Source: Acidobacteria bacterium RIFCSPLOWO2_02_FULL_67_21
Lineage (GTDB): Bacteria; Acidobacteriota; Vicinamibacteria; Vicinamibacterales; UBA2999
DNA length: 44,248 bases
Direction: 5' to 3'
Assembly (NCBI GenBank): GCA_001767195.1
Contig: MEKU01000005.1
Coordinates: 48,733 to 92,980 of the forward strand
Notes under the pieces: model-generated
Told to the model about the DNA's origin: nothing
The model's input: the letters and a program-made list of their open reading frames with translations, nothing else
The model's database searches: none
Translations under genes and position numbers: made by a program
In this document: piece after piece, positions 1-44,248 of the stretch
Layout of the letters: the number at the start of each line of letters is the position of its first letter
How positions within the stretch are numbered: position 1 is the first letter of the stretch

Positions 1-885
1 ATCCCGAACGTCAGCGAAGGACGGCGGCAGGATGTGGTCGCGACGCTGGTCGACGCCGTCCGGCGCACGCCGGGCGTACGCCTGCTCGATCACTCCTCCG
101 ACCCGGCCCACAACCGATCCGTGCTGACGATGGCGGGCGACGCGCCCGCTCTCAAGGCCGCCGTACTGGCGCTCTTTGGCGCTGCGCTGCCTGCGATCGA
201 CCTGCGCACGCACTCCGGCGAGCACCCCCGAATTGGCGCCGTCGACGTCGTCCCTTTCGTGCCGATCGAGGGCGCCACGATGGCCGACTGCGTCGCGCTC
301 GCACGGGAGACGGCCCAGGCCGTGGCACAGCGGTTCCAGGTGCCGATCTACCTGTACGAAGACGCGGCCACGGATCCGGCACGGCGGAATCTCGAGGACA
401 TCCGCCGCGGCGAGTTCGAAGGGCTGGCCGGCAAGATGGCCACCGCCGGCTGGACGCCTGATTTCGGGCCCGGCGCGCCGCACCCGAGCGCTGGCGCGTC
501 CGCCATCGGCGCGCGGATGCCGCTCATCGCGTACAACATCAACCTCGCCACCGATCGGCTAGACGTCGCCAAGCAGATCGCCGCTGCGGTGCGCTCCAGC
601 AGCGGCGGGTTCCGGTACGTGAAGGCGATGGGCGTGCGGCTCGAGCATCGCGGAATCGTCCAGGTCTCCATGAACCTGACCAACTACGAGAAGACGCCGA
701 TCCTTCGCGTCTTCGAGGCGGTCAAGACCGAAGCGGCGCGCCGCGGCGTCAACGTGCTCGAGAGCGAGATCGTCGGGCTCGTGCCGGCGGCCGCGCTGAT
801 CGGCACCGCGCAGCACGTCCTGCAGCTCACGTCGTTTACGCCTGAGCAGATTCTCGAGAATCGACTTCGCGAGACCTCGATTTAG
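1..885 (+). CDS. ftcD: Glutamate formimidoyltransferase, 5' end outside window
   Basis: Transfers the formimino group of N-formimino-L-glutamate to tetrahydrofolate, a late step of histidine breakdown, in the cytoplasm. The frame is open from base 1 and begins with IPNVSEGRR, a motif that normally lies about eight residues from the N-terminus, so only the first few codons are missing. The GTG at 34 is internal and is not the start. Residues HSGEHPRIGAVDVVPF and the later PHPSAGASAIGAR are family signatures and carry the histidines expected at the active site. The gene stops at 883-885 after 294 visible codons. There is no C-terminal cyclodeaminase domain, so this is the single-function bacterial form rather than the fused animal form. 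No other histidine-degradation gene is visible. Confidence 0.93.
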   Translation: MPNVSEGRRQDVVATLVDAVRRTPGVRLLDHSSDPAHNRSVLTMAGDAPALKAAVLALFGAALPAIDLRTHSGEHPRIGAVDVVPFVPIEGATMADCVALARETAQAVAQRFQVPIYLYEDAATDPARRNLEDIRRGEFEGLAGKMATAGWTPDFGPGAPHPSAGASAIGARMPLIAYNINLATDRLDVAKQIAAAVRSSSGGFRYVKAMGVRLEHRGIVQVSMNLTNYEKTPILRVFEAVKTEAARRGVNVLESEIVGLVPAAALIGTAQHVLQLTSFTPEQILENRLRETSI

Positions 886-1094
886 ACCGTCGGAGCGATC
901 GAGGACAACCCGGTGCGCAGTCCTATGGATCCAGGTCGACACCCGACCAGGCCGCGACCTGGCACGTACCCAGAAATCGCCACATCGCTACCCCCTCCGC
1001 CGAGCAGAAACGGCCACCTGCCGGAGTCGATCGCAGGATTCTTGACCTGTTCCGTGCGGCCCCTCCCCTGCAATGACGATGTAGAATCGGGCCG

Positions 1095-1107
1095 GGCGGG
1101 ACCCGCC
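1095..1107. repeat. Short GGCGGG-A-CCCGCC palindrome before a small gene
   Basis: A 13-base near-perfect palindrome just upstream of the ribosome-binding site of the coiled-coil gene at 1123. It matches the fused ends of the GGCGGGTCC/GGACCCGCC element family seen at 12711-12803, 18926-18968, 39328-39400 and 40091-40110. At this length it could also be chance. Confidence 0.35.
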
Positions 1108-1122
1108 AGGGAGATTGGCGGC

Positions 1123-1479
1123 ATGGGCAGCCTCGAAGAACGGATCACTGCCGTGGAAGCGCAGACGGACGCGCACACCCGTGCGATTGACGGCTTGCGG
1201 CATGACCTTGCCGACTTTCGCGCCGAGGTACGGACGGAGATCGCGGATCTCCGACGCGACATGACGGCCGGCGACGCCGCGCTGCGCGCCGAGGTCGCCG
1301 ACATCCGACGCGACATGACAGCGGGCGACGCAGCGTTGCGCGTCGAGATCAACGAACTGCGCGCCGAGATGAGCCGCCGGTTCGACATCATGGACCAGAA
1401 GTTCCTGTGGCTCGCAGGGACCCAGGTGGCCACGCTGCTCGCGGTGGTCGGCGTCCTTGCCGGCGCATTGTTCCGGTAG
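1123..1479 (+). CDS. Small tail-anchored coiled-coil protein with an 18-residue repeat
   Basis: Function unknown. The 118-residue product has a long heptad-rich helix over residues 1-90 and one hydrophobic segment near the C-terminus (about 95-115, LAGTQVATLLAVVGVLAG). It is probably anchored in the inner membrane with the coiled coil in the cytoplasm. The helix contains an 18-residue unit (core RRDMTAGDAALR) repeated twice nearly perfectly in protein and DNA (about 1240-1347), with a third degenerate copy. The start at 1123 is chosen because AGGGAG lies about ten bases upstream and the heptads begin there; the frame stays open back to 913, but that stretch is Pro/Arg-rich and looks non-coding. 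Similar helix-plus-anchor proteins occur in phages and as DUF1640-like proteins, but neither can be assigned. Confidence 0.7.
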   Translation: MGSLEERITAVEAQTDAHTRAIDGLRHDLADFRAEVRTEIADLRRDMTAGDAALRAEVADIRRDMTAGDAALRVEINELRAEMSRRFDIMDQKFLWLAGTQVATLLAVVGVLAGALFR

Positions 1480-1505
1480 ACTCCTCCGCGCGCCAGCCGG
1501 TCACT

Positions 1506-1560
1506 TGTCCACTTTTCCACTTACTTTCCACTTTCAACTTTCTCCTTTCTACTTGTAGTA
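1506..1560. repeat. Pyrimidine word repeat upstream of the MatC-like permease
   Basis: The gap before the permease start at 1570 is built almost wholly from variants of the words CCACTTT and CTTTCTC, giving an imperfect C/T-rich tandem in the sense strand. It leaves no Shine-Dalgarno sequence directly before the start codon. It belongs with the other gap-specific word repeats in this window. Confidence 0.6.
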
Positions 1561-1569
1561 TCCGGGGCC

Positions 1570-2817
1570 ATGTCGCTTGCGTGGCTCTCCCTCCTCGCCC
1601 TCCTCACGGCCATTGTCGTCAGCTGCGTCTCCCGGCTGAACGTCGGGATCCTCGCGGTCGCCTTCGCGTGGATCGTCGGCGTGTACTTCGGCGGGATGTC
1701 GCTCGGCGACGTGGTTGCGGGATTTCCGGTGCAGCTCTTTCTCACGCTGACGGGCGTGACGCTGCTCTTCACCCAGGCACAATTGAACGGCACGCTGGAC
1801 AAGATTGCGCACCAGGCCGTCCGGGTCTGCCGCGGCAACACCGGCTTCATCCCCGTGTCGTTCTTCCTGCTCGGCAGCGGCATTGCGTCGCTCGGGCCAG
1901 GCAACATCTCGACGGCGGCGCTGCTGGCGCCGATGGGCATGGCGGTGGCCGGACGCGCCGGCATCCCTCCGTTTCTGATGGCGCTCATGGTCGGCAACGG
2001 CGCCCAGTCGGGCGCGCTGTCGCCGTTTGCGCCGACCGGCATCATCGTGAACGGCCTCATGGACCGCATCGGGCTGGCCGGCCTCGAATGGCGGACCTAC
2101 TGGACCAACCTGGCGGCGCATGCCGTGCTGGCCTTTGGCGCGTATCTGCTCTTCGGCGGATGGCGGCTCTTTCGCGCGAAGTTCCGGGGCGCGGTCGCGG
2201 AGACGACCGAGGCCTTCGTCGTGCAGAACTGGGTGACGCTGGGCGTGATTCTCTGCGTGCTGGCGGCGGTGCTGTTTGCCGACGCCAACATCGGGATGGC
2301 GGGCTTCGCCGGCGCCGTGATCCTGGCGGCGACGCGCGTCGCCGATCACGAGCAGGCCGTGCGGCGGATGCCCTGGTATCCGATCGTGATGGTGACCGGC
2401 GTCACCATCCTCATCTCGCTCCTCGAGAAGACCGGCGGCCTCGACCTCTTCACCCAGTTTCTGGCCTGGCTGGCCACGCCGGCGACCGCCACCCTCGCGG
2501 TTGCGTTCGTCACCGCCGTGATCTCGGTGTACAGCAGCACGTCCGGCGTTGTGCTGCCCGCGTTCCTGCCGACGGTGCCGGGCCTCGTCATGCGGCTCGG
2601 CCTCGGGGACCCGGGCGCGATCGCGGCGTCCATGAACGTCGGCGCCCATCTCGTCGACATGTCGCCGCTCTCGACGACCGGTGCCCTGTGCCTGGCGGGC
2701 ATCACCGATCCGGAGCAGGTGCGGCCCACCTACAACCGGCTGCTCGCGTGGGGGCTTTCGATGACCGTGATCGGCTCGGTGCTGTGCTGGGTGATGTTCT
2801 GGGTGCTGGGGCTTTAG
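1570..2817 (+). CDS. MatC-like dicarboxylate permease, ion transporter superfamily
   Basis: Integral membrane carrier of 415 residues with about ten to twelve hydrophobic segments. The first 150 residues resemble the N-terminal domain of the malonate/dicarboxylate carrier MatC, including the reentrant-type stretch GPGNISTAALLAPMG (about 117-131). A second glycine/serine-rich stretch, YSSTSGVVLPAFLPT, lies in the C-terminal half (about 320), as expected of the two inverted halves of this superfamily. It probably imports a C4-dicarboxylate or malonate with sodium or protons; the substrate cannot be read from the sequence. The ATG at 1570 is the first good start, and the leader is a C/T-rich repeat with no clear ribosome-binding site. 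The stop codon overlaps that of the convergent regulator gene by three bases. Confidence 0.8.
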   Translation: MSLAWLSLLALLTAIVVSCVSRLNVGILAVAFAWIVGVYFGGMSLGDVVAGFPVQLFLTLTGVTLLFTQAQLNGTLDKIAHQAVRVCRGNTGFIPVSFFLLGSGIASLGPGNISTAALLAPMGMAVAGRAGIPPFLMALMVGNGAQSGALSPFAPTGIIVNGLMDRIGLAGLEWRTYWTNLAAHAVLAFGAYLLFGGWRLFRAKFRGAVAETTEAFVVQNWVTLGVILCVLAAVLFADANIGMAGFAGAVILAATRVADHEQAVRRMPWYPIVMVTGVTILISLLEKTGGLDLFTQFLAWLATPATATLAVAFVTAVISVYSSTSGVVLPAFLPTVPGLVMRLGLGDPGAIAASMNVGAHLVDMSPLSTTGALCLAGITDPEQVRPTYNRLLAWGLSMTVIGSVLCWVMFWVLGL

Positions 2818-4202
2818 GCGATCTCTTCGTCCTCCGGGCGCCGTGACGGCGCGATCCCGAAGCTGCGCATCTTCCGGTACAGATTGCTGCGCTCGATCCC
2901 GAGCACGTCGGCGGTCCGCGAGATGTTGCCCTGCTGGGCGGCCAGCGCCCGGAGGATGAAGTCGCGCTCGAAGCGGTCGCGCGCCGCGTGCAGCGGCAGC
3001 CCCGTGGCGGCTGCCGGCGCGGGCCCCTGGGCGGCTGCGACCGGGTCCTGCTCCAGAAACGAGAGGTCCCGCGACGAGATCCGATCGCCGGGCACCATGA
3101 TCATCAGCCGCTCGACGACGTTTCGCAGCTCGCGGACGTTGCCGGGCCAGCCGTACTGCCGCAGCGCAATGACGGCGTCGGCCTCGAACGTCTTCGGCCG
3201 ACGGCCGTACTCGCGCGCCAGCATCGCCATGAAGTGATCGGCGAGCAGCAGAATGTCCTCCTGCCGATCGCGCAGCGGCGGCACGAAGATCGGCACCACG
3301 TTCAGGCGGAAGTAGAGATCCTCGCGGAACCGGCCGGCCCGGATCTCGGCGGTCAGATCCTTGTTGGTGGCCGCGAGGACGCGCGCATCGACCTTGATCC
3401 GCGTCGACCCGCCCACCGGCTCCATCACCTGCTCCTGCAGGACCCGGAGCACCTTGGCCTGCGTCTTCAGGCTCATGTCGGCAATCTCGTCGAGGAAGAT
3501 CGTCCCGCCGTGCGCCAGCTCGAACTTGCCGCGCCGTTCCGCGACCGCGCCGGTAAAGGCGCCCCGCACGTGGCCGAACAGCTCGCTCTCGATGAGCTCC
3601 TCGGGAATCGCCGCACAGTTGACCTCGATGAACGGCCCGGCCCGCCGGCGGCTCAGCTGGTGGATGTTACGGGCCACGAGCTCCTTGCCCGTCCCGTTCT
3701 CGCCGAAAATGAGCACGCGGCCGTTGGTCGGCGCGGCCATCGTGACCTGCTCGCGCAGCTTCTCCATGGCGTAGCTCTCGCCCACCATGGTGTGCTGCGC
3801 ATCCACGCGCGCCCGCAGCGCGCGGTTCTCGGCTTCCAGGCTCCGCTGGCGCAGCGCGTTGCGCACGACGAGCACCGTCTTCTCCAGCGACAGCGGCTTC
3901 TCGACGAAATCGAACGCGCCCATCTTGATCGCACGGACGGCCGATTCGATGTTGCCGTGGCCGGAGATGATGACGACCTGGGCATCGACCTGGCGCTCGC
4001 GCATCCGCGTCAGGGTCGCGAGCCCGTCCATGCCGGGCAGCCAGATGTCGAGCACGACCACGTCGTAGGTCTGCTGGCTGAGACGCTCGAGGCACGCCTC
4101 GCCGCTCTCGACCGCATCGACCTCGTACCCCTCGTCTCGCAGCACGCCGCCGAGCGCGCTGCGGACCCCGGGTTCATCGTCAACGATTAAGACGGACGGC
4201 AT
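2814..4202 (-). CDS. ntrX: NtrX/NtrC-type sigma-54 response regulator
   Basis: Receiver-AAA-Fis activator of sigma-54 promoters, 462 residues from the start at 4202. The receiver carries D8/D9, phospho-acceptor D52 (VVVLDIWLPGMDG) and K102 (FVEKP). The central ATPase has Walker A GENGTGKE (about 167-174), an intact GAFTGA sigma-54 contact loop (about 214-219) and Walker B TIFLDE. A Fis-type helix-turn-helix closes the protein (GNISRTADVLGIERSNLYRKM). The start is ATG 4202 because receivers begin MxxVLIVDDE; a GTG at 4220 would add six residues and fall in a repeat. It lies just downstream of the NtrY-type kinase, its likely partner, separated by the CACAGAG hairpin. No nitrogen gene lies nearby, so a nitrogen role is not shown. 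Confidence 0.9.
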   Translation of the reverse strand: MPSVLIVDDEPGVRSALGGVLRDEGYEVDAVESGEACLERLSQQTYDVVVLDIWLPGMDGLATLTRMRERQVDAQVVIISGHGNIESAVRAIKMGAFDFVEKPLSLEKTVLVVRNALRQRSLEAENRALRARVDAQHTMVGESYAMEKLREQVTMAAPTNGRVLIFGENGTGKELVARNIHQLSRRRAGPFIEVNCAAIPEELIESELFGHVRGAFTGAVAERRGKFELAHGGTIFLDEIADMSLKTQAKVLRVLQEQVMEPVGGSTRIKVDARVLAATNKDLTAEIRAGRFREDLYFRLNVVPIFVPPLRDRQEDILLLADHFMAMLAREYGRRPKTFEADAVIALRQYGWPGNVRELRNVVERLMIMVPGDRISSRDLSFLEQDPVAAAQGPAPAAATGLPLHAARDRFERDFILRALAAQQGNISRTADVLGIERSNLYRKMRSFGIAPSRRPEDEEIA

Positions 4203-4215
4203 ATAGCGTCCACGA

Positions 4216-4279
4216 GCCACAGAGACACAGAGTCACAGAGGAAATCAATATCGTCTCTGTGTCTCTGTGACTCTGTGGC
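4216..4279. repeat. CACAGAG dyad between the kinase and regulator genes
   Basis: Two 25-base arms (4216-4240 and 4255-4279) built from the word CACAGAG pair with only two opposed mismatches around a 14-base spacer. In the ntrY-to-ntrX transcript this folds into a long hairpin between the kinase stop and the regulator start. The right arm, 4254-4279, recurs base for base at 35148-35173. Confidence 0.85.
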
Positions 4280-4292
4280 CTGTTTCATTGGG

Positions 4293-6590
4293 TTATGCGG
4301 GCAACTCCACCGTGAACCGCGTGCCGCGGGGCGTGTTGTCGCCCATCTCGATGCTGCCGCCATGCTCGGCCACGATGCGGCGGACGATGGCGAGGCCGAG
4401 GCCGGTGCCGCGCTTCTTGGTGGAGAAATAGGGGAGGAACAGCTTGTCGCGATCGGCGACCGGAATGCCCGGGCCGTCGTCGGCCACCATGATGCGGACC
4501 AGCTTCTCGGCGGGCGCATGGCGCGTCTCGATCTCGATGGTCCCCCGCTGCTCCATCGCCTCGACCGCATTGTCGATGAGATTGAGCAGCACGCGGCGGA
4601 TCTGCTCGGGATCGACCGTCACGCGCGGCAGCCCCTCGGCGAACCGGGTGCGCAGTTCGACCTGCGGAAAGATGCCGCGATACAGGCCCAGCAGATCGCC
4701 GATGAGCGCGTGCAGGTCGGTCGGCACCGCGCGGGGCGCCGGCATGCGCGCAAACTGCGAGAACTCGTCGACGAGCCCCTTGAGCGCCTCCACCTCTCCG
4801 ACGATCGTGCTCGTGCATTCCTCGACCAGCTCGCGCGTCTGGGCCGGCGACGCCGAGAAGTGCCGCCGCAGCCGCTCTGCGCAGAGCTGGATCGGGGTCA
4901 GCGGATTCTTGATCTCGTGCGCCAGCCGCCGGGCGACCTCGCGCCAGGCCGCAACCTTCTGCGCCCGGATGAGCGGCGTCATGTCCTCGAAGACGAGAAC
5001 CAGGCCTTCCGACACGCCGTCCTCGCGGCGAAGCGGCGTCGCCGTCACCGCCACGTGGACCTCCTTCCCGTCCCGCGTGATCGACACGTCCTGCGGGAGT
5101 CCGTCCTCGCGGCTCCGCGAGCCCGCATCGAGCAGCAGGAGCAAGGGCTTGAGCTCGGTCGAGCCGAAGACGGCCGCCACCGGCTGTCCCGACACGCTCG
5201 CATCGAGCCCCAGCAGCCGCGACGCCGCCGCGTTCAGCGTCCGGATGCGCCCCGCGGTATCCACCGACACCAGCCCGGTCGCAATCCGCTCGAGGATCGT
5301 CTCGACATAGCGCCGGCGGGCCTCGACATCCTGGTGCCTGCGCTCGAGCTCGATTGACGAGCGCTCGAGTCGCCGGCGGCTCACTGACAGATCGCCCGCC
5401 ATGCGGTTGAAGGCCTCGATCAGCGCACCGAACTCGTCGCGGGTCTCGGGCTCCACGCGGTAGTCGAGATGGCCCGCCCCGATCTCGTCGGCCGCGGCGG
5501 CCAGCATCTGCACCGGTCTGGTGATGCGCTTGGCGAGGTAGAGGCCCATCCAGCTGGCCGCCACCAGAATCATCAGCGTCAGCGTCAGGAAGAACGAAAG
5601 ATAGACGCCCGCCAGCGGCTGCTTCAGCACACGCAGCTGCTGATAGTCCTCGTATGCCTGCGTCATCTGGCGCGCGCGCGAGGCGAACGCCCCGGCAATG
5701 TATTCGCTGGCGATCACGACGCCCTGGGGCCTGTCGGATGCCGATGAGGGAATCGCCGCCGCGCTCCGGATCAGATCGCCGCCGTCGGGCAGCCGCTCGA
5801 CGATCGGGTTCGAGAGCCCGCGTCCCTCGCGCGCCTCAACCAGCTGCGCCGCGGCCCGCCGCGCGCCATCGGCCGGGATCGGCGACGCTCCGATCTCGAC
5901 CACGGGGACGAGCAGCGGACGCTCGGCATTGCCCGCCGTCTCCAGCCGGTAGACGTCCACGTGTGTCACGCGCTCCTGGCGGACGTCGGGCTCGAGGAGC
6001 TCCCGGACGGCGGCCGCCGGCGCCGACGCCAGATCCAGGTCGCCCAGCGCGCGCGCGAGACGCTCGGCTTCGGCCGCCACCAGCCGCTGCCGCTCCTGGT
6101 AATAGTCGCCGGCGATTGCGTTGGCCGACGACAGGACATCGTCCATCGGGGCGTTGAACCAGCGGTCGACGCTGTTGCGGATGAGCTCGCCGCCCACGAG
6201 CAGCACGAGCACGGCCGGGATGAGCGTCATCCCGAGCAGCACGCCCACGAGCTTCGCGCGGAAGTGCGCGAACGGCAGCGCGCGCCGCTTCTCGACCAGG
6301 AGCTTGATGATGTTGCGTGCGAGCACGAACCCGAGCGCCAGCAGAATGGTGAGGTTCGTTGCGGAGAGCGCGTAGAGCACGACCTCGGTGAGGAAGTCGG
6401 GCGCCAGCGTCGCCGAGCGGCTCGCGAGCCACAGCAGGCTGGCCAGCGCCGCCACCAGCACGCCGATGCCGGCGAGGATCAGCCTGGTGTTGTCGCGAAA
6501 CGGCGGGCGCCGCCGCGGAGGCGCAGGGCTCCGCCGCGGCCGCGGCGCCACGGGCCTGGGACGGGCGGGCTCCTTGAGCGTGACAGCCAT
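4293..6590 (-). CDS. ntrY: NtrY-type membrane sensor histidine kinase
   Basis: Sensor kinase of 765 residues. After a Pro/Arg-rich N-terminal tail (1-32) come three membrane segments (about 36-58, 68-92, 114-136), an extracytoplasmic region (about 140-325), a fourth segment (328-353), a HAMP linker (354-406) and a PAS domain (about 428-535). The HisKA domain has phospho-histidine H558 in RRLAHEIKNPL. The ATPase has the N box NLIDNAVEA, G1 DDGPGIP and G2 GTGLGLAI. This layout is that of NtrY rather than NtrB. It should phosphorylate the regulator encoded directly downstream. The signal sensed is unknown. The ATG at 6590 follows three tandem TAGGCAG words and a G-quadruplex motif, which may influence translation. 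Confidence 0.9.
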   Translation of the reverse strand: MAVTLKEPARPRPVAPRPRRSPAPPRRRPPFRDNTRLILAGIGVLVAALASLLWLASRSATLAPDFLTEVVLYALSATNLTILLALGFVLARNIIKLLVEKRRALPFAHFRAKLVGVLLGMTLIPAVLVLLVGGELIRNSVDRWFNAPMDDVLSSANAIAGDYYQERQRLVAAEAERLARALGDLDLASAPAAAVRELLEPDVRQERVTHVDVYRLETAGNAERPLLVPVVEIGASPIPADGARRAAAQLVEAREGRGLSNPIVERLPDGGDLIRSAAAIPSSASDRPQGVVIASEYIAGAFASRARQMTQAYEDYQQLRVLKQPLAGVYLSFFLTLTLMILVAASWMGLYLAKRITRPVQMLAAAADEIGAGHLDYRVEPETRDEFGALIEAFNRMAGDLSVSRRRLERSSIELERRHQDVEARRRYVETILERIATGLVSVDTAGRIRTLNAAASRLLGLDASVSGQPVAAVFGSTELKPLLLLLDAGSRSREDGLPQDVSITRDGKEVHVAVTATPLRREDGVSEGLVLVFEDMTPLIRAQKVAAWREVARRLAHEIKNPLTPIQLCAERLRRHFSASPAQTRELVEECTSTIVGEVEALKGLVDEFSQFARMPAPRAVPTDLHALIGDLLGLYRGIFPQVELRTRFAEGLPRVTVDPEQIRRVLLNLIDNAVEAMEQRGTIEIETRHAPAEKLVRIMVADDGPGIPVADRDKLFLPYFSTKKRGTGLGLAIVRRIVAEHGGSIEMGDNTPRGTRFTVELPA

Positions 6591-6591
6591 T

Positions 6592-6645
6592 CCTGCCTAC
6601 TGCCTACTGCCTACGAACCCCTTGCCCCCTTGCCCCCTCGCCCCC
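6592..6645. repeat. G-quadruplex motif and TAGGCAG triplication before ntrY
   Basis: Read on the minus strand, which is the mRNA sense, the gap between nrdR and ntrY starts straight after the nrdR stop codon. It has four runs of four to five G (complement of 6618-6621, 6625-6629, 6633-6637, 6641-6645) separated by three-base loops, a perfect intramolecular G-quadruplex pattern. Three copies of TAGGCAG follow, running up to the ATG. The C-tract words recur at 44156-44226. Confidence 0.8.
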
Positions 6646-7104
6646 TTATTCCTTGGCATTCAGCAAGTCCTTCAGCTCGGTCATGAACTCGCCGATGTCG
6701 CGGAAGTGGCGATACACGGACGCGAACCGCACGTAGGCGACCTTGTCCAGGCGCTTGAGCTCCTCCATCACGACCGTGCCGATCTCCTCGGTGCTCATCT
6801 CCTTCTCGGGACGCTCCTGCACCGTGGCTTCGACGCGATCGGCCACCGCCTCGACGGCCGCAACGCTGACGGGACGCTTCTCGCACGCCTTCAGCAGACC
6901 GGCAATCAACTTCTGGCGCTCGAAGCGCTCGCGGCTACCGTCCTTCTTGATGACCATGTACGGGATCTCATCGATCCGCTCGTAGCTCGTGAAGCGGCGG
7001 CCGCACTCGAGACATTCGCGCCGGCGGCGGATCACTTCGCCCTCCTTGCTCTCGCGCGAATCGACGACCTTGTCGCCCAGATGGCTGCAGTACGGACATT
7101 TCAT
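6646..7104 (-). CDS. nrdR: Transcriptional repressor NrdR
   Basis: Nucleotide-sensing repressor of ribonucleotide reductase genes. The 152-residue length is typical. The N-terminal zinc ribbon has C3-x2-C6 and C31-x2-C34 ([15 protein letters not shown]), followed by the signature FTSYERI and an ATP-cone (about 49-139) that binds ATP or dATP. The C-terminal stretch [13 protein letters not shown] is highly conserved in the family. The ATG at 7104 overlaps the stop of the upstream flippase-like gene as ATGA, which points to translational coupling. No ribonucleotide reductase gene is in the window, so its targets lie elsewhere. The gap to ntrY downstream holds the G-quadruplex repeat. Confidence 0.97.
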
Positions 7105-8201
7105 GGATGTCGGGCACCTCCCTGATGCCGTCCGCCGACGATACCCGGCAGTGGCCCCTCCGCCCCTGGCAGCGGCCGCGCCGCCGAATCGGCCGCCATC
7201 GCCCGCAGGCCGCTGAAGCTGAGGCCGTCCTGCACCATGAACACGAGCCCGGCCAGCACGACCGGCACATACGACACGGCATGCGTCACGATGGCGGCAG
7301 CCACCGCAGGGTCCCCGGCCGCGCCGAAGAACGTCGTCACGCCGATGCGGTACGCCTCGTGGTAGCTGCCCACCGCGCCCGGCGTCGGCACAGCCACGCC
7401 GATGACGAGCAGCCCCTGCAGGAGAAAGGTGCCGGTAAAGGGCATCGCGATGCCGAAGGCGACCGTCACGAGCCAGGCTTCAGCCGCAATCATGACCCAC
7501 AAGGGAAAGGACCACGCCAGCGCCGCCAGCAGCGAACGGGGCTGCCGCACCACCGCGAACCCCTCGCTGAACGTTCTCGCCAGCGATGCCAGCCGATCGG
7601 CCATCGCATGCGGCAGCACGCGCGCGGCCGCAAACACCAGCCTGCCGATACGCTCGGGATGCGTGGCCAGCAGCCACATCAGCCCCATCAGCGTGGCGGC
7701 GGCGACCCCGGCCAGCCCGGCCGAGATCTCGATCGGCCGGCGCAGCGCCGGCGGAATCGTCGCCGGATCCGCCGTGCCCCAGACGTACAGGGCGAGCAGC
7801 GTGAGCACGGCGATCAGGTCAAGCACGCGCTCCATGACGATCGTCGCAAACGTTGCCGACAGCCTCAGCCCTTCCTGCCGGGCCAGCAGGTACGGCCGCA
7901 GCAGATCGCCGGCGCGCGCGGGCAGCACGCCGAGCGCGGCAAACCCGATCACCGTGGCCCGGAACGCCGTCCGGAAACGTGTCTGCCCGATCGGATCGAG
8001 CAGGTACTGCCACCGCCGCGCCCGGATCGCGTACGTGAGCACGACGGCGACGAATCCGGCCACGAGCAGATCGACGCGAGCGCCCTGGACCTCGGCCCAC
8101 ACGCTCGCGAGATTCGCGTGGCTCAGGAACCAGGCGAACAGCGCAATCGCCAGGACCGACACCAGGACCGTACGCGTGTGCACTCTGAACCGGTACCACA
8201 A
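7101..8201 (-). CDS. Flippase-like integral membrane protein (LPG_synthase_TM family)
   Basis: Membrane protein of about 360 residues with roughly eight to nine hydrophobic segments, resembling the transmembrane domain of lysylphosphatidylglycerol synthase and the AglD/UPF0104 proteins. Family marks are [13 protein letters not shown] near residue 60, the stretch [21 protein letters not shown] and the C-terminal [16 protein letters not shown]. Members move or modify lipid-linked compounds at the inner membrane; the substrate here is unknown. The catalytic C-terminal domain of MprF is absent. The frame begins at TTG 8201, but a possible -10 box TATATT overlaps that codon, so GTG 8183 (before [12 protein letters not shown]) may be the true start. 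It ends as ATGA with nrdR, so the two are coupled. Confidence 0.82.
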
Positions 8202-8317
8202 TATATCAGGCCGTCATGGCAGAAGGCCCGGTACTGTTGCGTACGGTTGCGGGGCGGCGGTCGTGCCTGTAAGATCCCTGCTTCCTTCGTCTGATTCGTC
8301 GTCTGACGCCGTTCCGG

Positions 8318-9214
8318 ATGCCCTCCCCACCTCTTCTCGAGACACGACTGAACGGGCTCGTCCCCCATCGCCAGGGCAAGGTCCGCGACATCTACGACCT
8401 CGGCGACACTCTGCTCCTCATTGCCACCGACCGCATTTCGGCATTCGACTACGTGCTCGGCTCCGGCATCCCCGACAAGGGCCGGGTGCTGACGCAGCTG
8501 TCGGCGTTCTGGTTCGACCGTACCCGGCACCTGGTGCCGAACCAGGTGCTCGAGACCGACGTGCGCCGCTTCCCGGCCGAATTCCGCCCTCACGCCGACC
8601 TGCTGGCGGGCCGCTCGATGCTGGTGCGGAAGACGAACCCGGTCCCGGTGGAATGCGTGGCCCGGGGGTATCTCTCGGGGTCAGGATGGAAGGATTACGT
8701 CGCGACGGGTGCCGTCTGCGGCATCCCGCTGCCCTCAGGGCTGCGCGAGTCGGACCGGCTGCCCGAGCCGATCTTCACGCCGGCGACCAAGGCGACGAGC
8801 GGCCACGACATGAATATCAGCGAGTCGGAGGCGGCCCGGCTCATCGGCGGGCCGCTCATCGAGCGGCTTCGCGCGCTGACGCTCGAGCTGTACGGCTTCG
8901 GCGCCGCTCACGCGGAGCGCTGCGGCATCCTGCTGGCCGACACGAAATTCGAGTTCGGCCTGACGGGAGACGGCGACATCCTGCTGATCGACGAGGTGAT
9001 GACGCCCGACTCGTCGCGCTACTGGCCCACAGACCAGTACACCCCGGGCCGCGCGCAGCCGAGCTTCGACAAGCAGTTCGTGCGCGACTATCTCGAGCAG
9101 ATCAGGTGGAACAAGCAGCCGCCGGTGCCGACGCTCCCCGAGGACGTGGTGCTGCGCACGCGTGAGAAGTACTTCGAGGCGTACCGGCGCCTCGTCGGAA
9201 AGGAGCTCGACTGA
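8318..9214 (+). CDS. purC: Phosphoribosylaminoimidazole-succinocarboxamide synthase (SAICAR synthetase)
   Basis: Joins CAIR and aspartate with ATP to give SAICAR in purine synthesis. The 298-residue protein is the longer form seen in many bacteria and yeast. The N-terminal ATP-binding motif GKVRDIYDLGDTLLLIATD (about 20-38) and the following RISAFD are diagnostic, as are PVECVARGYLSGSGWKDY (about 109), DTKFEFG and LIDEVMTPDSSRYWP near residue 225. The ATG at 8318 begins a normal N-terminus (MPSPPLLETRLNG). The gene stands alone among purine genes here. Its TGA overlaps the ATG of the small Fis-type gene as TGATG, so the two are probably translated together. Confidence 0.96.
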   Translation: MPSPPLLETRLNGLVPHRQGKVRDIYDLGDTLLLIATDRISAFDYVLGSGIPDKGRVLTQLSAFWFDRTRHLVPNQVLETDVRRFPAEFRPHADLLAGRSMLVRKTNPVPVECVARGYLSGSGWKDYVATGAVCGIPLPSGLRESDRLPEPIFTPATKATSGHDMNISESEAARLIGGPLIERLRALTLELYGFGAAHAERCGILLADTKFEFGLTGDGDILLIDEVMTPDSSRYWPTDQYTPGRAQPSFDKQFVRDYLEQIRWNKQPPVPTLPEDVVLRTREKYFEAYRRLVGKELD

Positions 9215-9426
9215 TGCAGCTCCGCGATCAGCTCGAACGGCTCATCGAAGACCTCGTCGCCCGCGGTGTGCGCTACGAGGAGGCCCTCGGAGAATTCGAG
9301 AAGCGGTTCATCGCCCACGTGCTCACCCGCGCCGGCGGCAATCTCGGCAAAGCCGCCGAGCTGCTCGGCATGCACCGCAACACACTCAGCCGCAAGATCG
9401 CCGAGCACCGGCTCCGCCGCCCGTAA
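9214..9426 (+). CDS. Small Fis-type helix-turn-helix protein
   Basis: A 70-residue protein that is almost only a Fis/NtrC-type DNA-binding domain. A short N-terminal helical stretch (1-25) is followed by FEKRFIAHVLTRAGGN and the helix-turn-helix LGKAAELLGMHRNTLSRKI, the motif at the end of sigma-54 activators and in Fis. It has no receiver or ATPase domain, so it may act as a nucleoid or regulatory protein by itself. It starts inside the purC stop codon (TGATG), and its stop at 9424-9426 directly abuts the convergent methyltransferase stop. It is shorter than enteric Fis (98 residues). Confidence 0.85.
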   Translation: MQLRDQLERLIEDLVARGVRYEEALGEFEKRFIAHVLTRAGGNLGKAAELLGMHRNTLSRKIAEHRLRRP

Positions 9427-10461
9427 TCAGCGCTCTGCCTTCAGCGCCGCGACTTTCTGTTTCAGCGCTTTGACTCGAGCCTTCAGCCGCTCCAGTTCCA
9501 TATCGCGCGCCGCCGGCACGACCGAACCCCGCTCCTCCTGCCGGTCGACCTCCGGGTTCACCCACGACTGCACGCCGTCGACAAACCGGATCGGGCCGTA
9601 AGGCGTCACGGTCACTGACTGGCCCGGGTAATCGTGCAGGCATTCCCATCCGTGGTCGGTGAACAGCTGACGCAGCCCACGAGCGATGTCGGCGCCATGC
9701 GTGCCGGCGTGAACGCGCCGCACGTGCGTATTCAAACGGTGGATCGCGGCCGTGAGGACAGGCAGTTCAGCCCCCTGGACGTCGATGTCGATCAGATCGA
9801 CGACGGGAAATGGAACCAGCAGTTCGGCGAGGGAGATCGCGGGCACCCACAGGGGCCCGCGCGAGCCTTCAGATGGACGCGGCGGCCTGCCCAGCACGGA
9901 TCTGGCGCGCAACCGGCGCCGCTCGCGGACCGTGGGATACGGCGCATCGGCGCGCTCGGCAATGTACTGCCCGTAGTGCACGGTGGCGTCTCCGGCGTGG
10001 AACGGCACGAACCCTGCCTCGATGCCGACCGCTCCCCAGATCAGCTCGTGGTCGTCGGGGCGGAGGTCGTTGTCGATAAAATGGCGCCGCAGCCACGCCG
10101 CATGCGTCGGCTCGGCCTCGACCGCCACACAGTGCGCCTCCAGGCCTCTGGCTCGTGCGGCAAGTGCCCCCCGGACCGACCAGCGGCCGTATCCTGCGCC
10201 AAGCTCCACCATGACAAACGTGCCGTTGGCCTGCTCCACCGCTTCGAGCAGGTCGAGCCACTCGAAGTACTCCTCGTCGACGTCTGGCGTGGCGGGCGTG
10301 TCCTGTTCCTCCGGCGCGCCGCGCACGACGCCTGTGGCGGCCGGTGCCCACTCCGCCGGGGTGATGGCACCCCCGAACTCGATGAAATAGCCGGGCGGCA
10401 CCAGGCGACGGCGGCTCGGGACCCGGCGGACGGCCGGATGGTGCAGGACGGCGTGGGCCAT
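9427..10461 (-). CDS. FkbM-family methyltransferase
   Basis: Predicted SAM-dependent methyltransferase of 344 residues. The SAM-binding motif MVELGAGYGRWS lies near residue 104, an acidic post-I position (CVAVEAEP) near 135, and the FkbM signature DLIDIDVQGAELPVL near 222. Members methylate sugars or small metabolites; the substrate here is not known. The last 25 residues (DMELERLKARVKALKQ and on) form a short charged coiled coil, which may mediate dimer formation. The first 40 residues include an Arg-rich stretch. The ATG at 10461 is the first plausible start. The gene is divergent from groES and convergent with the Fis-type gene. Confidence 0.8.
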   Translation of the reverse strand: MAHAVLHHPAVRRVPSRRRLVPPGYFIEFGGAITPAEWAPAATGVVRGAPEEQDTPATPDVDEEYFEWLDLLEAVEQANGTFVMVELGAGYGRWSVRGALAARARGLEAHCVAVEAEPTHAAWLRRHFIDNDLRPDDHELIWGAVGIEAGFVPFHAGDATVHYGQYIAERADAPYPTVRERRRLRARSVLGRPPRPSEGSRGPLWVPAISLAELLVPFPVVDLIDIDVQGAELPVLTAAIHRLNTHVRRVHAGTHGADIARGLRQLFTDHGWECLHDYPGQSVTVTPYGPIRFVDGVQSWVNPEVDRQEERGSVVPAARDMELERLKARVKALKQKVAALKAER

Positions 10462-10513
10462 GGCGCACTGACACTAGCACCGGGGACTAGCATGGGGGCC
10501 GCGCGGGCACAGC

Positions 10514-10542
10514 TTGACGCGTTTGTTCGCAGCCGATACAAT
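10514..10542 (+). promoter_or_regulatory. Sigma-70 type promoter of groES-groEL
   Basis: TTGACG at 10514-10519 and TACAAT at 10537-10542 are separated by exactly 17 bases. Each hexamer matches the consensus at five of six positions. The last base of the -10 box is the first base of the CIRCE operator, so bound HrcA would cover the transcription start. Confidence 0.85.
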
Positions 10543-10568
10543 TAGCAGTTGCCTTGGCCGAGTGCTAA
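10542..10568. promoter_or_regulatory. CIRCE operator for HrcA
   Basis: Left half TTAGCAGTT (10542-10550), nine-base spacer, right half GAGTGCTAA (10560-10568). The right half matches the CIRCE consensus exactly; the left half has two changes from TTAGCACTC. The position over the start of groESL transcription is the classical one and implies control by HrcA, which is not encoded in this window. Confidence 0.92.
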
Positions 10569-10698
10569 CCAGCCGAGGCACAGTTCACCGGGTAGAGGTG
10601 CCCAGCGTCCGGCGGCCGCGCGAGCGGCGGCGGGCGATCAGGATTCAGCGACGGGGCCGCGCCCCGCGTCCAACAGAGCCAGTTTGGAGTCGACGCAC

Positions 10699-12626
<1,928 letters not shown>

Positions 12627-12664
12627 GGCTCAAGGCCCAAGCGCCCTAAATTAAGGCTCGACAA

Positions 12665-12700
12665 GGGCGGATCCGCAGTGCGCGGACCCGCCCTATTTTT
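12665..12700 (+). terminator. Intrinsic terminator of groES-groEL
   Basis: Twelve-base-pair GC stem with one mismatch (12665-12676 with 12682-12693), loop AGTGC, then TATTTTT. It lies 38 bases after the groEL stop. Its stem resembles the GGCGGGTCC/GGACCCGCC palindrome family, so the terminator may have grown from one of those elements. Confidence 0.9.
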
Positions 12701-12710
12701 CCGTGTGTGG

Positions 12711-12803
12711 GGCGGGTCCCGCCGCGAGTCTCGATCGCGGCCCTTCTCCTGACGTGGGGCGAGGCCGCCTCGAGTTTCGATTGCATCGAGCGGCGGACCC
12801 GCC
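12711..12803. repeat. Palindromic element with GGCGGGTCC/GGACCCGCC ends and two inner hairpins
   Basis: Perfect nine-base inverted ends (12711-12719, 12795-12803) enclose two further hairpins: GCCGCGA/TCGCGGC (12721-12727, 12735-12741) and an imperfect one around 12764-12795. The layout parallels the 73-base element at 39328-39400. There is no open frame in it. It fills the gap between the groEL terminator and yjbQ. Confidence 0.75.
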
Positions 12804-12809
12804 GACCCG

Positions 12810-13226
12810 TCACTCCCCCAGAACCTGTACGACGAGGTCCCTTCGGCGCGGGCGGGTGTCGAACTCGATCAGCACGACCTGCTGCCAGGTGCCGAGCGTC
12901 AGCACCCCGTCGATGATCGGGACGGTGATCGAGGGGCCGAGCAGCGCGGCGCGGACGTGGCTCGATCCGTTGTCGTCGCCCCAGCGCAGATGGTGAGCGT
13001 ATTGCCCGTCGCGGGGCGCCAGCGCCTCGAAGACCCGGTTCAAGTCCGCCACGGCGCCAGGCTCGAACTCGATCGTGGTCACGCCGGCCGTGGAGCCGAC
13101 GACGAATACCGTTGCCATGCCCGACCGAATCCCGGACGCCGCGACTGCTGCCGCAACCTGATCGGTCACGTCCCGCGTATCGCCCTGCCCTTTCGTGGAG
13201 ACTTCGACCTTCTGCGTCGCAACCAT
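12810..13226 (-). CDS. YjbQ-family protein (UPF0047)
   Basis: Member of the YjbQ/UPF0047 family; the E. coli protein has weak thiamine-phosphate synthase activity, and the physiological role is unsettled. From the ATG at 13226 the product has 138 residues, the usual size. Family features are STAGVTTIEFEPG (about 45-57), the stretch NGSSHVRAALLGPSITVP, then LGTWQQVVLIEFDTRPRRRD near the C-terminus. The usual HTT before AGVT is GST here, so one histidine often seen in the family is missing. An upstream ATG at 13238 would add four residues. The REP-like cluster lies directly upstream and the palindromic element directly downstream. Confidence 0.9.
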   Translation of the reverse strand: MVATQKVEVSTKGQGDTRDVTDQVAAAVAASGIRSGMATVFVVGSTAGVTTIEFEPGAVADLNRVFEALAPRDGQYAHHLRWGDDNGSSHVRAALLGPSITVPIIDGVLTLGTWQQVVLIEFDTRPRRRDLVVQVLGE

Positions 13227-13257
13227 GGCGCGCAGCATAACGCGGTATTCGCGGTCG

Positions 13258-13482
13258 TACGTAGTGCCGGGCTTCAGCCCGGCCGATGACCCGCTGGTGC
13301 AGTACGTAGTGTCCGGCTTTAGTCAGATTAGCCGGACTTGGCGCGTCCACGCGTACGCGCGCGGCGAGCCGGCTCGCGTCGCGGCGCAGGCGCGGCGGCA
13401 CTCAGGCCCGGCTGAAGCCGGGCACTACGTACAAAGCGGCGGGTGTCATTGGTCAGGCTGAAGCCGGGCACTACGTACGTAC
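13258..13482. repeat. REP-like cluster of four TACGTAGTGCCGGGCTTCAGCC copies
   Basis: Four copies of a 25-36 base palindromic unit fill most of the gap between yjbQ and the TonB gene. Two read forward (13258-13284, 13303-13338) and two reverse (13404-13431, 13453-13482). Each has a TACGTAGTG head and a GGCTTCAGCC-type hairpin. The second copy carries an extra TCAGAT in the loop. Head-to-head pairing of copies is typical of REP/BIME clusters moved by RAYT transposases, but no such gene is present here. Confidence 0.88.
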
Positions 13483-13487
13483 GGCGG

Positions 13488-14363
13488 CTACCGCAGCGTG
13501 AAGGTGAGTTCGATCGTGACGAGGACGGCCACCGGCTCGCCGAAGCGCGTCCCGGGGGCGAAGCGCCACTGCTTGGCCGCCTTCACCGCCTCCTGGTCGA
13601 GCCCGAAGGTCGGGTCCAGCGACTTGACGATATCGACGCGCCCGACGCTGCCATCGGGAAGCACCACACACTCGAGGAGCACCGTCCCCTGCACCTTCGC
13701 GCGCATGGCGTCGGCCGTGTACTGCGGCTTGACCTCCCGGACCACGCGCGGGTTGATGATCCCGCTGCCCGGACGATACACGCCGCCGCCGGTGCCGCCG
13801 CCGGACCCCTGGCCCAGGCCCGAGCCTATGCCAGCCCCCGCGCCCGTGCCGCGTCCGGACCCGGTCGACAACGAATCCGGGGCCGTGGATTCAATCACGC
13901 CAATCGTCGTTTCCGTGGCCGCCGCCAGCGTTTGCGCGGGGATGCTCAGCTGCTCGAGCGGCTGCTCCTCGGGCGTGGGCTCGGGCACGGGCTCCGGTTC
14001 GGGCGCCGCCGGCACGCTGACCTTTTCGCGACCGGGCAGCTCGGCCGGCTTCGGCGGCTCGGGCCGCTCGTTGCCGCCGCCGCCACCGCCGCCAGGTCCG
14101 GGTTCGGCAAGCCAGACCAGCTGCCGCCAGAATTGATCGGGGAGGACCGCCTCACGCACGCGGTCGGGCACGATCCAGAGGATCGCCGCCCAGAAGCCGA
14201 TGAGCAGCGCATGGCCGAGAATCGAGGCCCCGACGGCCCCCCCCAGCCGCTTACGCGGCATCTCGAACATGAAACGCACTTCGGCCGGACGGCTCTCATC
14301 GGGCCGCAGCGAGAGGTGCTCCGAGAACACCGGCGGGGCCGCGTGCGTGGGCTGGGGCGACAT
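13488..14363 (-). CDS. TonB-family energy transducer
   Basis: Protein of 291 residues with the TonB plan. A cytoplasmic N-terminus (1-40) precedes one membrane anchor (about 42-66, with SILGHALLIGFWAAILW). A Pro/Glu-rich periplasmic spacer (about 98-135) and a Gly/Ser-rich linker (about 165-195) lead to a C-terminal TonB domain (about 205-291, beginning VVREVKPQYTADAMRAK and ending in LVTIELTFTLR). It would carry proton-motive energy from ExbBD to outer-membrane receptors, or serve as a related envelope protein; no exbB, exbD or receptor is nearby. The long N-terminal cytoplasmic part is unusual for classical TonB and common in acidobacterial paralogues. A weak sigma-70 promoter lies at 14414-14442. 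Confidence 0.87.
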   Translation of the reverse strand: MSPQPTHAAPPVFSEHLSLRPDESRPAEVRFMFEMPRKRLGGAVGASILGHALLIGFWAAILWIVPDRVREAVLPDQFWRQLVWLAEPGPGGGGGGGNERPEPPKPAELPGREKVSVPAAPEPEPVPEPTPEEQPLEQLSIPAQTLAAATETTIGVIESTAPDSLSTGSGRGTGAGAGIGSGLGQGSGGGTGGGVYRPGSGIINPRVVREVKPQYTADAMRAKVQGTVLLECVVLPDGSVGRVDIVKSLDPTFGLDQEAVKAAKQWRFAPGTRFGEPVAVLVTIELTFTLR

Positions 14364-14413
14364 CAGGTCAGAAACCGACGCGTCGTAATCCGGTCGACTG
14401 ACGGTACAGATTC

Positions 14414-14442
14414 ATTCTCCCCACAGAAGCTCGGCGTCGCAA
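14414..14442 (-). promoter_or_regulatory. Possible sigma-70 promoter of the TonB-family gene
   Basis: On the minus strand TTGCGA (14442-14437) and GAGAAT (14419-14414) are 17 bases apart, four of six matches each, about 50 bases before the start at 14363. The match is modest. Confidence 0.35.
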
Positions 14443-14472
14443 CTGCAAATCCGATACCTCAGCAGGCCTGCC

Positions 14473-14979
14473 TCATTCCGGCCAGGTCCCTACCGCAACC
14501 TGACGCCCGCCCGACCGCCCCAGGACATCCCGGGCGCGGTCGACGGCATCCGGCTGAACGTGAGCGCCTACGAGAAACGCCCCGGCCCGAATCTGTGACT
14601 CCCAGGACTCGGCGGCGTCTCGCGCCAGGCCTGCGCCTTCGAGTATCCGGGCGATGCCGCCGGCGAGGTGCCCCGCCGCTTCGCCGAGGTCCGCGGCCAG
14701 CGGGCCGTCGGCCACGATCGGCCCGATGCCAGGCATCACCAGCGCGATCGCCGCCAGCAGGTGCCCGCCCAGCTCGCCGAGCCGCGACGCCCGCTCCGAA
14801 TCCTCCAGCTCCGACCCCGGAGACGCGCCGGCGGCGCGTGCGACCACGCCCTCCTCGTCGTGCGAGCGCGCCACGATCGACACGCGCTCGCGGGCGACGC
14901 CCATACTGCGAAGACCTCGTGCCGCAGCCGCCGCGGCGGTGGCATCGTCAAACAGCGCAAGAACGACGGGATGCGACAT
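14473..14979 (-). CDS. Putative general-stress-type protein (YflT-like)
   Basis: A 168-residue protein of uncertain function. The N-terminus (VVLALFDDATAAAAAARGL) looks like the beta-alpha start of the YflT/heat-induced stress fold, in which a ferredoxin-like half binds an unknown partner. The middle has a glycine-rich hydrophobic hairpin (GHLLAAIALVMPGIGPIVADGP, about 71-92), and the C-terminal half repeats the fold (AGAFLVGAHVQPDAVDRARDVL, about 131-152). The motif PGIGP followed by a Gly/Ala helix recurs in proteins annotated as general stress protein. Confidence in a gene is high; confidence in the family is moderate. It lies just downstream of the VWA gene, separated by the AATGCC hairpin. 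Confidence 0.75.
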   Translation of the reverse strand: MSHPVVLALFDDATAAAAAARGLRSMGVARERVSIVARSHDEEGVVARAAGASPGSELEDSERASRLGELGGHLLAAIALVMPGIGPIVADGPLAADLGEAAGHLAGGIARILEGAGLARDAAESWESQIRAGAFLVGAHVQPDAVDRARDVLGRSGGRQVAVGTWPE

Positions 14980-14996
14980 AGGGGGCTACTCTACAG

Positions 14997-15079
14997 AATG
15001 CCCAATGCTCAATGCAAAATGCCCAATGCACAAGAGTGCCGCTTGGTCATTAGGCATTCGGCATTGAGCGTTAGGCATT
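14997..15079. repeat. AATGCC word repeat forming a long hairpin
   Basis: Two 34-base arms (14997-15030, 15046-15079) made of AATGCCC/AATGCTC words pair with about six or seven mismatches around a 15-base loop. The right arm runs into the stop codon of the VWA gene (15078-15080). In the minus-strand transcript it is therefore a large hairpin directly after the VWA stop and before the stress-type gene. Confidence 0.8.
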
Positions 15080-15950
15080 ACCTCGTCATATACCCATCCC
15101 GCGCCCGCACGCGGAAGCCGGGTTTCTTGAGTACCACGCGGATGGACCGCCACTCCGGCCCGCCGGCTTCAGCCGGATCGACCGGGCTGTAGCCGAGCAG
15201 GTACTGATACCGCAGTTCGCGCGCGATCTCGGCCAGCGTCTTGTCGAGCTCCCGGACGTCGCGCAGCACGAACGAGCGGCCGCCGGTGAGCACGGCGAGC
15301 TCGGCCAGCAGCGGGGGCCGTGTCTTCCCGAACGCAATCGGATAGATCAGCGCCTGGCTGCGCCGGGCGCGCTCCACGACCTGCGCGGCGGTGGCGCGGC
15401 TGTAGCGGTCGACGCCGTCGGAGAAGACGATGAGCGCCTGGCGCCCCGGCTCGGGCTCGAGGCGGTCGAGCGAGGCGATCACCGCGTCATGCAGCGCCGT
15501 CGTGCTCCACGGGTCGAGTGCCCCGACAGCGCGAATCTGATTGAAGCGATCCATGGTCAGCGGCGCGATCACGTCCGCATCGCTACTGATGGCGACCACC
15601 ATCGAGCGATCGTCGGGCCTCAGCGCCTTGAGGAACGTCTGGGATGCCTGCTTCGCGAGCCGAAGCGGCTCGCCCGCCATGCTCCAGCTGCGGTCGACGC
15701 CGAGGGCCACGGTCAGCGGAAACTCCCCCGCCACGAACGCCGACACGTCCTGCCGCGCGTTGTTCTCGTATACCTCGAAGTCCGTCCGCTGAAGTCCGGT
15801 CACAGGCTCGCCCTTCGCGTCGGTGACCGTCGCATACACCTCGACGAGCTCGACCCCGGACGAGAATTGCGCAGCGTCCGGCGAATCCTGGGCGGCCAGG
15901 ACCGCCCCGGTCGCGGCAAGCGACGCGGCAATTGCGAGGAGTCTCGTCAT
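15078..15950 (-). CDS. Secreted VWFA-domain protein of the acidobacterial type
   Basis: Exported von Willebrand factor A protein of 290 residues. The start at 15950 gives a clear signal peptide (MTRLLAIAASLAATGAVLAAQ); the frame is open to 16091, but that region overlaps the divergent promoters. A beta-rich segment (about 33-72: VELVEVYATVTDAKG, then TGLQRTDFEVYENN) precedes the VWA fold, a combination characteristic of VWFA-related acidobacterial proteins. The metal-ion site DxSxS is present as DRSWS (86-90), so a divalent metal can probably bind. The C-terminal part (YQYLLGYSPVDPAEAGGPEW) is also typical. Its function is unknown, perhaps adhesion or protein assembly in the periplasm. It is the best taxonomic marker in the window. 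Confidence 0.9.
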   Translation of the reverse strand: MTRLLAIAASLAATGAVLAAQDSPDAAQFSSGVELVEVYATVTDAKGEPVTGLQRTDFEVYENNARQDVSAFVAGEFPLTVALGVDRSWSMAGEPLRLAKQASQTFLKALRPDDRSMVVAISSDADVIAPLTMDRFNQIRAVGALDPWSTTALHDAVIASLDRLEPEPGRQALIVFSDGVDRYSRATAAQVVERARRSQALIYPIAFGKTRPPLLAELAVLTGGRSFVLRDVRELDKTLAEIARELRYQYLLGYSPVDPAEAGGPEWRSIRVVLKKPGFRVRARDGYMTR

Positions 15951-16091
15951 GGTTGCGAAAAAGGCCGAGTTCCCCCGGGTGAATTCAAGATCCGTTCCGG
16001 ATCGACCCTCATGGTACAATCCGAGTTCGAGCACCCTCACATCGTCACGTACTGGCTGTACCCGGTAACTCGTAACCTCAAACGGTGACAC

Positions 16092-16244
16092 ATGGGCCGT
16101 ATCGGCATTCCGGAACTTCTGATCATCCTGGCCATCATCATCCTGATCTTCGGCGCCAGCCGGCTGCCTGAGATCGGCCGGGGCATCGGCAAGGGCATCC
16201 GGAACTTCAGAGACTCGATCAAAGAAGGCCCCGAGAAGTCGTAG
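16092..16244 (+). CDS. tatA: Sec-independent protein translocase TatA
   Basis: A 50-residue protein with the TatA plan: a short N-terminus (MGRIGIPE), a membrane helix (about 8-21, [14 protein letters not shown]), a hinge and an amphipathic helix ([19 protein letters not shown]) and a short charged tail. The residues [17 protein letters not shown] are the family hallmark. It forms the oligomeric pore part of the twin-arginine export machine. At 50 residues it is a short TatA, close to minimal forms; TatB would be longer. No tatC is near. It is divergent from the VWA gene, with a TACAAT at about 16014-16019 as a possible -10 box. It is followed by a short palindromic repeat before the convergent RNase R stop. 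Confidence 0.93.
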
Positions 16245-16255
16245 CGCCGTGCCTG

Positions 16256-16280
16256 CCCGCCGTAGCGTTGCGAAGGCGGG
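16256..16280. repeat. CCGCCGTAGC..GCGAAGGCGG palindrome between convergent genes
   Basis: A 25-base hairpin (arms CCCGCC and GGCGGG) fills the gap between the tatA and rnr stops. The same unit, with one extra base and one change, lies inside the element at 39328-39400 (39366-39389). It could serve as a bidirectional transcription stop. Confidence 0.7.
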
Positions 16281-18548
16281 TCAGCGGCCGCGCCGCCTGC
16301 CGCCCCGTTTTCCTGCGGCGCGCTCGCGGCGGCCGGGGTGCTGCGCCCGCCGCTCCTGCTTCGGCCGCACTTTGCTTCTCACCGGCCCTCTGGGCCGCTC
16401 CTCCCGGCGCATCTCCTCGAGAATCTCCACCAGACCCAGGTCGACCTGCCGCCGTTCCATGTCGACCTTGACGACCTGCACGAGCACCTTGTCTCCCAGC
16501 CGGTAGACCCGTCGCGTGTTCTCGCCCCGCAGCAGGTGCTGCTGCTCCACGAACCGGTAGTAGTCGTCCGCCATGCTGGAGATGTGGACGAGCCCCTCGA
16601 CGAAGTGCTCGATCAGCTCCACGAACAGCCCGTACGGCGCCACGCCCGTGACATAGCCGTGGAACTCGTCGCCGACCTTGTCGGCCATGAAGCGCACCTT
16701 CTTCCACTGCAGCAGCTCGCGCTCCGCTTCATCCGCGCGCCGCTCCATCTCCGAGGTGTGCCGCGCGACGTCCGGCAGCTCCTCGTCGAGCTCCTGGCGC
16801 CGCTCGTCGGTGATGCCTCCGTGCCGCAGCTCGCGCAGCATGCGGTGCACCACGAGGTCGGGATACCGCCGGATTGGCGACGTGAAGTGCGTGTAGTGCT
16901 CCGCCGCCAGGCCGAAGTGGCCGAGCGGCGCGGCGTCATAGCGGGCCTTCTGCATCGTGCGAAGCATGAGCGCGGCAATCGGGCGCTCGACGGGTGTCCC
17001 GCGAATCCGGTCGATCAGCTTCTGGAAGTGCTTCGGCCGGACGGCATGCCCCTCGGCGGTCAGGCTGTAGCCGAGCGTGGTGATGAAGGCCTCGAAGTCC
17101 TCCACCTTCTTCGCATCGGGCGGCTCATGGACGCGGTGCAGCGCCGGCGTCCCGTTCGTCACCAGATGGCGCGCGACCGTCTCGTTGGCGAGCAGCATGA
17201 ACTCCTCGATGATCCGGTGCGCCACGTTCCGCTCGGACGGGATGATCGCCTCGATCTCGCCCAGCTCTGAGAGCACCACTTCCGTCTCAGGCAGATCGAA
17301 GTCGACCGATCCGCGCCGCCGCCGCCTCGCATGCAGAATCTCGAACAGCTCGTGCATCGTCTCGAAGATCGGCACGAGCTCGATGTGCCTGGCCATCGTG
17401 TCGGAGTCGCGATCGGTCAGCATCGCGTTGACGTCCGTGTACGTCATGCGCGCGGCGCTGTTGATCACGCCGTCGTGCATCTCGTACCGCACGACGCCGC
17501 CCCGGCGATCGACTTCCATGAGGCACGACTGCACCAGCCGATCGACCCTGGGATTCAGGCTGCACAGGCCGGTGGCGAGCTCGGCGGGGAACATGTGCAC
17601 GGCGCGCTCCGGAAAGTACACGGACGTGGCGCGCTCGTACGCCTCTTCGTCGAGCACGCTCCCCTCGCGCACGTAGTGCGAGACGTCGGCGATGTGCACG
17701 CCCAGCCAGTAATGGCCGTTCGGCAGCCGCTCGATCGTGATCGCATCGTCGAAATCGCGTGCGTGCTCGCCGTCGATCGTGACCGTCGTGCGCGTTCGGA
17801 AGTCGGTGCGGCCGCGCAGGTCGCGCTCCCTGACCTCGGCGCCGATGCGGCGGGCCTCGGCCACCGCCTCCTCGGAATGCTCGTCCGGAATCTGGTGTTT
17901 GCGGATGATGATCTGCGTGTCGACGCCGGGCTCGTCGATGCGTCCCAGCACTTCGACGACGCGCCCCGCCGGGCCCCGCGTGGCGGTCGGCCACCGCGTG
18001 ATCTCGACGAGCACCATGGCGCCTGGCTCCGCTGCGCTCCGCTCGCCCGCCGGGACCTGGATGTCGGTGAGGACCCGCCGGTCGAACGGGACCACGTAGC
18101 CGGGCCCCTGCGCATCGATCTCGAAGCGTCCGACGACGGTCTCCTGGCTGCGCTGCAGGATCCGGATGATGCGTCCCTCGGGCCCGCGGCCCGACCGCGA
18201 CTCCACGCGTGCGATCACGCGGTCCCCGTGCATCGCCTCCTTCAGGTTCGCGGCCGCGATGTACACGTCCTGGCCGTCGGGCCCGGCATGTTCGGCCACC
18301 ACGAACCCGAAACCGCCCGGGTTGGTCTGCAGCCGCCCGACCACCACGTCCATCTTCTCGGCAAGCCCGAACCGGTTGCCGCGAATCTGCAGCAGCGCGC
18401 CGTCGGTGACGAGCGTCTTCAGCTGTCGTGTAAAGGCGGCCCGTTCCTCACGCGGAATCCGAAGCAGCTGCACCAGCTCCCGCGCGGTGGCGGGATGATG
18501 CACTTTGTCGCGAATGAGATCGAGCAATTCGTTTTGAGAAGTCATCAC
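16281..18548 (-). CDS. rnr: Ribonuclease R
   Basis: Processive 3'-5' exoribonuclease of the RNase II/R family, 755 residues. Seen in order: an N-terminal winged helix (about 3-62), two cold-shock OB domains (about 65-235), the RNB catalytic domain (about 245-575), an S1 domain (about 625-705) and an Arg/Lys-rich tail (about 715-755). The catalytic aspartates are in HARDFDDAITIE (D265, D267, D268). YTHFTSPIRRYPDLVVHR is the signature near the end of the RNB domain. The basic tail and winged helix favour RNase R over RNase II. ATG codons at 18548 and 18545 are both usable. The leader is a tandem GGTAG-rich repeat shared with the 3' end of the glycerate kinase gene, 15 bases upstream. Confidence 0.96.
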   Translation of the reverse strand: MMTSQNELLDLIRDKVHHPATARELVQLLRIPREERAAFTRQLKTLVTDGALLQIRGNRFGLAEKMDVVVGRLQTNPGGFGFVVAEHAGPDGQDVYIAAANLKEAMHGDRVIARVESRSGRGPEGRIIRILQRSQETVVGRFEIDAQGPGYVVPFDRRVLTDIQVPAGERSAAEPGAMVLVEITRWPTATRGPAGRVVEVLGRIDEPGVDTQIIIRKHQIPDEHSEEAVAEARRIGAEVRERDLRGRTDFRTRTTVTIDGEHARDFDDAITIERLPNGHYWLGVHIADVSHYVREGSVLDEEAYERATSVYFPERAVHMFPAELATGLCSLNPRVDRLVQSCLMEVDRRGGVVRYEMHDGVINSAARMTYTDVNAMLTDRDSDTMARHIELVPIFETMHELFEILHARRRRRGSVDFDLPETEVVLSELGEIEAIIPSERNVAHRIIEEFMLLANETVARHLVTNGTPALHRVHEPPDAKKVEDFEAFITTLGYSLTAEGHAVRPKHFQKLIDRIRGTPVERPIAALMLRTMQKARYDAAPLGHFGLAAEHYTHFTSPIRRYPDLVVHRMLRELRHGGITDERRQELDEELPDVARHTSEMERRADEAERELLQWKKVRFMADKVGDEFHGYVTGVAPYGLFVELIEHFVEGLVHISSMADDYYRFVEQQHLLRGENTRRVYRLGDKVLVQVVKVDMERRQVDLGLVEILEEMRREERPRGPVRSKVRPKQERRAQHPGRRERAAGKRGGRRRGR

Positions 18549-18549
18549 A

Positions 18550-18577
18550 CTACCAACTACCGACTACCAACTACCGA
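18550..18577. repeat. Tandem 14-base repeat spanning the gck stop and rnr leader
   Basis: Two perfect copies (18550-18563, 18564-18577) of CTACCAACTACCGA. On the coding strand each copy supplies two GGTAG units. The first TAG is the glycerate kinase stop, so its last residues (GSW) come from repeat DNA. The second copy ends directly before the RNase R start and offers GGTAG as its ribosome-binding sequence. Confidence 0.85.
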
Positions 18578-19856
18578 CGAGTATGACCTGCAGGTCGCCG
18601 ACATTCGTGCCGGTCGGCCCGGTACGGATCAGATCCTCGAGCCGCTCGAAGAAGAGATAGCTGTTGTGCTCGGCGAGGTACCGCTCAGGCGGCCCGATGC
18701 CGGCGGCAGCAGCGCGGGCCAGCGTGGTGCTGTCGACGATCGCGCCGGCCGCATCGGTGGGGCCGTCGATCCCATCCGTGCCCACGCTGGCCGCGGCGGC
18801 CGGCACGCCGAGGGCCTCAAGCCCGCGAGCCAGCGCAAGCGCGCACTCCTGGTTCCGCCCGCCCTTGCCGGTCCCGGTGGTTCGCACGGTCGTCTCACCG
18901 GCTGAAAGGATGCACAGCGGAACGACGGGTCCGCGGTTCGATGGATCATCGCCAAACCGCGGGACCCGCCCCACGTACTGAAGGAGGCGCCGGGCGGCCT
19001 CGCGCGCCTCGCCCGTGATCGGCTCGTCGACGAGGTGCACCGCGTAGCCGCGCGCGGCCGCGGCGGCGCCCGCCGCGCCGAGGGCGGTGCGTGCGCTTCC
19101 GATCACGCGCGCGGCCACACGCCCCAGTCGCGGGTCGCCCGGTTTGGGCGTCTCTTCAAGCTCGCCCGCGGCGCCACGCGCCAGCCGCCGGACGACCGCG
19201 TCGGGATATGCCGCACGTCCGCCGTACCGATCGAGCGCAGCCAGCGCCTCGCCAAATGTCGTGGGATCGGGCACGGCCGGCCCCGACCCGATCGCCGACA
19301 GGTCGTTACCGACGACATCTGAGAGCGCCAGCGTCAGGGTTGCCCCCGGGGACGCCGCCGCGAGCCAGCCCCCCTTGATCGCCGAGAGGTGCTTCCGGAC
19401 CGTGTTGAGATCGTGAATCTCGGCGCCGAGCGACAGCAGGTGCTGCGACGTCCGCTGCTTGTCGGCGAGCGTCAGCCCGTCGGCCGGAAGTGCCACGATC
19501 GAGGACGCGCCGCCGGAGAGCAGGAGCACGAGCAGATCGCCATCCGCGCCGGCGCGGGCCACGTCGAGCAGACGCTGTGCGGCACGCATGCTCCGCCCGT
19601 CAGGCACGGGGTGCGCGGTGGTGTGCCACTCCACCCCCGGCAGCGGCGCGGCAGGCGGGTCGGCCGACACGCCAACCGCGCGGCGGACGGAGACGGCCGA
19701 TCCCTCCAGAAACGCCCGGAGCATCGGCGCCGCCGCCTTGCCGGCGGCCACGACGTCAACCGCAGCCGCCGTCCGTAGCGCCGCGTTCACGTCGGGCGCG
19801 GCGAGCGCCCGACGCGCGAGCACACCGGCATCGACAGCGTCCAGCGCCGTACGCAC
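18564..19856 (-). CDS. Glycerate 2-kinase (MOFRL/DUF4147 family)
   Basis: Phosphorylates D-glycerate to 2-phosphoglycerate; the family also contains proteins once called hydroxypyruvate reductase (TtuD). The 430-residue protein has the N-terminal domain motifs VVAAGKAAAPML (about 35-46), HPVPDGRS, VLLLSGGASSIVALP (about 109-123) and LSAIKGGWLA. The C-terminal MOFRL domain has LSAGETTV (about 319) and GKGGRNQECALALA (about 333). The stretch at about residues 297-311 is encoded by a palindromic element (18926-18968) and looks like an insertion in a surface loop. GTG 19856 is used as the start, although the frame continues upstream, where family-like residues (LREDLAALV) suggest a rare start such as CTG 19901. 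The C-terminus runs into a tandem repeat. Confidence 0.9.
   Translation of the reverse strand: MRTALDAVDAGVLARRALAAPDVNAALRTAAAVDVVAAGKAAAPMLRAFLEGSAVSVRRAVGVSADPPAAPLPGVEWHTTAHPVPDGRSMRAAQRLLDVARAGADGDLLVLLLSGGASSIVALPADGLTLADKQRTSQHLLSLGAEIHDLNTVRKHLSAIKGGWLAAASPGATLTLALSDVVGNDLSAIGSGPAVPDPTTFGEALAALDRYGGRAAYPDAVVRRLARGAAGELEETPKPGDPRLGRVAARVIGSARTALGAAGAAAAARGYAVHLVDEPITGEAREAARRLLQYVGRVPRFGDDPSNRGPVVPLCILSAGETTVRTTGTGKGGRNQECALALARGLEALGVPAAAASVGTDGIDGPTDAAGAIVDSTTLARAAAAGIGPPERYLAEHNSYLFFERLEDLIRTGPTGTNVGDLQVILVGSW
18926..18968. repeat. Palindromic element inside the glycerate kinase coding region
   Basis: Inverted ends CGGGTCC (18926-18932) and GGACCCG (18962-18968) enclose further pairing, GCGGTT with AACCGC, around a loop at 18939-18954. 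It is translated in frame as part of GRVPRFGDDPSNRGP. The ends match the family at 12711-12803. Confidence 0.7.
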
Positions 19857-19897
19857 GAGGGCGGCGAGATCTTCGCGGAGCGTATTGAGGGAACGTG

Positions 19898-20209
19898 TCA
19901 GTGAATCTGTCGAGGGTCGGACCAGGCGGAAAGGCGGGCAACCGTGTCGAACTGGCGGAGGAGATGGCTGACCACCTTATCCGCCTCCGGGGTGGCGCAC
20001 AGTCGATCGATCTGCGCCATCACCCTCGTCAGCGCCCTTTCCATCTCGGTGATCGTGCGCTCCGAATAGTACTCGCGCTGCGCATCGAGGCAGCGCTGGC
20101 ACTTGATGAACTCTTCGCGATAGAAATTGGAAAGGGAATGCAGCACCGGTTCAGGCTGTGGACGAGAGTCGGTCAGGAAACGCGCGACCCGGTTCCGTGG
20201 CACCGCCAT
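19898..20209 (-). CDS. Small conserved-looking protein with a CxxC motif, unknown
   Basis: A 103-residue protein that is not recognised. It is probably cytoplasmic, mostly helical and charged, with a single CxxC pair in EFIKCQRCLDAQREYYSE (about 35-52) that could bind metal or be redox active. The central part (TITEMERALTRVMAQIDRL) has amphipathic helix character. It lies between ftsX and the glycerate kinase gene on the same strand. Its stop overlaps a CTG that may be the real kinase start, suggesting coupling. The start at 20209 gives MAVPRNRVARFLT. Codon use resembles the neighbours, and there is no competing frame of similar quality, so a real gene is likely. Confidence 0.62.
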   Translation of the reverse strand: MAVPRNRVARFLTDSRPQPEPVLHSLSNFYREEFIKCQRCLDAQREYYSERTITEMERALTRVMAQIDRLCATPEADKVVSHLLRQFDTVARLSAWSDPRQIH

Positions 20210-20243
20210 GATGTAGTTTCCTCAAGTCTAGCGAGCGCCCGCA

Positions 20244-20260
20244 GGGCTGTCAAACAGCCC
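20244..20260. other. Perfect seven-base hairpin after ftsX
   Basis: GGGCTGT, three-base loop, ACAGCCC, placed eight bases after the ftsX stop in transcript order. There is no following T-run, so it is not a standard intrinsic terminator; it may protect the 3' end of the ftsEX message. Confidence 0.35.
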
Positions 20261-20268
20261 CCGGGGAC

Positions 20269-21156
20269 CTACACGGCATGCCTCGAGGCCGCAAACCCGC
20301 CGGCGCCGCCGACGACCATGCCTCCGGCGACCAGCGCCGTGCTCAGCTGAACCGGGAGAAACTGCAGCGACCGGTCTTCGAGCATCATCGCCAGGCCGGC
20401 TCCCCACCAGAGATTGACGGCCGCAAAGCCCAGCCACAGCGCCCCGAGGGCCATCAGCGCCCCACAGCCCCCCTGCAGCACGCCTTCGGCGACGAACGGC
20501 CCCCGGATGAAGGCGATCGGCGACCCCACGAGCTGCATGATCTCCAGCTCGTCGCGCCGCGCGTTCAGCCCCAGGCGGACGACGCTCGCGACGGTGACGG
20601 CCGCCGCCAGCGCGAGCACCAGCGACAGCGCCAGGCCGGCCCCCCGGACGGCCGCCAGGCCCGACGAGAGCCGCGCGAGCCACTCACGGTCGTACCGGAC
20701 GTCGGCGACGCCGGGCAGCGCCGCCACGCGCTGCACCAGCGCGATCGCCCGTCCGTCGGCTTCCGCCTCGGGGCGGACGCGCACCTCGAGCGAGGCCGGA
20801 AACGGATTGTCCTCGAACCCCTCGGCCAGCGACGCCAGCTCGGTGAACTCGCGACGGAAGCGCGCCAGCGCCTCCCCCTTCGAGACGTACTGGCGCTGCT
20901 CCATCACGCCGCTCCGATCGATCGTCGCCTCGATCTCGCCGCGCTGCTCCGACGAGGCATCGTCGCGAAGGAACACGGAGAACTCGGCGGCCGACGACCA
21001 CTCGGCCAGGAGGCGCTCGACGTTCCAGGTGACCAGCAGCAGGATCCCGAGCGCGATCATCGCCAGCGTGATGGCGAGGATCGCAAACGCGCCGGATCCG
21101 CGGCTGCGCCAGAGACTCGCCCACCCCTCGCGCAGCGCGTAGTCGAGCGCTCTCAT
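20269..21156 (-). CDS. ftsX: Cell division protein FtsX
   Basis: Membrane partner of FtsE in the divisome, which relays ATP hydrolysis to activation of cell-wall hydrolases. The product has 295 residues and four membrane segments: one near the N-terminus (about 23-45), a large extracytoplasmic domain (about 48-165), then three (about 172-195, 218-242, 270-290). The second cytoplasmic stretch GLNARRDELEIMQLVGSP is the FtsX signature. The N-terminal LREGWASLWRSRGSGAFAIL is also typical. The start at 21156 overlaps the ftsE stop as ATGA, so translation is coupled. Confidence 0.94.
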   Translation of the reverse strand: MRALDYALREGWASLWRSRGSGAFAILAITLAMIALGILLLVTWNVERLLAEWSSAAEFSVFLRDDASSEQRGEIEATIDRSGVMEQRQYVSKGEALARFRREFTELASLAEGFEDNPFPASLEVRVRPEAEADGRAIALVQRVAALPGVADVRYDREWLARLSSGLAAVRGAGLALSLVLALAAAVTVASVVRLGLNARRDELEIMQLVGSPIAFIRGPFVAEGVLQGGCGALMALGALWLGFAAVNLWWGAGLAMMLEDRSLQFLPVQLSTALVAGGMVVGGAGGFAASRHAV

Positions 21157-21812
21157 GCCACCTCCACGACGCGCCCCTGATCGAGCGTGATCGTGCGCCG
21201 CCCGACCAGCCGGATCAGCTCGCGGTCGTGCGTCGCGACGAGCACCGTGGTGCCGCCGGAGTTGATCTCGCGCAGCAGGTTCATGATTTCAAGGGACAGA
21301 TCGGGGTCGAGGTTGCCCGTCGGCTCGTCGGCGAGCAGCAGCACCGGCTCGCTGGCGACCGCCCGCGCGATCGCGACGCGCTGCTGCTCGCCGCCGGACA
21401 GGTCGTGCGGATACGCGCTCATCCGGTGCTGCAGGCCGACCCACTTGAGCACCTGGAACGCCTTGCGCCGCTGCTGCGCCACTGGCACGCCGAGCACCTC
21501 CGGCACGAAGGAGATGTTCTGGAGCACCGTCCGGTTCGGGATCAGCTTGAAATCCTGAAAGACGAAGCCGATACCGCGCCGGTACTCCTGGATCTCGCGG
21601 CGCGACAGCTTCGACAGATCGTGCCCGTTGACGACAATGTCGCCTTCGCTGGGCCGCTCCTGGAGCAGCAGAAGACGGAGGAAGGTGGATTTGCCGGCGC
21701 CGCTCGGGCCGGTCAGGAACACGAACTCGCCCTTGGCAACCGTGATCGTCAAGTCGCGCAGGGCGTGCAAGCCCCGGCTGTATAACTTCGAGAGATGATG
21801 CGTCTCGATCAC
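21153..21812 (-). CDS. ftsE: Cell division ATP-binding protein FtsE
   Basis: ATPase of the FtsEX complex, 219 residues, full length. Walker A GPSGAGKST is at 35-43, the Q-loop at GFVFQDFKLIPN (about 82-93), the ABC signature DLSGGEQQRVAIARA near 137-151, Walker B LLLADEPTGNLDP near 158-170, and the switch histidine in VATHDRELI near 192-200. HDLSKLSRREIQEYRRGIG is a region well conserved in FtsE. It overlaps ftsX by four bases and lies 66 bases after gatB on the same strand. The gap before it holds no clear terminator, so it may be co-transcribed with gatB. Confidence 0.95.
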   Translation of the reverse strand: MIETHHLSKLYSRGLHALRDLTITVAKGEFVFLTGPSGAGKSTFLRLLLLQERPSEGDIVVNGHDLSKLSRREIQEYRRGIGFVFQDFKLIPNRTVLQNISFVPEVLGVPVAQQRRKAFQVLKWVGLQHRMSAYPHDLSGGEQQRVAIARAVASEPVLLLADEPTGNLDPDLSLEIMNLLREINSGGTTVLVATHDRELIRLVGRRTITLDQGRVVEVA

Positions 21813-21878
21813 GCTGCCTGTGCACCCGGGCGACGCTGTCGGTGGATACCTCAGTATACCCGGGTCGCCGCCGGGTAG

Positions 21879-23315
21879 CTAGGTCGCCAACTCGTCTTTG
21901 AGCACCTGATTGACGAGCTTCGGGTTGGCTTTGCCGCCGCTGCTCTTCATCACCTGACCGACGAGGAACCCGAAGGTCTGCATCCGGCCGGCGCGGTACT
22001 GCGCGACGGCGTCCGCGTTGGCCGCCATCACGCTGCGGACGATCGCGCGAAGCGCCGATTCGTCGTCGATCTGCGCCAGCCCTTCGGCGGCCACGATCTC
22101 ATCGGCCGATCGGCCCGAGTCGTACATCGTCGCGAAGACGTCCTTGGCGATGGAGCTGCTGAGCGTCCCCTTCTCCACGAGCCGGATCAACCCCCCCAGG
22201 GCCGCCGGGGAGAGCGGCACGTCGCCGATCGCCACGCCGCGCTCCTTGAGCGTGCGGAGCAGCTCACCCATCACCCAGTTGCTGGCCGCCTTCGGGCTGC
22301 CGGCCGCCGCCGCCGTCTGCTCGAAATAGTCGGCGAGCGCGGCCGACTGGGTCAGGACGCCGGCGTCATACTCCGGCAGGCCGTACGCGGCCACAAACCG
22401 CCGGCGCCGCGCCTCCGGCAGCTCCGGCATCGTCCGGCGTACGGCCTCGATGCGCGCCTCGTCCACGACGACGGGCGGCAGGTCGGGCTCGGGGAAGTAC
22501 CGGTAGTCGTGCGCCTCTTCCTTCGACCGCATCGAATACGTGCGTCCGGCGGACGAATCCCAGAGCCTCGTTTCCTGAAGCACGCGGCCGCCGCCCTCCA
22601 GGACGTCAATCTGCCGGTCGATCTCGTACTCCAGCGCCTTCTGGACATAGCGAAACGAGTTGACGTTCTTGACTTCAGCTTTCACGCCGAACGCGGATTG
22701 CCCCGTGGGACGGACCGACACGTTGGCGTCGCACCGGAGGCTGCCCTCCTCCATGTTCCCGTCGTTGACGCCGATCCAGACGAGGATGTCGCGGAGCCGC
22801 TCGAAGAACTCCGCCGCCTCCGCGGCCGACCGCATGTCGGGCTCGGTCACGATCTCGATGAGCGGCACCCCGCTGCGGTTGTAGTCGACGTAGGTGCGAC
22901 GATCCGAGTCGGGAAAGCCTTCATGCAGCGACTTGCCCGCGTCCTCTTCGAGGTGAATGCGCGTCAGGCCGACCCGCTTCCTGCCTCCTGCAGCAATCTC
23001 GAGGGAGCCGCCGAGCGCGAGCGGCCGTTCGTACTGGGAGATCTGGTAGCCCTTGGGCAGGTCCGGGTAGAAGTAGTTCTTCCTCGCGAAGATCGACTCC
23101 CGCTGAATGCCGCAGCCAACGGCCAGCGCCGCCTTCACCGCGTAATCAACGGCTCGCCGGTTGAGCACCGGGAGCGCGCCCGGCAGCCCGAGGCAGACGG
23201 GACAGACCTGCGAGTTGGGCGGAGCGCCGAACGCGGTGCTGCAGCCGCAGAAGATCTTGGTGTGGGTTCGGAGCTGTGCGTGGATCTCGAGGCCGATGAC
23301 GGGCTCGTATTTCAT
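21879..23315 (-). CDS. gatB: Aspartyl/glutamyl-tRNA amidotransferase subunit B
   Basis: The tRNA-binding and kinase subunit of GatCAB, which converts Glu-tRNA(Gln) or Asp-tRNA(Asn) to the amide forms. From ATG 23315 the product has 478 residues, the usual length, and starts [15 protein letters not shown] as the family does; the longer open frame to 23555 is not family-like. Zinc-binding cysteines are seen in [11 protein letters not shown] and [43 protein letters not shown] and [17 protein letters not shown] are further signatures. The C-terminal YqeY-like domain ends [17 protein letters not shown]. gatA and gatC are not present. The Shine-Dalgarno GGGA lies in a repeat arm that can be paired (see 23318-23383). 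Confidence 0.97.
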
Positions 23316-23317
23316 AC

Positions 23318-23383
23318 AAATCCCAAGACCCAAATCTTGCACCAGTTGCACCTTTGGGATCTGGGGTTGGGGTGTTGGGATTT
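23318..23383. repeat. ATCCCAA word repeat that can hide the gatB ribosome-binding site
   Basis: Inverted arms 23318-23326 and 23375-23383 (AAATCCCAA and its complement) flank shorter copies of the same word (CCCAAATC, TTTGGGATC, GGGGTTGGGG). In the gatB transcript the 3' arm carries GGGA five bases from the ATG, so pairing with the upstream arm would cover it. Confidence 0.75.
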
Positions 23384-23389
23384 TCGCCG

Positions 23390-24988
23390 CTAGGCCCTGG
23401 GGCCTGCGTCCCTGATCGCCGGGGCCACGTCCGCCTCGAACTGCCTGAAGTTCTCGACGAACATCCGGGCAAGCGTCGCCGCCTGCGCATCGTAGGCCTG
23501 ACGGTCCGCCCAGGTCGTCCGAGTGTCGAGCACGCCCGCGGGCACGTCGGGGCACTCGGCCGGGACGTCGACGTTGAAGATCGGATGCGGCTGGTAGCGC
23601 ACGCCGTCGAGCCTGCCCGCCAGTGCCGCGGCAATCATCGCGCGGGTGTGCGCAATCTTCATGCGCGAGCCGACGCCGTACGGCCCGCCCGTCCAGCCGG
23701 TATTCACCAGCCAGACCCTGGCGTCGTGCCGGGCGATCTTCTCGCCGAGCATGCGGGCATACACATTCGGGCTCAGCGGCAGGAACGGCGCGCCGAAACA
23801 GGTGCTGAACACGGCCTTCGGCTCCGTCACGCCCTTCTCCGTTCCGGCGACCCGCGCCGTGTAGCCGGACAGGAAGTGATACATGGCCCGATCAGGGGTC
23901 AGCCGGGCAATCGGCGGCAGCACGCCGTAGGCGTCTGCCGTGAGCATCACGATGTTGTGGGGATGCCCCGCCTGACCCGACGGAATGGCGTTGTCGATGA
24001 AGGACAGCGGATAGGAGCCCCGCGTGTTCTCCGTCAGCGACGCGTCGTCGAGATCGAGCGCGCGGCTGCCCGGGTCCATGACGACATTCTCCAGAATCGT
24101 GCCGAAGCGGCGCGTCGTCGCATAGATCAGGGGCTCGGCTTCCTCCGACAGCTTGATGACCTTGGCATAGCAGCCGCCCTCGAAGTTGAAGACGCCGCGA
24201 TCGCTCCACCCGTGCTCGTCGTCGCCGAGCAGGCGGCGCGCCGGGTCGCTCGAGAGCGTTGTCTTGCCGGTGCCGGACAGCCCGAAGAAGAGCGCGCTGG
24301 CGCCGTCATCGCCGACGTTGGCCGAGCAGTGCATCGGCAGCACGCCCTTGAGCGGAAGGATGTAGTTGAGAATCGTGAAGATCGACTTCTTGATCTCGCC
24401 GGCGTAGCTCGTCCCGCCGATCAGCACGAGCTGCCTGGCGAAGTGGACGTAGATGAAGCAGTCCGAGCGCGATCCGTGCTTCGCGGGATCCGCCTTGAAG
24501 CCGGGCGCGCCGATCACGGTGAACCCGGGCACATGGGCGGCGCGCCGGGCCGGGTCGTTCTCCGGGATGAACATGTTCCGGGCGAACAGGTTGTGCCACG
24601 CATACTCGTTGACGACCCGGATGGGCAGCCGGTACACGGGATCGGCGCCCGCCCAGGCGTCGAGAATGTACAGCTCCTTGTCCTGGAGGTACTTCACCAG
24701 ATCGCGGTGCAGCGCGTCGAAGGCGGCCTCGTCGATCGGCCGGTTGATGTCGCCCCAGTGAACGTGCGCGTCGCTCGAGGACTCGCGGACGATGAACTTG
24801 TCGTTGGGAGAGCGCCCCGTGTGCTGGCCGGTGCGGCAGACGAGCGGACCCTCGGCGGCGAGCTGCCCCTCCCGGCGCTGCACGGCGGCCTCGTACAGGG
24901 CCGCAGGGCTGAGGTTCCAATGAACGGGGCCGGACCGGAGGATGCCGACGGCTTCAAGACCGCGCGCGCGCTCGACTTCAAGGGCCAT
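23390..24988 (-). CDS. pckA: Phosphoenolpyruvate carboxykinase (ATP)
   Basis: Converts oxaloacetate and ATP to phosphoenolpyruvate, the entry step of gluconeogenesis. The 532-residue length and the motifs are those of the ATP-dependent form. [18 protein letters not shown] (about 52-69) binds substrate, [15 protein letters not shown] (about 195-209) and MHCSANVG lie by the metal site, and the kinase loop GLSGTGKTT is at about 236-244. LGDDEHGW and [14 protein letters not shown] follow, and ENTRGSYPL is a further signature. The first ATG that gives a normal N-terminus ([10 protein letters not shown]) is chosen; a TTG 14 codons upstream is also in frame, but the added residues are not family-like. 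No clear Shine-Dalgarno sequence precedes the ATG. Confidence 0.95.
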
Positions 24989-25098
24989 GAGGGGATTCGC
25001 ATGGTACCGGCCGGGTCCGATGCAAGTCAATCGTCTCGGAGCGAGGGGCTGAAGTATAGTAATGGGGCGGTAAACACGGCTCTACCGCCGCCGTATTC

Positions 25099-25758
25099 AT
25101 GTCCAGAACGACGTCGCGACGGACGACTTCCCCGGCGGCGGCGGCCGCCGCCGCGCTCCCGCCGGCGCCTCTTTCGCGCGAGTCGCAGCTTGCGGCCGAG
25201 ACCAAGGCGCTCGTGGTCGCCGGCAAGCGCGACGCGGCGCGGGAGCGATTCGGCGACCTGGTGACGGGCCTGCAGCGCCGCGCCGCCCGGATCGCCTATC
25301 AGTACCTTCGCGACGTGCACGACGCCGACGAGGCCGTGCAGGATGCGTTCGTCAAGGTCTTCACGCATATCACGACGTACCGCGAAGACCTGCCGTTCGA
25401 AGTCTGGTTCACGCGGATTCTCGTGAACGGCTGCCTCGACGTGCAGAAGGCCCGGTCGCGGCGGCTGCGGTGGATTGTCCCGGCGCCGGCATCCGGCGAT
25501 GCGCTCCCGCGCGAGCCGGCGACACCGGCCCCGTCGCCGGAAGAGCGGCTCCTCGCGAGCGAATGCGGCCGCCGCATTTCGGCGGCGATCCAGCAGTTGC
25601 CCGAGCGGCAGCGCGCGGTGTTCACGCTCTGCCAGATCAGCGAGCAGAGCACCAGTGAGGTGAGCAAGATGCTCGGCGTGAGCGAGGCCACTGTGCGCGT
25701 CCATCTGTTTCGCGCCGTCCGGCGGCTGCGGCGCCTGCTGGAGCACGAACCGTCATGA
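25099..25758 (+). CDS. ECF-type RNA polymerase sigma factor
   Basis: Group 4 sigma factor of 219 residues with an extra low-complexity N-terminus (1-28, Ala/Thr/Pro-rich). Region 2 is seen from about 50 to 115 (YQYLRDVHDADEAVQDAFVK, then LPFEVWFTRILVNGCLD). A Pro-rich linker (about 132-152) joins it to region 4 (about 155-215) with LPERQRAVFTLCQISEQSTS, the helix-turn-helix EVSKMLGVSEATVRVHLFRA and a basic end. It would direct RNA polymerase to stress or envelope promoters. It overlaps the anti-sigma gene as ATGA. A possible -10 box TATAGT lies at 25055-25060, but its -35 partner is weak, so the operon may be autoregulated through an ECF promoter not identified here. Confidence 0.92.
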   Translation: MSRTTSRRTTSPAAAAAAALPPAPLSRESQLAAETKALVVAGKRDAARERFGDLVTGLQRRAARIAYQYLRDVHDADEAVQDAFVKVFTHITTYREDLPFEVWFTRILVNGCLDVQKARSRRLRWIVPAPASGDALPREPATPAPSPEERLLASECGRRISAAIQQLPERQRAVFTLCQISEQSTSEVSKMLGVSEATVRVHLFRAVRRLRRLLEHEPS

Positions 25759-26324
25759 CGGCCCGGCACCTGTCCGACGATCGGCTCGTCGAGATCTGCC
25801 TCGACGGCGCGCATGCCGCGGATCGGCACCTTGCCGGCTGCGCCGCGTGTGAAGCCCGCCGCGCCCGCATCGCGCGCCTGCTGACGGAAACCTCCGCCGT
25901 GGCGACTGCCGAGGCCGACCGCGCGTTCGGGGACGAGCGGCTGGCGCGGCAGCGTGCGCGCATCCTGCAGCGGCTCGAGCACGAAGGGCGGCCCGGGCGC
26001 CTCATCACCTTCCCCGCCAGCCAGGCTCCCGTGCCGGCCCTGCGCAGCCGTCCGCGCACGCGATGGATTGCCGTGGCTGCGAGCGCCGGGCTCGTCATTG
26101 GCCTGCTCGCCGGCCAGGTGTCACAGCAGTTCCGGGGCGGCGCCTGGATGCCGGCGGCCGCGAGTCTCGAGCCGGACGCCCCGGCCCTCCAGGCGGTGTC
26201 GATGACGCTCTCGGAGGAGGAACTGCTCGGACAGCTCGAGCTGGTCACCGAAGGCACGACCGGCTCGGCCCTGCGGCCGCTCGACGACCTCACCCCGCGC
26301 GTCTGGGAGGTAGCGGCGCAGTAG
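25755..26324 (+). CDS. Zinc-finger anti-sigma factor (ZAS type)
   Basis: Membrane anti-sigma factor predicted to hold the sigma factor encoded directly upstream. The N-terminal ZAS domain has the zinc motif H-x3-C-x2-C (H25, C29, C32 in HLAGCAAC). A helical cytoplasmic part (about 33-95) leads to one membrane segment (about 97-118, WIAVAASAGLVIGLLAGQV) and a short periplasmic tail of about 70 residues without a known sensor fold. The 189-residue length is typical. The start overlaps the sigma stop as ATGA, and its own TAG overlaps the GTG of ispH (TAGTG). The three genes therefore form a tightly coupled cassette. Confidence 0.87.
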   Translation: MTARHLSDDRLVEICLDGAHAADRHLAGCAACEARRARIARLLTETSAVATAEADRAFGDERLARQRARILQRLEHEGRPGRLITFPASQAPVPALRSRPRTRWIAVAASAGLVIGLLAGQVSQQFRGGAWMPAAASLEPDAPALQAVSMTLSEEELLGQLELVTEGTTGSALRPLDDLTPRVWEVAAQ

Positions 26325-27499
26325 TGCCCCCGCTGATCTTCCGCAAGGGCCTCGACATGAAGCACGAGGTCGCAGGGGTGCTCGCCGCGAGCTATCACAG
26401 CGATCTCATCGACGCGATCAAGAACGCGGACTTTGAGTACTCGTCGGGCCGCCTCACCATCCATCTCGCCCGGGAGTTCGGGTTCTGCTACGGCGTCGAC
26501 CGCGCCGTCGACTACGCCTACCAGACGCGCCGCCGCTTCCCCGACCGCCGCGTCTATCTCACGGGCGAAATCATCCACAACCCCCACGTCAACGACGAGC
26601 TCCGGGGCCAGGGCATCCGCTTTCTGAGCGACCCCGGCGAGTCGCTCGGGCGGTTGACGCCCGACGATGTCGTCATCCTGCCCGCGTTCGGCGTGCCGAT
26701 CGAGCTGCTCGAGGACCTCGCGCAGCGCGCGTGCATTCTCGTCGACACGACCTGCGGATCGGTCCTGAACGTCTGGAAGAACGTCCGGCGCTACGCGGAG
26801 GACGGCTTCACCTCGGTGATCCACGGCAAGTACTGGCACGAGGAGACCCGGGCCACGGCTTCGCAGGCCCTGCATGCAGGAAGCGGCCGCTATCTGATCG
26901 TGCTCGACCGCGCCGAAGCAGACCGCGTGTGCGACTACGTCCGCGCGGGGGGCAGCCGCGACGCCTTCCTCGCCCGGTTCGAGCGGGCCACGTCGGCCGG
27001 GTTCGATCCCGACCGGGACCTGCAGCGCATCGGCTGCGCCAACCAGACGACGATGCTCAGCTCGGAATCGCTGGAAATCGGGGAGATGCTCCGGGCGGCG
27101 ATGCGGGACCGGTACGGCGACGCTGCCCTGTCGTCACGGTTCCGCTCGTTCGACACGATCTGCAGCGCAACCCAGGATCGCCAGGATGCGGTCAAGACGC
27201 TCCTCGCCGGCCAGCGGGTCGATCTCATGGTGGTCATCGGCGGCCTCAACAGCAGCAACACGTGCAACCTGGCCCGCATCTGCGCCGAGCACGTGCCCAC
27301 GTATCACATCGCCGACCCGGGCGGCCTGATTTCAGCAGGCGAGATCCGGCACAAGCCGGTGGGGGACCCGAAGGAAATCACCACGCCCGCCTGGCTGCCG
27401 CCGGGCCGGGTGGCGATTGGACTGACATCGGGCGCCTCGACGCCCGATAACCTCATGGATGCGGCAATCCGGCGGCTCGACCGGATCGCGAACAGCTAG
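26324..27499 (+). CDS. ispH: 4-hydroxy-3-methylbut-2-enyl diphosphate reductase, plant/cyanobacterial type
   Basis: Iron-sulfur enzyme that makes IPP and DMAPP in the last step of the MEP isoprenoid pathway. At 391 residues from GTG 26324 it is longer than the E. coli type (about 316) and matches the plant/cyanobacterial branch, including the N-terminal RKGL, then HEVAGVLAASYHSDLIDAI. The cluster cysteines are seen as C55 (FGFCYGVDRAV), C144 (VDTTCGSV) and C280 (DTICSATQDRQ). The substrate motif GGLNSSNTCNL follows near 307. Initiation at GTG 26324, one base inside the anti-sigma stop, is chosen because RKGL belongs to the family; ATG 26357 would remove it. Sharing an operon with an ECF sigma pair is unusual. 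Confidence 0.94.
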   Translation: MPPLIFRKGLDMKHEVAGVLAASYHSDLIDAIKNADFEYSSGRLTIHLAREFGFCYGVDRAVDYAYQTRRRFPDRRVYLTGEIIHNPHVNDELRGQGIRFLSDPGESLGRLTPDDVVILPAFGVPIELLEDLAQRACILVDTTCGSVLNVWKNVRRYAEDGFTSVIHGKYWHEETRATASQALHAGSGRYLIVLDRAEADRVCDYVRAGGSRDAFLARFERATSAGFDPDRDLQRIGCANQTTMLSSESLEIGEMLRAAMRDRYGDAALSSRFRSFDTICSATQDRQDAVKTLLAGQRVDLMVVIGGLNSSNTCNLARICAEHVPTYHIADPGGLISAGEIRHKPVGDPKEITTPAWLPPGRVAIGLTSGASTPDNLMDAAIRRLDRIANS

Positions 27500-27522
27500 A
27501 CCAGGCTCCGGGGCCCCTGGGC

Positions 27523-27771
27523 CTACTCGGACCCCGTTTCGGGTTCGATGGAGAGCCGGACGCGCTGGCCGATCTTCGACCGCAGGTACCGGTGGAAATC
27601 GCTGCCGGGCTTGACCACGATCATCGTCTGGCTGTCGATCGCGAAATACCCCTCCTGCACCTCCTGATCGGTGGCCCCCAGGCGGCCGCGCATCGTAAAT
27701 CCCTGCTGCGCCGCCAGCCCCAGCCCCGCCAGGACCAGCCCCACGATGACGATCGCCACGATCCGCTTCAT
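27523..27771 (-). CDS. Small exported protein, unknown
   Basis: A protein of 82 residues from ATG 27771, with a clear signal peptide (MKRIVAIVIVGLVLAGLGLAAQ). An alternative ATG at 27780 adds three residues, and the frame is open further to 27864 without good coding features. The mature part of about 60 residues is beta-rich and charged (GRLGATDQEVQEGYFAIDSQ, then KIGQRVRLSIEPETGSE), perhaps a small OB-like barrel. It is not a recognised family. It lies alone, convergent with ispH and divergent from the Spy-like gene, whose product is also exported. Confidence 0.6.
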   Translation of the reverse strand: MKRIVAIVIVGLVLAGLGLAAQQGFTMRGRLGATDQEVQEGYFAIDSQTMIVVKPGSDFHRYLRSKIGQRVRLSIEPETGSE

Positions 27772-27948
27772 GCCCACCATCTCCACCGCCTGCGCGGCCG
27801 GCCGTCCACGCGCCGCCCGGAAAAGGCCCCTGCCCCCTCCGCGGGGCCGCAAGCCCTGTGCCATCGAACCGATACAATGAGGGAGCGGGACGCGACCCGG
27901 GCCGTAAACAGCCGCCCCGTGATGTCCGTATTGTTAGACAGGTCGCCC

Positions 27949-28377
27949 ATGAAAGTCTCGAAAAACTTCGCCCGCGTGACCGCCGCCGTGGTCCTGGTGG
28001 CGTGCTGCGCCGCGCCGGCCTTCGCCCAGCGTGGCAAGTGGTGGCAGGACGACCGCTTCCGCAAAGAGCTGGTGCTGACCGAGGAGCAGGGCGCCCGGCT
28101 CGAGGAGATCTTCCAGACGACGCAGCCGAAGCTGCGGGAATACATGCGCGCCCTTGACCGGGCCGAGGACGAGCTGGACCGCCGGATCGAGCAGGGTGAC
28201 GACGCGCCGGTCGTGGAATACGTGGGGGTGGTCGAAGCCGCGCGGTCCGAGTTGAACAAGACCCGGACGCTGATGCTGCTGCGCATGCGGCGCACCCTCA
28301 CGGCCGACCAGTGGGCCAAGTTCACCGCCCTTGCCGACCAGCGCAACCGCGGACGTTCCGGCGGCGGTCGCCGCTGA
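27949..28377 (+). CDS. Spy/CpxP-like periplasmic protein
   Basis: Exported helical protein of 142 residues. The signal peptide (MKVSKNFARVTAAVVLVACC, cleaved near AFA-QR) is followed by a helical hairpin with the Spy/CpxP marks: LTEEQGARLEEIF near residue 44 and LTADQWAKFTAL near 121, both LTxxQ motifs. Related proteins are periplasmic chaperones or metal/stress sensors (Spy, CpxP, ZraP, CnrX). The Gly/Arg tail (RGRSGGGRR) is not part of the fold. ATG 27949 is chosen for the signal peptide; ATG 27922 would add nine residues. It lies 21 bases before the TolC gene, so it probably opens the efflux operon. A TACAAT at 27873-27878 may be its -10 box. Confidence 0.85.
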   Translation: MKVSKNFARVTAAVVLVACCAAPAFAQRGKWWQDDRFRKELVLTEEQGARLEEIFQTTQPKLREYMRALDRAEDELDRRIEQGDDAPVVEYVGVVEAARSELNKTRTLMLLRMRRTLTADQWAKFTALADQRNRGRSGGGRR

Positions 28378-28398
28378 TCGTTTCCCCGCACGACTCCA

Positions 28399-30129
28399 AT
28401 GAAGCACTGTAATTGTCCAGCGTACAATCGCCCTCTCCATCTGCGCCGCGTCTGCGGTGGGGCTGCGTCCGCGCTCGCGCTCGTCGCGCTCGTCGCGCTC
28501 GTCGCACCGCTGCGCGCCCAGGAGGCCTCCGAGCAAGGCCGCCTCGACGAGATCGCCCGGGTCGCGGCGCAGAGGTTCACCGCCGCGCGCGCCGAGGCCG
28601 AGCGGACGCGACAGGCGCCGTCGCCCTCCGCCGTTGGGGCGCAGGTCGACCTGACCCTGCAGGACGTGACGACCCGGGCGCTCGAGCGCAATCTCGAGCT
28701 CGTGGTCGAACGACTGAATCCGCAGACGTTCGATCTGACCATTGCCCGCCTGCGCGCCGCCTACCGGCCCATCGCGAGCACCACGTTCAATCAACGCGCC
28801 GTGGTCCAGCCGCCGACCAACCAGTTGAACGGCGGCAACATCGTCCAGAACGACACGAACGACTACAACGCCGGCGTCACCCAAGCCCTGTCGTGGGGCG
28901 GGGGCAGCGTCTCGTTCCTGTTCAACAACAGGAAGCAGGTCACCTCCAACATCTTCGCGAACTTCAATCCGACGTTCACGTCCAACTTCAACCTGGCGTT
29001 GACGCAGCCGTTACTGCGCGGGTTTCTGATCGATAACAACCGGCAGCAGCTCCGCGTCACGGCGCTCAACCGCGAGATCTCGGAGATTCAGCTCCGGGGC
29101 ACGATTGCGACGACCCTGGCGGCGGTGCGGAACGCGTACTGGGAGCTCTTGTACGCGATCGAGGCGGTGGAGGTTGCCCGCGGATCGCTCGCGCTGGCGG
29201 AAAAGCTCGTCGAGGACAACCGCGCGCGGGTCGAGATCGGCACGATGGCTCCGCTCGACGTCGTGCAGGCGGAGGCGGAAGCCGCCACGAGGCGCCAGGC
29301 GCTGGCGCAGGCCGAAGCCACGTGGCGGACCGGGGAGCTGCTGCTGAAGCGGCTGATCGTCAGCGGCACGGACGATCCGCTCTGGCGCGCGTCGCTCAAC
29401 CCGGTGGACCGGCCGGTGTTCGCCCCCGAGCCGCTCGACGTGGAAGGCGCCGTCCGCCGGGCGCTCGGCAACCGCACCGATCTCGAACAGGCGCGCCGGC
29501 AGATTCAGGCAAACACGACGACGCTGCGATTCATGCGCAATCTGACGCTGCCCGATCTGGAGCTCGCCGCCACCTATGGGGCGCAGGGGCTGGGTGGCAC
29601 CCAGTTCATCCGCCAGGGCAGCGGGCTCGGCAGCACCGTTATCGGGACCGTTCCAGGGGGGTATTCTGATGCGATTCGAACGCTGACGGGCCGCGACTTC
29701 CCTACCTGGAACGTGGCGCTGAATCTCTCGTATCCGATCGGCGGCAGCGCGGCGGACGCCAACTATGCGCGGGCACGGATCCAGGTCAGTCAGTCGGCGG
29801 CGCAGCTGCGCGCCCTCGAACTGCAGGTCGCCACAGAGGTGACCAACGCGGCGCTGCAGGTGGAGAACGGCCTGAAGCGCTATGAGGCAGCCACGGTCGC
29901 GCGGCAGCTGGCCAACACCCGGCTGGAGGCCGAGCAGAGCCGCTTCGAAGTGGGCCTCTCCACGAACTTCTTCGTCGTGCAGGCCCAGCGCGATCTTGCG
30001 ACCGCGCAGAATTCGGAACTGCGGGCGCTGCTCGACTATCGGCGGGCGCTCGTCGACTACGAGCGCGTCCAGGAGGCCTCAGCCAGCCGCGCGGGAATCA
30101 CGGCGATCGGGGCGGGCGGCGGAAACTAG
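28399..30129 (+). CDS. TolC-family outer-membrane efflux channel
   Basis: Outer-membrane factor of 576 residues for the RND pump encoded downstream. A signal peptide (about 1-41, ending PLRAQ) contains a short in-frame DNA repeat (GCGCTCGTC three times, coding ALVALVALV). Two OEP repeats follow (about 90-310 and 330-560), each with long coiled-coil helices and beta strands. NLELVVERLNPQTFDLTIA and TLAAVRNAYWELLYAIEAVEV are typical of the first half, and FEVGLSTNFFVVQAQRDLA of the second. The stop abuts the GTG of the adaptor gene. The N-terminal 40 residues before the OEP repeats, with ARVAAQRFTAARAEAE, form an additional helix that is longer than usual. Confidence 0.93.
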   Translation: MKHCNCPAYNRPLHLRRVCGGAASALALVALVALVAPLRAQEASEQGRLDEIARVAAQRFTAARAEAERTRQAPSPSAVGAQVDLTLQDVTTRALERNLELVVERLNPQTFDLTIARLRAAYRPIASTTFNQRAVVQPPTNQLNGGNIVQNDTNDYNAGVTQALSWGGGSVSFLFNNRKQVTSNIFANFNPTFTSNFNLALTQPLLRGFLIDNNRQQLRVTALNREISEIQLRGTIATTLAAVRNAYWELLYAIEAVEVARGSLALAEKLVEDNRARVEIGTMAPLDVVQAEAEAATRRQALAQAEATWRTGELLLKRLIVSGTDDPLWRASLNPVDRPVFAPEPLDVEGAVRRALGNRTDLEQARRQIQANTTTLRFMRNLTLPDLELAATYGAQGLGGTQFIRQGSGLGSTVIGTVPGGYSDAIRTLTGRDFPTWNVALNLSYPIGGSAADANYARARIQVSQSAAQLRALELQVATEVTNAALQVENGLKRYEAATVARQLANTRLEAEQSRFEVGLSTNFFVVQAQRDLATAQNSELRALLDYRRALVDYERVQEASASRAGITAIGAGGGN

Positions 30130-31485
30130 GTGTCAATGAAAACACTGGTCGTCATTCTGATCGTGAGTGCCGCCGCGGCGGGGATCGCGGTCTATTCAGG
30201 CGTCCTGAACCGACAGCCGGCCGGCGCGGCGCCGGCCGGCCCTGCGGAACCCGGCACGCGAGGGCGCGGCGCGGGCGGGAGCGGAGTTGCCGGAGGCCGG
30301 GGCGCTGCCGGGCCGATGACCGTGGAAGTGGCCACGGCCGCCCGCGGCTCGGTCGCGCAGCAGCTCGTCGTCGTCGGCAATCTGATCGGCGATGCCACGG
30401 TCTCCGTCGTTCCACGCGCGGCGGGCCGCCTCCAGGACATCACGGTGCGCCTGGGCGATCCCGTGCGCCGCGGCCAGCGCATCGCCAAGATCGAGGATTA
30501 CGAGCTCCAGGAGCAGGTCAAGCAGCAGGACGCCGCGCTCGAGGTCTCGCGCGCGACGATCCGCCAGCGCGAGGCCGACCTTCAGCTGGCCGAGACCAAC
30601 GCCGAGCGATCGCGCAACCTGTTTGCGCGGCAATTGCTGCCGAAGCAGGCGCTGGACGACACCGAGGCCCGCTACCAGGCGGCGGTCGCCCAGCTCGACC
30701 TCGCCCGCGCGCAGAACACGCAGTCGCTCGCGCGGCTGGAAGAGCTGCGGATCAACCTCGCCAACACGATTATCGTGTCGCCGGTCAACGGTTTCGTCGC
30801 GCAGCGGACGGCCGACCCGGGCGCCTTTGTCGGTCAGAATGCGCCGATCGTGGAGGTCGTCGACATCAGCCGCGTCCGGCTCGTCGCCAACATCGTCGAG
30901 AAGGACCTCAAGCAGATTCAGACGGGCGACGAGACCGCGGTCGGCGTCGACGCGTATCCGGGCGAGATCTTCAGCGGACGCATCGCGCGCGTGGCGCCAG
31001 TGCTCGACCCTGCGACGCGCACGGCGTCGATCGAGATCGAGATCCCGAACCCGGGGTTCCGGCTGAAGCCCGGCATGTACGCGCGTGTGACCATCACGAC
31101 CGACGCGCGGAAGGATGCGCTCGTGGTGCCGAGCAACGCCGTGGTCGACGTGGGTGGGCGGCGCGGCATCTTCCTGGCGGCACAAAACGACATCGTGTCC
31201 TTCAGGCCGGTGACGGTCGGCATCGAGGAAAGAGCGCTAATCGAGGTCCTCTCGGGCGTGGCCGAAGGCGACCGCGTGGTCACGACCGGGGCCGGCGCGC
31301 TGCGCGACGGCGACCGCGTGATCGTGGCCGGCGCGCCCGGCGGACGTCTCGGCGCAGAGGGCGCCGCCGCCCGCACGCAGCGCGGCGCCGCGCCTCCCGA
31401 CGATCGCCTCGACGGCCCGAGCAACGGCGGGCGCACCGCCGGCGGACGCGGCGGACGACCCGCGGCCCCCGCACCACTTCCGTAG
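30130..31485 (+). CDS. RND efflux periplasmic adaptor (membrane fusion protein)
   Basis: Adaptor of 451 residues joining pump and outer-membrane channel. It has an N-terminal membrane anchor (about 4-22) without a lipobox and a Gly/Ala/Pro-rich linker (23-58). The lipoyl half-motif (VVPRAAGRLQDITVRLGDPV, near 97) and a coiled coil (about 120-205) follow, with the second lipoyl half (IVSPVNGFVAQR, near 215). A beta-barrel (about 240-330) and the membrane-proximal domain (about 335-410) close the fold. The last 45 residues are Arg/Gly/Pro-rich and disordered. GTG 30130 abuts the upstream stop, but the ATG at 30136 is equally possible. An AGGAG overlapping its stop serves the pump gene. Confidence 0.93.
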   Translation: MSMKTLVVILIVSAAAAGIAVYSGVLNRQPAGAAPAGPAEPGTRGRGAGGSGVAGGRGAAGPMTVEVATAARGSVAQQLVVVGNLIGDATVSVVPRAAGRLQDITVRLGDPVRRGQRIAKIEDYELQEQVKQQDAALEVSRATIRQREADLQLAETNAERSRNLFARQLLPKQALDDTEARYQAAVAQLDLARAQNTQSLARLEELRINLANTIIVSPVNGFVAQRTADPGAFVGQNAPIVEVVDISRVRLVANIVEKDLKQIQTGDETAVGVDAYPGEIFSGRIARVAPVLDPATRTASIEIEIPNPGFRLKPGMYARVTITTDARKDALVVPSNAVVDVGGRRGIFLAAQNDIVSFRPVTVGIEERALIEVLSGVAEGDRVVTTGAGALRDGDRVIVAGAPGGRLGAEGAAARTQRGAAPPDDRLDGPSNGGRTAGGRGGRPAAPAPLP

Positions 31486-31496
31486 GAGCAGCCCCG

Positions 31497-34400
31497 ATGA
31501 GCATCCCCCGTCTTGCGATTCACCGGCCGGTCACGATGTTCATGCTGAGCGGCGTCATCGTGCTGCTGGGCGCCATCTCGCTCACCCGGCTGCCGGTCGA
31601 CCTCATGCCCGAATTCGCGCTGCCCACGATCGCGGTGTCGGTGAACTACACCGGCGTGGGACCGCTGGAGATGGAGCAGCTGGTCACCCGCCCGCTCGAG
31701 CAGGCGGCGGCCGCCGTGCCCGGCGTGCAGCAGGTGAACTCGTCCTCGTCGGAGGGGCGCAGCCAGGTGCGGCTCAACTTTGCCTGGGGCACCGACATGT
31801 CCGAGGCGCTCGACGAGGTGCGATCGCGCATCGATCGCGTGCGCGGCCGGCTGCCGGAGGACGCCGATCCGCCGCAGATCTTCAAGGCGGACCCCAACGC
31901 CTTCCCCATCATCAACCTGGCGGTCGACGGCGACTTCGACCCGGTCACGCTGCGCGAGATCGCCCAGAACGAGCTGGCGCCGCGGCTCGAGCGCGCCCCG
32001 GGAGTGGCGGCGGTCATGGTGGGCGGAGGCCTGCGCCGGCAGATTCACATCGAGCTCTCACGGGAGAAGATCACCGCGCTCAACCTGTCGGTCGACCGCG
32101 TCGTGCAGGTGTTGCGGCAGGAAAACCAGAACACGCCGCTGGGTGAGGTCACGCAGGGCGACGCCCTCTATCTCGTCCGCAGCCAGGGCGAGTTCACGAA
32201 CCTCGATGACATTCGGAACGTGGTCGTGATGACCCGAGACGGCGTGCCGATCTACGTGCGCGACATCGCCGACGTGGTCGACGCGACCGAGGACCGCCGG
32301 CAGTTCCTCCGAATCGACGGCCGGCCGGGCGTCCGGATGCAGGTCAGCAAGCAGACCGGCGAGAACACGGTCGCGGTGTCCGAGGGAATCCGGGCGGAGG
32401 TCGAGCGCGTCAACCGCGAGGTGCCGGGCCTCCGGATGCTCGTCACCAACGACCAGGCGACATTCATCGAGCGGGCGATCAACAGTGTCCGTGAGCACGC
32501 GCTCGTGGGCGGCATCCTCGTCGTGCTCATCATCTTCGCGTTCCTCCGCGACTTCCGATCCACGCTGATCGTCTGCACGTCGATTCCCATTTCGATCATC
32601 GGCACGTTCGCGCTGCTGTACTTCGGCGGGTTCACGCTGAACACGATGACCTTCGGGGGGCTTGCGCTCGGGATCGGCATGATTGTCGACGCGGCCATCG
32701 TCGTCCTCGAGAACACGCACCGCCACCTCCACATGGGCAAGGACCGTATGACCGCGGCCATCGACGGGAGCGAAGAAGTCTGGTCGGCGATTCTCGCGTC
32801 GACGCTGACGCACATCGCGGTGTTCATCCCGCTCCTCTTCCTCTCGGGCATCTCCAGCATTCTGTTCACGCAGCTGTCCTTCGTCGTGATGTTCTCGCTG
32901 GCGATGTCGCTTTTCGTCGCGGTGACGGTGGTGCCGGTCCTGTGCTCCCGCTGGCTGCGCACGCCCGATCAGGAGGCCGCGCGCACCGGCCTCCTCGGCC
33001 GTTTCTTCAACGCGAGCGAATCGTTCCTGGAGCGGATCGACGAGGGGTACCGCAGGCTGCTGCACGTCGCGCTGGCGCATCGGCCGATCGTCATCGGCGG
33101 CGCCGCGGCGTCGGTCGTCGTGGCCGGGCTCCTCTACCCGCTTCTGTCCACCGAGCTCCTGCCGCAGACCGACGAAGGGGAAGTCAACGTGAATGCCGAG
33201 CTGGCCGTGGGCACGCGCCTCGAGCTCACGGAAGCGGTTCTGCTGCGGCTGGAGGAAATGGTTCGCGAGTACGTCCCGGAGGCTGAAACGCTCATCACGA
33301 GCGGCGGGTCTGGCGGGGGCGGCGGCTTCGGCGGCTTCGGTGGCGGCACGCACAGAGGGTCGATCAACATCCGGCTGGTCGCGCGCGATCAGCGCGAGCG
33401 CACCAGCGACCAGATCGCACAGGATCTGCGCCGGCAGCTCTCCGGCCTCCCCGGCGTCATGGTCCGCGCCAACGCATCCGGCGGCCAGTTTCAGTTGAAC
33501 CGCCTGCTCAGCGGCGGCGACGGCGACTCTCGCCTGGCGCTTGAGATCCGCGGCGACGATCTCGACGATGCGCGCCGGATTGCCGCCGAGGCGCGGGCGC
33601 TCATGACGAACACGCCGGGCATCGCCGACGTGCGCCTCGGCCGCGACGAGGGCCGCCCCGAGATCGCCGTCCGCGTCGACCGGCCCAAGGCGGCGACGCT
33701 CGGCATGACCCCCCAATATGTCGCGACCACGATCCAGACCAACGTGGCGGGCACGCAGGCCGCCCAGTTCCGTGAGCGCGGCAACGAGTACCCCATCATC
33801 GTGCGGCTTCGCGAGGTCGACCGCGAGGGGATCTCCGACATCGGCGATGTGCTCGTGAGCTCACCGACCGGCCAGGTCATGCCGGCGCGGAACCTGCTGG
33901 TCGTCGGCCGGGAGACCGGCCCGGTCCAGATCGACCGCAAGAACATGCAGCGGATCACCCGGGTCAACGCCGATATCGAGACGAGCCTGAGCGACGCGAT
34001 CGCGGCTGTCCAGTCGCGGCTGGACGAGGTGCGCGTGCCGCCCGACTTCGCCGTCGGGTTCGGCGCCGAGGTCGAGGAGCAGGCGCGATCCTTCCGGCAG
34101 CTCCAGCTCGTGCTCATCCTCGCCGTGCTGCTCGTCTACGCCGTGATGGCCTCGCAGTACGAGTCGCTGCGCGACCCGTTCATCATCATGTTCTCGATCC
34201 CGGTGGCGAGCATCGGCGTCGTGACCGCCCTGCTGGTGACCGACACTGCCTTCAACATGCAGGCGTTCATCGGCCTCATCATGCTGGCCGGCATCGTCGT
34301 GAGCAACGCGATTCTGCTCGTCGACTACACCAACACGCTGCGGCGCCGCGACGGCCTGCCCATCCGTGAGGCGGTCGAGCTCGCCGGCCGCCGCCGGCTC

Positions 34401-34610
34401 CGGCCGATTCTCATGACGTCGGCCGCCACCATCCTCGGCCTCGTCCCGATGGCCAGCGGGCTTGGCGAGGGCGGCGAGCTGCAGGCGCCGCTCGCGCGCG
34501 TCGTCATCGGAGGCCTCGTGGCATCGACCATGGTGACGCTGGTGCTCGTCCCGGCCGTCTATACGCTGTTCGAAGAAGGCCTCAAGGGGCTGCGGCGGCG
34601 GGAGGCCTAG
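31497..34610 (+). CDS. RND efflux permease (AcrB/HAE-like)
   Basis: Inner-membrane proton-driven pump of 1037 residues with the RND plan: membrane segment 1 ([16 protein letters not shown]), a large periplasmic loop, segments 2-7, a second loop and segments 8-12. The proton-relay site in segment 4 reads [17 protein letters not shown], with D398 present and A399 in place of the second Asp of AcrB. In segment 10 the AcrB lysine position is S936 ([11 protein letters not shown]). This variant relay is known in some RND subfamilies, so the pump need not be inactive. A Gly-rich insert (about 602-620) interrupts the second porter region. Substrates are unknown. AGGAG at the end of the adaptor gene is its ribosome-binding site. 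Confidence 0.93.
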
Positions 34611-34637
34611 CGCTTCACCTATTCGCCGCTACGAAGA

Positions 34638-35117
34638 ATGACAATGGCGCATGTCGCGATTGCGCTCGGCAGCAACGTGGGCGACCGTGAGCGGATGTTG
34701 CGCGAGGGTGTCGCTGCACTCCAGCCGCACCTGCGAGACGTACGCGTGTCAACCTTTCATGACACCGACCCGGTCGGCGTCGGACCGCAGCCGACGTTCC
34801 TGAACGCCGCCGCGGTCGGCGTCACCGTCCTCCCGCCCCGCGATCTGCTACAGACCCTGCTCGACATCGAGCGGACTCTTGGCCGCGAGCGCCCCTATCC
34901 AGGTGCGCCGCGCACGCTCGATCTGGATCTCATCCTCTACGACGACCTGATCATCGACGGGCCCGGGCTCGTGATTCCCCACCCGCGCTTTCGGGATCGT
35001 GCGTTCGTGCTGAGGCCACTGGCCGAAATCGCGCCGGAATGGACGGATCCCGTGACAGGACGAACCGTGCAGGACCTGCTGGATAGCCTGAAGGCGTCAC
35101 ATCCACGGGCCACGTAG
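34638..35117 (+). CDS. folK: 2-amino-4-hydroxy-6-hydroxymethyldihydropteridine pyrophosphokinase
   Basis: Transfers pyrophosphate from ATP to 6-hydroxymethyl-7,8-dihydropterin in folate synthesis. The 159-residue protein has the family motifs VAIALGSNVGDRE (about 6-18) and FLNAAAVGVT near 54. The hallmark RTLDLDLILYDDLIIDGPGL near 92-111 holds the magnesium-binding aspartates, followed by IPHPRFRDRAFVLRPLAEIAP. Starts at 34638 and 34644 are both ATG. It follows the efflux pump by 27 bases without a visible terminator and may be read from that operon. No folB or folP gene is near. It is followed by the CACAGAG repeat, which separates it from the convergent ferritin-like gene. Confidence 0.95.
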   Translation: MTMAHVAIALGSNVGDRERMLREGVAALQPHLRDVRVSTFHDTDPVGVGPQPTFLNAAAVGVTVLPPRDLLQTLLDIERTLGRERPYPGAPRTLDLDLILYDDLIIDGPGLVIPHPRFRDRAFVLRPLAEIAPEWTDPVTGRTVQDLLDSLKASHPRAT

Positions 35118-35121
35118 AAGG

Positions 35122-35173
35122 CACAGAGACCCCGAACTCAAGCGTGTTCTCTGTGTCTCTGTGACTCTGTGGC
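35122..35173. repeat. Second CACAGAG repeat, between convergent genes
   Basis: The 26 bases 35148-35173 are identical to 4254-4279. The opposite arm is shortened: only CACAGAGAC (35122-35130) remains to pair with 35155-35163. It lies between the folK stop and the stop of the ferritin-like gene, where a hairpin could end both transcripts. Confidence 0.85.
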
Positions 35174-35183
35174 GCCGTGCGTC

Positions 35184-35690
35184 CTATTCCATCCAGCGCA
35201 CCGGCAGGACGCTGCCGCGGCGCGGGACGCCGCCGGTGCGTCGGCCGAGCAGATCTTCGAGCCCGGCGGCGGCCTGCTCGAAGAAGCGCTGATGCTCGCG
35301 CGACTCGCCGAGGATGACGTCGAGCATGAGGCGATGGCGCGCATGCGTCATTTCGCCCACGCGCGGGCGCCAGCGGTCGATGAACGCTCCCAGGTGGCGC
35401 GCATCGTCCTCGAAGATCGGCCGGAAGAGCCCCACCTCGGCCTCCTTGCGTGGCTTCGGCACCTCGGGCACCGCGAGCGTGGCCGACGGCGGCGGCAGCG
35501 CGGCGCCGAATTCGGCCAGCGCGGTCTGCAGCCACTGGAGGTGCACCTCTTCGCGGCTGATCACGTACTGGTAGGTGTTGTTGAAGTCGTAATGGCTGAC
35601 CGCCCGAGCGCCCGCTTCGTGCCGCTCGATCAGCGCGATCCGATCGGCCGCACACCCGGTGAGGATCCGCTGGAGCTCGTCCTGCTTCAT
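35184..35690 (-). CDS. Ferritin-like fold protein, unknown function
   Basis: From ATG 35690 the product has 168 residues; the frame is open upstream to 36197, but that overlaps the dksA-like gene and is not coding-like. Long amphipathic helices carry acidic and histidine residues in ferritin-like patterns: QRILTGCAADRIALIERHE near 7-25, YQYVISREEVHLQWLQTAL near 40-58 with ExxH-type spacing, and MLDVILGESREHQRFFEQA near 122-140. This suggests a four-helix bundle with a possible di-metal site, but no precise family can be named. ATG overlaps the dksA-like stop as ATGA, so the two are translated together. The C-terminus (GGVPRRGSVLPVRWME) is unrelated to the bundle. Confidence 0.72.
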   Translation of the reverse strand: MKQDELQRILTGCAADRIALIERHEAGARAVSHYDFNNTYQYVISREEVHLQWLQTALAEFGAALPPPSATLAVPEVPKPRKEAEVGLFRPIFEDDARHLGAFIDRWRPRVGEMTHARHRLMLDVILGESREHQRFFEQAAAGLEDLLGRRTGGVPRRGSVLPVRWME

Positions 35691-36025
35691 GCCTTCTGCT
35701 TTTCCTTGCAGACGATGCAGACGCGCGTCCACGGGATGGCCTTCAGCCGCGCCTCCGCGATCGGCTCGCCGCAGTCGCGGCACACGCCGTAGGTGCCCTG
35801 CTCGATCCGCCAGAGCGCCTCCTCGATCGCCTGAAGGATCTTGGCGTCGGTCTGTTTCAGTTTGAGCTGGATGTGCACTTCGTTGTTGCCGCTGGCCTGG
35901 TCGGCCATGTCGCCCTGCCGGCCCGAATTGCTCTCGATCGTCCACTGCAGCGGCTTGGTCGAGCTCCCGGCGAGGAGTTCGCCGCGCTTCAGCAACAACG
36001 CCGTCCGATAGGTCTCTAGTTCCAT
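35687..36025 (-). CDS. dksA: DksA/TraR-type zinc-finger regulator
   Basis: Short DksA relative of 112 residues, against 151 in E. coli, that should act on RNA polymerase through its secondary channel in the stringent response. An N-terminal coiled coil (about 3-75) has at its tip DMADQA (39-44), matching the DxxDxA needed for DksA function. The C4 zinc finger follows with C82-x2-C85 and C103-x2-C106 (CRDCGEPIAEARLKAIPW, then CIVCKEKQ). The gene begins at ATG 36025 and ends inside the start of the ferritin-like gene. It is downstream of the ybbP-like gene on the same strand, 42 bases away. Confidence 0.9.
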   Translation of the reverse strand: MELETYRTALLLKRGELLAGSSTKPLQWTIESNSGRQGDMADQASGNNEVHIQLKLKQTDAKILQAIEEALWRIEQGTYGVCRDCGEPIAEARLKAIPWTRVCIVCKEKQKA

Positions 36026-36067
36026 GAAACTCCGCTCCGCGATCCGCCCATCTTAGCCGATCCCGTC

Positions 36068-38625
36068 CTATTCCGCCCGCAGCGTCGCCAGCGGTTTGTG
36101 CCGCAGGACGTCGAGGCTGGCGAGCACGCCGATGGCGGCGACCAATGCCGACGTGACCGCGATCCCGCCGAACGTGATCGCCGGCGCCGGCCGCCACGGC
36201 AAATCCAGCGCGAAGCGCGCGACCCCCCAGCTGAGCGCGATCGCCCCGACCGCCCCGACGGTCCCCGCGATCGCGCCGAGCACGCCGTACTCGAGCACCA
36301 GCATCGCCGCCACCAGCCGGCTGCTGGCGCCGAGCGTCTTGAGAATCGCGGCCTCATAGACGCGGCGGAACTTCGTCATCGAGACGGCGCCCACGAGAAT
36401 CAGCGCGCCGCTGAGCAGCACGAGGGCGCCGACGACGGTCACGGCCAGCGTCACGTGGTTCACGATTGTCTGCACGGTCTGGAGAATCTCGCGGAGGTCG
36501 ATCGCCGACACGTTCGGGAATCGGGCGACGAGCGTCGACTGCATGCGGCCTCTCGCGAGGGGATCGGTGGGGCCCTGCATCGCGGCGATATAGGTGTGCG
36601 GCGCGGCGTCGAACGTTCCGGGCCGGAACACGAACATGAAGCCGCCGGCCCGGAAGTCCTGCCAGTCGACGCGGCGGACGCTGGCCACGCGCGCGGTGAT
36701 GATGCGCCCGAGCACGTCAAAGCGCAGCTCGTCGCCGACCTGGATGCGCGACCCGAGCCTGAAACTGCCGTCGTCGTCCGGATCGTAGAACCGCTCCTCG
36801 ATCGACACTTCGGGCATGCCCGGGGCCGGCCCCTCGCCCCACCAGGTGCCGTCGATCAGCTGCTCGTTGGCCTCGAGGTGAGGCCGGTAGGTCACCGTGT
36901 ATTCGCGCGACAGGCCCCGGCCCCGGGTCTGCTGGTAGCTCTCCAGATCCATGTCGCGCCCCCGCACACCGACCACGCGCGCGCGCAGCGTGGGGATGAG
37001 GCGCGGCGCGGGCGCCGGACCGTTGGCCTCATCCAGGAACGCTGCGAGCGCCTCGCGCTGATCCGGCTGAATGTCGATGAGGAACATGTCGGGAGCGTCC
37101 GGGCCCGCCTGGATGGCGAAATCGCGGAGCAGGTTCTCCTGCAGCGTCCGCACGCCAAGGACGAAGAAGGCGCCCAGGCCGACCGCGAGCAGGATCACGC
37201 GGGTCTGGTTGCCGGGGCGCGCGATGTGCAGCACGGCGTGGCGCAGCGCAAAATGGCGCGAATGCCGCAGCGGCTGCACGGCGCGGACGAGTGCGGCGCC
37301 CACCAGGTGCAGCACCAGCGCGGTCGCGATGAAGCCGCCCGACAGCATCAGCCCGACATCGAGCGAGCCGGCCTGCCAGGCCGCGACGCCGACGAGCGCC
37401 AGGGCGACGGCGGCCGCCACACCCCACTTCACCCAGTCGATGCCCGGCGCCGGCGGCACGTCCTGCCGCAGCAGCAGCGACGGTTTGACGTGCCGGATCT
37501 CGAGCAGCGGGACGAACGAGAAGAGCATCGACACCAGCAGCCCGACGGCGAGGCCCTGCAGCACAGCCGACGATGTCAGGGCCGCGTCCACTTGCACGAC
37601 CTGGACGAGATCGCCGACGAAGAACGGCACGGCGGCGATCACGCCCGCCGCCAGCGCCACGCCGAGCACGCTGCCGGCCAGGCCGAGGGCGAGCACCTGC
37701 GCCATGTACACGGAGAGCATCTGGGCCGTGCTGCTCCCCACACACTTGAGAATGGCGATACTGCGAATCTTCTGCTGGACGAAGACGCGAGTGACGCTGG
37801 AGACGCCGATGCCGCCCAGGATCAGCACGACCAGGCCCACCAGGCTGAGATAGTTTTCCGCCCGGATCAGGTTCTCGCCCATCTGGTCTTCGGTGCGGCC
37901 GTACCAGCGCACGTTGACGAACTCATTCGAGAAGGCCTCCCGCAGGTCCGCGGCCAGGGGGCCGGCGGCCGCATCGGGAACGCGCAGCAGCTGCTGGTGC
38001 GAAACACGGCTGCCGAACGCCACGAGGCCGGTGGCGGCGAGATCGGCGCGGTCGATGATCACGCGCGGGCCGAGCGTGAACGCGCCCAGGCGCCGGCCCG
38101 GCTCGACCATGATGACGCCGCGAATCTCGAATGGCTCGGTGCCGATCGCGATCGCGTCGCCGACGGCGAGGCCGAACTGCTCGAGCAGCTCGGGCCGTAC
38201 GAGAGCGCCCCGGTCGCGGAGCATCGCGTAGGTGTACGGCCCGTCGCGCAGCACGAGCGTGCCGTACAACGGGAACTCGGGGCCGACCGCGCGAAGCTCC
38301 ACCATCCGCGCCACCGGCTTCGACGTGTCAGCCGGCCGGATCATCGTCGGCAGCTCCGACGTCTCGAGCCGCACCGCGATGCGGCCCGCCCGCTGCTCGG
38401 CCGCAAGGCGATCCAGCACCGGCTCCGGCCACGGCCGGTTGGTCGTCACGATGACGTCCGCCCCGAGCAGCGTGCGCGCCTCCCCGGCCAGCGCGACGCG
38501 CACGCTCTGAATCAGCGAGCGCAGCGCCACAATCGACCCGACACCGATCGCGATGCAGATGAAGAAGAACAGCAGCCGCCGCCAGGAGGCGCGGATCTCG
38601 CGCAGGGCCATGCGGATGACGAACG

Positions 38626-38629
<4 letters not shown>
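36068..38629 (-). CDS. YbbP-like ABC transporter permease
   Basis: Large membrane protein of 853 residues, the permease of the TesA-YbbA-YbbP type system. It has an N-terminal membrane segment (about 18-38) and a periplasmic MacB-like domain (about 45-255). A first FtsX block of membrane segments (about 258-365) is followed by a middle pair (about 400-440) and segment 480-500. A second periplasmic domain (about 505-720) leads to a final FtsX block (about 725-845). The ending VLRHKPLATLRAE is typical. Its function in the family is not settled; export of lipid-related compounds or hydrophobic peptides is suspected. It begins inside the end of the ATPase gene as ATGA. Confidence 0.9.
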
Positions 38630-39314
<685 letters not shown>

Positions 39315-39318
<4 letters not shown>

Positions 39319-40085
39319 CGATCGGACGCCGGGTCCGAACCGGCCTCCGCTGAAGCTTCGGCGGTCCGCCGTAGCCTTGGCGAAGGCGGAAGGACCCGGC
39401 CTACAGGCCTCTCGAGCAGCGGCTCGATCGCGCGCCAGATGGTCTCGTGAACGATCCGTGCTCCCTCCGCGTTCGGGTGGATGCCGTCGCCGTTGTTGAG
39501 CTCCGGCACGCCGGCGACGCCTTCCAGGAAGAACGGCACGAAGACGACGTCGTGGTCGGCGGCGAGATCGCGGAAGGCGCGGCGGAATTCCGACGTGTAC
39601 ATGGGGCCGTAGTTCGGGGGCGCCTCCATGCCGGTCAGCACGACCGCGATGCCCCGCGATCGGGCGGCGCCGATGATCTCGTCCAGGTTGCGCTGCATCT
39701 GCGACACGGGCAGGCCGCGCAGGCCGTCGTTGGCGCCGAGCTCGACGACCAGAATCTCGACGTCGCCATCGAGCGCCCATTCCAGCCGGCGCAGGCCGCC
39801 TGCCGATGTGTCGCCCGAGACGCCCGCATTGACCACCTCGTAGCGATAGCCTTCGGCATCGAGCCGCGCCTGAATGAGCGAGGGCACGGCCTGCGCGCGC
39901 GGCAGCCCGAGCCCCGCCGTGAGACTGTCGCCGAGGAACACAATGCGCGGCCGCGATGAGACCGCTGCGTCAACCGCGGCCGCCTCGACGCGTCCCGCCG
40001 ACCCGTCCCCCGCCGTGTCCGTCGGCGCACACGCCGCCGCCAGCAGTGGCAGCACGAACAGCAGAAAGCGGAGGATCATGCTCAT
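39315..40085 (-). CDS. tesA: TesA-like SGNH hydrolase, predicted lipoprotein
   Basis: Exported lysophospholipase/arylesterase of the TesA type, 256 residues. The N-terminus ends in a lipobox (PLLAAAC, Cys19), so it should be a lipoprotein, unlike soluble periplasmic E. coli TesA. Blocks I, II, III and V of the SGNH fold are seen: FLGDSLTAGLG with nucleophile S54, NAGVSGDTSAGG, VELGANDGLRG with the oxyanion Asn, and GDGIHPNAEG with the Asp/His pair. The normal domain ends near residue 225. The remaining tail (about 229-252) is encoded by a palindromic repeat element at 39328-39400. It overlaps the ybbA-like gene as ATGA. Another member of the element family lies just before its start. Confidence 0.92.
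39328..39400. repeat. Palindromic element coding for the TesA C-terminus
   Basis: Perfect nine-base inverted ends GCCGGGTCC (39328-39336) and GGACCCGGC (39392-39400) enclose two inner hairpins: CCGCTGAAGCTTCGGCGG and, at 39366-39389, CCGCCGTAGC..CGAAGGCGG. The second unit recurs at 16256-16280. The 73 bases are read in the tesA frame as its last 24 or so residues. Same layout as 12711-12803. Confidence 0.8.
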
Positions 40086-40090
40086 GTAGG

Positions 40091-40110
40091 GCGGGTCCTT
40101 GTGGACCCGC
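40091..40110. repeat. GCGGGTCC-TTGT-GGACCCGC hairpin before tesA
   Basis: Eight-base perfect arms (40091-40098, 40103-40110) with a four-base loop, five bases upstream of the tesA start in the transcript. It equals the ends of the larger palindromic elements joined by a tetraloop, and could affect translation of tesA. Confidence 0.75.
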
Positions 40111-40137
40111 TATCTCATTCTCATTGTAGTCCCGTGA

Positions 40138-40566
40138 CATTCGCGATCAATCCAGGCCAAGGACGCCACACGGGCGCTGCTCGATCGGTATGACGCGACG
40201 CCTGCCGCTCGCGGAGCCTGACGCGGCGATCGACGGAGTGCGTATATCCATGACGGTCGCGGGCCGCGCCATCGCGGACGGCCGCATGCCGCCGCCGATC
40301 CTCGAGATGCTCGGGCCGACCGATTACTTTGCGCTGCTCGCGTACCTCCCCGAACAGGACCCTTTGCCGCCGCGCTCGAACACCTGAGGTCGAGCGTGGC
40401 GAACGCCAGCGGCTGCGCGGCCACCCTCGGCTACGGGCCCCAGGCGGTCGGGGATTTCGAATCGCTCGGTCGGGCCGGCCGCAGGGCCGTCCATCTCCAC
40501 CTGCCCACCGTGACCGGGGACCTGCTCGAACAAGCGGTGTGCATGTGTCTCAGGCGCACGCCCTAA
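40138..40566 (+). pseudogene. Decayed C-terminal remnant of transaldolase/phosphoglucose isomerase
   Basis: Three pieces of the isomerase C-terminus follow each other in shifting frames. IQAKDATRALLDRYDAT (from 40150) is followed in the next frame by LPLAEPDAAIDGVRI and LGPTDYFALLAYLPEQDP (from 40190 to about 40370). Then, back in the first frame, come FAAALEHLRSSVANASGC and AATLGYGP, running straight into QAVGDFESLGRAGRRAV and HLHLP (stop 40564-40566). In intact bifunctional enzymes GYGP continues with the catalytic block RFLHSTGQLHKGGP and some 30 more residues before an AQALGD segment, so that block is deleted. There are thus two compensating frameshifts and one internal deletion, and the N-terminal part of the gene is absent. 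Identification is from memory of the family and was not searched. Confidence 0.75.
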
Positions 40567-40592
40567 GCGAAGTTTTCTGGGCCCGCTCTCCC

Positions 40593-40601
40593 CTGTATAC
40601 C
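40593..40601. promoter_or_regulatory. Possible operator CTGTATACC before the TPR regulator
   Basis: The nine bases CTGTATACC lie 28 bases before the regulator start, next to a second ATATAC. The exact reverse complement occurs at 43578-43586, just after the same gene and before the PilZ-like gene. It may be a site for the regulator itself; nothing proves it. Confidence 0.3.
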
Positions 40602-40628
40602 AGATATACTCCAGCCGAAAACCGGACT

Positions 40629-43574
40629 ATGGCCACCGGCACCGCCACGCCGATCCTTGCCCGCGCCGGTACCGCGCTCGAGCGGGGCCGCGGCGCGGAG
40701 GCGGCCCAGCTGCTCGCGCCGCTCCTGCGGTCGTCGGCGCTGAACCGCGACGATGAGATTGCCGTCCGGACGGCGCTCGCCGAAGCCTGTCTGCTCCAGG
40801 ACGATCTCACGCAGGCGGCGTCGGCGCTCGGCCGACCGCCCGGGGCCATCCGCGAGCCGATCGGGGACGCGCGGCTCTCGGCGCTCTGGCGCCTGCATGG
40901 GCGGTTGACGTTCGCCCGGGGCGAGCAGTCGCGGGCCATCGCCCTGCAATCACGCGCGCTCAAACATGCCGAGCTGGCCCACGACTCGCGGGCGATCGGG
41001 CTCGCCCACTACGAGCTCGCGCTCTGCTACAAGCAGGTCGGCGACTCCGGCATCGTTCGCGACCACCTGACCGAAGCGGCCTCGGCGCTCCACGCCGCCG
41101 GCGATCGCCGGCACCTGGCGCTCGTCCACTCGCTGTCCGCGGTGCTGCTGGCACAGACGGGGCGGTACGACGAGGCGACCACCGCGCTGCGCCAGGGCGA
41201 ACGTCTCGCGATGGCCATTCAGGCCGACGACGTGCTCGCCGGGATCGTGCACAACCAGGCGAACGTCGCCCTCATGCGCCACCGCTACGACCAGGCGCTG
41301 GCGCTGGCCGAGCGGAGCGTCGGACTCCACGAGACGCTCGGCTCCGGTCACGGCCTTGCGGTGGCGCTTGCGACGCTCGGCCAGATCTTCGTGCAGCTCG
41401 GCGACCTCGAGCGCGCCGAGAAGATTCTGACCCGCACGCTCGAGGTCCGCAGCCCGGTCCAGTTTCAGGAGACCACCGGCGCGGTGTTCGACACGCTCGC
41501 ACAGATCCACTTGATGCGCGGCTCGTACGAGCGCGCCGGCGAGTATCTGCGCCAGGCCAGTGAAGCCTACGGCGCCTACGGCGCCCAGACGATGCGCTGG
41601 TACGAGTGGTCGCTGCGGGTGCTGGGTGTCAAGCTGGCGATCCGCCGCGGCGCGTTCGGGCAGGCCGTCGAGATGGCGGAGGAGCTGGTCGCGACGGCGG
41701 GCGTCCCACCTGCCGAAGCGATTCAGGCGGAGCTCGCCGCCTGCGAAGCGCTCGTGGCTGCCGACCGCGTCGCCGAAGCCGAGGAGCGGCTCAGTCTCTG
41801 CGAGTCGCGGCTCGACGCGCGGACGGCGCCCGCGTCATGGGGTGAGTTCCTGCGCATCCGCGGCGCCGTGCACGAGCGCTCCAGCCGGCCGACCGACGCC
41901 CACCATGATTTTGCACAGAGCGCCAACGTCTTCGAGCTGCTCGGCGAGCGCTATCACGCCGCGGTGAGCAGCCTCGCGCTCGGGCGCCTTGCCGCAAGAG
42001 CCGGCAACCGCGCATCCGCCGAACGGTACCTGGAGCAGGCACGCTCGGTATTCGGCGCGCTCGGCGCCGAGCGCGATCTGCAGGAGGTCGATGCCGCGCA
42101 GGCGGTGCTGGCGGAGTCGCCGGCCGTCCAGCCGGATCTGTCGCCGGCCGATCATGACGAGGCGGTCATCCGCCGTCTCGTCGACGCAGCCATCTTGCCG
42201 GACCTGCTCGCGCGCGAAACCGCCACGGCCATCGTCGAGTCCATCGAAGCCGACGCGGTTGTCGTGTTCACCGGGACGCCGGGCAGCGACGTCCGCGTGG
42301 TGGCGTCGGCCGGCTGCGACAACGACGTGGCCCGCGCGCTGGCGCGCGCGGCGCTGCAGGGTAATCGCGAGTATCGGGACGGCCTGCTGCTGAGCGAGCC
42401 GCTCGGCCGCGATTATGACGGTCCGCGTATGTGCACGATCGTCGCGGCGCGGCGGATGACCGATGCGGCGACGCGCCGGCTGCGGATGTTCGCGGCCGTC
42501 GCCCGTCAGGGGTTCGAGCTCTGCGGTGCACGCGAGCGGCCCCGGCTGCCCGTGGAACAGATCAACGAGCGCCCGCTGGCGCCGCTGCTCCCAGGGTTCA
42601 TCTGCGCCAGCGCGGCGATGAACCGCGTGGTGGAGCAGATCCAGCGGCTCCAGGGCAACGACCTGACGGTCCTCATCACCGGGGAGAGCGGCACGGGCAA
42701 GGATCTGGTCGCCCGCGCCATTCACGTCGGCTCGACGCGCCGGGCCGCCATGTTCCTCCCCTACAACTGCACGACGACAACCCGGGAGCTCGCCGACAGC
42801 CAGCTCTTCGGCCACCGCAGGGGGAGCTTCACGGGCGCCATCACCGATCAGCCGGGGCTGATCCGCTCGGCTGCCGGCGGCACCCTCTTTCTCGACGAGA
42901 TCGGCGACCTTCCGCTCGATGTGCAGCCGAAGCTGCTCCGGTTCATGGAACAGAGTGAGATCATGCCGGTCGGCGAGACCCGTCCGCAGGCGGTGGACGT
43001 CCGGATCCTGACCGCCACCAATGCCGATCTGGAGCAGCGGGTGGCCGAGGGCAAGTTTCGAGAGGACCTGTACTACCGCCTGAGCGTCATCCGGATTCAC
43101 GTGCCGCCGCTGCGCGATCGCCGCGAGGAGATTCCGCACCTCAGCACGTTCTTTCTGCGCGAGGCCTGCGACCGGCTCGGCAAGCCTGACGTGCAGCTCG
43201 CCCCGGCCACCCTCGACCTCTTTGCCCGGTATTGGTGGCCCGGCAATGTCCGCCAGTTGCGCAACGAGATCCAGCGTGCCGTGGCGATGAGCGCACCGGG
43301 AGGGGCCGTACTTCCCGACCATCTCTCCCCCGACCTCGCGGCGCCGCCGGTCTCGCCGGGCGAGGGCGGGACCTCGGTCGCCACACTTCCGTCGTCCCCG
43401 GGCAATCTGTCGGCCGCCATCGAGCACGTCGAGCGGGACATGATCGTGACTACGCTCGGGCGGACCCGCGGCAACATCTCCGAAACGGCCCGTATCCTTG
43501 GACTCACGCGACGCGGCCTGTACCTGAAGATGCGGCGCTTGCGACTCGAACTCGCGATGGCGGATACCGAGTAG
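40629..43574 (+). CDS. TPR-containing sigma-54 activator with Fis-type DNA-binding domain
   Basis: Unusual regulator of 981 residues. The first half (about 1-470) is a solenoid of TPR units, for example LAHYELALCYKQVGDSG and VALATLGQIFVQLGDLE. A GAF-like domain (about 515-640) follows, then the sigma-54 ATPase with Walker A GESGTGKD (about 685-692), a GSFTGA loop in place of GAFTGA (about 732-737), Walker B GTLFLDEIG and the arginine motifs FREDLYYRLSVIRIHVPPLR. The C-terminal helix-turn-helix is GNISETARILGLTRRGLYLK. There is no receiver domain, so control is probably by protein or ligand binding to the TPR/GAF part. ATG 40629 is chosen; the longer frame to 40329 runs through the pseudogene. 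The Ala-to-Ser change in GAFTGA occurs in working activators. Confidence 0.88.
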   Translation: MATGTATPILARAGTALERGRGAEAAQLLAPLLRSSALNRDDEIAVRTALAEACLLQDDLTQAASALGRPPGAIREPIGDARLSALWRLHGRLTFARGEQSRAIALQSRALKHAELAHDSRAIGLAHYELALCYKQVGDSGIVRDHLTEAASALHAAGDRRHLALVHSLSAVLLAQTGRYDEATTALRQGERLAMAIQADDVLAGIVHNQANVALMRHRYDQALALAERSVGLHETLGSGHGLAVALATLGQIFVQLGDLERAEKILTRTLEVRSPVQFQETTGAVFDTLAQIHLMRGSYERAGEYLRQASEAYGAYGAQTMRWYEWSLRVLGVKLAIRRGAFGQAVEMAEELVATAGVPPAEAIQAELAACEALVAADRVAEAEERLSLCESRLDARTAPASWGEFLRIRGAVHERSSRPTDAHHDFAQSANVFELLGERYHAAVSSLALGRLAARAGNRASAERYLEQARSVFGALGAERDLQEVDAAQAVLAESPAVQPDLSPADHDEAVIRRLVDAAILPDLLARETATAIVESIEADAVVVFTGTPGSDVRVVASAGCDNDVARALARAALQGNREYRDGLLLSEPLGRDYDGPRMCTIVAARRMTDAATRRLRMFAAVARQGFELCGARERPRLPVEQINERPLAPLLPGFICASAAMNRVVEQIQRLQGNDLTVLITGESGTGKDLVARAIHVGSTRRAAMFLPYNCTTTTRELADSQLFGHRRGSFTGAITDQPGLIRSAAGGTLFLDEIGDLPLDVQPKLLRFMEQSEIMPVGETRPQAVDVRILTATNADLEQRVAEGKFREDLYYRLSVIRIHVPPLRDRREEIPHLSTFFLREACDRLGKPDVQLAPATLDLFARYWWPGNVRQLRNEIQRAVAMSAPGGAVLPDHLSPDLAAPPVSPGEGGTSVATLPSSPGNLSAAIEHVERDMIVTTLGRTRGNISETARILGLTRRGLYLKMRRLRLELAMADTE

Positions 43575-43577
43575 CCA

Positions 43578-43608
43578 GGTATACAGCCATTTGGATATTT
43601 AATATCCA
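43578..43608. promoter_or_regulatory. AT-rich palindromes before the PilZ-like gene
   Basis: GGTATACAG (43578-43586) is the reverse complement of 40593-40601. It is followed by a perfect inverted repeat TGGATAT-TTA-ATATCCA (43592-43608). The region is AT-rich compared with its surroundings. It could be an operator, or a weak stop for the regulator gene; there is no T-run. Confidence 0.35.
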
Positions 43609-43756
43609 TCCCTCGGCGGCTGCGCCCATAGGTCTGATGACATTACCCTTTTGTTATCAGTCTCTTAGCTCATGCGCAAGATTGCCACCTGACAGCAACG
43701 ACACAGGTCCTGACATTGATACCCGTACCGTGCAACGTCTTCTCAGGGGGGTCACG

Positions 43757-44155
43757 GTGAACCACTTCACGGCCAGAGACGAAGAGCGGCGCGAACGGGC
43801 ACGGATCGGCAACCGGCGGAAGCTTCGAGTCGCCGGCCGCCTGACATGGCGCGACGCGAGCGGCGCGCTTCGATTTGTGTCGGTGATGACGCGGGACGTC
43901 AGCGAGGTCGATGCATTCGTTGAGTGTCAGGCGCCGACGTCGATCCCGCTGTACCGGCTCGTGCACTTTCAGATCGAGCGCAGCGGCCGCGAGTGCTCCG
44001 ACCTGCCGCCGGTGCTGCAGCAGGGGAAGATCCTGTCGGCCGTCTATCGTGTCGGGCCGTACCGCCAGGCGACCGGCACGCCGCAGGGCTACGCCTTGCG
44101 GCTCCTGATCGACCCGGCCCGGGCGCAGGCGCCGCGGGTGGCGGCAACGGCGTAA
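43757..44155 (+). CDS. PilZ-like protein with degenerate c-di-GMP motif
   Basis: A 132-residue protein resembling a single PilZ domain. The N-terminal RRKLRVAGRLTWRD (about 21-34) fits the RxxxR motif. MTRDVSEVDAFVE (about 45-57) fits the second motif D-x-S-x-x-G, but the glycine is replaced (DVSEVDAF), so binding of cyclic di-GMP is doubtful. The C-terminal half (GKILSAVYRVGPYR, then YALRLLIDP) continues the beta-barrel pattern. GTG 43757 is used because AGGGGG lies six to seven bases upstream and no ATG fits. Upstream lies the TPR/sigma-54 activator on the same strand, 182 bases away; the gap holds an AT-rich palindrome. A C-rich repeat follows the stop. Confidence 0.7.
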   Translation: MNHFTARDEERRERARIGNRRKLRVAGRLTWRDASGALRFVSVMTRDVSEVDAFVECQAPTSIPLYRLVHFQIERSGRECSDLPPVLQQGKILSAVYRVGPYRQATGTPQGYALRLLIDPARAQAPRVAATA

Positions 44156-44226
44156 CCCCTTACCCCCTTACCCCTTGCCCCCTTGCTCCCTGCCCCCTGC
44201 CCCCTGCCCCCTAACCCCTCGCCCCC
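44156..44226. repeat. C-tract ladder after the PilZ-like gene
   Basis: About ten runs of three to five C separated by TTA, TTG, TG, TAA or TCG. The complement meets the G-quadruplex pattern several times over. Words of 14-16 bases (44171-44186 and 44215-44228) are identical to parts of 6618-6647, showing that this is the same family as the repeat before ntrY. Confidence 0.8.
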
Positions 44227-44248
44227 TTCTTAATCCAGTACCGCGCCA

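Follow-up and report, generated by a model that had tools for sequence, protein, structure and literature searches.

A GTRG-tagged family of REP palindromes and its matching RAYT gene in an acidobacterial genome of the Vicinamibacterales

The recurrent palindromes of the window, the whole 44,248-nucleotide stretch analysed here (G000:C5:48733-92980, from the 4.19 Mb, 107-contig genome of an uncultured bacterium), belong to a family of GTRG-tagged REP repeats, very probably dispersed as single-stranded DNA hairpins by a RAYT transposase encoded on another contig, C26. The repeat is of the known REP/RAYT kind; what is new is the host group and the high share of copies inside genes, and a GTRG REP family together with its matching RAYT is hereby documented in the Vicinamibacterales. 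The original prediction had proposed a non-autonomous mobile palindrome moved by a RAYT-type enzyme located elsewhere, and such an enzyme, with matching flanks, is indeed present; mobility itself is deduced from empty sites, and cutting and transfer by this enzyme, and its current activity, are presumed.

The REP unit is about 54 bases long: a 5' GTGG or GTAG tag precedes a 14-bp stem, in which a single base is bulged, and the loop measures 19-21 bases. Reading of the copies gives the order GTGG/GTAG, GGCGGGT, the bulged base, CCGCCGG or CCGCGGC, the loop, and a complementary arm ending in ACCCGCC, the GTGG/GTAG start often lying within GTACGTGG. The stem classes CCGCCGG/CCGGCGG and CCGCGGC/GCCGCGG, plus a GCCGGGT variant, interchange with compensating changes. 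In the alignment of copies, 98.6% of the stem cells are paired, and double-change cells number 39 versus 13.8 in shuffles, with none of 500 shuffles as high. The G, T and G of the tag are invariant in 30 of 30 aligned copies (alignment A1), which were gathered with a pattern demanding a tag-like head; among the genome-wide model matches listed, 117 of 125 carry GTGG or GTAG, most of them GTGG. This tag before the arm is the motif that defines the family, and the ends described in the original prediction begin after it. The openness of the 54-mer in all six frames was considered as an adaptation and set aside, because about 30% of 54-mers at this G+C are open in this way by our own estimate.

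Five of the six window sites that had been grouped by their inverted ends are members of one family (Table 1); the units at 18924-18978 and 12750-12803 are its strong members, and those at 40086-40111 and after groEL are short forms. The sixth, 1095-1107, is a 13-base palindrome (GGCGGGACCCGCC) with neither tag nor loop, gives no match to the covariance model of the family (R1), folds no better than shuffles do (z -0.33) and was not accepted as a member. The bare 13-mer is rare, with 0.05 expected in shuffles, and may be a very decayed half-element. The 93-base site at 12711-12803, previously read as one element with two inner hairpins, is instead a truncated unit followed in tandem by a whole one, so that its outer ends stem from different units. 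This truncated-then-full plan recurs at L002, L003, L004, L005 and L018. In all of these tandem arrays, the one in the window included, every unit except the last is without the distal 3' arm, and the regularity of the truncation point may be a trace of the way in which units are added.

The common plan attributed to the two long copies was not borne out, because the palindrome inside the tesA copy is another one (GCCTTCGCCAAGGCTACGGCGG...). Although R1 scores the tesA element weakly, the tag and 9-bp arms are there, and relatives show a clean empty site. A palindrome inside this element (CTTCGCCAAGGCTACGG..., window 39350-39390) recurs once in the sampled DNA (L034:11427) and may represent a third family of repeats, nested in the REP. 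A further weak R1 match at window positions 69-115 (16.7 bits) was judged to be due to chance, and an Rfam scan of the window returned no family.

Table 1. Positions of the REP elements of the window, of the RAYT gene and of genes hosting in-frame REPs (window positions unless a contig or locus is named)
Feature	Coordinates	Strand	Details
REP hairpin, probably shrunken, then T run, just downstream of groEL	12661..12700	+	R1 17.8 bits (match 12666-12700, minus)
Truncated first REP unit of tandem, without own distal 3' arm	12703..12749	+	Tag GTGTGTGG, 5' arm, loop; R1 22.4 bits at 12703-12723
Full REP unit, groEL-UPF0047 spacer	12750..12803	+	R1 41.7 bits, E 1.5e-7
Full REP in frame in glycerate kinase (18564-19856, minus)	18924..18978	-	Encodes QYVGRVPRFGDDPSNRGPV; R1 62.7 bits, E 4e-12
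REP-like element, tesA C-terminus	39328..39408	-	Arms GTAG-GCCGGGTCC...GGACCCGGC, foreign inner palindrome; R1 17.0 bits, E 0.23; fold z -4.2
Short REP	40086..40111	+	GTAG tag, GGCGGGTCC arm, TTGT loop; R1 18.8 bits (match 40082-40111); fold z -4.9
RAYT gene, 156 residues	C26:53521-53991 (L033:8521-8991)		Motifs MPDHVHLL and YIVWNP
In-frame REP host, cysS	L004:1108-2646		
In-frame REP host, trpB	L042:15368-16735		
In-frame REP host, pheT	L339:1571-3682		
In-frame REP host, dnaX	L333:1495-3549		
In-frame REP host, uvrA	L324:4-2970		
In-frame REP host, lpxK	L374:1652-2788		

The profile scan suggested for the genome and its relatives revealed a count far above chance. With positions 12705-12810 as query, blastn against the own genome yielded 55 matches, the best apart from self at E 6e-11, and R1, which was built from 30 copies, nearly all of them outside the window, found at least 125 copies at E<1e-3. 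Among the 59 relatives searched, R1 matches occur in 12 of 35 members of the same family, such as G014 (87 copies), G013 (61), G026 (60), G022 (44) and G015 (25), and in none of the 23 genomes that represent other families in the order and served as negative controls. Within the window, GGCGGGTCC occurs 7 times against 1.7 expected, a number reached in none of 100 shuffles, and 4 cases of facing GGCGGGTCC/GGACCCGCC-type ends at most 100 bases apart compare with an expectation of 0.013, none of 300 shuffles having as many. Close neighbour pairs among the at least 125 copies (at most 200 bases apart) are inverted with facing tags in 22 of 25 cases and direct in three, and none has its tags outward. 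Most copies among the matches listed are singlets, found alongside these inverted pairs and a clean insertion of a pair in trpB.

Two genes of the genome match Pfam PF01797 (Y1_Tnp); they are 51% identical and each has its own REP type, a low copy number that speaks against IS-like self-propagation. The gene on C26 is bracketed by two inverted REP pairs (53380-53433 with 53436-53489, and 54005-54059 with 54103-54156), and is the transposase gene with matching flanks that had been sought. It scores 114.9 bits with the NCBIfam equivalog REP_Tyr_transpos (NF047646, cut-off 80), its nearest solved structure is PDB 4er8 (TnpArep in the PDB table, E 4e-5), and it has the HUH motif with a single catalytic tyrosine, the Y1 transposase fold and the Y---NP signature. 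Its classification as an IS200/IS605 insertion sequence was rejected: it is single copy and scores 33 with NF033573, below the cut-off of 55. The flanks of the second gene, on C10, carry a different family, GTAGTGCCCGGCTTCAGCCGGGC. This second GTAG REP family (GTAGTGCCCGGCTTCAGCCGGGC and GTAGTGCTTGGCTTCAGCCAAGC) has sites in L034, L036 and L041, and also in the window beside the UPF0047 gene (13257-13283, about 13404-13432, and 13450-13478).

The RAYT genes of G013 and nzgw81 are likewise flanked by R1 REPs, and that of nzgw81 (L044:2001-2519) holds an in-frame REP between the HUH and tyrosine motifs. Most of the close RAYT homologues examined in related Vicinamibacterales carry their own lineage-specific tagged hairpins. 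In the tree, RAYTs with GGCGGGT/GCCGGGT flanks separate from those with GTAGTGCCCGG-type flanks with support of 100/99, the groups being assigned by eye from the flanks. G015, with its 25 R1 REPs and no detectable RAYT, holds an orphan REP population, so REP residence does not need a resident enzyme.

An explanation that dispenses with transposition would have the repeats spread through recombination among palindromes already present, or through replication slippage between them, with the RAYT as a mere REP-collecting gene. The truncated tandem units do resemble the products of slippage or local duplication, and the orphan REPs of G015 fit as well. Nevertheless, the copies are dispersed to unrelated unique sites, the RAYT homologues come with tagged hairpins of their own, and the family flanking the C26 gene is the abundant one in the genome, which makes this route improbable and favours dispersal by the RAYT.

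Orthologous loci show the presence/absence variation that the original prediction had expected of a mobile element, at tesA, at 40090, at the 93-base element, and in the glycerate kinase, trpB and cysS genes. Since the own genus is represented by this genome alone among those searched, the comparisons are between genera. The tesA copy is absent in 13 of 13 relatives, whose homologues end at residue 226-228 of 256; in most of them the stop overlaps the ATG of the next gene, and in the window about 80 extra bases lie in frame directly before the same stop. This empty site was read from the homologue C-termini, MAFFT having misaligned the short tesA flanks. At 40090, about 24 bases present in the window are absent from the aligned site in G026 and G011 (0 of 2), and the 93-base element is absent from the orthologous groEL-UPF0047 spacer of G011 (0 of 1). 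The REP in glycerate kinase is common only to G015, the nearest relative (42.2 bits), and is absent from the other relatives.

Insertions of more than one unit are found in protein-coding genes. In trpB, a facing pair accounts for 36 added residues shortly before KREDLTHTGAHK and is absent in 14 relatives, G015 included, while three tandem units add about 53 residues to cysS and are also absent in 14 relatives. The cysS genes of G012 and G002 (L275, L279) carry other inserts at the same linker, and this loop of CysS seems to be an insertion hot spot. In a ccmD-like gene, two tandem units follow the signal segment and are absent in ten relatives. A MITE with terminal inverted repeats and target-site duplication was considered and rejected, with no duplication apparent by eye at the tesA or 40090 junctions, as would be anticipated for HUH enzymes. 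Because clean filled and empty sites exist for pairs, singles and tandems alike, the unit of movement can be tested.

The family is both intergenic and intragenic, as had been noted from the few copies in the window. Predicted genes enclose 44 of the 125 copies listed, and another 20 overlap gene ends, which leaves 61 intergenic copies; these calls come from a simple codon-usage gene predictor, and the intragenic share of about a third is approximate because a few of the 44 gene calls are doubtful. Where an intergenic copy has an adjoining gene 3' end, it lies within 13 bases of that end in 34 of 55 cases, and in eight of the copies overlapping gene ends it is the TAG within the tag that serves as the stop codon.

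The site downstream of groEL offers a stepwise view of how a mobile hairpin can turn into a terminator. In the window it forms 12 pairs at -24.4 kcal/mol (z -3.7 against shuffles), and at the corresponding position, without change of orientation, REPs are present in G015 (64.9 bits), G022 (62.4), G026 (52.8) and G011 (33.7). The REP that adjoins groEL is full in G015 and G022 and shorter in G026, and in G011 and the window it is reduced to a short hairpin, followed by a T-rich stretch; the hairpins of other genera at this place are unrelated. The simplest reading of these sequences is a REP that has shrunk in place and that probably acts as a terminator. A simple terminator scan missed this hairpin and marked a stretch inside 12750-12803 instead, and was treated as uninformative. 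The graded decay from full element to bare hairpin postulated earlier is supported for the groEL terminator by the length series in sister genera, but less so for the tetraloop form at 40090, which is the standard form beside RAYTs in other genomes (L043, L125) and need not be a decay product.

The T run after the groEL hairpin and the crowding of intergenic copies at gene 3' ends would also be expected if the palindromes were functional RNA hairpins, either terminators or 3' stabilisers of mRNA, which had arisen and spread by selection without transposition. This is very unlikely to account for the family, in which about a third of the copies lie inside genes and in either orientation, inverted pairs and truncated tandems are formed, an unpaired GTRG tag is conserved, and REPs stand on both sides of the RAYT gene. 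The in-frame empty and filled sites in trpB, cysS and tesA disfavour it further.

Besides those listed in Table 1, the hosts of intragenic copies identified by Pfam (trpB as a PALP-type gene) include mutS2, RNase E/G, ETF-QO, LigD, GlgE and a TamB-Omp85 fusion. Same-sense intragenic copies use the three reading frames in a ratio of 15/10/1, the rare frame being the one where the tag is a codon. It is conceivable, if rather doubtful, that the REP/RAYT system works here as a natural linker-insertion engine, with 54-bp hairpins entering genes in frame and about a third of them encoding 18-36 extra residues. If so, it would reach essential enzymes such as CysS, PheT, DnaX and, shortly before the HTGAHK active-site motif, TrpB, and the GTGG heads, free of the in-frame TAG found in GTAG, would make the repeat coding-compatible. 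The protein insertions are presumably harmless. With so unusually high a share of in-frame copies, essential genes included, the label 'extragenic' becomes questionable, and natural examples of tolerated protein insertions are at hand. A family akin to the Rickettsia palindromic elements (RPE), selected to insert in coding genes, would likewise reside in frame in many genes with units of about 54 bp, or 18 codons, that are open for the most part in the frames used; it is scarcely credible here, as genes still hold fewer of the repeats than typical bacterial coding density would lead one to expect, the tag of the repeats is GTRG and not the CGTC of Rickettsia REPs (PMC3733652), and the intergenic majority hugs stop codons.

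Under the preferred explanation, dispersal by the C26 RAYT, this HUH/tyrosine enzyme would recognise the folded strand via the 5' GTGG/GTAG tag and the bulged stem, nick beside the tag, and copy or transfer the hairpin either singly or as an inverted pair with facing tags. Copies would settle where they do little harm, namely within about 13 bases past stop codons, at stops supplied by the TAG of the tag, and in in-frame protein loops. Once settled, they would mutate, shrink, and could serve as transcription terminators, as may have happened after groEL. The TnpA-REP of E. coli recognises a single-stranded hairpin with a GTAG tag and a bulge, cuts at a CT beside it, and tolerates no change in GTAG (PMC8266576). 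Tag recognition by the C26 RAYT must differ somewhat, because most tags here are GTGG. For a Marinomonas enzyme, a change of GTAG to GTGG altered the cut dinucleotide (PMC8266576). By analogy with the E. coli enzyme, the C26 RAYT might move GTGG/GTAG hairpins in single-stranded form, perhaps cutting at other dinucleotides.

Among known systems, the closest are the REPtrons of the GTAG REP superfamily, such as the REPs of E. coli and the SMAG repeats of Stenotrophomonas (PMC3733652, PMC8266576). They share with the present family a GT(A/G)G tag, a bulged or perfect stem-loop, high copy number, inverted pairs, a RAYT flanked by repeats, a preference for gene 3' ends, and stop codons supplied by the TAG of the tag. 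Here, however, the tags are mostly GTGG, the loop has 19-21 bases, about a third of the copies are intragenic, and the facing tags correspond to the TT type, which was the rarer one in the earlier survey (PMC3733652). In that survey GTAG repeats are listed in Proteobacteria, Cyanobacteria, Chloroflexi and the PVC group, and for Acidobacteria only TIR-flanked enzymes (PMC3733652). The REPINs of Pseudomonas fluorescens are similar in being inverted doublets tied to a single-copy RAYT, the doublet being the probable mobile unit there (PMC3116915). They differ in their location: in strain SBW25 only 14 of the 1,067 commonest 16-mers overlap genes (PMC3116915), in contrast to the intragenic copies counted above.

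Intragenic REPs, including some in uvrA and tRNA synthetases, are known in other species (PMC3733652). In Opitutus terrae and the systems of subclass 2.4/2.8 TnpA-REP, they reside in frame in housekeeping and DNA-repair genes (uvrA, tRNA synthetases, ligase), as here (PMC3733652, PMC6006769). Subclass 2.4 enzymes can also have a REP inside the RAYT gene (PMC6006769), as does L044 between its HUH and Y motifs. These systems belong to other phyla and have other REP sequences. The palindromic elements of Rickettsia (CGTC REPs, RPE-4/RPE-6; PMC3733652) are also short palindromes kept in frame in proteins, but they bear a CGTC tag instead of GTRG and have no dedicated transposase. Finally, the acidobacterial TIRYT and class 3 TnpA-Y1 elements come from the same phylum and combine Y1 enzymes with flanking repeats, with about 600 structures in Solibacter (PMC3733652, PMC6006769). 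They are characterised by long TIRs or atypical CnGA-tagged structures and a Y----Q signature, whereas the family described here combines a GTRG tag with Y---NP.

Follow-up and report, generated by a model that had tools for sequence, protein, structure and literature searches.

How does a palindrome come to be translated in frame inside an intact glycerate kinase gene, and what kind of element is it? The case lies in a 44 kb stretch of 44,248 nucleotides, all of which is called the window here, from a fragmented assembly (4.19 Mb in 107 contigs; completeness 99.5, contamination 2.56). The palindrome that a first-pass annotation had reported at 18926–18968 is present there in imperfect form, within a minus-strand open reading frame that stays open throughout. 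REPs are by definition extragenic. The kinase element is very probably a REP of the GTAG superfamily, that is, a non-autonomous, single-strand mobile hairpin, copied by the REP-associated tyrosine transposase (RAYT) of the same genome into the loop that precedes the MOFRL domain of the enzyme.

The repeat and its family in the genome

The kinase copy combines a GTGG foot, a basal stem (GGCGGGT/ACCCGTC, with one G-T pair), a one-base bulge and an inner stem, CCGCGGTT/AACCGCGG, and it encodes V295–V311 of the protein. The TAC triplet ahead of the foot (Y294) probably belongs to the repeat as well, to judge from the aligned copies (Table 1). A covariance model, built from 43 sequences with the window copy among them, matched from 18980 to 18921 at 66.6 bits with zero broken pairs. 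On the coding strand the palindrome has a folding energy of -36.9 kcal/mol, whereas shuffled sequences average -25.2 (z -3.7; none of 200 shuffles was as good). A search of window positions 18000–20000 with Rfam returned no match over the gathering threshold.

Table 1. Features located in the window, numbered from its first letter
Feature	Position	Strand	Details and basis
Glycerate 2-kinase host gene (DUF4147 + MOFRL)	18564..19856	-	430 aa, intact; Pfam, PDB by sequence and fold
REP element proper	18924..18974 (51 nt)	-	covariance model, own-genome BLASTN family, pattern
TAC triplet (Y294) ahead of GTGG foot	18975..18977	-	consensus GTAC before GTGG in the 43-copy alignment
Second, degraded REP of the same family	12748..12806	+	model 43.1 bits; between convergent genes

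With a 101-base query, BLASTN matched the genome at 25 places (E<=1e-3), the window copy among them. They follow a common plan: a GT[AG]G foot, GGCGGGT, one free base, CC with the inner stem, a loop, the inner stem with GG, and ACCCGCC. The pattern GTRGGGCGGRTYC..GACCCGCC occurs 54 times in the genome and never in the reversed control; the window copy, being degenerate, is not among the 54. Among 43 aligned copies, seven of the 14 predicted pairs show compensatory changes on both sides, and the copies share a basal stem of 7 bp, a bulge of one base and a second stem that covaries. The covariance model places the REP at 127 sites in the genome, which may be a lower bound, since 150 candidates were scored per genome. 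The foot reads GTGG or GTAG in 119 of these 127 copies, and 50 of the 127 lie within 250 bp of another, mostly in inverted arrangement.

The family extends to relatives. Of 43 family genomes, 15 contain the pattern, against none for the control, and the model matched 120 sites in G014, 76 in G026, 66 in G013, 54 in G022, 27 in G015, 19 in G011, 11 in G004, 3 in G031 and 1 in G009; the REP-poor related genome G017 gave 0 matches among 150 scored candidates. A chance palindrome of GC-rich codons would be conceivable in a G+C-rich genome, the more so as the window contains many chance inverted repeats. The 25 BLASTN places, the shuffles, the covariation, the 127 model matches and the empty result in G017 nevertheless make this reading next to impossible, and we rejected it.

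Transposases and published repeat systems

Two Y1_Tnp proteins are encoded in the genome, both above the NCBIfam cut-off for REP-associated tyrosine transposases and both with a readable HVH motif and with a tyrosine placed four residues ahead of an asparagine; the asparagine of the RAYT tyrosine motif is described as important in the portion of Quentin et al. 2018 (PMC6006769) that treats it. One of them (L071:1585-2052; NF047646, REP_Tyr_transpos, 114.9 bits against a cut-off of 80; nearest solved structure TnpArep, 4er8) is surrounded by copies of the present REP at 1438-1496(-), 1495-1553(+), 2063-2122(-) and 2162-2220(+). The other (L026:1354-1950) has another palindrome on its two sides, GTAGTGCTTGGCTTTAGCCAAGCC-like and with a GTAG foot, at L026:1312-1374 and 1956-2114, so that the genome seems to hold two REP/RAYT systems. 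The assignment of the kinase element to the GTAG superfamily is thus based on four observations: a GT[AG]G foot, pairing conserved across copies, dispersal over mostly intergenic sites, and a RAYT flanked by the same REP.

Published descriptions agree with this assignment. The GT[AG]G foot and bulged 'long hairpin' fit the REP search rules set out in the relevant passages of Quentin et al. (PMC6006769). The RAYT lying between REPs and the paired, mostly inverted copies recall the REPIN/BIME and REPtron organisation treated by Bertels and Rainey 2011 (PMC3116915) and by Quentin et al. The kinase copy differs in being a translated singlet. The closest precedent is provided by Di Nocera, De Gregorio and Rocco 2013 (PMC3733652), which describes GTAG-tagged REPs with RAYTs and REPs within genes including uvrA and tRNA synthetase genes. 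The present family shares with those intragenic REPs the GT[AG]G foot, the palindrome, the RAYT partner and in-frame copies in uvrA and tRNA synthetase genes, and differs in its stem sequence and its host group, here inferred to be Vicinamibacteria-type Acidobacteriota. In the relevant passages of PMC3733652, Acidobacteria are mentioned solely in connection with transposases that have unrelated terminal repeats on either side, and a glycerate kinase case is absent from those passages. In-frame intragenic REPs are already in print; what is new here is an unusually clear case, with translated REPs in about twenty genes and recurrence at the same loop in related genera. Our search of the open-licence PMC literature found no paper on translated REPs in Vicinamibacteria.

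The first-pass annotation had likened the element to the Rickettsia palindromic elements (RPEs). The likeness extends to behaviour: like RPEs, the present repeat is palindromic and inserts in frame in many unrelated genes (25 copies in 20 ORFs), as might also a comparable, unrelated protein-coding palindrome adapted to insertion in genes. Membership in that group is refuted by the foot and the transposase. The text of PMC3733652 classes RPEs as CGTC-tagged repeats without a known transposase, and a review (PMC10969869) gives classical RPEs as about 150 bp long, nearly half of them in genes, and in frame in many unrelated genes. The present family, in contrast, carries GT[AG]G in 119 of 127 copies, measures 51 nt in the window, has a dedicated RAYT with flanking copies, and keeps 102 of its 127 copies outside any one open coding frame. 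We thus consider an RPE, or an equivalent coding palindrome, extremely improbable.

The insert in the kinase and its relatives

The host gene encodes a glycerate 2-kinase with both domains recognisable (PF13660, 2.4e-60; PF05161, 8.3e-36), the residues that are invariant family-wide, and the fold of 2b8n/1x3l; its MOFRL domain covers residues 314–421. The solved structures nearest in sequence are those of a glycerate kinase (2b8n) and its relative (1x3l), and a fold search with the predicted model returned the same pair (Z 44.8 and 42.5, respectively). Fold matches ranked below these two, FtsZ among them, may reflect a common arrangement only and were set aside. Apart from the insert, the kinase superposes on 2b8n over 399 residues at 3.0 Å, and we infer that the predicted activity is retained with the insert in place. 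The closest named homologue is from a Vicinamibacteria bacterium.

Homologues from the family and order were compared over the segment running from ITGEA through to GETTVRTT, with the 41 matches that came with loci (the kinase was matched in 51 of 59 and 36 of 43 genomes). The segment has 40 residues in 33 of the 41, 48 in the window, 50 in L028 (G015), 61 in L030 (G026) and 37–44 in the five others. The DNA is REP-derived in the three longest, which come from the genus of the window and two others: the model scores the repeat at 48.4 bits in the G015 gene and, weakly, at 30.4 bits in the G026 gene, and all three genomes are rich in REPs. The L030 insert consists of a fragment and a full element with the stem GGCGGAGCT/AGCTCCGCC, a subtype that occurred twice in a search of six genomes, both times in G026. 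An insertion confined to this lineage, as the first-pass annotation had proposed looking for, was thus found in 3 of the 41 homologues. Its estimate was about 15 supplied residues, whereas the REP encodes 17. Against the most frequent length the net gain is only 8 residues, and against the closest relatives lacking the insert (L031 and L032, 38 residues) it is 10. With 17 codons brought in for a gain of 8, the event cannot have been a clean insertion into the loop of today's relatives; either some nine codons of the host are missing or the loop was already shorter in the ancestor.

Among 80 named, mostly distant kinases the insert is absent by length, with segments of 36–43 residues, except for L165 (53), whose extra residues sit elsewhere, after GETTV. 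A conserved loop of the family is thereby ruled out as the source of the block, and the same residues were not encountered in distant homologues lacking the palindrome. In an AlphaFold2 model of the window kinase, computed from an alignment of 44 sequences (43 of the 80 named loci and the window), mean pLDDT was 92.9 and the block 301–310 had the lowest confidence, with a mean of 52. The block lies between a predicted helix (284–297) and a predicted strand (314–323) just before the MOFRL domain, in agreement with the loop between helix and beta strand supposed earlier. As modelled, the insert most likely forms a flexible surface loop.

We propose that the RAYT, an HUH tyrosine transposase, would have copied the REP into the loop between the end of the helix, at about residue 297, and the first MOFRL strand. 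The insert may then have been kept because its 51 nt, or 17 codons, are free of stops in this frame and fall in a flexible loop. Alternatively, the element could be an RNA hairpin maintained by selection for translational pausing before the MOFRL domain or for mRNA stability, and so kept for a function rather than tolerated. Its location just ahead of that domain, the strong fold in the mRNA sense strand (-36.9 kcal/mol) and the full pairing of the window copy save one G-T would all suit such a role. We regard it as very unlikely, since 38 of 41 homologues do without the hairpin, the G015 copy has broken inner pairs, the same repeat occupies many unrelated genes and intergenic sites, and an intact stem is equally well explained by a young copy.

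Intragenic copies, strand bias and shared sites

A REP copy in an open coding frame is not peculiar to the kinase gene. In the genome as a whole, with coding regions judged by a codon-usage model trained on this window instead of a standard gene finder, 25 of the 127 copies fall within a single open coding frame (23 by the strict rule and two with weaker flank scores), distributed over 20 distinct ORFs, 19 of which have a Pfam family. Among their products are UvrA, the beta subunit of PheRS (pheT), CysRS, a MutS2-like protein, ETF-QO, RNase E/G, an amidase, two ABC ATPases, Omp85, TamB, GlgE, a PfkB kinase and a metalloenzyme-superfamily protein; where a gene name goes further than the Pfam title, it is our interpretation. 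A second method put 29 of the 127 copies within called genes and 98 outside them. Given that about 89% of the window is coding, the copies are strongly depleted from genes. An intragenic share near 20% is, even so, high beside the 14 of 1,067 REP 16-mers reported to overlap genes in P. fluorescens SBW25 in the corresponding part of PMC3116915, though the two were counted differently; REPs are also said to overlap coding regions rarely in the passage of PMC12306157 that addresses them.

Single REPs within genes are oriented with the coding strand in 20 cases and against it in 3, and those between co-directional genes in 30 and 11, respectively. A stricter first count gave 17:2 and 14:0 with 75 of the 127 copies excluded for weak flanks, and we report the weaker ratios. 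Antisense frames are open about as often as sense frames (318 and 313 of 381, respectively). The 20 sense intragenic copies are read in the VRGAG-like phase in 14 cases, YVGRVP-like in five and TWGG in one (chi-square p 0.004 against open frames), a bias that perhaps stems from the small, flexible VRGAG-like peptide.

The history of the kinase site is harder to read. In a tree of the kinase computed without the loop columns, the three carriers and two non-carriers form a supported clade of five rows (99/94), within which at least two changes are needed; the tree cannot separate one old gain from two gains. All three inserts share one orientation and one reading frame (YVGR). The kinase searches of 59 and 43 genomes yielded no genome of the same genus, and hence no close empty site. 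One non-carrier inside the clade, G022, reads CAC GTG GGC, a CACGTGGGC stretch, where the head of the REP would be, and in its cysS gene GAT GTG GGC GGG, a GATGTGGGCGGG stretch, at the site occupied by a REP in the cysS of the window genome. To judge from their sequence, both stretches look like the remains of older insertions, or deletion scars; they could also be foot-like target sequences or chance. It is most likely that the site was first hit in the ancestor of the five genomes and then underwent decay, deletion or re-invasion.

A different history for the same mobile element would be that a hot loop was entered separately in two or three genera. Within genus g12, L030 has the insert and L032 does not; two changes on the tree are fewer than one gain and two losses; and the REP subtype of L030, seen in G026 alone among six genomes, suggests a separate or secondary hit there. 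Moreover, the text of Di Nocera et al. reports different REPs at about the same recB site in two Xanthomonas species (PMC3733652). Against this stand the common orientation and frame of the three inserts and the scar-like stretches of G022 in both genes, and we hold separate insertions to be a real possibility while leaning towards the single ancestral hit.

Two further genes show comparable patterns. In the cysS gene (L080:1107-2657), three tandem REP-derived units, two of them almost exact repeats of each other, stand between the catalytic domain and the DALR domain. The aligned stretch is 86 residues long there, whereas six of seven orthologues have 46 (+40) and G022 has 48 (+38). The uvrA gene (L017:3-2402) carries two tandem units just past the matched part of the DNA-binding domain, and its orthologue in G015 (L268) retains a recognisable remnant at the same place (23.9 bits). 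As read from the sequences, the same-site remnants in relatives of cysS and uvrA suggest ancestral insertion followed by decay. A broader reading, which we offer as speculative and somewhat doubtful, is that protein loops form a regular, long-lasting habitat for the REP/RAYT system in this Acidobacteriota family, with loops of the kinase, cysteinyl-tRNA synthetase and UvrA shared by more than one genus and passing through cycles of insertion, decay and scarring, and with copies co-oriented as if the RAYT inserts into a coding strand that replication or transcription has left single-stranded. The strand bias provides a test of target-strand choice by RAYTs. Some 20 conserved genes with translated REPs, together with the intact, decayed and possibly scarred states at the same loop, provide a natural series from mobile DNA to protein, and the same-loop series also bears on which protein sites tolerate mobile DNA.

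Other repeats were seen in the window. Two inverted repeats of the CACAGAGTCACAGAG type, at 4214-4279 and 35119-35166, are perhaps a different dispersed repeat, and at 14997-15079 an array of short AATGCCCAATGC-like direct repeats makes up an inverted repeat with 38-nt arms.
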